This document shows, in pieces, positions 1-35,853 of a DNA stretch of 35,853 bases. The stretch is from a virus. Position 1 is the first letter of the stretch; each line of letters starts with the position of its first letter. Both the position numbers and the translations under genes were made by a program. The stretch lies in the IMG/VR virus record IMGVR_UViG_3300010391_000005, positions 1-35,853 of that record. One strand, given 5' to 3'. The notes under the pieces are model-generated. The model was not told the DNA's origin, did not search any database, and saw nothing but the letters and a program-made list of their open reading frames with translations.

Positions 1-252
1 ATCAAATACAATAGGCATCAAAGGATAGCTTTAGTTCCTTACCTGTATTTAATAGGCTATACTGGTCCTTCTAACATTGATAATGCAGATGGTGAAATCG
101 CTGAAGAGGTAGATGAAAATCTTAAAGAAAAGATTTTAAATATGGCTAAAAGATTTATATGGAAAGGCTATTCTGTTGTTGAGTTTGATGATCTATTAAA
201 ACTACCCGAAGATTTCTGGTTCAACAGGAGTGATGATGGCTATCCGCAATAA
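1..252 (+). CDS. C-terminal part of an unknown protein (5' end outside window)
   Basis: Frame 1 is open from the first base to the TAA at 250-252 and gives 83 residues of ordinary-looking protein: an aliphatic/aromatic N-terminal stretch (ALVPYLYLIGY), an acidic helix, then a segment ending in PEDFWFNRSDDGYPQ. I do not recognise the family. Its last 17 bases overlap the start of the portal gene, and the portal ribosome-binding site (AGGAG at 226-230) lies inside it, so the two genes are probably translated from one message. In T4 the gene before gp20 is the tail tube gp19, but this is not gp19, because the tube gene is at 27780. It is most likely a head or DNA-packaging protein by position only. 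Confidence 0.6.
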   Translation: MKYNRHQRIALVPYLYLIGYTGPSNIDNADGEIAEEVDENLKEKILNMAKRFIWKGYSVVEFDDLLKLPEDFWFNRSDDGYPQ

Positions 253-3200
253 AGAGATTGAAAAAAGATCAGAGACAATACAGCAGTATTTCAACAAAAT
301 CAATATCACCAGAATCAGAGATCTCATAACTCCAACAGATAGAAGAGGCGAAGAGTCTACTTTTGCTTTTAGTGCTTATCGAACTTCAGTAGAAAATTTA
401 ACTGTAATAGATCAAAGCAGGTTACAGAGATATAGAGAATATGAGCAAATGTGTTACGTACCGGAATTGAATGGTGGTTTAGAGCTGTATTGTTTCACTG
501 GAGATACTAAAATATATACCCCTACTGGTTTTATAACAGTCAGAGAGCTTGTAGAAAAAAATATAAAAGATTTCTACGTATTCTCATATGATTTTAAAAA
601 ACATAAAGTTGTGTGTGCTAAGGCTAATAATGCCCATAAATCTGGTGAAAGTAAAACTCTCAAAATAACTCTAGATGATGGTTCGTCAATAAGAGTTACA
701 CCACATCACAAGTTCTTGCTCAGAAACGAGAAATGGATAAAGGCTAAAAACCTATCAGTCGGAGACAGCTTGATGCCTCTCTATACAAGAATTAGAGATG
801 AGCGTGTTCAGATAAACAACTTAGCTGGTGATTGGGTTAAAAGATTCAGGATAGTTGGTGAATTAAAATATGGCGATTTACCAAAGGGCCATCAGATCCA
901 CCATGTTGATTTAAATAAATCCAATGATAGTCCAGAAAATTTAACTCTATTAACTACTGAGGAGCATTTAAGTCTCCATCACATCGATGTCCCAAGAGGC
1001 TCTATAGGCGATAAAGACTGGTGGTTAATTGAAGCGAACAGAAAAGCACATTCGGATAGAGTTTCAAAAAGAAATAAATTAATGTGGGCCGAAAAAAGAT
1101 CGGAGCTTATCAATGCTATAAAAACAGGAGTAGCACAGTCAAATTATGATAGGCATTGGACCGATAAAGAGAAATCAGATTTTTCTGAATACATTAAAAA
1201 CAAATATAAATCAGACCCTTATTATAAATTGAAAGTATCTAATCTCGGCTCAAAGAATGGAAGATTTGTAAAGAGCGTCTCATATTCTGACTTATTCGAG
1301 ATCGCAAAGACATCAGACAATAGTATAGATTTCCATAAAAATTGCAACAATTTATTGAATGTGTCTTATAGAGTAACAGATAGATTGCTTAAACCAATGA
1401 GATTAACTCCATTGAAGCTAATTAATTTAGCAAAAAACCATAAAGTAGTAAGTATCGAAATATCAGAAGAAGTAGAAGAAGTATTTGACATAACAGTACC
1501 GAGCTATAACAATTTCGCGACTGATTCTATTTTTATACACAACTCAGACGACGCTTCACTATATAATGAGAAAGATGAAGTTGTAGAAATAGATTCAGAC
1601 AATCAAGAGATAAGTGATACATTAGATGATCTATGGTTTAAATCACTAGACATGAATTCCGTCTTATGGCACATTGTTTATAATACTTGTAAATATGGTG
1701 ATGCTTTCTATGAAATAATACCCGATAGTTATAGTAATCCTAAGAAAATCAAGCACATAAGATTTGTGCCACCACAATTTGTAGTCAGAAGAGAGAAAGA
1801 TGCTAACTTGCTAGAATTTGTGGTCAGAATCACTCCCGACTCTAGGACGCCAACATCCGCTACTTATTACAGTTCAGCTGAAGCTTCAGAATTTGTATTA
1901 AAGCCGTGGCAAATGGTTCATTTTAAATTAGACGATAAAGAATTTGACCCTTATGGCAAATCAGTTCTAGAACCCGGAAGATTAGCTTTCAAACAAATGA
2001 AATTGATTGAAGATGCTATGATGATTTACAGGATGTCTAGGGCTCCAGAGAGAAGAGTCTTTGGTATTCCCGTAGGGAATTTACCATATAGAGAAGCTAT
2101 GAAGAGAGTTGAAGATATCAAAACTAGATATCGCAAGACTCCATGGATTGATCCTACTAGTGGTGAAATAAACTATAATGCTAATCCTTTGTGTTTAGCT
2201 CTAGATACAAAAATTGATTTACTAGATGGAAGATCTGAATCGTTATCTACTTTAATAGAGGAATTCAAATCTGGTAAAGAAAATTGGGTTTACTCTGTTG
2301 ATACTTCTAGAAATAACAAAATAGTACCTGGTAAAATTGAATGGGCTGGCATCACAAGAAAGAACGCAGAACTCGTAGAAGTTTTTATAGATAATGGAAA
2401 ATCTATTAAGTGCACTCCAGACCATAAATTTATGCTTAGAGATGGCAGCTATAAAGAGGCAAGGGATTTAGTAGCCGGTGAGAGCCTGATGCCTAAGTAT
2501 ACTAAAACATCTAAGAAAGGATACGAAAAAATATTCGACCCAAATACTAGAAAATATATACCAACCTACATGATGGTGGTTAGAGAGACTCAATCAAGTC
2601 TCTGGAATAAGAAGTATTCTAAAAAACATATCCATCATTACGATTTAAGAAAGATCAACAATTCACCAAGCAATTTGAAAATATTAGAATCAGTTGAACA
2701 TTTAAGGTTACATGCTATACACAACAAAGAAAACTGGCAAAATAATGAATATAGAGCAAAACAGATTACTTCTAGAATAAAAGCTTGGGTTAACGCATCG
2801 AATGAGCGAAGACAACTACAATCAGAAATTATGATTGAGTACAATAAAAGTGATGCTCATAAGAGAAGTACAATAGCTAGAAACAATAAATTCTGGGCTG
2901 ATGTAGAAAACAGAAAAAGAACTTCTTCTAAAATGCGAAAACCAAAATCTACAACAGAAAAGATGCATATCAAATTTGATGATAAGTTCTGGGGCTTTGT
3001 TGATACGGCTATAAAAACTTATAACATGCAGAACGAAGTAGTTGAAGCTTTAAACTCTAATGATGAATTCTTAAATCATTTCGTTTCTATAACGCCACGA
3101 AGCAACAAACAAATACATAGACATTTATTAACAAAAGCTTATAGAAGTAAGGGATTTGATACTTTCAAAGAGTATTCTTCTTTTGTAAAAAATGGCGAGA

Positions 3201-4312
3201 ACCATAAAGTTGTATCAGTTGAGTATTTAGATTATAAAGAAGACACCGGTTGTATAACAGTAACTGAGTGGCACAACTTTATGACAAATGGAACAACAGT
3301 GAAAAATTCCATAAATGATGATTTTTTCTTACCTCGTCGTCCCGATGGTTCTGGTATCACAATTGATTATTTGCCCGGTGGTCAGCAATTAGGGGAAATA
3401 GACGACGTAAGATATTTTAAAGAGAAAATACTTAGGACAATGAGAATTCCTATGGCTTATCTAACTGGAGAACTAACAGGAGATGTCGCTAGAACTTCTC
3501 TATCAGCTATGGACGTTAGATTTGCTAAAGCAATCGAGAGAATACAAAAACAGGTCATAAAAGGTTTAGAGAAATTAGCTATTATAGAATTAGCTTTTAA
3601 ACGATTCACAATCCAAGATATGCATGAATTCAGAATAAAGCTAACTCCTCCCTCTAAGATTTATGAAATCCAAGAACTTGAAACACTAACGGCTAAATTC
3701 AATACAATTCAAACTGCTCTTCAAATGGCTGATGATCAAGGTAAGCTTTATCTCCCAAGAGAGTGGTTGTACAAAAATATTAGCAAATTCACTGAGCAAG
3801 AAATTTCTAATATTAAACTTATGCAACAAAGAGAGGCTGCCGAGAAAGCGGAACCAGGCGCAGCAGGAGCTGGTGCTGAAGCAGGTGGAGGATTGACTAT
3901 GGGCGGAGCTCCAGGTGGCGGAGTACCCGGCGGAGGATTAGAAGCTGGCGCAGCTGGACCTGAAGCAGGTATTGAAGCTGGCGGAGCGGTGGCAGCAGGA
4001 CCTGAAGCTGGGGGAGCACCAGAAGAAATTCCAGCCGCTGGTGGCGGAGAAGCTGCTTTGACAGCAGCACAAATATTAAAAGTTGCTGGTCAACAGTTCT
4101 TAGTTGAGAACGAAGATGATCTACGCGAATTAATAAAATTCGTGAAGCAATACAAAGAAAACGAAAAGATAACTAAAGATAAATCTGAACAGAAGCCCGA
4201 GAGAAAAATGTACGAAAATAACTTCGAAAATCTTTTCTTACACGGAGAACTCAAAGGGCTAATTAGAAGACGAAATAACAATAATCAGAAAAAGGAAATG
4301 CTCAAAGACTAG
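236..4312 (+). CDS. 20: Portal vertex protein (gp20-like) precursor with two contiguous inteins
   Basis: This is the dodecameric head-tail connector through which DNA enters and leaves the capsid. The extein pieces carry gp20 hallmarks: REYEQM near the N-terminus, the SRAPERRVF...VGNLP block (about 2036-2085), PTSGEINYN before the second intein, and FFLPRRPDGSG...LPGGQQLGEIDDVRYFKEK after it. Two in-frame inteins (491-1543 and 2192-3307) interrupt it. Removing both leaves about 635 residues, against about 524 for T4 gp20, the excess being a Gly/Ala/Pro-rich tail (3840-4075) and a Lys/Glu-rich C-terminus. The ATG at 236 is preferred because AGGAG at 226-230 is well spaced from it; GTG 230 and ATG 233 are alternatives. 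Function of the portal requires both splicing events. The identification is secure; the exact start is less so. Confidence 0.93.
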   Translation: MAIRNKEIEKRSETIQQYFNKINITRIRDLITPTDRRGEESTFAFSAYRTSVENLTVIDQSRLQRYREYEQMCYVPELNGGLELYCFTGDTKIYTPTGFITVRELVEKNIKDFYVFSYDFKKHKVVCAKANNAHKSGESKTLKITLDDGSSIRVTPHHKFLLRNEKWIKAKNLSVGDSLMPLYTRIRDERVQINNLAGDWVKRFRIVGELKYGDLPKGHQIHHVDLNKSNDSPENLTLLTTEEHLSLHHIDVPRGSIGDKDWWLIEANRKAHSDRVSKRNKLMWAEKRSELINAIKTGVAQSNYDRHWTDKEKSDFSEYIKNKYKSDPYYKLKVSNLGSKNGRFVKSVSYSDLFEIAKTSDNSIDFHKNCNNLLNVSYRVTDRLLKPMRLTPLKLINLAKNHKVVSIEISEEVEEVFDITVPSYNNFATDSIFIHNSDDASLYNEKDEVVEIDSDNQEISDTLDDLWFKSLDMNSVLWHIVYNTCKYGDAFYEIIPDSYSNPKKIKHIRFVPPQFVVRREKDANLLEFVVRITPDSRTPTSATYYSSAEASEFVLKPWQMVHFKLDDKEFDPYGKSVLEPGRLAFKQMKLIEDAMMIYRMSRAPERRVFGIPVGNLPYREAMKRVEDIKTRYRKTPWIDPTSGEINYNANPLCLALDTKIDLLDGRSESLSTLIEEFKSGKENWVYSVDTSRNNKIVPGKIEWAGITRKNAELVEVFIDNGKSIKCTPDHKFMLRDGSYKEARDLVAGESLMPKYTKTSKKGYEKIFDPNTRKYIPTYMMVVRETQSSLWNKKYSKKHIHHYDLRKINNSPSNLKILESVEHLRLHAIHNKENWQNNEYRAKQITSRIKAWVNASNERRQLQSEIMIEYNKSDAHKRSTIARNNKFWADVENRKRTSSKMRKPKSTTEKMHIKFDDKFWGFVDTAIKTYNMQNEVVEALNSNDEFLNHFVSITPRSNKQIHRHLLTKAYRSKGFDTFKEYSSFVKNGENHKVVSVEYLDYKEDTGCITVTEWHNFMTNGTTVKNSINDDFFLPRRPDGSGITIDYLPGGQQLGEIDDVRYFKEKILRTMRIPMAYLTGELTGDVARTSLSAMDVRFAKAIERIQKQVIKGLEKLAIIELAFKRFTIQDMHEFRIKLTPPSKIYEIQELETLTAKFNTIQTALQMADDQGKLYLPREWLYKNISKFTEQEISNIKLMQQREAAEKAEPGAAGAGAEAGGGLTMGGAPGGGVPGGGLEAGAAGPEAGIEAGGAVAAGPEAGGAPEEIPAAGGGEAALTAAQILKVAGQQFLVENEDDLRELIKFVKQYKENEKITKDKSEQKPERKMYENNFENLFLHGELKGLIRRRNNNNQKKEMLKD
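491..1543 (+). other. Intein 1 in the portal gene, with HNH-type homing endonuclease region
   Basis: A 351-codon in-frame insertion. It begins with Cys (CFTGDTKIYTPTG, block A), has a block B motif TPHHKFLLR, and ends with VFDITVPSYNNF...FIHN followed by Ser as the +1 extein residue, so all splicing residues (Cys1, the B-block His, penultimate His, terminal Asn, Ser+1) are present. The middle holds an HNH-like region around 885-990 (HQIHHVDLNK, then NDSPENLTLL and EEHLSLHH), followed by a basic helical segment that probably binds DNA. It sits between extein residues LELY and SDDAS in a conserved part of the portal. It should be splicing competent, and the nuclease could make it mobile. Confidence 0.93.
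2192..3307 (+). other. Intein 2 in the portal gene, HNH-type, with Lys instead of the penultimate His
   Basis: A 372-codon in-frame insertion starting with Cys (CLALDTKIDLLDG) and having block B (CTPDHKFMLRDG), block F (CITVTEWHNFMTNG) and the end TTVKN followed by Ser+1. The penultimate residue is Lys where most inteins have His. A central HNH-like region (HIHHYDLRKINNSPSNL, then EHLRLH, about 2627-2715) parallels that of intein 1. The two inteins share layout and several short motifs, such as ESLMPKYT versus DSLMPLYT and GENHKVVSVE versus KNHKVVSIE, so they are probably related copies. The insertion point lies just before the strongly conserved FFLPRR motif of gp20. Confidence 0.92.
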
Positions 4313-4324
4313 GAGGACATTTCT

Positions 4325-5599
4325 ATGAATTTAAAATACAGTCAAGTAGCACAGCTATCCAATTTCAGCAACGATAAGATGGTTAGCATCATAAAGAACA
4401 AGCTCGCTGAATCTGAGAATGCTGCTGTTGCTCTTGTATTTGACGATAGGCTAATCGTACTTGACGAAAAGAATGAAAAATTCTATACGGCTGCTTATAA
4501 GATTGAAAATAAAGCCCTATCACTTAGTGACTGGGAACCAATCGAATTAAGTCCAGATAATAACACTAAGATAGAAGAACTTTCAGAGAAATTCTTTGAT
4601 CCGAACAACGAAAGCGAAATTACCGTTAGAGATCTGGTTGAAGCCTTCAGACTCAAGTATTCTGATGAACCTGTCAAGAACCTCATTAATAAGACAGCAA
4701 TTAGCAAAAAGGCAATAGTTGAATCTAACTCAAAAATCAAAGCTTTGAGAGAAGTTAGAAATACTAGAGCTCTATTCTCTGATGATATCATCGATATCAT
4801 GGAGGATCCAAAAATTAAAGCATTGACTACTAAAATTAAAGAAAGCAATCCTACTCAAGGAACAATTACTAAGGTAGACTTTAAAACACCTATCTCTGTT
4901 GCTCTTTTTGAGGAAATTTCTGACAAAGTAGTTAACCTTACCGAAAAGAAAAAATGCAAAATGAGATCTGGAAATATTAAGAAGAAAGTACAGAATATGT
5001 GGACTTCTGAATCTTTCAAAACTGATCTCCAAAGTTTGGTTTCTAGCTTAGCTGAATCAGAAGATCCTAAGAAAGTATTAGAAGACTTTTTGAGTCAACA
5101 TATAGAAATTCTTATTCTAGAAGAGTCTGAAATAGAAGATCTTATTCTTAAAACATCATTGATGGTTGGTGAATCTAAGAAAGCTGATAGTTTAGTAGAG
5201 CTTTTCAAAGAGTATTATAATCTTGAAGAAACAAAGAAACTCAAAGAAGAGTTTGTAAATAGGAACAATTTATTAAATGAAGAGGGTGATGAAGAACCAG
5301 AACCTGCTGAAGAAGAACCTGCTGAAAAACCAGAAGAAAAACCCGCTGAAGGAAAACCTAGCGCAAAAGAGACTACGATTGATGAAGATTCTATCAACAA
5401 AATCTTAAAAGTTATGAATAAGATCAAGGATAACCTTGAAGAAAAGACATTGGAAGCTAAATATATCAATTCTTTCATTTCTGCGTTAGAAGATGCTAAA
5501 GTTGGATCTATTGGTGAGGGTAGGCTTAAAGAAATCTTAGATTTCTTGAATTCTATTTATGAACAAGCTCAAGAGGAGAAAGATTCTGAGGAGGAATAA
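4325..5599 (+). CDS. Acidic probable prohead core / virion protein
   Basis: 424 residues, not recognised as a named family. The N-terminal 300 residues are predicted mostly helical; residues about 319-350 form a Glu/Pro/Lys linker (PEPAEEEPAEKPEEKPAEG), and a last helical domain follows. A strong AGGAGG lies at 4311-4316, ahead of the ATG. It lies between the portal and the prohead protease, where T4 encodes the small core proteins gp67 and gp68, so an internal scaffolding or core role is likely by position and acidity. It is much longer than either T4 protein. It may be processed by the gp21-like protease, but I did not identify a definite cleavage site. Confidence 0.7.
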   Translation: MNLKYSQVAQLSNFSNDKMVSIIKNKLAESENAAVALVFDDRLIVLDEKNEKFYTAAYKIENKALSLSDWEPIELSPDNNTKIEELSEKFFDPNNESEITVRDLVEAFRLKYSDEPVKNLINKTAISKKAIVESNSKIKALREVRNTRALFSDDIIDIMEDPKIKALTTKIKESNPTQGTITKVDFKTPISVALFEEISDKVVNLTEKKKCKMRSGNIKKKVQNMWTSESFKTDLQSLVSSLAESEDPKKVLEDFLSQHIEILILEESEIEDLILKTSLMVGESKKADSLVELFKEYYNLEETKKLKEEFVNRNNLLNEEGDEEPEPAEEEPAEKPEEKPAEGKPSAKETTIDEDSINKILKVMNKIKDNLEEKTLEAKYINSFISALEDAKVGSIGEGRLKEILDFLNSIYEQAQEEKDSEEE

Positions 5600-5986
5600 A
5601 TGGACGAGTATAAGACTATTTTAGAAGAGATGCTCGACCTTGCTCTCGCTGGTGTTCCTCTAGATGAACAGGAAAAGAAAGAGGATGAAAAAGTTGACGA
5701 GCCTGAAGGCAAAGAGCTCGAAACCGAGCCTGAAGAGCCGGTCGAGCCGGAAGCTACTAAGGGCAAAGAAGATGAAGAGCCCGAAGAAGAGCTACACGAC
5801 GAGTGGGAAAAGAAAATAAGAACTGGAAGCAATTTCAAGATCCAGATTCATGAAAACTATCTTTATGTATGGTATAGAAATAAGAAGAGTGCTAAAATTC
5901 AAATACCGCCAAAGATTAGACAGTATAGAGAATTATTTAGCAGCTTGTTAGATAAAATTATGTCACACATGGAGAAAGTAAGTTAA
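5600..5986 (+). CDS. Small acidic prohead core-like protein carrying the EMLDLA..GVP motif
   Basis: 128 residues. It begins with a short helix containing EEMLDLALAGVP (residues 9-20), continues with about 45 residues dominated by Glu, Lys and Pro, and ends with a compact domain (FKIQIHENYLYVWYRN...IPPKIRQYRELF). The start follows the previous stop directly (TAAATG) with GAGGAGG upstream, and its own stop overlaps the next ATG by one base (TAATG), so it is translationally coupled on both sides. The position and charge fit a gp67/gp68-type prohead core protein. The N-terminal motif is nearly the same as the C-terminus of the scaffold gene at 6635. Function is inferred from context. Confidence 0.7.
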   Translation: MDEYKTILEEMLDLALAGVPLDEQEKKEDEKVDEPEGKELETEPEEPVEPEATKGKEDEEPEEELHDEWEKKIRTGSNFKIQIHENYLYVWYRNKKSAKIQIPPKIRQYRELFSSLLDKIMSHMEKVS

Positions 5987-6615
5987 TGCCTAAAGATCTA
6001 CTATTAACAGAGTTTCAAGATTTCTCTTATACGCTATCTGAGCAAGCAGCAACAACAACTGATGGTAAGAAAAAAACTTATCTCAGAGGTTTGTTTCAAC
6101 ATGGCGGCGTAAGAAATGGTAATGGTAGAGTATATCCAGTACCAATTCTTGAGAGAGAAATTAATAAAAACGTAGATAAAGTAAAGAATAGAAATATGTT
6201 GGGAGAGTTAGATCACCCAACGGAAGGTAAGATTCATTTAGATAAAGTATCTCACTGTATAACAGAACTTAAGATGGAGACTGATGGAAAAGTCTTAGGC
6301 TCTGTTGAAATATTTGATGGATCTGATGATGATGGTGGAACTCCTAAGGGAAGAATTTTAGGCTCACTAATACGAAGAGGAGTCAGATTAGGAATTTCAT
6401 CGAGAGGCTTTGGGACAACTAAGGACAATGCAGGCGTCAACGAAGTCCAAGACGACTTTAAATTAATCACATTCGATATTGTCGCTGATCCTTCAACCCC
6501 AGACGCTTATCCTTCAGCAGTTTATGAAGACAAAAATGAAACTGAGGGTTGGTATAAAGAAGAAAAAGACACTAAGTCAATTTCTGAAATTTTAAACGAA
6601 AATTTAGAAGACTAA
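5986..6615 (+). CDS. 21: Prohead core serine protease (gp21-like)
   Basis: 209 residues, similar in length to T4 gp21 (212). This protease matures the prohead by degrading the scaffold and trimming capsid proteins after (L/I)xE-type sites. Visible family features are RGLFQHGGVRNGNGRVYP (residues 34-51), GELDHP with the probable catalytic His77, GRILGSLIRRG, and GISSRG with the probable nucleophile Ser138 or Ser139, followed by FDIVADPSTPDAYPSA, typical of the S78/U9 prohead protease families. It is coupled to the previous gene by a one-base stop/start overlap and has no strong Shine-Dalgarno of its own. It lies directly before the scaffold and major capsid genes, as in T4. Confidence 0.92.
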   Translation: MPKDLLLTEFQDFSYTLSEQAATTTDGKKKTYLRGLFQHGGVRNGNGRVYPVPILEREINKNVDKVKNRNMLGELDHPTEGKIHLDKVSHCITELKMETDGKVLGSVEIFDGSDDDGGTPKGRILGSLIRRGVRLGISSRGFGTTKDNAGVNEVQDDFKLITFDIVADPSTPDAYPSAVYEDKNETEGWYKEEKDTKSISEILNENLED

Positions 6616-6634
6616 AGACTAGGAGGTTAGTTTC

Positions 6635-7600
6635 ATGGCCAATTTATTAGCCGAAGTCGAACTTAACGATAAACAAATTAAGGCCTTCAATGAGGAATTA
6701 AATAAGTGGAAAGAAAAAACAAAAGTTCAGCTTGCTGAAGAAGCGCAATCTCAAATTCAAACTGAATATGATGTAAAGCTCAGAGAAATTGAAGAATCTA
6801 AAGAAGTCTTCAAGCAAGAACAAATCGATCTTGTAGAAGAAATTAAATCTAAGATGCAGAAAGTAATGGTAAAGAGATTTACCAATGCTCTTAAAGAAAT
6901 GTATGATGAGCTCAAAGTAGAAGCTAGAAAAGATGTCATGGGAGATCCTAGAATTCTAGCTCTTGAAGAGATTAAGAATGTTCTATTCCCGCTTATGGAC
7001 GAGACAGTTACAAAGGGTTATGTAGATGAACTACAGAAATCTTTGAGAATGCTTGAAGATAAAGAAGAAGAGAATGATAAGCTTAGAGCGAGACTCAAGC
7101 TGAAAGAAATTACTTCTACCCTATCTCCTGTAGTCGCTGAAGCTGTTGAAGCTTTCATTGGTGATGCCTCTACTGAGGAAGAAGTTGTCGAGAAATATTC
7201 TAAACTAAAGAACTTAGTAAAAGAAGCTAGCGACGACGAAGAGGAAGAACCTGACGAAGAAGAGGAAGAAGACGAAGAAGAGGAAGAGGGTAAGAAGAAA
7301 AAGAAAAAGAAGAAGGGCAAGAAGGACGACGAAGAGGAATCTGAGGAATCCGACGAAGAGCCCGAAGATGATGAAGTAAAAGAAGAAAAGGACTCTAAGA
7401 AGAAAAAGAAGTCCGACGACGAAGACGAAGAGGATGATGATGAAGAAGACGAAGAGGATGATGAAGAAGACGAGGAAGAAAAAGAAGAAGAAAGCCTCGA
7501 AATTAATCCCAAAGTTCACTTCGAGAAGAAAGAAAAAGAAGTCAATGACTTCGCAAAGAATTTGAATGAAATGCTAGATCTTGCAGGCGTTCCTAAATAA
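6635..7600 (+). CDS. 22: Prohead scaffolding core protein (gp22-like)
   Basis: 321 residues located between protease and major capsid genes, the invariant place of gp22. The first 190 residues are long charged helices (coiled coil likely, for example KAFNEELNKWKEKTKVQ). Residues about 197-290 are almost entirely Glu, Asp and Lys in alternating acidic and basic runs, and the C-terminus NLNEMLDLAGVPK is a short amphipathic helix of the kind scaffolds use to dock on capsid protein. AGGAGG at 6621-6626 precedes the ATG. The charged tract appears in DNA as imperfect GAA/GAC/AAG triplet repeats. The protein is probably removed by gp21 during maturation. Confidence 0.87.
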   Translation: MANLLAEVELNDKQIKAFNEELNKWKEKTKVQLAEEAQSQIQTEYDVKLREIEESKEVFKQEQIDLVEEIKSKMQKVMVKRFTNALKEMYDELKVEARKDVMGDPRILALEEIKNVLFPLMDETVTKGYVDELQKSLRMLEDKEEENDKLRARLKLKEITSTLSPVVAEAVEAFIGDASTEEEVVEKYSKLKNLVKEASDDEEEEPDEEEEEDEEEEEGKKKKKKKKGKKDDEEESEESDEEPEDDEVKEEKDSKKKKKSDDEDEEDDDEEDEEDDEEDEEEKEEESLEINPKVHFEKKEKEVNDFAKNLNEMLDLAGVPK

Positions 7601-7641
7601 GGGAAGCCAAAAGATCGCTCACAACTTAGGAGGATTTTTAA

Positions 7642-9261
7642 ATGCTTTTCGACTATAACAGATTAAGAAAAGAACAAAAAGAAAAAATCTTGGCTAAGTG
7701 GAATCCATTTCTTAAAGGAATCGATGACGATTACCTAAGAGAATCCACAGCCATGTTGCTTGAGAACGAAGCTCAATACCTAGTTGAAGAGCCCTCTACT
7801 ACGGCTTCGGACGTAGTCGGTATCCAGAAGATTCTTCTGCCTATCGTACGAAGGGTATTCCCAAATCTAGTGGCTAACAACCTAGTTTCAGTACAGCCTC
7901 TAGCTGGACCAACTGGCGTTATCTTCTACCTCAAGTATGAGTTTGCTAGCGCAAAATCTGGCACTGTTGCTGGATCTGAGTATAGCATGTACTCTGAAAA
8001 CCCATCTGATGTAGCTCAGGGTTACAACCCTTACTACTCTTCAGATGAAGTAACAGTAGCTACCCTAACTAACGTCGACGGTGCTGGTAGTGCTAATAGC
8101 ACCCAGTATTTCGCACTAGAGGCTGGTTGGGTCAATGGAATCGATGGAGCAAACTGGACAGATACTACTAATGCTCTATTGAAGAGAGTAAAAATTAGAT
8201 TTAAAGTTTATGTCACTGCCACTCCGACTACTTATTCTTCATTTTTAGTTCAATACGACGGAAGAACAGGAAAGAATTATTGGCAGATTAAAGAAACCGA
8301 CAGAGGCGGAGTTGGTGTAGCACTTGATGTTGCATGGACAACTCTAACTTCTGCAGAGTGGGATTCTACTACTGGAAAACTACCAAAGATGATCGTCAAT
8401 TTCACCGATACTGGTGGTACAGTAGAGAACGAGATCAGAACTAATATGTTCGGTGTCAACACTGACTTCATCAACGCCACTTATAGCTTCACAGGACTAG
8501 AAGCTTTCTACGCTTACAAGCAAGAGGGTTCAAGTGCTATTCCAGATATGGCAATCAGCATTTCTCAATTCCCAATTACTGTAAAATCCAGAAAGCTGAA
8601 AGCAACCTGGACGAACGAAGCTGAGCAAGACCTCAAGGCCTATCATGGCTTGAACGCAGATGCAGAGCTAACTGCTCTAGTATCTAATGAAATGATTGCT
8701 GAGATTGACAGGGAAATTGTTAGATTCTGCATGGACATTGTTCCTATTTCCTCATTCAGATATTTGGATTGGAACTCTGACGTTGCAAACAACACTTCTG
8801 GCAACTTCCTAGACAGAAATAGAAATCTAGTTCAGGTTGTGGTTGAGCTAAGCAATGAAATTTACAGAAAGTCAAAGATCGGATCTGCTAACTGGATGAT
8901 CACTTCGCCCAAAGTAGCTTCTTATCTAGAAGTTCTAGAAGGTTTCGTTTCTGCTCCCGCTGCCCAACAGGGTGGTCTTGGAATTGTTAAGGCTGGTGAC
9001 ATGAGAGGTGGTATGGCAGTTTACAAGGATCCTCTATTCCCAGTGAATAAGATTCTCGTAGGACACAAGAGCCCAGCATCCCCATTCGGAGCTGGTGTAG
9101 TCTATGCACCTTATGTTACCCAAGTTACGCCTACACTCTATGGACCAGATGATTTCACACCTAGAAAGGGATTCCTAGCAAGATACGGACTTATCCAAGT
9201 ACCGATCGGGGATCTATTGTATGGAATGATAAGCATATCTGATCTACCAGGTTCGGTATAA
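7642..9261 (+). CDS. 23: Major capsid protein (gp23-like)
   Basis: 539 residues, close to T4 gp23 (521). The diagnostic segment is TVKSRKLKATWTNEAEQDLK followed by AYHGLNADAELTALVSNEM and EIDREIVRF, matching the gp23 core. The C-terminal part (GMAVYKDPLFPVNKILVGHKS, YVTQVTPTLYGPDDFTPRKG) is also typical. LVEE at residues 47-50 (L-x-E) is a plausible gp21 cleavage site removing an N-terminal propeptide; this is inference. Residues roughly 115-300 are rich in Thr, Ser, Gly and Asn and probably form the surface insertion domain. AGGAGG (7629-7634) precedes the ATG, and a strong terminator lies 28 bases after the stop, consistent with a highly expressed gene ending its operon. Confidence 0.95.
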   Translation: MLFDYNRLRKEQKEKILAKWNPFLKGIDDDYLRESTAMLLENEAQYLVEEPSTTASDVVGIQKILLPIVRRVFPNLVANNLVSVQPLAGPTGVIFYLKYEFASAKSGTVAGSEYSMYSENPSDVAQGYNPYYSSDEVTVATLTNVDGAGSANSTQYFALEAGWVNGIDGANWTDTTNALLKRVKIRFKVYVTATPTTYSSFLVQYDGRTGKNYWQIKETDRGGVGVALDVAWTTLTSAEWDSTTGKLPKMIVNFTDTGGTVENEIRTNMFGVNTDFINATYSFTGLEAFYAYKQEGSSAIPDMAISISQFPITVKSRKLKATWTNEAEQDLKAYHGLNADAELTALVSNEMIAEIDREIVRFCMDIVPISSFRYLDWNSDVANNTSGNFLDRNRNLVQVVVELSNEIYRKSKIGSANWMITSPKVASYLEVLEGFVSAPAAQQGGLGIVKAGDMRGGMAVYKDPLFPVNKILVGHKSPASPFGAGVVYAPYVTQVTPTLYGPDDFTPRKGFLARYGLIQVPIGDLLYGMISISDLPGSV

Positions 9262-9289
9262 CAATTACTTGTAGTATAATGATTTACAC

Positions 9290-9321
9290 GAGGAGCTCTA
9301 AATTCTGGAGCTCCTCTTTTT
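9290..9321 (+). terminator. Rho-independent terminator after the capsid gene
   Basis: A perfect 9-bp stem GAGGAGCTC / GAGCTCCTC (9290-9298 with 9308-9316) around a 9-base loop is followed by five T. It ends the head-gene operon and isolates it from the nuclease-methyltransferase gene downstream. The rest of 9322-9486 is very AT-rich with no gene. Confidence 0.9.
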
Positions 9322-9486
9322 GTGTGAATTTAATAAATCTCACAGACAACACAAACATAAAAGTTACCATATATAAATAGAATAAAACAGAACGAATATA
9401 TACAAATAAAACAAAACTATAGCCATAGTATTACAAATAAAACTTACAATATAACTATATTATACGGTTATCGCATACATAAACTC

Positions 9487-11289
9487 ATGGAATATAATAT
9501 AGACAAAATCAACTATGAAGTTAAACAAATTACATTTAGAAAAGATTTCCCCGATAGTTCCTTTATATTTATCAAAAAGAAAAGACTTACTAGAGATGAT
9601 AATGTAATTTTTAATTGTGTTAAATGCGGCAAAAGAGTTGAGATAAACGCCGAAAGATTTGTTAGAAATAAAAAAGAAAATAAATTATGTTGGAATTGTA
9701 ATCTTACTGCGTCGAGGTTAAACAATCCAAATTGCAAAAGGTCAGAAGAAACAAAAGAAAAACTTAGAAAACGCGTAAGAGAAGATGGTAGATATATTGA
9801 TGAATTCGTTGAATTAGTTTGTAAAACTTGTGGTAAGACTTTTAAACATAGACTAGCTCATTCATACACAACATCAGCAAGAAAAACAACTAAGAACAAA
9901 AATAAGAAAAATAGAGAAAGAAAATTTTGCTCAGAAGATTGCAGAAGAAAAGCTTTTGCTATAGTCGGTTCTCATCAGGGTCATCACGGTTGCGAAGGAA
10001 TGGCTAATCTTGATAAAACTAAGCAAACTAAACCAGAAGAATTGTTTGAGAACAAGTTAAAAGACGTTAAACATACCTATCAAAAAAAGATTAATAAGTT
10101 TATGTTTGATTTTTATTTAGAAGACAAAACATTGATAGAAGTCGATGGAGATTATTGGCACTATAATCCCGAAAAACAAAAGAAAATAATAAAACTTATT
10201 CAGTTTGAGAAAATAATCAAAGACGCTAAGAAAACTAATTATTGTATCAAGAACAACAGAAAATTAATAAGAGTTTGGGAAAGCGAAATACTCGATAACA
10301 TTACTCTTGATGAAATACTAAAAAAACCTATAAACCAAAAAAGAGAATTTAGCTTTGATCAAATAATATTAAAGAAAGAGTTTTTACTGAAGTTAAACAA
10401 ATCTCAATTAGAGCAATCTGTTGATTTAATTCTTCAATGGATTCGTCTTTTTTATCCTAATTTTTACATTAACTATAATGAAGAATCATTAGATTTAATA
10501 GTTAATAAAATATCTAAAGACAGGCTAGATTTCTGGGACAACCCTAACACAAGTCTAAGCGAAGGTAATCTGTTTCTTAAAAACCGTTTTATGAGTTTCT
10601 GGAAGGGGATTAAAAGTAAAGACATTTCTTTATTTGATGCTTTTTATAGCGACAAAGTCTTAGAAAAAATAATTCGTTATAGAGTTGGCCTAAACAATAA
10701 AAGAGAAACTTTCGATATTTCGATGAAAAATATTATACGAGGTTTTATTTCTGGTGGTTATTCAATTTCTTGGTTTTCGCCTTCATTGGCTTATGAGATC
10801 TATAAAAGATTTGCAGGTAATGCTAAAAGAATATACGATCCTTGTTCGGGCTTTGGAGCTCGAGCTTTAGGGTGGAAAGCTTTTGGTGGATCTTATTATT
10901 TTGGAGTAGATGTCAATCCAGAAACTGTAGATGAAAATAAAAAACTACTTAAAGAGATAGGGTTAAATGGGGACGTAATTTGTGGTCTATCAGAGAAAGT
11001 AATTCTAAACGAAAAATTTGATTTTGCTTTAACTTGCCCACCTTATTTTAATAACGAAGATTATTCTAAGAAGATGATTAAATATGAAGACATAGAAAAG
11101 GAATTCTTAGTTCCTATGATTAAGAACACTCTACAAGTCTCGCCGAAATTTTCTCTCGTGGTAGATAAGAATTTAAAAGAAATGATTGAGAGAAACTTCA
11201 CAGTGTCTGAAATAATCACACTTGCTAATTCTAAACATCACTTTCGAACTAAGAAAGTTGATGAATATATCGTAGTTCTTACTGCATAA
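9487..11289 (+). CDS. Zinc-finger / Vsr-like endonuclease fused to a DNA methyltransferase
   Basis: 600 residues with a composite layout. Residues about 43-75 hold CVKC and CWNC, and 110-153 hold CKTC and CSEDC: two probable zinc-binding knuckles as seen in homing nucleases. Residues 178-270 resemble the Vsr-like (EDxHD) nuclease fold, with PEELFENKL, MFDFYLEDK, IEVDGDYWHYNPEKQ (E218, D220, D222, H225) and RKLIRVWESEI. After a helical linker, residues about 445-600 form a Rossmann methyltransferase: DPCSGFGARALG (SAM motif I, from 451), FGVDVNPETV (motif II) and FDFALTCPPYFNN (motif IV, CPPY at 517). The likely roles are DNA cleavage and base methylation in one chain. It follows a 225-base AT-rich gap after the capsid terminator. 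The target and the methylated base cannot be told from sequence. Confidence 0.82.
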   Translation: MEYNIDKINYEVKQITFRKDFPDSSFIFIKKKRLTRDDNVIFNCVKCGKRVEINAERFVRNKKENKLCWNCNLTASRLNNPNCKRSEETKEKLRKRVREDGRYIDEFVELVCKTCGKTFKHRLAHSYTTSARKTTKNKNKKNRERKFCSEDCRRKAFAIVGSHQGHHGCEGMANLDKTKQTKPEELFENKLKDVKHTYQKKINKFMFDFYLEDKTLIEVDGDYWHYNPEKQKKIIKLIQFEKIIKDAKKTNYCIKNNRKLIRVWESEILDNITLDEILKKPINQKREFSFDQIILKKEFLLKLNKSQLEQSVDLILQWIRLFYPNFYINYNEESLDLIVNKISKDRLDFWDNPNTSLSEGNLFLKNRFMSFWKGIKSKDISLFDAFYSDKVLEKIIRYRVGLNNKRETFDISMKNIIRGFISGGYSISWFSPSLAYEIYKRFAGNAKRIYDPCSGFGARALGWKAFGGSYYFGVDVNPETVDENKKLLKEIGLNGDVICGLSEKVILNEKFDFALTCPPYFNNEDYSKKMIKYEDIEKEFLVPMIKNTLQVSPKFSLVVDKNLKEMIERNFTVSEIITLANSKHHFRTKKVDEYIVVLTA

Positions 11290-11349
11290 ATCTTATTAAA
11301 TTTGGGCTTCAGAGCTTGAAGAGAAAGCTGAGGGAATTTTAGAAAATCT

Positions 11350-12027
11350 ATGAAACATATATTCACCAAATATGAAAGTTTACAATTAAAAGAATTACGC
11401 ATTGAAATTAAGAAACTTGAAGAAGATTTAAAATTAAAAAAAATAAGAAAAAACAAAATAGATCAGTTTATAAAAGAAATAAAGGAAGTCGAAGAGAACA
11501 ATACACCAGAAAAACTTAATTGCATAGCACAAGGTATCGATCCGATAACTCGGTACGGCATCCCGAGTAAAGAGAGTGTTGCAATGCAGGTCAGAAATAT
11601 TATTAAGAATTTATCAGAACAATACAAAGACATTTATTCTTATGGATTTGTTGATTTTGCTGACTTAAATAGATCTATAGCTAGTACTGTTCTACGAGAT
11701 GATCAAATTCTCTCAAGATTTATAAATTCTTTAAGGGGAGCTTTAAGATTACCTATAACTGATCTCGAAGGATTAAATAAAAATATAAAAGAAATCGAAG
11801 AAAAAATAAAACTTGATGAAGAAAAAGAACATCAACTTGATATACAAGAAGAAGGTTTAGAGTTCACTAGGAAATCTTTTCGAATTGCAATATTAGCTGT
11901 CATAATTAGTGCTGTAATTGGAGCTGGCTCTCTTATGTTTACAATTTTTAGGCCAAGTACAGTTGTTCACCAATCTTCTACTTATAATATACAACAATGT
12001 GATCGTTTTCCAAAAAGTCTAAAATGA
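11350..12027 (+). CDS. Unknown coiled-coil protein with a C-terminal membrane segment
   Basis: 225 residues, family not recognised. The first 60 residues are a strongly charged coiled coil (LKELRIEIKKLEEDLKLKKIRKN). The middle is a soluble helical region, a second coiled coil covers about 145-172 (IKEIEEKIKLDEEKEHQL), and one hydrophobic helix (about residues 178-200, RIAILAVIISAVIGAGSLMF) is followed by a short Ser/Thr-rich tail. This suggests a protein anchored in the host inner membrane with most of its mass on one side. The nearest Shine-Dalgarno-like sequence (GAGGGA at 11332) is far from the ATG, so the start is uncertain. A terminator follows at 12050. A host-takeover or exclusion role is possible but only a guess. 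Confidence 0.6.
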   Translation: MKHIFTKYESLQLKELRIEIKKLEEDLKLKKIRKNKIDQFIKEIKEVEENNTPEKLNCIAQGIDPITRYGIPSKESVAMQVRNIIKNLSEQYKDIYSYGFVDFADLNRSIASTVLRDDQILSRFINSLRGALRLPITDLEGLNKNIKEIEEKIKLDEEKEHQLDIQEEGLEFTRKSFRIAILAVIISAVIGAGSLMFTIFRPSTVVHQSSTYNIQQCDRFPKSLK

Positions 12028-12049
12028 TCATATAAACTAAGATCTTATG

Positions 12050-12075
12050 GGCCATCCTCTTAGATGGCCTTTTTT
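12050..12075 (+). terminator. Rho-independent terminator
   Basis: The stem GGCCATC / GATGGCC (12050-12056 with 12063-12069) has a 6-base loop and is followed by six T. It closes the transcript containing the membrane-protein gene. Confidence 0.85.
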
Positions 12076-12139
12076 GCGTGAAAATCAGTAGCTTTTTAAT
12101 CGCATAAATATTATCACAATTAATTTTTGGAGTTTAATA

Positions 12140-12895
12140 ATGTTCAACATATTTGGCGATTGTTTTGAAGAAATTAAAAATATTGAAACAAATTCTATAG
12201 ATTTAATACTTACAGATCCTCCTTATGAAATAGATATGAAAGATGGACATGCTAAAAATCCTTTAAAAAGGATCACAAACGATACTGCAGGAAGTATTGA
12301 TTGGGACACCTTCTTTAAAGAAACATATAGAGTACTAAAACCAAACAAAATGATGTTCATTTGTTGCAGAACGGATATGATTATTCGTATTTCAGCTTTT
12401 TTACAAAACAGCGAATTTATTTATGCTCATGATTTAGTTTGGCTCAAGGGCGATATGGGATATGGTAACTTAAACATCATGGGCACTACTCATGAATTAT
12501 TATTAGCTATAAGCAAAGGTAAACCAGAAAAATCAAGAGTAATTATAGTCGATGATGAAGAGAAAAAAAGAACTCCGGCTATTTTTTATGGTAAAATAAC
12601 TAAAAAAGAATATTACAAACATCCGACACAAAAACCAGTTGGTCTACTGGCCTATATAATAATGAACAGAACGGATGAGGGAGATGTCGTTTTAGATCCG
12701 TTTGCAGGAGTAGGTTCTACTTTAGTTGCGGCTAAAATATTAAATCGCAATTATATTGGAATAGAAATAGATAAAGAGTTTTTCGACTTATCAGAAGAAA
12801 GGCTCCATAATAAAAATCACTTAAAACAATATATAGAAATGTTGGAGTTTGGACTAATAAGATTTAATGGGGCTATAAAATTCAGAAAAGACTAA
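12140..12895 (+). CDS. DNA methyltransferase, beta class (N6-adenine or N4-cytosine)
   Basis: 251 residues, a normal length for a solitary phage methylase. The catalytic motif IV, LILTDPPYE (D26-PPY), comes first, and the SAM-binding motifs come last: HPTQKP, then VVLDPFAGVGST (D186 to about T194) and NYIGIEID. This order (IV before I) defines the beta group of amino-methyltransferases. GGAG about 8 bases upstream supports the ATG. A terminator lies just before it, so it is probably transcribed from its own promoter with the GIY-YIG gene. Such enzymes protect phage DNA from host restriction or alter gene expression; no matching restriction gene is adjacent apart from the nearby nucleases. Confidence 0.93.
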   Translation: MFNIFGDCFEEIKNIETNSIDLILTDPPYEIDMKDGHAKNPLKRITNDTAGSIDWDTFFKETYRVLKPNKMMFICCRTDMIIRISAFLQNSEFIYAHDLVWLKGDMGYGNLNIMGTTHELLLAISKGKPEKSRVIIVDDEEKKRTPAIFYGKITKKEYYKHPTQKPVGLLAYIIMNRTDEGDVVLDPFAGVGSTLVAAKILNRNYIGIEIDKEFFDLSEERLHNKNHLKQYIEMLEFGLIRFNGAIKFRKD

Positions 12896-12923
12896 AGCTT
12901 CGATTTATATTTAAGATATAGTT

Positions 12924-13586
12924 ATGAATAAATGGGAAGAACAAGATGCGCTTATTAGAGAACAAACTAAAGCTTGGATAGTGTCAGACGACAACCTCAA
13001 TAATGTTGATTTCGTTGAAATAAAAAATAAAAATGATTTTGAGAGAATACCCAACAAAGGTGGAGTTTATTGGATATCAACTAATGAACCTATTGTCCAC
13101 TCTTTACACAAAAGAAAAACTCCACAAAAAAATAATGATTTCGAAATAATTTATAATGGGCTCGCAAAAGATAATGTACGTTCACGAATCAAAAAACACT
13201 TATTTAGAGAAGAGAGTGCAGGTTGGTCAGCTATAAGCGTCGATATTTTACTTGAAGGTAATGACCCTAAATCTCACACAAAAATTGCAATGGCCCCAGG
13301 TAGGGTAAAAGTTCCTTATATAAATAACGCGCCTGTTAGAAATTTAAGATTACTATCACAATTTAATCTCTCTGAAGAGGAAAGAAATTTTATTCAAAAG
13401 AACTCGAACAAAGGACACTTTTATTTTAGTAACGGTATAGACTGTCTGTCTGCCAAACATAATAATTTTATCTATAGAGTTTATTTTATAACTGAGCTTT
13501 CCGAAGTATATTCATCTTTTATTGAAAAAGCCTGGAGAAAGAAATGCGGATATCCACGACTCTGCTCATACAAATCAGGGAGATGA
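12924..13586 (+). CDS. GIY-YIG-type nuclease
   Basis: 220 residues. The core motifs are GGVYWI (G47-V48-Y49, the GIY element), IIYNGLAKDNVRSRIKKHL (Y77-N78-G79, the YIG element, with the conserved Arg in the following helix), and near the C-terminus a Glu in SSFIEKAW followed by GYPRLCSYKSGR. These fit a single-domain GIY-YIG endonuclease. No NUMOD or zinc DNA-binding module is visible, so it may be a repair or restriction-type enzyme rather than a classical homing enzyme. No good Shine-Dalgarno precedes the ATG. Its 3' end overlaps the next ORF by 43 bases in another frame. Confidence 0.72.
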   Translation: MNKWEEQDALIREQTKAWIVSDDNLNNVDFVEIKNKNDFERIPNKGGVYWISTNEPIVHSLHKRKTPQKNNDFEIIYNGLAKDNVRSRIKKHLFREESAGWSAISVDILLEGNDPKSHTKIAMAPGRVKVPYINNAPVRNLRLLSQFNLSEEERNFIQKNSNKGHFYFSNGIDCLSAKHNNFIYRVYFITELSEVYSSFIEKAWRKKCGYPRLCSYKSGR

Positions 13587-13837
13587 TTCTCAAAAAAGCT
13601 GAAAAACTCGCTGCTGTTATTCTCTTATCCTCGATAGCGTTAAAGACTCAAAGTGCTAAGCGACTTGCATCTTTCACGGTGCGCAGCCAACTTCTTGTCG
13701 ACAAAGTTATAGAAAATATGAAAAAGAATAGCATTTTCAAAAAAGGTAAATGGGCAATTGAGTGGTTTGACGAAAACGGCGGAATTGCATTTTGGTGTGA
13801 TGTGAAAGTTAGATTGGGATTGATGGAGAGAGCTTGA
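13544..13837 (+). CDS. Unknown small basic protein
   Basis: 97 residues, not recognised. The N-terminal half is a basic helical stretch with several Ala and Leu (KKAEKLAAVILLSSIALK), and the C-terminal half is a small alpha/beta-like segment (GKWAIEWFDENGGIAFWCDVKVRLG). It starts inside the GIY-YIG gene with a modest GGAG upstream (13534-13537). An internal ATG at 13583 is an alternative, although the GGGAG before it is too close. Its stop TGA overlaps the TTG start of the next gene by four bases (TTGA), a coupling arrangement that supports real translation. Confidence 0.55.
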   Translation: MRISTTLLIQIREMILKKAEKLAAVILLSSIALKTQSAKRLASFTVRSQLLVDKVIENMKKNSIFKKGKWAIEWFDENGGIAFWCDVKVRLGLMERA

Positions 13838-14622
13838 AGTTTGCAACAAATCCAACTGGCAAAACTCTTGTCTTCGAAGAATTAGATCATACTTATACAA
13901 TAAAAGAAACTGGTCAACGCTTAACAAGTTGTACACAATTCATTAAAAGTTTTTTCCCAGACTTTGATAGAGAATACCACGCAAAAAGAGTAGCTGAAGA
14001 TCGTGGTCAAACTTCCAAAGAAATAATCGATGAATGGGAAGAAATTTCAAGAAAAGCAAGAGAATTCGGGAAAAGTGTTCATGCTTTCGCGGACGAATAT
14101 ACAGAAAGAAATATTCCGATTCTAATTAGCAACGATCAACAATTCATAGATTATTGCAATGTTGTAAAAGACGCTATTGATTATTTAAAATCGACATATG
14201 AATTTATTGCGTCAGAAAAGATGTTATTTTCTGAAAAGCTTGGTTTAGCGGGAACTACTGATTTACTATTTCGAGATGGAAAAACTCTTTTAATCTTAGA
14301 TTGGAAAACAGGTAGAGAAATTCAAGAAAAAGATATTTTTAAAGTCTGGAAAGATCAAATGAGATTACCCTTTAAAGCGAAATTTCCTATAGAGCATATT
14401 GAAGATTGTAATTTCAATCATTATTCTCTGCAACTCAATCTTTACAAACGTTTGATAATAGAAGAGAACTATTTCCCTGAGATCAAATTTTATAAAATGT
14501 TGTTTTTTCATTTTCGAAGAGAAGAACTCGAATTGAAAGTTGAGTCACACATTGTAAAATCGTTAGACGAAGATATCGACAAGATGTTAAAACACTCGCT
14601 AGAATATTACTCTCTTCTTTAA
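13834..14622 (+). CDS. RecB/Cas4-like PD-(D/E)XK nuclease
   Basis: 262 residues beginning with TTG, read as start because GGAGAG stands at 13825-13830 and the codon overlaps the preceding stop (TTGA). The motifs are those of RecB-family exonucleases: VHAF (His83), SEKMLFSEKLGLAGTTDLLF (Asp143), LLILDWKTGR (Asp156, Lys158) and HYSLQLNLYKRLI (the QxxxY motif). No Fe-S cysteine cluster like that of Cas4 or AddB is visible. It is probably a DNA end-processing nuclease in replication or recombination, or in attack on host DNA. It ends the group of nuclease genes before the Ig-like protein. Confidence 0.82.
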   Translation: MKFATNPTGKTLVFEELDHTYTIKETGQRLTSCTQFIKSFFPDFDREYHAKRVAEDRGQTSKEIIDEWEEISRKAREFGKSVHAFADEYTERNIPILISNDQQFIDYCNVVKDAIDYLKSTYEFIASEKMLFSEKLGLAGTTDLLFRDGKTLLILDWKTGREIQEKDIFKVWKDQMRLPFKAKFPIEHIEDCNFNHYSLQLNLYKRLIIEENYFPEIKFYKMLFFHFRREELELKVESHIVKSLDEDIDKMLKHSLEYYSLL

Positions 14623-14702
14623 ACAAGATAACTAAAAACACAATTTAATTCTTGATGGGAACCCTCAAGATAATTCTAAATTGGAAATTGGAGGACTAAT
14701 CC

Positions 14703-15458
14703 ATGGCAATTGATATGACGGGTGTAAACAACGCACAGACACCACCTAGAATGAGAGTTAATGCATCTCATCTAGTTGGAACTGATACTGTACAATTTAA
14801 TGCTTTAAATGCAGAAGACAAAGTTTTCTACCAATATATTTATGATAGTGTTCCGGCTACTGGGAGCCCCGATGTCGAAGCTGGGCTAGTTTCAATCAGC
14901 GTTGGAACAAATGCAGTAATTGGATTTGCTTCAAGCGATCCAGATCTACCGTTCATAAGTTATTATTCTTTATCAGACATAGTAAACTATGGGGCAACTG
15001 TTACTAACATTCCTACTGACGCTGTTACTCTGGTAGCTAACGCTAACTATAAATTTACTATTGCTAACGCAGGTTTCGTAAACGGTAAACATTGCAAAGT
15101 GGGTATTAGAATTAACGACGCAGAGCTAGAAGGAAAAGGAACTATGGTTCTCGTTGATATCATTGTTCTTCCTGATATTCCAGGGACTTTTGCTGCTGGT
15201 GATGGCGTGGGTCAGTCTGTATGTACTTGGGTTGATTCAGCTGGAACAGCTTATTATACTATCTATTGGAAAATTGGTTCTTTGAGTTATACCGCTACAC
15301 AGATTATGGCTGCACCCACTGGATCAAAGATTGATACAGATGGAACACCCAATACAGTAACTGGTTTAGTTGCTGGTGAGTATTCTTTTACTATAACGGC
15401 TACTAATCCAGGTGGAACTTCTGCTGCAGCTACAGCAGATGGTGCTACAATCACTTAA
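14703..15458 (+). CDS. Probable virion surface protein with C-terminal Ig/FN3-like domain
   Basis: 251 residues, rich in Gly, Ala, Thr, Val and Asn with almost no strongly charged stretches, typical of a beta-sandwich virion protein. The first about 155 residues form an unrecognised beta-rich region (TNAVIGFASSDPDLPF, VDIIVLPDIPG). The last about 90 look like a fibronectin-III or Ig fold (VCTWVDSAGTAYYTIYW ... VAGEYSFTITATNPGGTS). GGAGG upstream and a strong terminator downstream suggest high expression from a single-gene transcript. A capsid decoration (Hoc-like) or head-fibre role is likely by fold and expression signals only; there is no signal peptide. Confidence 0.65.
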   Translation: MAIDMTGVNNAQTPPRMRVNASHLVGTDTVQFNALNAEDKVFYQYIYDSVPATGSPDVEAGLVSISVGTNAVIGFASSDPDLPFISYYSLSDIVNYGATVTNIPTDAVTLVANANYKFTIANAGFVNGKHCKVGIRINDAELEGKGTMVLVDIIVLPDIPGTFAAGDGVGQSVCTWVDSAGTAYYTIYWKIGSLSYTATQIMAAPTGSKIDTDGTPNTVTGLVAGEYSFTITATNPGGTSAAATADGATIT

Positions 15459-15480
15459 TAAATTTTACAGATTACCTTTA

Positions 15481-15506
15481 GGGCTGACTTCGGTCAGCCC
15501 TTTTTT
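15481..15506 (+). terminator. Rho-independent terminator with TTCG tetraloop
   Basis: A perfect 8-bp stem GGGCTGAC / GTCAGCCC (15481-15488 and 15493-15500) with the ultra-stable TTCG loop is followed by six T. It ends the Ig-like protein transcript. Confidence 0.95.
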
Positions 15507-15534
15507 GTGCATATATTTTAAAGTAGGAAAGCTT

Positions 15535-15642
15535 ATGCAAACCTCAAAAGAAATAAAAAACCTACTTAAAAACAGAACTTGTTCAAATTGTTCTGAATAT
15601 CTGTGCTATTCACGTCTGAAATATGATACTTGCCAGTGTTGA
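15535..15642 (+). CDS. 35-residue Cys-rich miniprotein
   Basis: A short ORF after the terminator with AGGA 6-7 bases before the ATG. It is basic at the N-terminus (KEIKNLLKNR) and contains CSNC, a central Cys, and C-terminal TCQC, a spacing that could bind one zinc ion. Small proteins of this kind are common between phage genes. No family is recognised, and it could be non-coding. The ribosome-binding site and the regular Cys pairs favour coding. Confidence 0.42.
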   Translation: MQTSKEIKNLLKNRTCSNCSEYLCYSRLKYDTCQC

Positions 15643-15723
15643 TGTTATGAGAAGCTTGCAATATCTTATATTTAGAAGATTTAATCGATTCTAGTTTAAA
15701 ATATCATTAAAGGAAAAATAGAG

Positions 15724-16140
15724 ATGCCAATAGTAATTCTAAGCGATAAAGAAAAACTTGAAAAGTGGAATGCCATTTGTCTCGAATATGGTTGGTCTCA
15801 ACCGGGTGAACTTTTTACTTGGATTAAAAGACGAGGGGTGAGATTCACTTCTGCAGAGAGTTGTTTAGCACCCGAGGTAACTAGTGTCTTAGTCAATTCT
15901 GATATAGTAGCGGCATCTTTAGTTGCAGGTAGTGGAGAAGTTATGGCTACTAGAATCTTAGAAGTTTATTGTGGTTTTGTCACTTTTATTTCTACTACGT
16001 TAGAGGCGATTTTCTGGAAAGCAGTAATCGAAAGAATGAGTAAAGAGTTCAGTAAGTTTATGCCGCCAGAACTAATACCTAAATATATAAGAGATATTCT
16101 CAAGTATCCTGCTGATAACGATGGTAGCCTCCCTACGTGA
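15724..16140 (+). CDS. Unknown protein with hydrophobic central segment
   Basis: 138 residues, not recognised. The N-terminal part is soluble (KEKLEKWNAICLEYGWSQPGE). Residues about 54-95 are strongly hydrophobic (VLVNSDIVAASLVAGSGEVM, then ILEVYCGFVTFISTTLEAIFW), which could be a helical hairpin in the membrane or a buried core. The C-terminus is amphipathic (MPPELIPKYIRDILKYP). AAGGAAAAATAGAG precedes the ATG. It lies alone between the Cys-rich miniprotein and the GC-richer gene. Confidence 0.6.
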   Translation: MPIVILSDKEKLEKWNAICLEYGWSQPGELFTWIKRRGVRFTSAESCLAPEVTSVLVNSDIVAASLVAGSGEVMATRILEVYCGFVTFISTTLEAIFWKAVIERMSKEFSKFMPPELIPKYIRDILKYPADNDGSLPT

Positions 16141-16203
16141 GAAAGCTTCGAGTGAGTCTTAGAATTAACTCGTATCTAACTTTATATAAGGAGGAACAAA
16201 AAA

Positions 16204-16941
16204 ATGGGTAAAGCTGCTTCAGGAGATTACATTTCTCAGGGCTACCAAGACCGGATCGAGATCAGCTTGGCCAACATCAGCAGGGCTTCCGAAGATAAGT
16301 TCATTCTCGTGGGGATGAAGTACCTCCCCAAAACTTTCAAATGCGAACTCTGCGGTCACGAACCTTGCCTTTATGCCTACTCAGTTAAGAACCTCGAAAC
16401 GGACATCGTCATCGATGTCGGCTCTGAATGCATCAAACACTTCAAAGCCAAAGGTTGCAACATCGACGTAGCTTCTGGCCTCAAGAAAAGGATCAAATCT
16501 ACTATCCGGCAGATGAAACGGTACATGAAGAACAATCTCGACGAGGCCGAGTACAAGGACATGACTAAAGAGAAGAAGAGAGAACTGGTCATCCGGCTTT
16601 TCATGAAGCACCAAGCAATTCAGGCTCTCAAAGACGACGGAACTCAGAAGAAGTCTCTCCTCCAGAAAGAGGATGTCCTCCGTATCATCCAGGACTGCCC
16701 GGACATCGAGCCGGTCACTCCGAAGAAACTGACTCTGAAGCCAGTAGCTGATCCTGCTCGGGAAGCTCTGAAGAAAGCTGAAGAAGAGCTGGCTCAGTTC
16801 ACCAACAAAGCAGACCTCACCGATGAAGAGAAGAAGGCTAAGAAGAGAGCCCAAGACAAAGTCCGCTATTACAAGAACAAGGTCGTTAACAATGCCCAGC
16901 CCCAAGCGGTCTCTATGGCAGTGGCAGCGATGGCTCCTTAA
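16204..16941 (+). CDS. Zinc-binding-like phage protein of contrasting base composition
   Basis: 245 residues with a perfect TAAGGAGG ribosome-binding site. Residues about 40-82 contain KCELCGHEPC and IDVGSECIKHF, a Cys-rich module that resembles zinc-binding phage proteins of unknown role. The rest is a Lys/Glu-rich helical protein (coiled coil around residues 190-225, EALKKAEEELAQF) ending in an Ala/Gln-rich tail. Its codons prefer G or C in third position (GTC, CTC, AAG, GAC, ATC), so its GC content is visibly higher than that of all neighbours. This points to recent acquisition or selection for very high expression. It is followed by a strong terminator, making a self-contained unit. Confidence 0.78.
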   Translation: MGKAASGDYISQGYQDRIEISLANISRASEDKFILVGMKYLPKTFKCELCGHEPCLYAYSVKNLETDIVIDVGSECIKHFKAKGCNIDVASGLKKRIKSTIRQMKRYMKNNLDEAEYKDMTKEKKRELVIRLFMKHQAIQALKDDGTQKKSLLQKEDVLRIIQDCPDIEPVTPKKLTLKPVADPAREALKKAEEELAQFTNKADLTDEEKKAKKRAQDKVRYYKNKVVNNAQPQAVSMAVAAMAP

Positions 16942-16974
16942 GCATCACCTCCAACTGGGAAAGATTTATCGAGT

Positions 16975-17006
16975 AGAGAGGGAAGCTGAACCTTCCCTCT
17001 CTTTTT
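16975..17006 (+). terminator. Rho-independent terminator
   Basis: A perfect 11-bp stem AGAGAGGGAAG / CTTCCCTCTCT (16975-16985 with 16992-17002) with a 6-base loop runs into a T tract. It ends the GC-richer gene. Confidence 0.93.
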
Positions 17007-17010
17007 ATTT

Positions 17011-17206
17011 TGTTATTGACGGCTGGTCCGCACACAGAGAATCATTCAAAATACGCGCTCTTTCTGTAAGTTGCCAAGAAGTAACTGAGATAGACCTCTA
17101 TCCGGAAGTGATAAAAAAATACTATTTGCCTTATTGTAAAGAAGCTATTGAGAAAGAGAAAATTATTGCAGCTTTAAGAGGACTATATGAAAATTCGGAC
17201 TATTGA
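17011..17206 (+). pseudogene. Start-less reading frame, possible 5'-truncated gene
   Basis: From just after the terminator to TGA 17204-17206 one frame reads as plausible protein (VIDGWSAHRESFKIRALS ... PYCKEAIEKEKIIAALRGLY) but has no ATG. The only in-frame start-like codons are a GTG and a TTG late in the frame. Upstream the frame continues antisense-like through the terminator into another frame of the previous gene, which is not credible coding. Its stop overlaps the next ATG by 20 bases with AGAGGA between, as in a coupled gene pair. It may be a gene whose front was lost when the GC-richer gene arrived, or a gene with an unusual start. Confidence 0.35.
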
Positions 17207-17486
17207 AGACACTACTCTCTTCTATAATGTAGTTTACAAAGTTGTTCCTACTTTTAATATGGACATAGGTGATCAACGTGTAAAGTACTTCATCATCAAG
17301 GATGATGTAGCAGACGGAGAAGATCTCCATCTCTGGGTTAGACAGGCTTATGCCATAGAATATATTTCGAATAGAACTAAATTCCGGAATATTTTTGATC
17401 TAAAGTCTATTGAGTCACTCCGAGGGTACGTCACTCCAGTAACTGATCGAAAAGAGGTAACTATGACTTTATTGCTAGGTCTTTGA
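17187..17486 (+). CDS. Unknown small protein
   Basis: 99 residues, not recognised. It is an alpha/beta-like protein (FYNVVYKVVPTFNMDIGDQ, YFIIKDDVADGEDLHLWVRQAY), and the last 20 residues are basic then hydrophobic. AGAGGA about 8 bases upstream supports the ATG at 17187. It starts inside the preceding frame. Its end overlaps by 12 bases the end of the zinc-ribbon gene on the other strand, so transcription converges here. Confidence 0.55.
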   Translation: MKIRTIEDTTLFYNVVYKVVPTFNMDIGDQRVKYFIIKDDVADGEDLHLWVRQAYAIEYISNRTKFRNIFDLKSIESLRGYVTPVTDRKEVTMTLLLGL

Positions 17487-17678
17487 TCGAGAGCGATTAG
17501 GAAATTCTGATAGTTTACGTCTTTCTTCCCCACACTTGTTACACTGAGCAATCATTTTCATTTTGCCTTGAAACTTAGCGATCATTTTTATTTCTCCGCC
17601 ACAGTCGCAAAAGAACTTTTCTTTTATAATTTCTCTTCTCGCGTTCTTACTAATTTTTTGAGGTATAATTTGAGCCAT
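17475..17678 (-). CDS. Zinc-ribbon protein
   Basis: 67 residues read on the minus strand. A basic N-terminus (IIPQKISKNARREIIKEK) is followed by a classic zinc ribbon: CDCGGEIKMIAKF, then MIAQCNKCGEERRKL, giving a CxC/CxxC pair of knuckles. AAGG (complement of 17689-17692) lies about 10 bases before ATG 17678; an upstream TTG at 17687 is less likely. It lies downstream of the minus-strand operon but after that operon's terminator. Small zinc ribbons in phages often bind nucleic acid or host RNA polymerase; the role here is unknown. Confidence 0.65.
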   Translation of the reverse strand: MAQIIPQKISKNARREIIKEKFFCDCGGEIKMIAKFQGKMKMIAQCNKCGEERRKLSEFPNRSRSKT

Positions 17679-17764
17679 ATAAAACAACCTTACTGTTTAA
17701 TTAACTTTTCGAAAATAGATAAAAACTCTTTATTTAATAGTTATAGTTATCTTTAAACAAAAAT

Positions 17765-17784
17765 GGGCTAGCGATAGCTAGCCC
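17765..17784 (-). terminator. Terminator of the minus-strand operon
   Basis: A perfect 8-bp stem GGGCTAGC / GCTAGCCC has a 4-base loop. On the minus strand the stem is followed by ATTTTTGTTT, so it stops transcription coming from 19205 to 17807. On the plus strand no T tract follows. Confidence 0.85.
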
Positions 17785-17806
17785 TGAATTTATTAAGAAT
17801 AATATT

Positions 17807-18037
17807 TTATTCTTCTTCTTCTTTTAATTCTTTGATTTCTAATTTTCGTTCAACTTTAGCGAATTGACCTTTTTCATTAAAGATAAATTCAATCAAGTTC
17901 TTTTTTACTTTTCCTCTGATTTCGAGTGTAAGATCTAGATCTAGCATTGCAGTCTCTTTGTCTTTAGCAATAACTATTTGCTGGTGAAGGACTTTACACT
18001 CTTTTTTGTCGATTACAAGTATTTCAAAAACTTTCAT
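17807..18037 (-). CDS. Probable internal-start product of the preceding gene (76 aa)
   Basis: Same frame and stop as the 168-aa gene. On the minus strand GAAGGAGG lies 8 bases before this ATG, at least as good a Shine-Dalgarno as that of the full-length start. The product would be the free C-terminal domain (MKVFEILVIDKKECKVLHQ onward), which looks like an independently folded small domain. Full-length and short forms may both be made. It is also possible that the N-terminal 92 residues are a late fusion to an originally separate gene that kept its own start. Confidence 0.5.
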   Translation of the reverse strand: MKVFEILVIDKKECKVLHQQIVIAKDKETAMLDLDLTLEIRGKVKKNLIEFIFNEKGQFAKVERKLEIKELKEEEE

Positions 18038-18313
18038 TAGGTTTTCCTCCTTCGATTTTAACTTCTTTGCTTCTTCTTTTTGTTTTAAAAATTCTTCAAG
18101 AATTTTCTTGATTTCTTCATCACTTTTACTTTTTGGATACGGCCATGGTTGAATTTCTATATAAGGATAATATGGTGCTGTGCCATAATCCCAATTTGGT
18201 AGTGGGTCTCCTGTATAAGGCTGTTGCCACGGTATCCAAGTTATTCCTGACGTAATTGTTGAGTTGCTATTAGTTACGGTATTGCTGTTAAGTATTGTCA
18301 ACTGTTCGCTCAT
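17807..18313 (-). CDS. Two-part protein: Trp/Pro/Tyr-rich region plus conserved-looking C-terminal domain
   Basis: 168 residues, third gene of a minus-strand operon. Residues 1-20 are Asn/Ser/Thr-rich (ILNSNTVTNSNSTITSG), 25-60 are rich in Trp, Pro and Tyr (WIPWQQPYTGDPLPNWDYG), and 62-92 form a Lys/Glu coiled coil. Residues 93-168 form a compact alpha/beta domain (MKVFEILVIDKKECKVLHQ ... AMLDLDLTLEIRGKVKKN). AAGGAG precedes the ATG, which overlaps the stop of the upstream 45-aa gene (ATGA). A second strong ribosome-binding site sits before Met93. I recognise no family; the N-terminal composition suggests a surface-binding or structural segment. Confidence 0.7.
   Translation of the reverse strand: MSEQLTILNSNTVTNSNSTITSGITWIPWQQPYTGDPLPNWDYGTAPYYPYIEIQPWPYPKSKSDEEIKKILEEFLKQKEEAKKLKSKEENLMKVFEILVIDKKECKVLHQQIVIAKDKETAMLDLDLTLEIRGKVKKNLIEFIFNEKGQFAKVERKLEIKELKEEEE
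18046..18053 (-). promoter_or_regulatory. Internal Shine-Dalgarno (GAAGGAGG) inside a coding frame
   Basis: Read on the minus strand it stands 8 bases upstream of the in-frame ATG at 18037 and encodes part of the KEEN segment of the longer protein. It decides the proposed internal start. Confidence 0.6.
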
Positions 18314-18447
18314 TCTGTTTTCTCCTTAGCTCCTCGAGTTCTCTTCTCCTCTCTTTGAAGACTTCTTCTACTCTTGTCCAGTGACAACTTTCTATCACTA
18401 GATTGTAAAAAATATTTTATCTGTTTTTCTTCATCACCTAAAATCAT
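18310..18447 (-). CDS. 45-aa highly charged protein, coupled on both sides
   Basis: A short minus-strand ORF whose ATG overlaps the TGA of the nuclease gene (ATGA, 18444-18447) and whose TGA overlaps the ATG of the next gene (ATGA, 18310-18313). It exactly fills the gap between the two larger genes. The sequence begins MILGDEEKQIKYFLQSSDRK and is very rich in Arg, Lys and Glu toward the C-terminus, so it may be a long charged helix. Its double four-base overlap is the main evidence for translation. Function is unknown. Confidence 0.6.
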   Translation of the reverse strand: MILGDEEKQIKYFLQSSDRKLSLDKSRRSLQREEKRTRGAKEKTE

Positions 18448-19205
18448 TCTATTTTTATATCCTTTACTGTACTATTATAAACTTGCATAGTATTGCCTAT
18501 GTCTGAAGTTACACTTGATCCACTTGATATAGTGTTAGCGTATGTAACATTATTGACTTGAAGATGTCCACTATTTACTTGAGCATTCCATTGATTCAGA
18601 TTGAAATCGAAGCTTCTTACGTCGTTAGCCAAATAGACTATAGGAAAATTTGCTCCTGGATGATCTAAATCCCACCTCATCAGCTCTTCTAGTTCTTGAG
18701 AAGCATCGATACCCTTTTTAGCACAAAAAGATTTAAACTCTAGCCAAACATCTTTATCAATAGTAACTCCAGCTTGAATTTTCTTTTTAGAAATTAGTAA
18801 AGGCTCGTATTCTTTCATAAAATTTTCGACCATTCGTGAAGATTCCCCCTTCGATTTTCCTTTAAAAATTGACCATACCTCTTTATCAACAGAAATTCCC
18901 GGTTTTATTTTTGTAACCATCTCAAATGCCTCCGACTCTCTTATTCTAATAAACTCAAAATCAGGAAATTTTTCTTGTATTATTTTTTGTCTTTTTAAGT
19001 CTTTTTTAATTTGATCTTTAGAACGAAAGTGACGTTCTTCATCCCACTCAATAATTAGTTTAAAATCAAAATTTATATAATCTACTCTATAAAGAGTACC
19101 AGTTATTTTAAACTCATTACCGTCTAATGCATGAACACCTTTAGTGTTATATTTTTGATCAAACATACAAAAAAATCTGCAAGCTTTTTTATTATAAATA
19201 CTCAT
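18444..19205 (-). CDS. Nuclease-like protein with two ribbon-helix-helix-like segments
   Basis: 253 residues from ATG 19205; upstream in-frame ATGs at 19232 and 19223 are alternatives. Residues about 30-95 look like a PD-(D/E)XK/Vsr-type nuclease: GTLYRVDYINFDFKLIIEWD with D42, E53 and D55, then ERHF (H59), and FPDFEFIRIRESEAF as the last strand and helix. Two related segments follow, ISVDKEVWSIFKGKSKGESS (about 104-123) and VTIDKDVWLEFKSFCAKKG (about 147-165), each a beta strand plus two helices like an RHH DNA-binding unit. The C-terminal 70 residues are Asn/Ser/Thr-rich and unrecognised. It is the first gene of a coupled three-gene operon. It may be a homing nuclease or a defence nuclease; the catalytic assignment is tentative. 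Confidence 0.6.
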   Translation of the reverse strand: MSIYNKKACRFFCMFDQKYNTKGVHALDGNEFKITGTLYRVDYINFDFKLIIEWDEERHFRSKDQIKKDLKRQKIIQEKFPDFEFIRIRESEAFEMVTKIKPGISVDKEVWSIFKGKSKGESSRMVENFMKEYEPLLISKKKIQAGVTIDKDVWLEFKSFCAKKGIDASQELEELMRWDLDHPGANFPIVYLANDVRSFDFNLNQWNAQVNSGHLQVNNVTYANTISSGSSVTSDIGNTMQVYNSTVKDIKIE

Positions 19206-19215
19206 ATAAACTCTT

Positions 19216-19232
19216 ATGGCCATAATGGCCAT
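19216..19232. promoter_or_regulatory. Symmetric element of two ATGGCCAT palindromes
   Basis: The 17 bases read ATGGCCATAATGGCCAT: two copies of the 8-base palindrome ATGGCCAT separated by one base. It lies at the start of the minus-strand operon, close to where a repressor such as the operon's own RHH-like protein could bind. The same bases can encode the N-terminal MAIMAI if the far ATG is used, so it may be coding. No sharper evidence is available. Confidence 0.25.
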
Positions 19233-19417
19233 ATTTATATCTTATCATATTTTTTAATAAGTTCAGATATTTCTTGATGAAATCCAAAATTCTTATGTTT
19301 CTTAATAAATTCAAGAAATTCTTAAGAATGCTAATAAAACTAGTTGTAAATAACTCTCCCAAATAACTAATCTTCTTACGTCAAGATAATTAAAATTCTC
19401 TTAACGAGGTAATTTTA

Positions 19418-20053
19418 ATGGGTAAAAAGTTTAGTCAATTAACTGAAATCACAACTCCCGCTGAGGGAGAAATACTAGCTATCCTTTCTGGTGGCGACCT
19501 TAAAAAAGTTCAACTAGGGAAATTACTTGTCACTCGACATCCAACGTCTTTACAGTGGAATGTAGTTAGACTTCCAGCATCCGCTATGAAGCAAGATGTT
19601 TCTTCTAAACCAGATTTCGATCATACAAATAATGGCTATCTATTTGATCCAGGCACTACCGAATCACTGTATGGTATTATCTATTTACCACACACTTGGT
19701 TAGAAGATAGCACTATAAAATCTAAAGTCAATTGGGTACAAAGTGCTGCTGGTGTAGTAGTTTGGCAACTGCAATATAAATGGAGCAACATCGGCGAAGT
19801 TATGTCGCCAGGATTTACAACTCTTACAGCAGTTACTCCAAGTTATTCTTGGAGTGCTGGCGATCTATTTAACGTTACTCCTTTTGCAGATATTCCCGGA
19901 ACTAATAAGAAAATATCTAGCGTTTTGCAAATAATCTTGTCTCGTCTTGGAGCCGATGGAGCTGACAATTATGCTCTAAATGCTTTGATGTTAGATTTTG
20001 ATCTTCATATTCAAAATGACTCTACTGGAAGCGCACAGGAGTATATTAAATAA
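19418..20053 (+). CDS. Probable virion appendage / structural protein
   Basis: 211 residues. The N-terminus (KKFSQLTEITTPAEGEILAILSGGDLKKVQLGKL) resembles the head- or tail-attachment segment found on many phage fibre and appendage proteins. The remainder is a beta-rich domain (WNVVRLPASAMKQ, LYGIIYLPHTWLED, VVWQLQYKWSNIGE). GAGG upstream supports the ATG. It is followed with no gap by the gp13-like neck gene, so a head-tail-junction or whisker-type role is likely by position. No exact family is recognised. Confidence 0.65.
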   Translation: MGKKFSQLTEITTPAEGEILAILSGGDLKKVQLGKLLVTRHPTSLQWNVVRLPASAMKQDVSSKPDFDHTNNGYLFDPGTTESLYGIIYLPHTWLEDSTIKSKVNWVQSAAGVVVWQLQYKWSNIGEVMSPGFTTLTAVTPSYSWSAGDLFNVTPFADIPGTNKKISSVLQIILSRLGADGADNYALNALMLDFDLHIQNDSTGSAQEYIK

Positions 20054-20878
20054 ATGGCAATTTATAATGAACCATTAATAACTGAAAGTGGTGAATTCTT
20101 CTTAACAGAAAGTGGTGAGCAACTAGTTCTTGAAACAGATGTTCCTGTCACAGAAACAATTCAATCTCCCTTTACTGGTTCTTATACTTCTATCAAAAAC
20201 TTTATTATGCGTAGACTTGGTCATCCAAGAATAAAAGTCTACATGATTGAAGAACAACTTGATGATTGTATCTGGCTAGCAATTAACAGATACTTTGAGT
20301 ATAAAGACGTCAAGATCAGCACTACTTACATAAGTGGAAATAAAGGAATGGGCTCCTATACTATTCCTCCAACTGTAGTTCCAGAGATGATCCATGAAGT
20401 AATTTTTAAGCCTACTGATCCTCTGTTATCTATGACTGGTGTCATGCAAGATGTCTATATTCTTTATTATCTACAAAATGCTGGTGGAGCTTCTAACTTC
20501 ATTGTTGACTATTGGATGACTCTAGCTAGTTATGAAGAGTACACTAGAGTCTTGGGAAATCAGCCTCACTGGGATATAATGAATGACAAGTTGTATTTAG
20601 ATCCAATTCCTTCTACTGACTTTACAATTGGAATTAGATATTCTGAGCTACCCAGCGAAAGCGTGATCGAGAATACAAGATGGATACGAGAGTATTCTCT
20701 TGCTCAATCTAAATTAGTAGAGGGAGAGATCAGATCTAAATTCAGTTCATTTAGTGCTGGCTCGGGTGAGATCAGCCTCAATGGAGATGCTCTAAAAAGT
20801 GAAGCAGCCCAAGACATTCAAAAACTAGAAGATGAAGTTTATTCAAAACAAATTCCCCTCGGCATGGTGGTGGGTTAG
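20054..20878 (+). CDS. 13: Neck protein (gp13-like, head completion)
   Basis: 274 residues against about 309 for T4 gp13. The diagnostic part is IKNFIMRRLGHPRIKVYMIE followed by EQLDDCIWLAINRYFEYKD, corresponding to the gp13 segment with RRLGAP and DQIYDCIQRAL. The C-terminus ends in QIPLGMVVG, like gp13's PPFGILVG. WIREYSLAQSKLVEGEIRSKF also fits the family. gp13 joins DNA-filled heads to tails at the portal. The first 40 residues contain a repeated ESGE(F/Q) pattern (ITESGEFFLTESGEQLVLE) as an extra N-terminal arm. The start ATG follows the previous stop directly (TAAATG). Confidence 0.85.
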   Translation: MAIYNEPLITESGEFFLTESGEQLVLETDVPVTETIQSPFTGSYTSIKNFIMRRLGHPRIKVYMIEEQLDDCIWLAINRYFEYKDVKISTTYISGNKGMGSYTIPPTVVPEMIHEVIFKPTDPLLSMTGVMQDVYILYYLQNAGGASNFIVDYWMTLASYEEYTRVLGNQPHWDIMNDKLYLDPIPSTDFTIGIRYSELPSESVIENTRWIREYSLAQSKLVEGEIRSKFSSFSAGSGEISLNGDALKSEAAQDIQKLEDEVYSKQIPLGMVVG

Positions 20879-20895
20879 AGATATTTTCGAAACAG

Positions 20896-21030
20896 ATGTT
20901 TCGTACTCAAAAAAGGTATGAAGGTGAAGGATGGGACGGCTTTTTAGATTTACGCAATTTACGCAATTCTGATTATTTCTTTAAAAAGCTCATTAGAGAT
21001 TTATTTGATAACAAAGTTAAAAGTATTTAA
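20896..21030 (+). CDS. 44-aa small protein between neck genes
   Basis: An ORF that fills the gap between the gp13-like gene and the next one. The predicted peptide (MFRTQKRYEGEGWDGFLDLR, then a helix ending KVKSI) is basic and aromatic. There is no clear ribosome-binding site, so the start is doubtful. It ends two bases before the next ATG, which suggests translation through the region. Confidence 0.38.
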   Translation: MFRTQKRYEGEGWDGFLDLRNLRNSDYFFKKLIRDLFDNKVKSI

Positions 21031-21032
21031 TT

Positions 21033-21299
21033 ATGAAACTAAAGCAAGCTATAAAGAAAACTGAAGTAGTAGAAGCTCCACCTCAAGTAAAACCAGGAAG
21101 TAAAGAAGATAAAACTAAACTTGGCAGCTGGATTCGTTTGCTCAAGAAAGGAGATCCATTAGCGATCACGTATGCTGTTGACAAAGTTCCAAGATTAGAA
21201 ATTGGTAGCTGGATCGATAAGCTCAATAGATACAAATATCAAAAATATCCAGGAACTAAAGTAGCTATTAGTAAGCTCAAGTGGAGAAGAGGCTACTAA
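21033..21299 (+). CDS. Unknown basic protein
   Basis: 88 residues, Lys-rich. Two similar short units are visible, KLGSWIRLLKKGDPLA and EIGSWIDKLNRYKYQK, suggesting an internal duplication of a GSWI-containing helix. Its stop overlaps the next ATG by one base (TAATG), and the reading frame ends in the GGAGAAGAGG that serves as ribosome-binding site for that gene. It lies among neck genes and may be structural; not recognised. Confidence 0.55.
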   Translation: MKLKQAIKKTEVVEAPPQVKPGSKEDKTKLGSWIRLLKKGDPLAITYAVDKVPRLEIGSWIDKLNRYKYQKYPGTKVAISKLKWRRGY

Positions 21300-21568
21300 T
21301 GTATTTTCTATATTTTTCTAAACAGATTAATTTTAAAAAGCAACATTTTATACAAATATTGTCTGTCAGAATTAAAAAATCCAACATCATCAACTCTAAA
21401 ACTAAGGTGATAACTTTTGATAAAGAAGTTTATACAAATATACCAGAACTTCCTGCTAATTATGGTTATGCAAGCTATAGAGATCAAGAAATAATAGTAT
21501 TTGACAAAGATTTGTTTGAATCAGTAATAGAAGCTAAAAGGGAAGTCGTAAGAAGAGCGTTTGAATAG
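21299..21568 (+). CDS. Unknown protein, first of a duplicated pair (MYFLYF family)
   Basis: 89 residues starting MYFLYFSKQINFKKQHFIQI and ending DQEIIVFDKDLFESVIEAK then REVVRRAFE. It is paralogous to the next gene. The ATG at 21299 is preferred to an upstream GTG because GGAGAAGAGG is correctly spaced and the paralogue starts at the equivalent place. It is an alpha/beta small protein with basic surface; function unknown. Confidence 0.65.
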   Translation: MYFLYFSKQINFKKQHFIQILSVRIKKSNIINSKTKVITFDKEVYTNIPELPANYGYASYRDQEIIVFDKDLFESVIEAKREVVRRAFE

Positions 21569-21582
21569 TTCGGGAGCTACTA

Positions 21583-21834
21583 ATGTATTTTTTGTATTTC
21601 GCAAAACACTTGGGCTCTGGTAGACACTTTATAGAGATAACAGAAGGAGATGTCATAAGATCTGAAGAAGCTACAAAAGACATAAGAGTCAAAAAAGTAG
21701 TTTTCAAAAATTTGCTCGACTTGAGAGTAAGTCCAAGAAAAGAAGAAGAAATTGTAGTTTTATCAAATGATCTATTTAATACAATTAGAGAAGCTAAAAA
21801 AGAAGCTCTGAGGAGGATCTTTGAGGAAATATAA
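21583..21834 (+). CDS. Unknown protein, second of the duplicated pair (MYFLYF family)
   Basis: 83 residues beginning MYFLYFAKHLGSGRHFIEI and ending EEIVVLSNDLFNTIREAKK then EALRRIFEEI. Both ends align with the previous gene, and the shared sequence GCTACTAATGTATTTT covers the start region too, so this is a tandem gene duplication. The AGGAGG near its 3' end serves the next gene, whose TTG start overlaps it by 14 bases. Confidence 0.65.
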   Translation: MYFLYFAKHLGSGRHFIEITEGDVIRSEEATKDIRVKKVVFKNLLDLRVSPRKEEEIVVLSNDLFNTIREAKKEALRRIFEEI

Positions 21835-22105
21835 CTCTGAAGACTTTGTTGGAAAATGGTTTAGCAATGTAACTGGTAGACCTGAGTTTTACTTTTTTAT
21901 ATTAGCAGCTGAACCCCAAACAGAACATGAAGCTCTTCAAGAAATGATTACCGCTAAATATGTCATCTTAGGACCTCGGGGCATTACTATTGGCTGGTCG
22001 GGTTTATATCCTCGTCTTATGGGACAATCCTTAAAACTCTACGATTTACCCAAAGATGCACATTTCAAAGTAATACACAGAATCTTCAAAAGACAAGCAG
22101 ACTAA
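21821..22105 (+). CDS. Unknown protein with TTG start
   Basis: 94 residues read from TTG 21821, which has AGGAGG about 5 bases upstream; no other start codon lies near. The protein (YNSEDFVGKWFSNVTGRP, FYFFILAAEPQTEHEALQE, ITIGWSGLYPRLMGQSL) looks like a small beta-rich domain, perhaps SH3- or Ig-like. It sits between the duplicated pair and the gp14-like gene in the neck module. Function unknown. Confidence 0.6.
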   Translation: MRKYNSEDFVGKWFSNVTGRPEFYFFILAAEPQTEHEALQEMITAKYVILGPRGITIGWSGLYPRLMGQSLKLYDLPKDAHFKVIHRIFKRQAD

Positions 22106-22136
22106 TTTAGGCAAGATAATCTAAAGAGGGTTATAC

Positions 22137-22652
22137 ATGCCAGTTTACAATTTTGAACTTTTTGAAGAGGGTCGTAAAGTTGAAATGGAACTCTTCAACG
22201 AAGTCGACCAAGAAAAGATCAATATCGAGGGAGCTCCTTTTACTATTTGGATGTTTGATTTAGCAGCTACAAAATTAACCGATGACTCTATTCCAGATGA
22301 CGGAATTGATCTGAACATTCTCTATGGTGAAGCGCTTCCACGAAGTATGGTTTTTCATGGACCGTACGGCCCTCTCAAGGGTAGCTTTCTTGAGCCAACA
22401 TGGACTCAAGAGTTAAGAGCTTTTGGTATTTCAGAGCCAGAAGAAATAAATATTAAATTCAATAAACAGCAAGTTATAGAACTTTTAGGAAGACCCTTCT
22501 TGATTGGTGACATTATGAAATCTCACAGAACCAAGCATTATATAATTGAAGATACTTATGTGAGTGAAGAAACTCCATTATGGGATTACATTCATATTAA
22601 CGTGATTGGAAGGAAAGTTGATACGAGTCAACTAATTTTGCCAACGAGTTAG
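22137..22652 (+). CDS. Possible neck / head-closure protein (gp14-like)
   Basis: 171 residues. The segment DLNILYGEALPRSMVFHGPY, followed by a stretch ending in RAFGISEPEEINIKF and RPFLIGDIMKSHRTKHYIIED, follows the gp14 pattern: LYGE, a central beta-barrel with a FG(I/V) motif, then a phrase on entering a property or interface. It is shorter than T4 gp14 (256). GAGGG upstream supports the ATG. In T4, gp14 lies between gp13 and gp15, the same order as here (20054, this gene, 23851). Assignment rests on order and weak motif similarity. Confidence 0.55.
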   Translation: MPVYNFELFEEGRKVEMELFNEVDQEKINIEGAPFTIWMFDLAATKLTDDSIPDDGIDLNILYGEALPRSMVFHGPYGPLKGSFLEPTWTQELRAFGISEPEEINIKFNKQQVIELLGRPFLIGDIMKSHRTKHYIIEDTYVSEETPLWDYIHINVIGRKVDTSQLILPTS

Positions 22653-22654
22653 AA

Positions 22655-23116
22655 ATGCCAGTTAAAGAATATGATATAAAATTTAAAATCAGTGGGGATA
22701 AAAAGTTCTTAGATGATTTTAAAAAGAATTTAAAAAAATTAGTTACCGAAGAAATCGGTCCTGAAATGTTTCAAGTGATGAAGGACATTTTTCTTTATAG
22801 GAAAATGTTAGAAGGAATACCAAAAAAGTGGCAAGATTTCTTGTTAACTAACGCTGGTATCTTTACTGCAGCTATCATGAAAAATATAGAGAAAAAGAGA
22901 ATTAATATGCAAAGTCCAAATACTCACGTTAGATTAGATCGTGTCGGCATGAACAAAGAACTAATTATTTCAGCTGCTGCAACTGAAGCTGCTGCAAAAG
23001 AATTTGAAGAATCTGGTAAAAGCCCAGAAGCTATTATGAGAATAATAACCAAATTAGATGATGAAACTGCTAAGAATATTTTCGAAGATGCTTTAGCGGA
23101 AGCGGGTTGGAAATAA
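22655..23116 (+). CDS. Unknown neck/tail-region protein
   Basis: 153 residues, mostly helical and basic (DIKFKISGDKKFLDDFKKN ... PKKWQDFLLTNAGIFTAAIM). An Ala/Glu-rich segment (ISAAATEAAAKEFEESGK) precedes an acidic C-terminal helix. It starts two bases after the gp14-like stop with no strong ribosome-binding site, suggesting coupled translation. It resembles small HK97-gp10-type proteins of the head-tail joint in size and place, but I cannot confirm a family. Confidence 0.6.
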   Translation: MPVKEYDIKFKISGDKKFLDDFKKNLKKLVTEEIGPEMFQVMKDIFLYRKMLEGIPKKWQDFLLTNAGIFTAAIMKNIEKKRINMQSPNTHVRLDRVGMNKELIISAAATEAAAKEFEESGKSPEAIMRIITKLDDETAKNIFEDALAEAGWK

Positions 23117-23117
23117 G

Positions 23118-23858
23118 ATGTTGATAAAAATTTTAAGTTGGAAAAACGGTACAGAAAAGATATTAAAAGAAGTGAAACAAAAAGACATTTTAGTTGTTAA
23201 GTGCGATATTTGCCAAAAGAAATTTGAACTTAAATTCAAAGCTACTAGAGATTATTTGACTAGACAGCTTTGTAAAAAATGTAAGACTTCAGATACATCT
23301 GTTAAAATTTATGGCGTTAAACATTATCTAAAATCAAAGTCAGTAATACAAAAACGAGAAACAACTTGTCAAGAAAAATATGGTGTTAAAAATTTTACAC
23401 AAACAGATTGGTATAAAGAAAACACTCCTTCAAAATCTGAAGAGGTTATCTCTAAGATTTTAGCTACTAAGCGTAAGAATCAATCTTTTAATGCTTCTAA
23501 ACCTGAAGAGATTGTTTTTGACTTGTTGAATAAAAAGTTCGGTGTAGAGAGACAATATAGTGATAGTAGGTATCCTTTTCTTTGTGATTTTTATATACCA
23601 AAAATCGATTTATTTATTGAATGTCATTTTAATTGGACTCATGGTAAAAAACCTTTTGACGAAAATAGTTTTGAAGACATGCAAAAGATAAAACTGTGGG
23701 CGGCAAAATCAGATAGTCATCCTTTTTATAAACAAGCTATAAGAGTTTGGACTCAATATGATGTTAAAAAGCGTACAATCGCTCACTTTAACAATCTAAA
23801 ATATTTAGAGTTTTTTAATCTTAGAGGGATTGAAAGTTGGTTAAAAACAAATGCGTAA
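23118..23858 (+). CDS. Free-standing Vsr-like (EDxHD-type) homing endonuclease
   Basis: 246 residues. CDIC (29-32) and CKKC (52-55) form a zinc knuckle, and two short repeats KYGVKHYLKS/KYGVKNFTQT (about 64-95) are typical DNA-binding units of such enzymes. The nuclease part includes KPEEIVFDLLNKKF (E130/E131), FLCDFYIPKIDLFIECHFNW (D157, E168, H170) and THGKKPFD (H175, D181), then IRVWTQYDVKKR as the final strand. It lies inside the neck/tail structural operon, and its stop overlaps the next ATG by eight bases. Codon use matches its neighbours' AT bias. Its probable target is the intergenic junction between the flanking structural genes in intron- or insert-free relatives. Confidence 0.8.
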   Translation: MLIKILSWKNGTEKILKEVKQKDILVVKCDICQKKFELKFKATRDYLTRQLCKKCKTSDTSVKIYGVKHYLKSKSVIQKRETTCQEKYGVKNFTQTDWYKENTPSKSEEVISKILATKRKNQSFNASKPEEIVFDLLNKKFGVERQYSDSRYPFLCDFYIPKIDLFIECHFNWTHGKKPFDENSFEDMQKIKLWAAKSDSHPFYKQAIRVWTQYDVKKRTIAHFNNLKYLEFFNLRGIESWLKTNA

Positions 23859-24549
23859 TGTATTTCCCATCTTTGCTGAATATAACTATTACTTAAAAAA
23901 ATGGCTTGAGTCTTTAATGAAGTTGCCGAGACTAGATACACTAAGTTTGAAAATTCCAGTAGTCTATAGTTCACCGCGAAGAGCTTTTGCTCTTGGCAGC
24001 TCTTCGGCTGAGGGTGGTGCTACTAGCGGAAGTACTTTATATGCTCCGCCCAATGAGGGCAACAATTGGCTCCCAATAATGACTTTCAGGTTAAATGCTA
24101 TTACTCCGGTACTTGGAAAAACTGTCCCTTATGAACACGTTTTGCTGCGCCCAGTCAAAGATAATAATAACAACGTTATTGGATATGTTAAGAGTAAGCC
24201 ATTACAGGTTTACGAAGTTGGATATATCGGAACGTTGTATTGTGGTCTAATGCAAGACGCAGACATTCTGGTCTATAAGTTTTTGACAGAGTTTAGACCT
24301 AATGCTAATCTTTGGATTGGACCATGCGCTGAAGTTGGTAACGACGAGAAAGGCGTTTATGCCCACATGGTTTTAGAGGGCATAGCTGATTCGACAGAAT
24401 ATGAACCACTAGACATAGGAGAGAGAGTAGTAAGAAAAGATTTCAGTTGGAAAATAACTGATGCTTTTGTTCCAACTACAGAAGGTGTACTAGATCAAAG
24501 TATAATAGAAGAAGTTTACGCTGACTATTACGAAAGCAACATTATTTAA
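23851..24549 (+). CDS. 15: Tail sheath stabiliser / completion protein (gp15-like)
   Basis: 232 residues (T4 gp15 is 272). The layout matches gp15: an aromatic N-terminal helix (FAEYNYYLKKWLESLMK), IPVVYSSPRRAFAL (T4: VPITYASKEH), LPIMTFRLNAITP (T4: LPRINLHLVDF), YEVGYIGTLYCGLMQDADIL plus VYKFLTEFRPN (T4: YELSIFTRYEDDMFQIVEQILPYFQP) and AHMVLEGIADSTEYEPLDI. gp15 caps the finished tail and binds the neck. Its ATG overlaps the end of the homing endonuclease gene, so the inserted gene supplies the upstream coding context and may lower or couple its translation. Confidence 0.82.
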   Translation: MRNVFPIFAEYNYYLKKWLESLMKLPRLDTLSLKIPVVYSSPRRAFALGSSSAEGGATSGSTLYAPPNEGNNWLPIMTFRLNAITPVLGKTVPYEHVLLRPVKDNNNNVIGYVKSKPLQVYEVGYIGTLYCGLMQDADILVYKFLTEFRPNANLWIGPCAEVGNDEKGVYAHMVLEGIADSTEYEPLDIGERVVRKDFSWKITDAFVPTTEGVLDQSIIEEVYADYYESNII

Positions 24550-24565
24550 TGATTGAGACGATAAG

Positions 24566-24745
24566 ATGTATTTAATAAAAAACAAAACAACTAAAAATAT
24601 AGTTTTGTTAATAAAGGGCTCTACTGAATTTCTTTATCCTAAGGGAAATCTAAAAAATAGAGACCACATGATTGTGGATGAATTAACTCCACAACTTAAA
24701 AACATAAAAATTTTGAAATTTATACAGATTTCTAAAATGGAATGA
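24566..24745 (+). CDS. 59-aa protein before the sheath gene
   Basis: A small ORF filling the gap between gp15-like and sheath genes: MYLIKNKTTKNIVLLIKGST, then FLYPKGNLKNRDHMIVDEL. It is basic, with a beta-strand-like pattern ending in KILKFIQISKM. Only a weak GAG precedes the ATG. Similar short proteins often sit upstream of tail sheath genes in myoviruses. No family is recognised. Confidence 0.5.
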   Translation: MYLIKNKTTKNIVLLIKGSTEFLYPKGNLKNRDHMIVDELTPQLKNIKILKFIQISKME

Positions 24746-24761
24746 CTAAGGAGGCTAATTA

Positions 24762-27494
24762 ATGGCTCACAATATTAAAAGCCCGGGCGTATCAGTACAA
24801 ATAAAAGATCAAACTGCGTTTCTCGCAATTGTTTCTGGGACTGTAGCAGCTGCCGTTGGATTCGCTCAAAAGGGCTCAATAAATGAACCTACTTTAATAT
24901 TATCTAAAGAAGAATTTGTAAATACTTTTGGTGAACCAATTTCTGATAATTATTATTTGGGAATGTTCGCTGATAAGTTCCTTGATGAATCTGTCTGCTA
25001 TTTTACAAGAATAGCTAAAGAAGCAGATTACGAAGGCGTACTTGGAACAGTTGCTCCAGGATTGAACTTTACTACTATGCCTACTCCGGAATTTTGGGTA
25101 GAGCTAGCGGGATTCCCAGAACCAAACAACGGAATTTATAAAGTTAGTTGGGCTGGAAGCACAACTTATGCAAATTTAGCAGCTCTAGTAACTGCAGTAG
25201 ACACTGCTATGAATCTAGTAATTTTAGCAGATGGCACTACAACTTTAGGCAGTTACTTAACGGCTAGCGCAAGTTTGACTTTCTTAAAGATCGCATCTGA
25301 TTTATACAGAAATGTAATTATCACTATGAGAGCTTCAGAGGATGCTACAAACAACGTAATTAAAACAACTGGCAACGGTCACCTCGGAATGGCTGATAAC
25401 TCTACTTCAACTGATGTAGGAAGTTATGCATACTCTTGGATCAGAGTCCCAATAAGTGAAGTTCCTGCAACAGTAGCTAGTATAGTTGGTAGTACAGCAA
25501 TTGCTATTACTGACTTAAACCAGCTTTCTGCATTTAACAAAATAAACCTCTTAGTAGATGGAACTGGTACTAATCCTTACAAGACTTATTCTGATGTGAA
25601 CGTTGTTCCGGCTACTGGGTCTCCAGCAACATTCCCGATGCTTCAAGCTTTAGTAGCTCCAACAGCTCACGATTGGGTAGGAGAGACTTTTACTATAGCT
25701 TTAGCTGGATTTTATCACTTTATGGTTGGTGACTTGACAGCCGGCGTCAATACAACTCATACAGTGACTCTTACGTTTGACAACGACCCAGTTTCTCTCA
25801 GTGGCTTTATTGTAGCTCTAAACGCTGCATTAGCTCTTGTTTCAACAGGAACTAATACACTAGATGATTACATTCAGTTTGCAGTATTTGAGACTACAAA
25901 AGTACAAATCATAGAGGGCGCTGGAGCTAGAAAGAACTATGGTTCGCTATGCACTATAACTGTAGCAGCTGGTACAGCTACACTTCCTTTCTTGGGATTT
26001 AGCTCTCCTACTAATAATAGCTCGCTTGGAACAGATACTACCTACACAGCTGCCGGAGTAGCGGTAAAGATTACTGCACTAGTTGCCGAAATTATTGCAA
26101 CAGCAGCCTCTAATATCTTAACGATTAGCAGCGATAGGCTTGGAACAACTAGCTTCGTAAAAATCAACACTGCAACGACTGCAGTAGACAGTGCACTTCC
26201 TATATTGAAGTTCACGACCGCCACATCAGACACAGGAAGTAACAGCAGCAATCAGGGAGTAGTTAATTTCGTCGCAAGAGATGCCGGAACAGCTGGAGAT
26301 CTTCTAAAAGTTAGAACTTATTCTTCAGTCAATCCAGTAACTTTAGCAACACAATATTACATCGAAGTATACGACGGAGAGGACAGTGTTGAAGTTTGGG
26401 GCCCAGTTAATTGGACTCTTGCTACAGCAACAAACTATGTAAAGACTGTGATAGAAAATTCTACTTACATTAGATTAGATTTCGGAGAGACTTTACAATA
26501 TCCAAATACAGATACGGGAATTCCCCCAACAATTTCACCTCCAAACAACGCCGATCTTGGAATGCCAGAATTCTGGCAACTAGCTAGTGGCAATGATGGA
26601 ATTCCAAACTCCGGTACTGAGAGTGACGCTTTAGTGATTACAGCTCTAGACGAATATAACGATAGAGAACAATATGAAATAGATCTATTACTTGCTCCAG
26701 GTTTCTCTGGTGCAGCAGTAGTTGCAAAACTACAAAGTATTGGTGAATCTAGACAAGACATCATAGTTCTGCCAGATCCACCGGCTTTCTTGACTTATAT
26801 TCAAATTATAGATTGGCACAATGGAACTTATTTAGGCTCTACGCCATTGACTTCTAGCTATTCAGTTATCGCTTGGGACTGGCAACGAGACTTCGATGCA
26901 TATAATCAACAATATGTAGATCTTCCACCTTCTATTTATGAAGCTATCGCTATGGCTCGAACAGAAAGAAATTTTGAATTATGGGAAGCTCCTGCAGGAC
27001 CCGAAAGGGGAATTGTTAACTCTATTTCATCTTATTCTAAGCCGTCGCAAGCTCAGAGAGAGTTCCTCTATAACGACACCGATCCAGCATGTGTCAACCC
27101 TATAGTTCAGTTCCCTACCGAGGGAATTATTATCTACGGACAAAAAACATGCTTAAAGCAGGATAAATCTACAAACAGAATTAACGTCAGAAGATTAGTT
27201 AATTTTGTAAAGAGAAACGTAGAGAAGATTGGAAAGAGATATCTCTTCACTTTGAACCAAGCATCTACTTGGGCAAGCATTGCTAGAGAAATTTCTTCAT
27301 TCTTGAGCAACATTCAAGAAAGAGGCGGCTTACAAGCCTACTCAGTAGTCTTTGATGCTTCAACTAATACTGCTGATAGAGTTGATGCTGGAGTTATGTA
27401 TGGTAAGATTTTTATTCAGCCAACGAGAGTAGCAGAGAGAATCTTTATCGATCTTACTATTCAAAGAACTGGTGCATTGGCCGCTGAAGCTTAA
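24762..27494 (+). CDS. 18: Tail sheath protein (gp18-like)
   Basis: 910 residues, longer than T4 gp18 (659). The N-terminus (NIKSPGVSVQIKDQTAF, AAAVGFAQKGSINEPTLILS) and C-terminal domain (YDLPPSIYEAIA-like VDLPPSIYEAIAMARTERN, WEAPAGPERGIV, YNDTDPACVNPIVQFPTEGI, RINVRRLVNFVKRNVEK, VMYGKIFIQPTRVAERIFID) are characteristic of contractile sheath subunits. The middle, roughly residues 100-600, is a Thr/Ser/Ala/Gly-rich beta region that is expanded relative to T4 and probably forms extra surface domains. A strong AAGGAGG stands before the ATG. The contractile function and neighbouring tube gene agree with a myovirus. Confidence 0.95.
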   Translation: MAHNIKSPGVSVQIKDQTAFLAIVSGTVAAAVGFAQKGSINEPTLILSKEEFVNTFGEPISDNYYLGMFADKFLDESVCYFTRIAKEADYEGVLGTVAPGLNFTTMPTPEFWVELAGFPEPNNGIYKVSWAGSTTYANLAALVTAVDTAMNLVILADGTTTLGSYLTASASLTFLKIASDLYRNVIITMRASEDATNNVIKTTGNGHLGMADNSTSTDVGSYAYSWIRVPISEVPATVASIVGSTAIAITDLNQLSAFNKINLLVDGTGTNPYKTYSDVNVVPATGSPATFPMLQALVAPTAHDWVGETFTIALAGFYHFMVGDLTAGVNTTHTVTLTFDNDPVSLSGFIVALNAALALVSTGTNTLDDYIQFAVFETTKVQIIEGAGARKNYGSLCTITVAAGTATLPFLGFSSPTNNSSLGTDTTYTAAGVAVKITALVAEIIATAASNILTISSDRLGTTSFVKINTATTAVDSALPILKFTTATSDTGSNSSNQGVVNFVARDAGTAGDLLKVRTYSSVNPVTLATQYYIEVYDGEDSVEVWGPVNWTLATATNYVKTVIENSTYIRLDFGETLQYPNTDTGIPPTISPPNNADLGMPEFWQLASGNDGIPNSGTESDALVITALDEYNDREQYEIDLLLAPGFSGAAVVAKLQSIGESRQDIIVLPDPPAFLTYIQIIDWHNGTYLGSTPLTSSYSVIAWDWQRDFDAYNQQYVDLPPSIYEAIAMARTERNFELWEAPAGPERGIVNSISSYSKPSQAQREFLYNDTDPACVNPIVQFPTEGIIIYGQKTCLKQDKSTNRINVRRLVNFVKRNVEKIGKRYLFTLNQASTWASIAREISSFLSNIQERGGLQAYSVVFDASTNTADRVDAGVMYGKIFIQPTRVAERIFIDLTIQRTGALAAEA

Positions 27495-27499
27495 TCTTT

Positions 27500-27537
27500 A
27501 GCAGCTTATGCTGCTCAGAAAATTAGAATTTAATTTT
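27500..27537 (+). other. Two short hairpins after the sheath gene
   Basis: AGCAGC-TTAT-GCTGCT (27500-27515) is followed by AAAATTA-GAATT-TAATTTT (27519-27537). Neither has a proper T tract, so they look more like message-processing or stabilising structures than a terminator. Confidence 0.3.
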
Positions 27538-27556
27538 GCTAAGCAAAAGATATATA

Positions 27557-27790
27557 ATGTATGGGTACCCCATGTTTGGAATGACTGGGGAGATGGCTCC
27601 ATGTTATGGTAGAGTTGGAGATAAACACCCTCTATATGGTAAAAGACATACAGCGGAGTCAAAAATAAAAATGTCAAAATCTTTGAGCGGCGAGAATAAT
27701 CCTATGTTTGGTAAAACTCACTCAAAAGAGACTAGACAAAAAATTTCTGAATCACTTAAAAAACGTGGAGGAATAAAACATGGCAATTAG
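27557..27790 (+). CDS. Orphan NUMOD3-repeat protein (homing-endonuclease remnant)
   Basis: 77 residues from ATG 27557. It is composed almost wholly of NUMOD3-type units: YGYPMFGMTGEMAPCYG, then HPLYGKRHTAESKIKMSKS, then NPMFGKTHSKETRQKISES. NUMOD3 is the sequence-specific DNA-binding helix module of GIY-YIG and HNH homing nucleases; no catalytic domain is present. It is therefore either the surviving tail of a lost homing nuclease or a small DNA-binding protein in its own right. It ends 11 bases inside the tail tube gene, and the tube ribosome-binding site lies within it. An in-frame TTG at 27536 would add seven residues. Confidence 0.68.
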   Translation: MYGYPMFGMTGEMAPCYGRVGDKHPLYGKRHTAESKIKMSKSLSGENNPMFGKTHSKETRQKISESLKKRGGIKHGN

Positions 27791-28424
27791 CTTATCCTCA
27801 GCCATATCCGGGAAAAGAGAGCCAAAGAGGGCGAACCGTTGGGTCTTAAAGTTTGAGACTGTTCCATATCCAGCAGCTGCTGGTAATGTAGTTGGAAGTC
27901 AGCTTTCTAACGGTGCATCTGATGCGGCAGAGTCTCTAGCCATAGACCTATTATCTGCTTCTAGACCAACTTTAAACGTTAACATGGGAGAAATCTCAAG
28001 GCTGAATGAGAAATGGAAATTTGCTCAGAACCCAACTTGGGAGCCGATTACTGTTACGTTCTATGATTTTGATTCTGGACAAGGTTCAGCATCACAAATC
28101 ATGTGGAGATGGATGCAGACGGTTTATGATGTGCTAAATGGCACTATGGGATATGCAGCTACCTATAAAGTAGATGCTTCTCTTATTCTTCTTGGCCCCG
28201 GTCAAACTAGTACTGGAGGCACAAAAGAAGCTAGCACAAACATAGAGATTATTGAAGCTTGGGATTTATTCGGTTGCTTCCCAAACAATATGTCAGCTGG
28301 AGAGCTATCTTATGAATCAACAGAGGCTCTTAGAGTGACAGCAGAGATTGTGTATGACTTTGCTAATTTGCATACTAATGCTGATACGGGTGGAGCTGGA
28401 GGATCTTGGTCAACTATTAGATAA
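27780..28424 (+). CDS. 19: Tail tube protein (gp19-like)
   Basis: 214 residues (T4 gp19 is 163). It follows the sheath gene and is preceded by a strong GGAGG. Typical tube features are KRANRWVLKFETVPYP near the N-terminus, PTLNVNMGEISRLNEKWKFA and WEPITVTFYDF, then MWRWMQTVYDVL and IEIIEAWDLFGCFPNN with a C-terminal strand VTAEIVYDFANL. It polymerises into the inner tail tube within the sheath. Its start overlaps the NUMOD3 gene by 11 bases. The Gly-rich end is a short extension. Confidence 0.92.
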   Translation: MAISLSSAISGKREPKRANRWVLKFETVPYPAAAGNVVGSQLSNGASDAAESLAIDLLSASRPTLNVNMGEISRLNEKWKFAQNPTWEPITVTFYDFDSGQGSASQIMWRWMQTVYDVLNGTMGYAATYKVDASLILLGPGQTSTGGTKEASTNIEIIEAWDLFGCFPNNMSAGELSYESTEALRVTAEIVYDFANLHTNADTGGAGGSWSTIR

Positions 28425-28458
28425 TGCATAATTCTTATTGTTAATAATGCAAGTTTTT

Positions 28459-28490
28459 AAGATAGTTGCTAATTTAATATAAACTATCTT
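28459..28490 (+). other. Inverted repeat between the tube and gp26-like genes
   Basis: A 9-bp perfect stem AAGATAGTT / AACTATCTT (28459-28467, 28482-28490) has a 14-base AT-rich loop. It lies 13 bases before the next gene's ATG, without a T tract, so it may attenuate or protect the message and affect initiation. Confidence 0.4.
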
Positions 28491-28503
28491 TAAAGGGGTG
28501 AAT

Positions 28504-29427
28504 ATGCCAGAAAAAGCTAATGAGATTGATATACCAGTTCCTATTAATAAACAAAAATCTGAAGAAAAATTGAAGGCTGGGCATCCAATTGGTTCAGTTG
28601 GAAAAAGCAAAGTGGAAGCTCAGCCTAAACCTTCTTTTGTTCCACAAAAACCGAAATCTAGATTCGAGCCAGAGCCAGTTCCTGTAGAAGTGCCTTCTCA
28701 TGGTCACTTATATAAGGGCTTTACTAACGACGAAGATGTAGCTAAGGGAATAATCAAAATCCGTCAAATGACTTTGAACGAAGAGAAAATCTTAACTACA
28801 GATCGACTCGTTCAACAGGGCAAAGCTCTAGACATGATTCTAGAAAATTGCATCAAGTCTGACATCAGCTCTTATGATTTATTATCTAGCGATAGATTGT
28901 ATCTCTTGTTTTATCTTCGAGGTATGTCTTATGGTCTAGATTACGATTTCGACGTAAGATGTTATCACTGTGGCACTAATTTCCAGCAAACTATCGAAAT
29001 CGACAAACTTCCTATAAAAGAATGGACCTCTTCAGAAGACTCTCTTGAGCCCATTATGACTAAGCTCCCAATTTCAAATTTCTTAGTAGAAGCTCATTAT
29101 ATGAGGGGCAGAGACGAGTCTGTATTGATGGAAAAAGCTCGAGAAATTAAAGCTTTCAATCAAGTTGATGATGACGTGGATGAATCACTCGTGCTACTAA
29201 TAGACAAAGTTACTACTGATCAAGGCGAAATTCTTTCACCTCGCGACAAAGCAGATTTTATCAACAACATGGTAGCTGGAGACGCCGATCACTTTAGAGA
29301 TACATTACGAGAAAAAGATTGTGGAATTAAACAAGTTCGACATATTTTTTGTCCCAGATGTAGCGGTGAACTTGAATTCAACGTTCCATTAGGACGTAAC
29401 TTTTTTCGTCGATCTAGACGCGGATAG
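28504..29427 (+). CDS. gp26-like baseplate hub / tail assembly chaperone, zero-frame product
   Basis: 307 residues from ATG 28504 (AGGGG 6 bases upstream; an earlier GTG at 28498 is less likely). A 60-residue Pro/Lys-rich arm precedes VEVPSHGHLYKGFTND, IIKIRQMTLNEEKILTTDRL and VQQGKALDMILENCI, the pattern of the T4_baseplate (gp26/gp51) family. A split zinc site, RCYHCGT (about 28960) and FCPRCSGEL (about 29350), is typical of it. It follows the tube gene, the place where most phages encode tail assembly chaperones made by frameshifting, and a reading frame without a start continues the domain in +1. I expect two products, short and extended. Confidence 0.75.
   Translation: MPEKANEIDIPVPINKQKSEEKLKAGHPIGSVGKSKVEAQPKPSFVPQKPKSRFEPEPVPVEVPSHGHLYKGFTNDEDVAKGIIKIRQMTLNEEKILTTDRLVQQGKALDMILENCIKSDISSYDLLSSDRLYLLFYLRGMSYGLDYDFDVRCYHCGTNFQQTIEIDKLPIKEWTSSEDSLEPIMTKLPISNFLVEAHYMRGRDESVLMEKAREIKAFNQVDDDVDESLVLLIDKVTTDQGEILSPRDKADFINNMVAGDADHFRDTLREKDCGIKQVRHIFCPRCSGELEFNVPLGRNFFRRSRRG
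29401..29407 (+). promoter_or_regulatory. Candidate +1 (or -2) ribosomal frameshift site TTTTTTC
   Basis: Zero-frame codons are TTT TTT CGT. A Phe tRNA on TTT can re-pair with TTC one base on (+1), or with TTT two bases back (-2). Either enters the frame that stays open to 29698. The site is 6 codons before the zero-frame TAG at 29425. Confidence 0.55.
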
Positions 29428-29698
29428 GAATCAGCGTCGATATAGAGCACTTCTCGAAGAACAGTTTAGAATAGCATATATTTCTCAAGGAGCTATAAAC
29501 TTCTACGATGTGGGTTGTATGCCCACAGAAGATAGAAAGTTTATTGTAGATGTCATTATAGATATTAAGACACAAGAAAAAGAAGCTATTGATAAAACAA
29601 CTCAGAAGGTTCCGTCACCTTCAACTCCAAGATCTTTTCCTCGACCTCAAAAGTTCAGCTCTTTAAATAGGCCGAGACCAAACATACCGAGAAGGTAA
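29408..29698 (+). CDS. +1-frame extension of the gp26-like gene
   Basis: 96 codons (29408-29698) read VDLDADRNQRRYRALLEEQF then RIAYISQGAINFYDVG and CMPTEDRKFIVDVIID, then a Ser/Pro/Arg-rich tail. The MP-x-x-x-R phrase is what I recall near the end of gp26-type proteins, where it is in the same frame. The frame has no ATG, GTG or TTG until GTG 29510, although coding-like sequence begins right after the slip site. The joined product would be about 397 residues. Alternatives are a separate short protein from GTG 29510 or ATG 29519, or a sequencing indel. Confidence 0.6.
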   Translation, partial: VDLDADRNQRRYRALLEEQFRIAYISQGAINFYDVGCMPTEDRKFIVDVIIDIKTQEKEAIDKTTQKVPSPSTPRSFPRPQKFSSLNRPRPNIPRR

Positions 29699-29713
29699 GC
29701 ATACTTTCATTAT

Positions 29714-30751
29714 ATGAAAAAAGTTGCTATATATTCTGATCTCCACCTTTATAATCATCATAAACTTTTAGTCAATTCCGAGACGGCTCTTAATTTTCTG
29801 ACTCACCTTAAAGATTATTGTCTATCTAACAACATCGATACAATAGTAAATGCGGGAGACTTCTTTCACACTAAGGCAAGGGCATATGCTCCTCACGTAA
29901 TACAAGCGTGGTTGAGAATAAAAGACATATACAAAAATAAGATCAAACAATACAGTCTTATCGGCAACCACGATATGGCTAACCCGAATAATACGATGAA
30001 TTCAATCATGTTCACTTTCAGTGATTATTCTAAAATAATACCTGATTATTATTTTATCGATTTTGAAAAAACGAGAATCCATTTTTTGAGTTATACTAAA
30101 AACATGTTTGAAAATTTCATTTTAGCTGAAGAGAAGAAAAATGTTCTCATAGCTCATGTTGACATAATCGGATTCATCATGCCTAACGGCTTTAGATCAA
30201 CTACTGGTTTTAATCTCGAAGACTTCAAAGATTTCGATTTAGTAATCTCTGGCCATTACCATAAACATCAACTCAAAGACAATGTTGTATATGTGGGAAG
30301 TCCATATCAAACTAGCTTTGCTGAAAGAAATCAAGAGCATGGTTTTGTTTTGTTAGACGTAGATGATATAACATGGGAATTTGTAGAATATAAAGATTCT
30401 CCACAGTATAAAATAGTCACAATTAAAAAACTAGCAGATATAGCAACTTTTGATTCTCAGGGTAATTTCATAAAAGTCAAATTGATAAATGATAAAATCA
30501 ATAAAAACAAATTAAGAGATTTACTTTTTGAGTCTGGTGCTATCAGCGTAGATATAATTCCCCCTGAAGATGTTAAAGAAATAGAGAAATATTACGACAA
30601 AGATTTAGGAAGCAATCCCATAGATGTTGCTATAGCCTATCTAAATAATTTCTCTAGTTTACCTTTTGAAAAAGAATATCTTCTAAAATACTTCGACAAA
30701 ATAGAAGAATTCGCTAATAAGATGACGGAGTTCGAGCTGAATGAAATTTAA
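29714..30751 (+). CDS. 47: Recombination endonuclease subunit gp47 (SbcD/Mre11 family)
   Basis: 345 residues, close to T4 gp47 (339). All metallophosphoesterase motifs are visible: SDLHL (D9, H11), NAGDFFH (G48, D49), IGNHD (N85, H86), a lone catalytic His in LIAHVD (H148), and SGHYHKH (H181, H183). gp47 with gp46 resects double-strand ends to load UvsX, feeding T4-type recombination-dependent replication. The gp46 gene starts 11 bases before this gene's end, as in T4 where the two are adjacent. There is no strong Shine-Dalgarno before the ATG. Confidence 0.95.
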   Translation: MKKVAIYSDLHLYNHHKLLVNSETALNFLTHLKDYCLSNNIDTIVNAGDFFHTKARAYAPHVIQAWLRIKDIYKNKIKQYSLIGNHDMANPNNTMNSIMFTFSDYSKIIPDYYFIDFEKTRIHFLSYTKNMFENFILAEEKKNVLIAHVDIIGFIMPNGFRSTTGFNLEDFKDFDLVISGHYHKHQLKDNVVYVGSPYQTSFAERNQEHGFVLLDVDDITWEFVEYKDSPQYKIVTIKKLADIATFDSQGNFIKVKLINDKINKNKLRDLLFESGAISVDIIPPEDVKEIEKYYDKDLGSNPIDVAIAYLNNFSSLPFEKEYLLKYFDKIEEFANKMTEFELNEI

Positions 30752-31181
30752 CTACGTGAAATTTAAAAACTTCATGAGCTACGGAGATGAAGTTTATACT
30801 ATTTCTCTTTCTGAGCCTGGCATCACTCTAATAACTGGTAACAATAGAAGAGATGGTGGGAGTAATGGTAGCGGGAAATGCGTTTATCGCGGGACTAAAG
30901 TCATCACTAAAGAACTTGGTGAAATTGAAATACAAGAATTAGTTCCCGACACTAAACCGGGATATTTATACTATCCGGATAGCGACTTACACGTTTTATC
31001 CGTCGACGATACTTGGCAAGAAGTTAAATTCTTTTGGGTAACTGACCAAGAAGAACTATATGAATTAGAAACTTTAGATGGACATAAAATTGTTGCATCT
31101 GGAGACCATAGAGTTTTTACTAGAAGAGGGTGGGTAAAGATAAAAGAACTCGAAGAAACTGATGAGGTTCTAACAAGATAA
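30741..31181 (+). CDS. 46: gp46 N-terminal half fused to split-intein N-fragment
   Basis: 146 residues. The first 46 are the start of gp46/SbcC/Rad50 (FKNFMSYGDEVYTISL, then SNGSGK, the Walker A glycines and lysine). From Cys47 the sequence is an intein N-fragment of 100 residues: CVYRGTKVITKELGEIEIQE (block A), then ELYELETLDGHKIVASGDHR with FTRRGWVKIKELEETD (block B), ending at a stop. The missing Ser/Thr of the Walker motif lies at the start of the C-terminal half at 32184. The gene is therefore useless alone and must be rejoined by trans-splicing. Its start overlaps gp47 by 11 bases. Confidence 0.93.
   Translation: MKFNYVKFKNFMSYGDEVYTISLSEPGITLITGNNRRDGGSNGSGKCVYRGTKVITKELGEIEIQELVPDTKPGYLYYPDSDLHVLSVDDTWQEVKFFWVTDQEELYELETLDGHKIVASGDHRVFTRRGWVKIKELEETDEVLTR
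30879..31181 (+). other. Split intein, N-terminal fragment (gp46)
   Basis: 100 residues from Cys1 to the stop. Block A, B and the Thr/His-type B motif (SGDHRVF) are present. It pairs with the 37-residue fragment at 32073-32183. Confidence 0.92.
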
Positions 31182-31215
31182 CTACACTAATGGAGTATCA
31201 TAGTAGGAGTCATCT

Positions 31216-32088
31216 ATGAAAGAGAACAACTTAGATGAATGTTATAAAAATCCCGGCGTCTTGAATAAAATATTGAGACGTTGGAGTATAAATAAAAGTG
31301 ACATCGTTTTTAGAGATGATGAATATATCGGATGGTGGGATACAAAAAATGAAAGATTGATAAGTCCAAGAAGATCTAAAGTGAGAGTAATTTGTAGCTT
31401 GTGTGGGCGAGCGAATATAATTCCGTATCGTGTCTGGAAATTAAAAAAAGAACAGAATAAAAATATATGTTCAAATTGTTCGAGATCGTCTACACTTAGC
31501 AATTTAAATAAAACAGTTATAAAAGAAAAAAATTTAAACTTCTGGTCTTCAGAGGAAGGCAAAAGTTTAAGAGAAAAATTTCGGGAAGCTAGAATTCTAT
31601 ATAACAAAAATGAATTGAAAAATATAAATCTTAAAAAGAGTTACAAAGAAAAAGAAATTATCTGTAATAAGAAGCGTATTACGTGGTTTTCTAGGCCAAT
31701 AGAGGATAGAAATAAAATAACCGAGAAGAGATTGAATGGGTCATTTAAAGGTATAGAAGAAAAATCTGGACTAAGATATGATAGTTCTTATGAAAAATTT
31801 TTTATAGAAAGGTGCATTGAGGCAGGACTAAATATTTCTAGAGGTCCTAAAATACTATATTATGATTCTGAGGAGAAAGTCTTACGCACTTATTTTTGTG
31901 ATTTTATAGTTGCTAATTATTTAATAGAAATAAAATCTAGATGGACTATTAAAACTTTGGCCCAAGCAAAAATAGATGCTGCAAAATCCTATGCTAAAGA
32001 ATTTGGCCATAAAGGTTTTATGGTAGTGATTATAAGAAAGCAAATGCTCCAAGAGGGGTTATTGGATTTAAAATGTTTTCAAAAATAA
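31216..32088 (+). CDS. Homing-type endonuclease inserted between the halves of gp46
   Basis: 290 residues with its own AGGAG. CSLC (60-63) and CSNC (85-88) form a zinc knuckle after a basic N-terminus. The C-terminal nuclease includes LRYDSSYEKFFIERCIEAG (E193), YFCDFIVANYLIEIKSRW (D229, E238, K240) and GFMVVIIRKQ, a PD-(D/E)XK/Vsr-type fold. It lies precisely between the split-intein fragments, the arrangement described for fractured genes by Dassa and colleagues (2009), where a Vsr-like (EDxHD) nuclease separates the intein halves. Its 3' end overlaps the C-fragment gene by 16 bases. It probably cuts intein-less gp46 alleles at the P-loop. Confidence 0.85.
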   Translation: MKENNLDECYKNPGVLNKILRRWSINKSDIVFRDDEYIGWWDTKNERLISPRRSKVRVICSLCGRANIIPYRVWKLKKEQNKNICSNCSRSSTLSNLNKTVIKEKNLNFWSSEEGKSLREKFREARILYNKNELKNINLKKSYKEKEIICNKKRITWFSRPIEDRNKITEKRLNGSFKGIEEKSGLRYDSSYEKFFIERCIEAGLNISRGPKILYYDSEEKVLRTYFCDFIVANYLIEIKSRWTIKTLAQAKIDAAKSYAKEFGHKGFMVVIIRKQMLQEGLLDLKCFQK

Positions 32089-32183
32089 AAAAAATAACTA
32101 AACTTTATAAAAAAGACTTTTGTTATGACATACAAATTGAAGATACTAGTAGTTACTTTAGTAACGGTATTCTGAGCCACAAC
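32073..32183 (+). other. Split intein, C-terminal fragment (gp46)
   Basis: 37 residues containing blocks F and G, ending S-H-N with Ser+1. It is of normal length for a C-intein of a naturally split intein. Confidence 0.92.
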
Positions 32184-33872
32184 TCTACAGCAATTGTAGA
32201 GTCTGTAGTTTATAGCCTCTTTGGTCAAACTACTAAAAAAGCTAAAGCTGAGCAAGTTGTTAATAATCGAAAGAAAAAGAATTGTTTTGTAGAAATTTCT
32301 TTTGACATTAACCGAGACAACTACGTAGTGAAAAGATATCGATTACACGATGAATTTGGCAATAAGATATTTTTACTTAAAAATAACGTAGATATATCTT
32401 CTGAAAAAATGAAAGACACTCAGTCTCTCATTGAGTCTATTATCAAAATTAGTTTTAAATCTTTTATTCTATCTATTGTTCTATCACAAGAGAAGATGGT
32501 TGGCTTTGCAGAAAATGATCCGATTGAGAGAAGAAAAATAATCGAAAGTCTTCTCATGTATGAATTTATTTCTAAGTATAGTAAAGTTGTCAGAGAAACG
32601 CTTCGAATAATAAATCCAGAAATAGAAAATCAACAAAATAGTTATAGAGACAAAAAAGACACTACCACAACTCTAACTAGTAATCTATTGAAGTACGTAG
32701 AAAAGTGGGAAACCGAAGAAGCAAATAAGAAAAATCGTATAGAGTCTTTGAAGAGAGAATTAGAAGAACGGAAGAAGATCAACCCTAATGAAGAACTATC
32801 AAAACGCGAAGAGTTAAGAAAAAAACTTAAAGAAAAAGAAACTCTAGTAAAAATCAAAGAACAATACGAAAGTAGCTTCTTTGATTCTTCTAGTGATATA
32901 CAAAAATTGAAAAGAAAAGTTGCAGAAAAAGAAAAAGAAATAGAAGAAATCAACAAGAAGCCCAAGAATTGCCCTGTTTGTGATAACCCTAAAATAAAAG
33001 AAGAAGTCTTTCAAGATTATCTCCAAAAGAAGATAACTGAAAGAGATGAAGCTAAAAATAGCTTAGTGACTCAAGAAGAAAACTCGAAAAATTTGAAACT
33101 AAAAATTGACCAACATAGAGAGGAGATAAATTCTAAGACTAATGAAATAGTCGCTCTCAAAGAATCAATTCTTTCGAAATTCAGCGATGAAGAGATTCAA
33201 CATTTAAGAGAAAAAATAACTAGCATAGAATCTGAAATCAATGTTTTATCTTCGCAAATCGTACAACAAATTGAAGAAGACGAGTATATCAAAAATACTC
33301 AAGTTAAGATTGCAGAAATAGAAGAACAGGCTAGAAACTTAAAGAAGAAAATAAAAAAACTCGAAGGAGAAAGAGGTGGTTTTGATTGGTGGAGAGAAGC
33401 TTTAGGAAATTCACCCAGCTCTATGAAGTCTTTTTGTGTAAATCATATATTGCCGTCACTAGACAAATATATAAATTATTATCTGAGCTTTTTCGGTTAT
33501 GATGACATTAACTATAATTTAGATAACGAGCTAGAAGAAACAATAATTAAAGATGGAGAGGAGATAACTTTTGGTCTCTTAAGCGGAGGAGAAAAAAGGT
33601 CAGTTGAAATAAGTTTAGTTTTCGCTCTCTATGAAATAGTTAGGTTAAAAATGCCCGATAATATAAATATTATTGTCTTAGATGAAATATTGTCAAACTA
33701 TTTAGACGAAGTTAGGACAGCAGGAACTTTAGATCTATTGAGTGAACTTGAAAATAGAGGATTAAGTATTTTTGTGATTGACCATAGAAATCTCATCAAA
33801 GAAAATTTAGATTGCAAAGTTATTAATGTGGTAAAAGAGAAAGACGCTACTTCTAGCTTAGAATTAAGCTGA
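32073..33872 (+). CDS. 46: Split-intein C-fragment fused to gp46 C-terminal part
   Basis: 599 residues. The first 37 are an intein C-fragment (KKDFCYDIQIEDTSSYFSNG, ending ILSHN with penultimate His and Asn), followed by Ser+1 and STAIVESVVYSLFGQT, the rest of the Walker A strand-helix. The remainder is gp46/SbcC: long coiled coils, the Rad50-type zinc hook NCPVCDNP (about 32968), the ABC signature LLSGGEKRS (about 33575) and Walker B IIVLDEILSN (about 33670) with a D-loop and IDHRN. The spliced product is 46 plus 562, about 608 residues (T4 gp46 is 560). ATP hydrolysis drives the gp46/47 resection complex. The ATG overlaps the endonuclease stop. Confidence 0.94.
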   Translation: MFSKIKKITKLYKKDFCYDIQIEDTSSYFSNGILSHNSTAIVESVVYSLFGQTTKKAKAEQVVNNRKKKNCFVEISFDINRDNYVVKRYRLHDEFGNKIFLLKNNVDISSEKMKDTQSLIESIIKISFKSFILSIVLSQEKMVGFAENDPIERRKIIESLLMYEFISKYSKVVRETLRIINPEIENQQNSYRDKKDTTTTLTSNLLKYVEKWETEEANKKNRIESLKRELEERKKINPNEELSKREELRKKLKEKETLVKIKEQYESSFFDSSSDIQKLKRKVAEKEKEIEEINKKPKNCPVCDNPKIKEEVFQDYLQKKITERDEAKNSLVTQEENSKNLKLKIDQHREEINSKTNEIVALKESILSKFSDEEIQHLREKITSIESEINVLSSQIVQQIEEDEYIKNTQVKIAEIEEQARNLKKKIKKLEGERGGFDWWREALGNSPSSMKSFCVNHILPSLDKYINYYLSFFGYDDINYNLDNELEETIIKDGEEITFGLLSGGEKRSVEISLVFALYEIVRLKMPDNINIIVLDEILSNYLDEVRTAGTLDLLSELENRGLSIFVIDHRNLIKENLDCKVINVVKEKDATSSLELS

Positions 33873-33892
33873 GGAGTCAAAGATAATTTCAA

Positions 33893-34375
33893 ATGGAAAA
33901 GACCGTTCTTACTAAAACGTTCATAGTCAGTAGCAACTTAATGGAAGTTGTCAAACAGTTACTTACCAATGGGTGGCGTAAATCTGAGCCTCACGTTTTC
34001 TATAAAGACAGAAACAACTATAATCTAAAAATAAACGGCAAGAATCATCCCATGTGGATAGCCGAAATCACTCCTAAAACTAATGAGTTTGACGAGAATG
34101 ATTGGAAACTTCATCAAGATATGAAAAGTTTAGTGAATCTTGGCAAACCATCTTCTCAGTATAAAAAGCTTTATATAAATAATGATAAAACTAAGACAGA
34201 TTTAATGGTTCTCATTAAAGCTATGAAGCAGAACGGTTATAATCTTATATTCAATCAAGAATACATAGCTTTTAGGACTAAAACTAATGGAGTAAAGATA
34301 TTTAAAATTGCTGCTGCAATGGATCTAACCGAACAGCCAGATGGTTGGTATATCGGACAAAAGAAGATATTTTAA
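33893..34375 (+). CDS. Unknown protein downstream of gp46
   Basis: 160 residues, not recognised. It has an alpha/beta pattern, with SSNLMEVVKQLLTNGWRKSE at the N-terminus, a hydrophobic core of short strands (HPMWIAEITPKTNEF), and an aromatic C-terminal strand (QPDGWYIGQKKIF). Weak GGAGTC upstream. It is part of the recombination operon between gp46 and uvsX, so it may act in DNA metabolism; nothing more can be said. Confidence 0.62.
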   Translation: MEKTVLTKTFIVSSNLMEVVKQLLTNGWRKSEPHVFYKDRNNYNLKINGKNHPMWIAEITPKTNEFDENDWKLHQDMKSLVNLGKPSSQYKKLYINNDKTKTDLMVLIKAMKQNGYNLIFNQEYIAFRTKTNGVKIFKIAAAMDLTEQPDGWYIGQKKIF

Positions 34376-34384
34376 GGAGTGGTA

Positions 34385-34804
34385 ATGGAATTAAAAATAG
34401 GTGGAAGGATTATCCTTAAAGAAGATTATTTAAAAATAGTTTCAAAAGATCCAAAAGACTCTCGAGCTTTTTTAGTTATAGGAGTGATCGGACAAGCAGT
34501 CGCATTAAAAAATATTCGCACAACTAAAACATTCACTTTACCGATAGATGATGTAATTGAAAATCTTGATTTTGCTTCTATGTTATCTAAGCCTAAAACA
34601 TATATGAAAACAGGTTCTTCTTCAATTACAATTACTCCAGTTCCAATTGTTCCGAATCCTACGCCGCAACCTACACCGCAGCCGCAACCAACATTTACTC
34701 ATATCGCTCCCAAGCCCACTGGAGGAATTTCTGTAAAGCCAGTAATAGACATCGTGGGCAACGTGACTTCAGATGATAATCCTTTCGGGAATCTCTATGG
34801 CTAA
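34385..34804 (+). CDS. Unknown protein with Pro/Gln repeat linker
   Basis: 139 residues from ATG 34385 (AAGGAG upstream). An N-terminal beta-rich domain of about 75 residues (LKIGGRIILKEDYLKIVS, FLVIGVIGQAVALKN) is followed by a Pro/Thr/Gln repeat (TPQPTPQPQP) and a C-terminal DDNPFGNLYG tail. Tails of this kind can be single-strand-binding-protein-like or recruitment peptides (acidic or aromatic ends). The ORF overlaps the next start by eight bases. A role in the recombination operon is likely but unproven. Confidence 0.62.
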   Translation: MELKIGGRIILKEDYLKIVSKDPKDSRAFLVIGVIGQAVALKNIRTTKTFTLPIDDVIENLDFASMLSKPKTYMKTGSSSITITPVPIVPNPTPQPTPQPQPTFTHIAPKPTGGISVKPVIDIVGNVTSDDNPFGNLYG

Positions 34805-35132
34805 AAGAAAATGGAAAGCACCCGAGAAGCTTATTGAAACATTAAAAGAAGCAACTAAGACTTTTCAGAAAATAATTGGGACTCAAACTTCACAAGAAAA
34901 AGATTATATAGTTTTGTTGAGAAGTATAGTTGATAGCATAGAGAACAAAAAGAAGTTAGATATTTTAGCTTATGATTCATTAACACGAATGTATCCTCAA
35001 ATAAAGAACATTGTAGATCAACTCATAAAAGAATTGAGAATATTTTCTATCTATGATGATGAACCTCATACAGTAAACTTTGACTATTCTGCATATTTGA
35101 AACAAATTGAATTACTTGCTGAGATTAAATAA
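34797..35132 (+). CDS. Unknown small helical protein
   Basis: 111 residues from ATG 34797, which overlaps the previous stop. It is mostly helical, with a basic N-terminus (MAKRKWKAPEKLIETLKEA) and an acidic C-terminal strand (DDEPHTVNFDYSAY). It sits directly before uvsX and may form part of the recombination or replication operon. Not recognised. Confidence 0.6.
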   Translation: MAKRKWKAPEKLIETLKEATKTFQKIIGTQTSQEKDYIVLLRSIVDSIENKKKLDILAYDSLTRMYPQIKNIVDQLIKELRIFSIYDDEPHTVNFDYSAYLKQIELLAEIK

Positions 35133-35148
35133 TTCTTAGGAGTTAATA

Positions 35149-35853
35149 TGGACAGAGAGTTAACTGTGCTCGAAAAGAGCTTATTAGAAAATATCAATAA
35201 GAAAGATTTTGCGAAAGACAATCCTATGGTTCAACTTACAGAAGAAGCTGAGTATGGGAAGCCTCGTGGTTGGATTAGTACTGGAATATACGCTTTAAAC
35301 TGGGTCATCTCTGGAGATATAAATGGAGGTTATCCAGTCGGTCGTATTATAGAAATGGCCGGTGATCCAAGTACGGGAAAAACTCTTTTGTGTGAAATAG
35401 CGATGAAAGATCCAGAGATTGATCTCATTATTTATTTCGATACAGAAGCTGCTATGAACATCGAGTTTGTTAAATTCTTAGGAGTAGCTCCCGACAAAAT
35501 TCTTTACCAATCTATTGATACTGTAGAGCAACTGAAAATAGTTTGTGAAGAAGTTCTTAACACTATCATCGCTAATAAACAAGGTAACAAAAAAATTCTA
35601 ATGATTATAGACTCTATAGCTCTAGCTTCTACTACAAAAGAAATGGACCCCGAAGGCGGAGCCGACATGGGATACAAAGCTAGAGAGCTTAGAAGCTTCT
35701 TTAGAAAGTACGCTAGAAGAATAGAAAAATACAACATTGCTTTACTATGCACAAACCATTACACTATGAAGATTGGCGGATATGGTCCAGCTAAAGTAAC
35801 TACTGGCGGAACAGCTCTCCTTTATGCTGCTAGTGTAAGACTTGATCTCAAGA
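35149..35853 (+). CDS. uvsX: UvsX/RecA-family recombinase (3' end outside window)
   Basis: The first 235 residues of the recombinase, with TAGGAG before ATG 35149. It shows the RecA core: an N-terminal helix pair, GWISTGIYALNWVISGD, Walker A AGDPSTGKT (72-79), Walker B ILMIIDSIALAS (about 145-156), and a DNA-binding loop region near the cut end (TTGGTALLYAASVRLDL). UvsX forms the strand-exchange filament on DNA resected by gp46/47, consistent with its place downstream of those genes. The gene runs off the end of the window. Confidence 0.93.

Follow-up and report, generated by a model that had tools for sequence, protein, structure and literature searches.

A native, probably autoregulated operon of a T4-like phage clade whose first gene appears to have captured a homing endonuclease domain

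MetJ/Arc-type RHH repressors combine a short RHH segment with an operator built of repeated short palindromic boxes. Among phage endonucleases, I-TevI, the endonuclease of the phage T4 td intron, doubles as an autorepressor, its DNA-binding part recognising in addition an operator located at the late promoter of its gene (PMC2988022). In the phage homing endonuclease I-Bth0305I, of the EDxHD type, an extended DNA-binding region is combined with an active site that resembles those of restriction enzymes (PMC3943268). The operon described here shares traits with each of them. Its first gene, g1, resembles the MetJ/Arc repressors in having a short RHH-like segment together with repeated palindromic boxes, membership being assigned by pattern alone, and differs from them in a fused tail and, in the phage analysed, a nuclease. 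As with I-TevI, a phage endonuclease would here be tied to an operator-binding part; I-TevI, however, is an intron-encoded GIY-YIG enzyme with another DNA-binding part, whereas the nuclease of g1 is Vsr/DUF559-like and is joined to the RHH-like segments of a gene resident in the phage. The likeness to I-Bth0305I lies in the arrangement of a homing endonuclease whose active site is restriction-enzyme-like and sits on a DNA-binding region, and comparison of the g1 nuclease with solved EDxHD-type structures such as I-Bth0305I gave no sequence match. The same catalytic domain (40–51% identical, with all invariant columns in common) is present in a set of homing endonucleases that join NUMOD3 to a DUF559-like nuclease (loci L036, L039, L042, L050, L051 and L058); these have NUMOD3 repeats ahead of the nuclease and, unlike g1, no RHH-like segment. 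Our literature search, whose coverage was limited and which is not proof of absence, found no description of a fusion between an RHH protein and a homing endonuclease.

The stretch of DNA analysed, hereafter the window, is the 35,853-nt IMG/VR viral record IMGVR_UViG_3300010391_000005 (positions 1–35,853). The virus is a T4-like myovirus, in which a portal with an intein, the major head protein, an SU10-type adaptor and the tail sheath were recognised; among cultured phages, the head protein shows a distant likeness to that of Rhodothermus phage RM378 and others. The intein of the T4-like portal gene (230–4312) bears an HNH endonuclease (Pfam Intein_splicing 2.7e-38, HNH_3 8.6e-15), so that the contig has at least two homing-type nucleases. 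The original prediction, made from the letters of the window, described a minus-strand cassette of three ORFs with ATGA at both junctions and a dedicated terminator at its end. Both are present as described, and the terminator is strong, with none of 200 shuffles equally stable. The cassette was also called isolated, which holds in that g1, g2 and g3 all lie on the minus strand and fails in that a conserved minus-strand gene, g4, follows just past the terminator. The features of the operon are the following:

18444..19205, minus strand: g1, 253 aa, a chimera of a homing-type nuclease, two RHH-like segments and a conserved tail
18915..19205, minus strand: nuclease catalytic domain of g1, DUF559/Vsr-like, residues 1–97
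18801..18914, minus strand: RHH-like segment 1 of g1, residues 98–135
18663..18791, minus strand: RHH-like segment 2 of g1, residues 139–181, the orthologous one by position
18447..18662, minus strand: conserved g1 tail, ending in K-D-I-x-I-E
18310..18447, minus strand: g2 as first read, 45 aa, its 5′ part in the homologous frame and its 3′ part out of frame
17807..18313, minus strand: g3, 168 aa, its N-terminus variable and W/P/Y-rich, followed by a helix and then a conserved C-terminal domain
17843..18052, minus strand: conserved domain of g3, residues 88–157, predicted beta-beta-alpha-alpha-beta, pLDDT mostly 78–82
17765..17784, minus strand: intrinsic terminator of the operon, z-score −4.86
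17475..17678, minus strand: g4, zinc-ribbon-like (CxCGG..CxxC), a conserved downstream gene

Relatives of the locus were gathered with g3 as the query, and more were then added by using the adaptor gene as an anchor; a full-length g1 query returned no relatives in viral contigs, because the nuclease fusion hides the conserved part of the protein. In every contig that covers the region (the window, L002, L003, L005, L008, L011, L021, L024, L025 and L030), g1 lies directly upstream of g3, so that this pair is present in ten distinct contigs, all from an uncultured clade of T4-like viruses; L026 is like L025. Wherever both occur on the same stretch, the pair and the neck/adaptor gene are divergently oriented, the exception being L024, where the pair lies about 2 kb from the adaptor gene on the same strand; in L025 the distance is about 4 kb, with several ORFs between. 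Contigs L023 and L002, from the same metagenome, probably abut, as the edge of L023 holds the promoter and boxes and the edge of L002 begins with g1; the abutment is read from these edges, and the two were kept separate. L031, a distant adaptor relative (22% identity), gave no match to g1 or g3. Outside the clade, no relative of g1–g3 was found in these searches: a scan of genome contigs with g3 found nothing, and searches among annotated phages with g3 and g1 gave no relatives, three weak matches being judged chance. From these sequence comparisons, we conclude that g1 and g3 are a conserved two-gene unit native to this T4-like clade. The adjacency of the pair in all covering contigs, without a relative outside the clade, contradicts the earlier suggestion of an imported functional module, and a check for the three genes occurring together elsewhere showed the nuclease to be missing from the g1 of most relatives and g2 from all but one.

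Two observations were made on genes near the locus. By sequence reading, L023 has phosphoribosyl pyrophosphate synthetase-like and PAS-like ORFs (176–1526) before the adaptor gene near the contig edge. Many small neighbouring proteins in the window (21299–22105), L024 (74–1849) and L005 (3162–4277) seemingly have a common short C-terminal tail (..AIKRIFEE, ..KLQLRGLV), a pattern with a modest count (9 of 84 main-strand ORFs versus 0 of 50 on the other strand).

A homologue of g2 was found in L002 only, between the g1 and g3 of that contig, and the ORF lists leave no room for g2 between g1 and g3 in L003, L005, L008, L011, L021, L024, L025 and L030. The 45-aa ORF aligns in frame with L002 at first and is out of frame from about residue 15, the shift being due to one extra T in a run of six:

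18407..18412, minus strand: T6 run with one base over the homologous frame
18288..18401, minus strand: rest of g2 as read in the frame shared with L002 (..IESCHWTRVEEVFKERRRELEELRRKQ..), E 5e-13

The homologous frame continues for about 28 codons with 18 identities, and the differences between the window and L002 are distributed 6/6/16 over the three codon positions; over the same stretch (18288–18401), the 45-aa frame has three stops in L002. The distribution by codon position, together with the continuation in the other frame, indicates that the 45-aa frame is not the conserved one. The 45-aa protein predicted as the middle gene was therefore abandoned, its frame being shifted relative to L002 and no copy being present in the other relatives; the original prediction had itself named lack of conservation of this frame as an outcome that would refute it. 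The second ATGA junction (g2/g3), present in the letters, depends on that shifted frame. A programmed −1 shift at TTTTTTA was rejected, as it runs straight into a stop; the homologous frame needs +1, and no known +1 signal was recognised in the sequence. The extra T is more readily explained by mutation or by an error of assembly than by a programmed frameshift.

The g1 of the window runs from the nuclease domain through two RHH-like segments to the tail, with an alternative in-frame start at 19232. In the relatives, g1 is about 101–118 aa long and consists of an RHH-like segment followed by a tail that contains a conserved W and ends in a K-D-I-x-I-E-like sequence. Segment 1 of the window shares 53% identity with the RHH-like segment of L002, which has just one, and segment 2 shares 60% identity with that of L021, and the tail, which is found in all relatives, is identical to the L021 tail at 30 of 64 residues. 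The g1 of L025 has two RHH-like segments, as in the window; its nuclease is a separate ORF that overlaps the start of g1, and a zinc-finger ORF precedes the nuclease ORF. The two RHH-like segments of the original prediction are present by pattern, which is the primary support for them together with a weak match of segment 2 to the solved structure 2kel (E 0.021), presumably an archaeal-virus RHH regulator. On the other side, no Pfam RHH family was matched in six aligned g1 proteins, an hhalign comparison with 2kel gave no clear support, and the AlphaFold model of g1 is of low confidence (mean pLDDT 47.8); we regard the RHH assignment as weak.

The nuclease-like domain foreseen in the first gene was recovered as DUF559/MTES_1575, with a match that is weak for the window directly and firm through its relatives. 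A 20-member alignment of the family has 12 invariant columns, all 12 of which are retained in the window, including E31, D42, E53, E56, H59 and D69. A search for this family gave 27 matching loci, of which four were L025/L026 copies found before, and the ORFs read at these loci place the same domain in some 20 other viral genes, at the C-terminus and typically behind NUMOD3 repeats or zinc-finger-like regions. Among eight family members scanned, NUMOD3 was detected in six (E < 0.04, four clear; best Pfam E 1.6e-14) and DUF559 in six (E < 0.03; best 1.4e-6). Pseudoalteromonas phage pYD6-A gave a weak distant match, an annotated homing endonuclease that lies inside its split ribonucleotide reductase gene. 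At g1 itself, the nuclease occurs only in the window and L025; g1 is without it in L003, L005, L008, L011, L024, L030 and L021, the last being the closest relative, with a single-RHH g1. A full-length zinc-finger/nuclease gene stands just after the adaptor gene in L025 (5786–6607), and a decayed nuclease copy occupies the same place in L021 (5839–5970). Multiple copies, NUMOD3 and zinc-finger partners, patchy presence and a position beside the adaptor gene form the distribution typical of homing endonucleases, and the homing system that had been proposed is right for the nuclease domain, given this family context and its patchy presence at g1. By the same comparisons, g1 of the window appears to have captured the catalytic domain of a homing endonuclease; this domain may be decaying or kept just as a passenger. 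The nuclease and RHH trees are poorly supported and are compatible with either one capture or two (window and L025).

A heavy homing-endonuclease load was seen in one 178-kb virus, IMGVR_UViG_3300032046_000003, with seven matches to the nuclease family at different places (L036, L038, L042, L044, L047, L048 and L049).

The presence of homing-type nucleases or their remnants beside the adaptor gene in L025 and L021 agrees with another origin for the fusion, in which a free-standing homing endonuclease was dropped ahead of g1 by homing at the adaptor gene or another neighbour, and the fusion would serve no separate function. The cleavage sites of free-standing phage endonucleases lie hundreds to thousands of bases away from the gene that encodes the enzyme (PMC2988022), and the nuclease of L025 is a separate ORF; in the window, however, the NUMOD3/zinc-finger region is gone, the ORF starts at the catalytic part and continues in frame into the two RHH-like segments, and the invariant residues are intact despite the long branch of this nuclease in the tree. 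We consider this origin rather unlikely, although it fares best among the alternatives.

The DNA ahead of g1 contains two elements that bear on how the operon would be controlled:

19232..19246, minus strand: promoter-like motif GATAAGATATAAATA, with clade consensus CATAAGwTAAnTATA, containing TATAAATA
19215..19233, no strand assigned: candidate operator TATGGCCATAATGGCCATA, with two tandem 8-bp palindromes ATGGCCAT

The element TATAAATA, which we take to be the T4 late −10 consensus, occurs at eight sites in the window versus 4.4 expected. CATAAG[AT]TAA has six occurrences in the clade loci examined: ahead of g1 in L003, L008, L011 and L024, ahead of a small operon-leading ORF in L005, and at the contig edge of L023, where it probably precedes the g1 of L002. 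Sequence reading revealed close variants ahead of g1 in the window and L021, and a possible variant precedes the zinc-finger ORF of L025. The motif is followed by AT-rich sequence and repeats. The palindrome ATGGCCAT occurs twice in the 35,853 bases of the window (0.27 expected), both times ahead of g1, and recurs at the corresponding place in relatives, where L024 and the L023 edge have two copies apiece and L008 and L011 a single copy; over ten records, six of its 14 places are at a g1 promoter, so that it is concentrated there and not exclusive. Different inverted repeats are found at the operator place in L003, L005, L021 and L030. In eight contigs, the strongest inverted repeat within the 60 nt that precede g1 was compared with dinucleotide shuffles, which gave a Fisher p of 1.3e-5, an optimistic value, as the contigs are related and some of the repeats are simple AT runs. 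Scanning all viral contigs for the motif plus box returned ten stretches, namely the L024 site, the L023 edge and eight others with no g1 or g3 homologue. The motif and palindromic boxes ahead of g1 are as expected of an autoregulated RHH operon.

The reading that we favour, with a probability of roughly 60%, is that of a native, probably autoregulated operon of the T4-like clade, into whose first gene the catalytic domain of a homing endonuclease was captured. The RHH-like segments of g1 would bind the palindromic boxes just downstream of the promoter, and this binding would repress the operon itself and limit g3; by analogy with RHH repressors and I-TevI, we infer that autorepression by g1 is the likeliest working. 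In the window, the two linked RHH-like segments might form a single-chain DNA-binding unit that would bring the nuclease domain to the operator or to a site like it, g1 then being autorepressor and endonuclease at once, like I-TevI of T4. During co-infection, a nuclease-free relative would be cleaved and the nuclease allele would spread by gene conversion. More tentative, and on balance doubtful, is the further proposal that a phage autorepressor became a homing endonuclease, its RHH-like segments having replaced the NUMOD/zinc-finger part of a homing nuclease so that the enzyme is aimed at the operator of its own gene, perhaps in two captures (window and L025), each with two RHH-like segments. 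Against the favoured reading count the intact candidate operator of the nuclease-bearing phage, where self-cleavage would have to be avoided, the weak RHH assignment, the long branch of a nuclease that may be decaying or a passenger, and the different inverted repeats of L003, L021 and L030 at the operator place.

The second conserved gene of the unit, g3, has 18 invariant columns in its C-terminal domain across eight contigs, and its model predicts a long helix and, at moderate confidence, the conserved domain. A Foldseek comparison of the model with viral and solved structures gave no credible match, and g3 had no family match in searches that included toxin, defence, toxin-antitoxin and structural PHROG families. 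The genes that follow vary. Homologues of g4 are present in the window, L002, L005, L011 and L021, the one in L011 (7467–7640) having lost most metal-binding cysteines. A response regulator with an HD (HD-GYP-like) domain follows directly after g3 in L002 (1126–2091; Pfam), and an HD-domain response regulator does so in L030 (2789–3859; sequence reading); the HD-GYP-like response regulator would be a signalling gene within a phage operon.

Such an arrangement, with an RHH-like gene first, g3 overlapping or close behind, a conserved promoter with inverted repeats and varying companions, could be that of a toxin-antitoxin-like or anti-defence operon, in which the RHH regulator (antitoxin or Aca-like) would be g1 and the effector would be g3, accompanied by optional extras (g2, the HD-GYP regulator, the zinc ribbon); archaeal viruses offer known examples of anti-defence genes that lie under a common conserved regulatory sequence (PMC11065993). 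The gene order is thus compatible with the toxin-antitoxin-like system of the original prediction, but no toxin, defence or toxin-antitoxin family convincingly matches the regulator part of g1 or g3, PADLOC returned just a weak restriction-enzyme match to the nuclease part of g1, and g3 has no fold match. Moreover, g3 is in every contig of the clade, whereas most anti-defence genes are, to our knowledge, not present throughout a clade. This explanation is unlikely. Still less likely, g1–g3 might be minor virion or assembly proteins transcribed backwards beside the neck gene, as their location between capsid and neck genes, the tryptophan/proline/tyrosine-rich N-terminus and predicted long helix of g3 and the presence of TATAAATA ahead of g1 could suggest, against which stand the location on the other strand, equipped with a separate promoter-like motif and terminator, the L024 operon lying elsewhere and turned relative to the adaptor gene, and the lack of a structural PHROG match.

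Taken as a native operon of the T4-like clade, g1–g3 is an uncharacterised, strictly kept unit with a promoter-box pair, and the locus illustrates how what looks like a compact imported cassette can consist of a conserved operon, a mobile domain and a shifted frame. Should the fused protein cleave at the sites bound by its RHH-like segments, it would illustrate how homing endonucleases gain new targets by capturing a resident regulator, and such operator-aimed capture, if true, would provide a ready means of acquiring new homing specificities.

What the first reader, a model, noticed from the sequence alone, without database searches (positions are those of the whole stretch)
30741..33872. gp46 recombination gene fractured by a split intein with a homing nuclease between the halves, cut exactly inside the P-loop
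gp46 is encoded as two genes: extein residues 1-46 plus a 100-aa N-intein, and a 37-aa C-intein plus 562 extein residues. A 290-aa zinc/PD-(D/E)XK nuclease gene sits between them. The junction falls between Lys and Ser of Walker A, so unspliced protein cannot bind ATP and recombination depends on trans-splicing. The arrangement matches the fractured genes with Vsr-like nucleases described by Dassa and colleagues (2009), but I do not recall gp46 as a described host. A natural split intein with a short C-fragment is also of biochemical value.
Basis: partly seen in the sequence, partly recalled or inferred. Interest (0 to 1): 0.92.

Follow-up and report, generated by a model that had tools for sequence, protein, structure and literature searches.

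The report
Split intein breaks phage gene 46
In this uncultured T4-like virus of bacteria, the gene for the DNA-repair protein gp46 is cut in two at its ATP-binding loop by a self-joining protein insert with a DNA-cutting enzyme gene lodged between the halves; this is a known kind of selfish element, in a host gene where I found no earlier report of it.

Summary
Confirmed. The window encodes gp46 (Rad50/SbcC-like ATPase) as two genes, with a third between them. gp46-N (30741-31181) is 46 extein residues plus a 100-aa intein N-half. gp46-C (32073-33872) is a 37-aa intein C-half plus 562 extein residues. Both halves pass NCBI's curated intein cut-offs at the predicted junctions. Relatives carry one uninterrupted gene reading ...GGSNGSGK|STAIVES..., so the insertion point between Walker-A Lys and Ser is certain. 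The arrangement is a 'fractured gene': a canonically split intein with a free-standing nuclease between the halves.

One correction: the nuclease is not Vsr-like. It has an E...D...ExK active site and belongs to a large family of phage PD-(D/E)XK nucleases related to T7 endonuclease I. The closest sister phage has an empty gp46 but a fractured gp41 helicase with a similar nuclease inside.

Other T4-like contigs carry inteins at the same gp46 site, mostly split near the N-terminus and without a nuclease, so gp46 is a recurrent intein site. I found no published gp46 split intein in the open-access papers searched. Splicing and homing are inferred, not shown.

The parts
29714..30751 (+). gp47 (SbcD-like metallophosphoesterase), partner subunit of gp46; its end overlaps the gp46 start by 11 nt
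   Evidence: phrog_100 E 3.9e-45; Metallophos E 3.3e-12
30741..30878 (+). gp46 N-extein, residues 1-46, ending in the first part of Walker A (GSNGSGK)
   Evidence: phrog_77 E 3.8e-7 over residues 1-46; 74-79% identical to intact relatives
30879..31181 (+). Intein N-half, 100 aa (Cys1, block-B SGDH), followed by a TAA stop
   Evidence: intein_Nterm E 3.8e-11; Intein_splicing E 2.9e-7
31216..32088 (+). Free-standing nuclease, 290 aa, probable homing endonuclease; preceded by AGGAG ribosome-binding-like sequence
   Evidence: ORF; family of phage PD-(D/E)XK nucleases
31384..31488 (+). CxxC...CxxC zinc-ribbon-like region of the nuclease (residues 57-91)
   Evidence: sequence; ZZ zinc finger E 0.016, below cut-off
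31780..31980 (+). PD-(D/E)XK catalytic core of the nuclease (residues 189-255; E193, D229, E238, K240)
   Evidence: invariant in 41 family members; profile match to T7 endonuclease I E 2.7e-4; AlphaFold2 domain model pLDDT 78
32073..32183 (+). Intein C-half, 37 aa, ending in His-Asn; its start overlaps the nuclease gene by 16 nt
   Evidence: intein_Cterm E 1.7e-5; Intein_splicing E 1.2e-4
32184..33872 (+). gp46 C-extein, 562 aa, starting with Ser+1 of Walker A; zinc hook CPVC, signature LSGGEKR, Walker B IIVLDE
   Evidence: phrog_77 E 7.7e-74; Rad50 NF002244 E 4.9e-20

Best explanation
The gp46 recombination gene is a fractured gene. A canonically split class-1 intein (Cys1, terminal His-Asn, Ser+1) interrupts it between Lys and Ser of Walker A, and a free-standing PD-(D/E)XK homing endonuclease gene lies between the halves. 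The two precursors are made separately, Int-N and Int-C associate, and trans-splicing restores an intact P-loop and full-length gp46 (608 aa). The nuclease most likely cuts intein-less gp46 alleles in co-infected cells, so that double-strand-break repair copies the Int-N/nuclease/Int-C block into them. Shown here by sequence: anatomy, junctions, empty alleles in relatives, nuclease superfamily. Inferred: splicing, cleavage specificity, mobility, loss of ATPase before splicing.
For: Curated intein models hit both halves at the exact junctions. Spliced sequence equals intact relatives across the junction. Closest solved inteins by sequence include the natural split inteins NrdJ-1 and gp41-1. The nuclease has an invariant E-D-ExK site and a PD-(D/E)XK fold. 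The sister phage has the same arrangement, with a similar nuclease, in gp41 instead of gp46. Published fractured genes carry GIY-YIG (PMC7891396) or HNH (PMC6892783) nucleases in this place. Inteins occur at the same gp46 bond in five other phage lineages.
Against: No splicing or cleavage was tested. The nuclease family is mostly free-standing: none of 72 relatives' flanks showed an intein C-half with a home-made profile. DNA at the insertion site is not more conserved than the rest of the gene 5' part, so a broadly conserved homing site is not evident. The window is a metagenomic fragment.
Confidence: 0.85

Rival explanations
1. The split intein is real, but the nuclease is a free-standing phage nuclease that settled in a ready-made gap. 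It does not home to gp46, and the intein is now inherited vertically.
For: The nuclease family is large and free-standing. Several gp46 inteins at the same site lack a nuclease. No close relative of this nuclease was found by single-sequence search.
Against: It sits exactly between the halves and overlaps the gp46-C start. The sister phage has a similar nuclease between the halves of a fractured gp41, which two unrelated settlings would not predict.
Confidence: 0.25
2. The halves and the nuclease are parts of a group I or II intron, or an assembly chimera, rather than a split intein.
For: Nucleases inside genes are also typical of introns; the window is a metagenomic record.
Against: No intron family matches. 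Both halves have complete intein motifs with their own starts and stops. Inteins at the same bond occur in unrelated contigs. Flanking gene order agrees with the sister contig.
Confidence: 0.02
3. A decayed element: the halves no longer splice and the phage lives without gp46 or with another copy.
For: No expression data; one relative (L052) has its intein parted by a single in-frame stop codon, so decay or recent splitting does occur in this site's inteins.
Against: All splice-site residues are present, both extein parts keep high identity and all ATPase motifs, and no second gp46 is in the 35.8-kb record.
Confidence: 0.06

Closest known systems
Fractured genes with split inteins, e.g. gp41-1, gp41-8, NrdA-2, NrdJ-1, IMPDH-1 (Dassa et al. 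2009, doi 10.1093/nar/gkp095; paper not held, known from memory and from citing papers)
   Same: Host gene in two ORFs, canonically split intein (about 100 + 37 aa), nuclease ORF between the halves; T4-like phage context.
   Different: Host is gp46; nuclease has ExK rather than the EDxHD motif.
AceL NrdHF split intein (PMC7891396)
   Same: Phage-like contig, fractured gene, 98 + 48 aa split, free-standing homing nuclease between.
   Different: Class 3 intein, nrdHF host, GIY-YIG nuclease.
MIJ3 PolB split intein (PMC6892783)
   Same: Phage gene in two ORFs with a nuclease ORF between.
   Different: PolB host, HNH nuclease, Ser1.
Atypically split inteins (PolB16 OarG, PMC10189870; AceL-TerL, from memory)
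   Same: The gp46 inteins of L010, L014, L038 and L052 resemble them: short Int-N, long Int-C.
   Different: The window intein is split at the canonical place.
T7 endonuclease I and phage PD-(D/E)XK nucleases (PHROGs 945, 15427, 15137)
   Same: E-D-ExK site; profile match E 2.7e-4; family members match these PHROGs.
   Different: Adds an N-terminal zinc-ribbon-like region and sits inside a fractured gene.

Membership tests
Fractured gene with split intein | Host gene in two ORFs at one point, with uninterrupted alleles in relatives | tested here: met
Fractured gene with split intein | Intein N- and C-splicing regions at the junctions, on separate genes | tested here: met
   TIGR01445 and TIGR01443 above curated cut-offs
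Fractured gene with split intein | Free-standing nuclease gene between the halves | tested here: met
Fractured gene with split intein | Trans-splicing to the intact host protein | not testable with these tools
   needs co-expression
Fractured gene with split intein | Nuclease cuts the intein-less allele | not testable with these tools
   needs a cleavage assay
Vsr-like (EDxHD) homing endonucleases | EDxHD active-site motif (motif known from memory) | tested here: not met
   IEIKSRW with invariant E-D-ExK in 41 members; true EDxHD-type proteins of the same group read IEVxGDYWH
Vsr-like (EDxHD) homing endonucleases | Overall fold like Vsr or I-Bth0305I | tested here: inconclusive
   I-Bth0305I Z 7.4 and Vsr Z 6.7, tied with Hjc resolvase Z 8.0
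PD-(D/E)XK nucleases related to T7 endonuclease I | E...D...ExK catalytic residues | tested here: met
PD-(D/E)XK nucleases related to T7 endonuclease I | DNA cleavage activity | not testable with these tools
   needs an assay
gp46 / SbcC / Rad50 | Family profile match and genome place next to gp47 | tested here: met
   phrog_77 E 7.7e-74, gp47 neighbour phrog_100 E 3.9e-45
Atypically split inteins | Short Int-N and long Int-C | tested here: not met
   window intein is 100 + 37 aa; met in L010, L014, L038, L052

The most novel reading that the evidence does not exclude
gp46 is itself part of the end-processing machinery that homing by double-strand-break repair needs, so an intein across its ATP site would make homing and phage recombination wait for splicing: a self-timed element. 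The recurrent, differently split inteins at this one bond would then be kept partly for such control.
Probability: 0.1. Interest if true: 0.75.

Novelty: new member of a known kind. Interest (0 to 1): 0.5.

Why it matters
It adds a central phage recombination gene to the fractured-gene hosts, with a nuclease of a different branch from the Vsr-like, GIY-YIG and HNH ones reported. One bond of gp46 is, in different T4-like phages, empty, filled by a canonically split intein with a nuclease, or filled by inteins split near the N-terminus without a nuclease. That gives a natural series for asking how inteins split and lose their nucleases. The 37-aa Int-C here and the 25-38-aa Int-N fragments of the relatives are candidate protein-ligation tools.

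Tried and rejected
Intron reading: no Rfam match in the region or the window. Full-length nuclease model: pLDDT 43, discarded; the catalytic domain with 41 sequences gave pLDDT 78. Foldseek alone gave no PDB match at E <= 0.001, and the second-look alignment could not separate Vsr-like from resolvase-like nucleases, so the catalytic motif and the profile match decided. The idea that DNA at the insertion site is unusually conserved was tested and not supported. Single-sequence nuclease searches in IMG/VR and in the sister contigs found nothing; an alignment was needed. A pattern for inteins after a P-loop Lys in one genome for each of 84,980 bacterial and archaeal species gave no gp46 or SbcC intein, only one cut-off SMC candidate. 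No open-access paper held joins gp46 with split inteins; Dassa et al. 2009 itself is not held. The tree of intein domains is too weak to say whether the window intein shares a recent origin with the other gp46 inteins.

Full report
Observation. gp46-N ends its extein at ...GGSNGSGK and goes on with CVYRGTKV...DEVLTR. gp46-C begins MFSKIKK...YFSNGILSHN and goes on with STAIVES. NCBIfam intein_Nterm covers residues 47-127 of gp46-N (E 3.8e-11) and intein_Cterm residues 18-38 of gp46-C (E 1.7e-5), both above the curated cut-off. Pfam Intein_splicing matches the N-half over profile positions 11-93 and the C-half over 120-155; each half alone is below the whole-domain cut-off, as expected of a split domain. 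The joined 137-aa intein is closest in the PDB to NrdJ-1 (E 1.3e-7), with gp41-1 at 8.7e-4. A split at about 100 + 37 aa is the common one, where a homing endonuclease domain sits in contiguous inteins (PMC12707363).

Empty alleles. Contiguous gp46 genes from IMG/VR contigs (L002, L003, L007 63-70% identical to gp46-C; L004 and L005 about 54%) read GGSNGSGKSTA[IV]V[ED]S across the junction; no residue is missing from or added to the window exteins. PHROG 77 runs 296-333 on the N-half and 334-950 on the C-half. In the sister contig of L007 the order gp47, gp46, then small ORFs is the same as in the window. The insertion point is therefore the Walker-A Lys/Ser bond. No Rfam family passes its threshold in the region or window. 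The nuclease is in another frame than the two gp46 ORFs and overlaps the start of gp46-C by 16 nt; gp46-C has no earlier in-frame ATG, GTG or TTG.

The nuclease. Single-sequence searches recognise little: PDDEXK_3 and ZZ zinc finger below cut-off, and one phage record. From that record (L015) alignments reached a large family of mostly free-standing phage nucleases (72 IMG/VR loci); none of those loci showed an intein C-half in the flanks with a home-made profile that does find the window's own inteins. In 41 aligned members E193, D229, E238 and K240 of the window protein are invariant. A profile of this family matches T7 endonuclease I in the PDB at E 2.7e-4, pairing the D and ExK residues, and members match PHROG endonuclease, head-closure and Holliday-junction-resolvase families. 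An AlphaFold2 model of the catalytic domain (pLDDT 78) aligns best with Hjc resolvase (Z 8.0, 3.1 A over 89 residues), then I-Bth0305I (7.4), VRR_NUC (7.3) and Vsr (6.7); these are near ties and show only the PD-(D/E)XK superfamily. EDxHD-type proteins are present in the same phage group (window 9487-11289; L155 2974-4005) and read IEVxGDYWH where this one reads IEIKSRW. The gp46 nuclease is therefore not filed as Vsr-like.

Relatives of the arrangement. The sister contig (IMGVR_UViG_3300035701_000054, intact gp46) has its gp41 helicase fractured after the P-loop Lys (PPGIGK|CHTYE), with a nuclease showing weak NUMOD3 and Phage_endo_I signals between the halves and weakly similar to the window nuclease (two-sequence blastp E 0.002). 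The L004 contig has a T4-type RNA ligase fractured at its KxDG|S motif with an EDxHD-type nuclease between the halves. UvsX is fractured in two further contigs, once with an HNH-like protein between (name by sequence reading). Published fractured genes include AceL NrdHF with GIY-YIG (PMC7891396) and MIJ3 PolB with HNH (PMC6892783).

The same gp46 site elsewhere. A DNA pattern for a P-loop Lys followed by an intein start found gp46 inteins in L010-L013 (one phage, four contigs) and L014. A search with their C-halves added L038/L040, L052 and L041. All sit at the same bond. L041 is cut by the contig end and shows a 35-aa, canonical-looking Int-C. The other four lineages are split near the N-terminus (Int-N about 25-38 aa, Int-C about 124-126 aa) with no nuclease between. 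Of 92 gp46 loci looked at, 9 had an intein, 82 were uninterrupted and 1 gave no hit; several loci come from the same contigs, and the set is not an unbiased sample. The window intein is 21-26% identical to the atypically split ones and 51% identical to L041 over the Int-C only. Whether these are one family or separate arrivals cannot be settled with so short a domain. The nearest relatives of the L014 intein in isolated phages are terminase inteins.

Mechanism. By established intein chemistry, Cys1, the block-B histidine (SGDH), the terminal His-Asn pair and Ser+1 are those expected of a working class-1 intein. Int-N is acidic (22 acidic, 12 basic) and Int-C slightly basic (6 basic, 4 acidic). 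Splicing would restore GSNGSGKST, so gp46 ATPase should depend on trans-splicing; that is inference. Homing of the nuclease into intein-less gp46 is inferred from its place and family. A test for unusual conservation of the target DNA was negative: the 24-bp windows at the junction are 67-70% identical among four intact genes against a mean of 66.5%. The rival in which the nuclease merely settled in a ready-made gap stays at about one in four.

Novelty. This is a new member of the fractured-gene kind, in a host gene for which I found no published split intein in the open-access papers searched, and with a nuclease family I did not find reported in this place. Much of the split-intein literature is outside the library, so priority is not established.

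Noticed in passing
window 230-4312 (+): The portal protein gene (gp20, Portal_T4 E 1.6e-69) is 1360 aa because it holds two full-length inteins, about 491-1543 and 2192-3307, each with an HNH-type endonuclease domain. The sister contig G005 has inteins in a 1290-aa ORF as well.
   Followed up: partly
window 9487-11289 (+): 600-aa protein: zinc ribbons and an EDxHD (DUF559/Vsr-like) nuclease joined to a methyltransferase-like domain (DPCSGFGARALG, TCPPYF); looks like a phage nuclease-methyltransferase fusion.
   Followed up: partly
window 18444-19232 (-): Minus-strand 262-aa protein with weak MTES_1575/DUF559 (EDxHD-type) signal among plus-strand genes.
   Followed up: no
window 12140-13586 (+): N4/N6 DNA methylase (E 8e-38) next to a GIY-YIG-like nuclease.
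   Followed up: no
L153 3025-5762 (sister contig G005:C1:35000-41600): gp41 helicase fractured at its own P-loop (GIGK|C) with a short Int-N and a PD-(D/E)XK-like nuclease gene between the halves.
   Followed up: partly
L155 1971-4855 (G003:C1:95000-101000): T4-type RNA ligase (RNA_lig_T4_1) fractured at the catalytic KxDG|S motif, with a 129-aa ORF and an EDxHD-type nuclease between the halves. I did not check whether this host is published.
   Followed up: partly
L148 470-2025 and L138 721-2973: UvsX (RecA-like) genes fractured at the same VSGG|C...HN|TG site in two phages; L138 has an HNH-like protein between the halves.
   Followed up: no
L052 3713-5848: gp46 intein parted only by an in-frame TGA followed 9 nt later by ATG, in the same frame: possibly a very recent split.
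   Followed up: no
L124 6370-6550 (Omnitrophica contig CAKKQZ010000002.1): SMC-like N-terminus reading GPNGCGK|CIKGTSEVCLSDG then a stop: possible split intein in a bacterial SMC P-loop, cut off by the contig end.
   Followed up: no
L010 2814-5440: Downstream of gp46, an array of small genes made of repeated 'WYLNGxxHREDGPAxxxANG' units.
   Followed up: no
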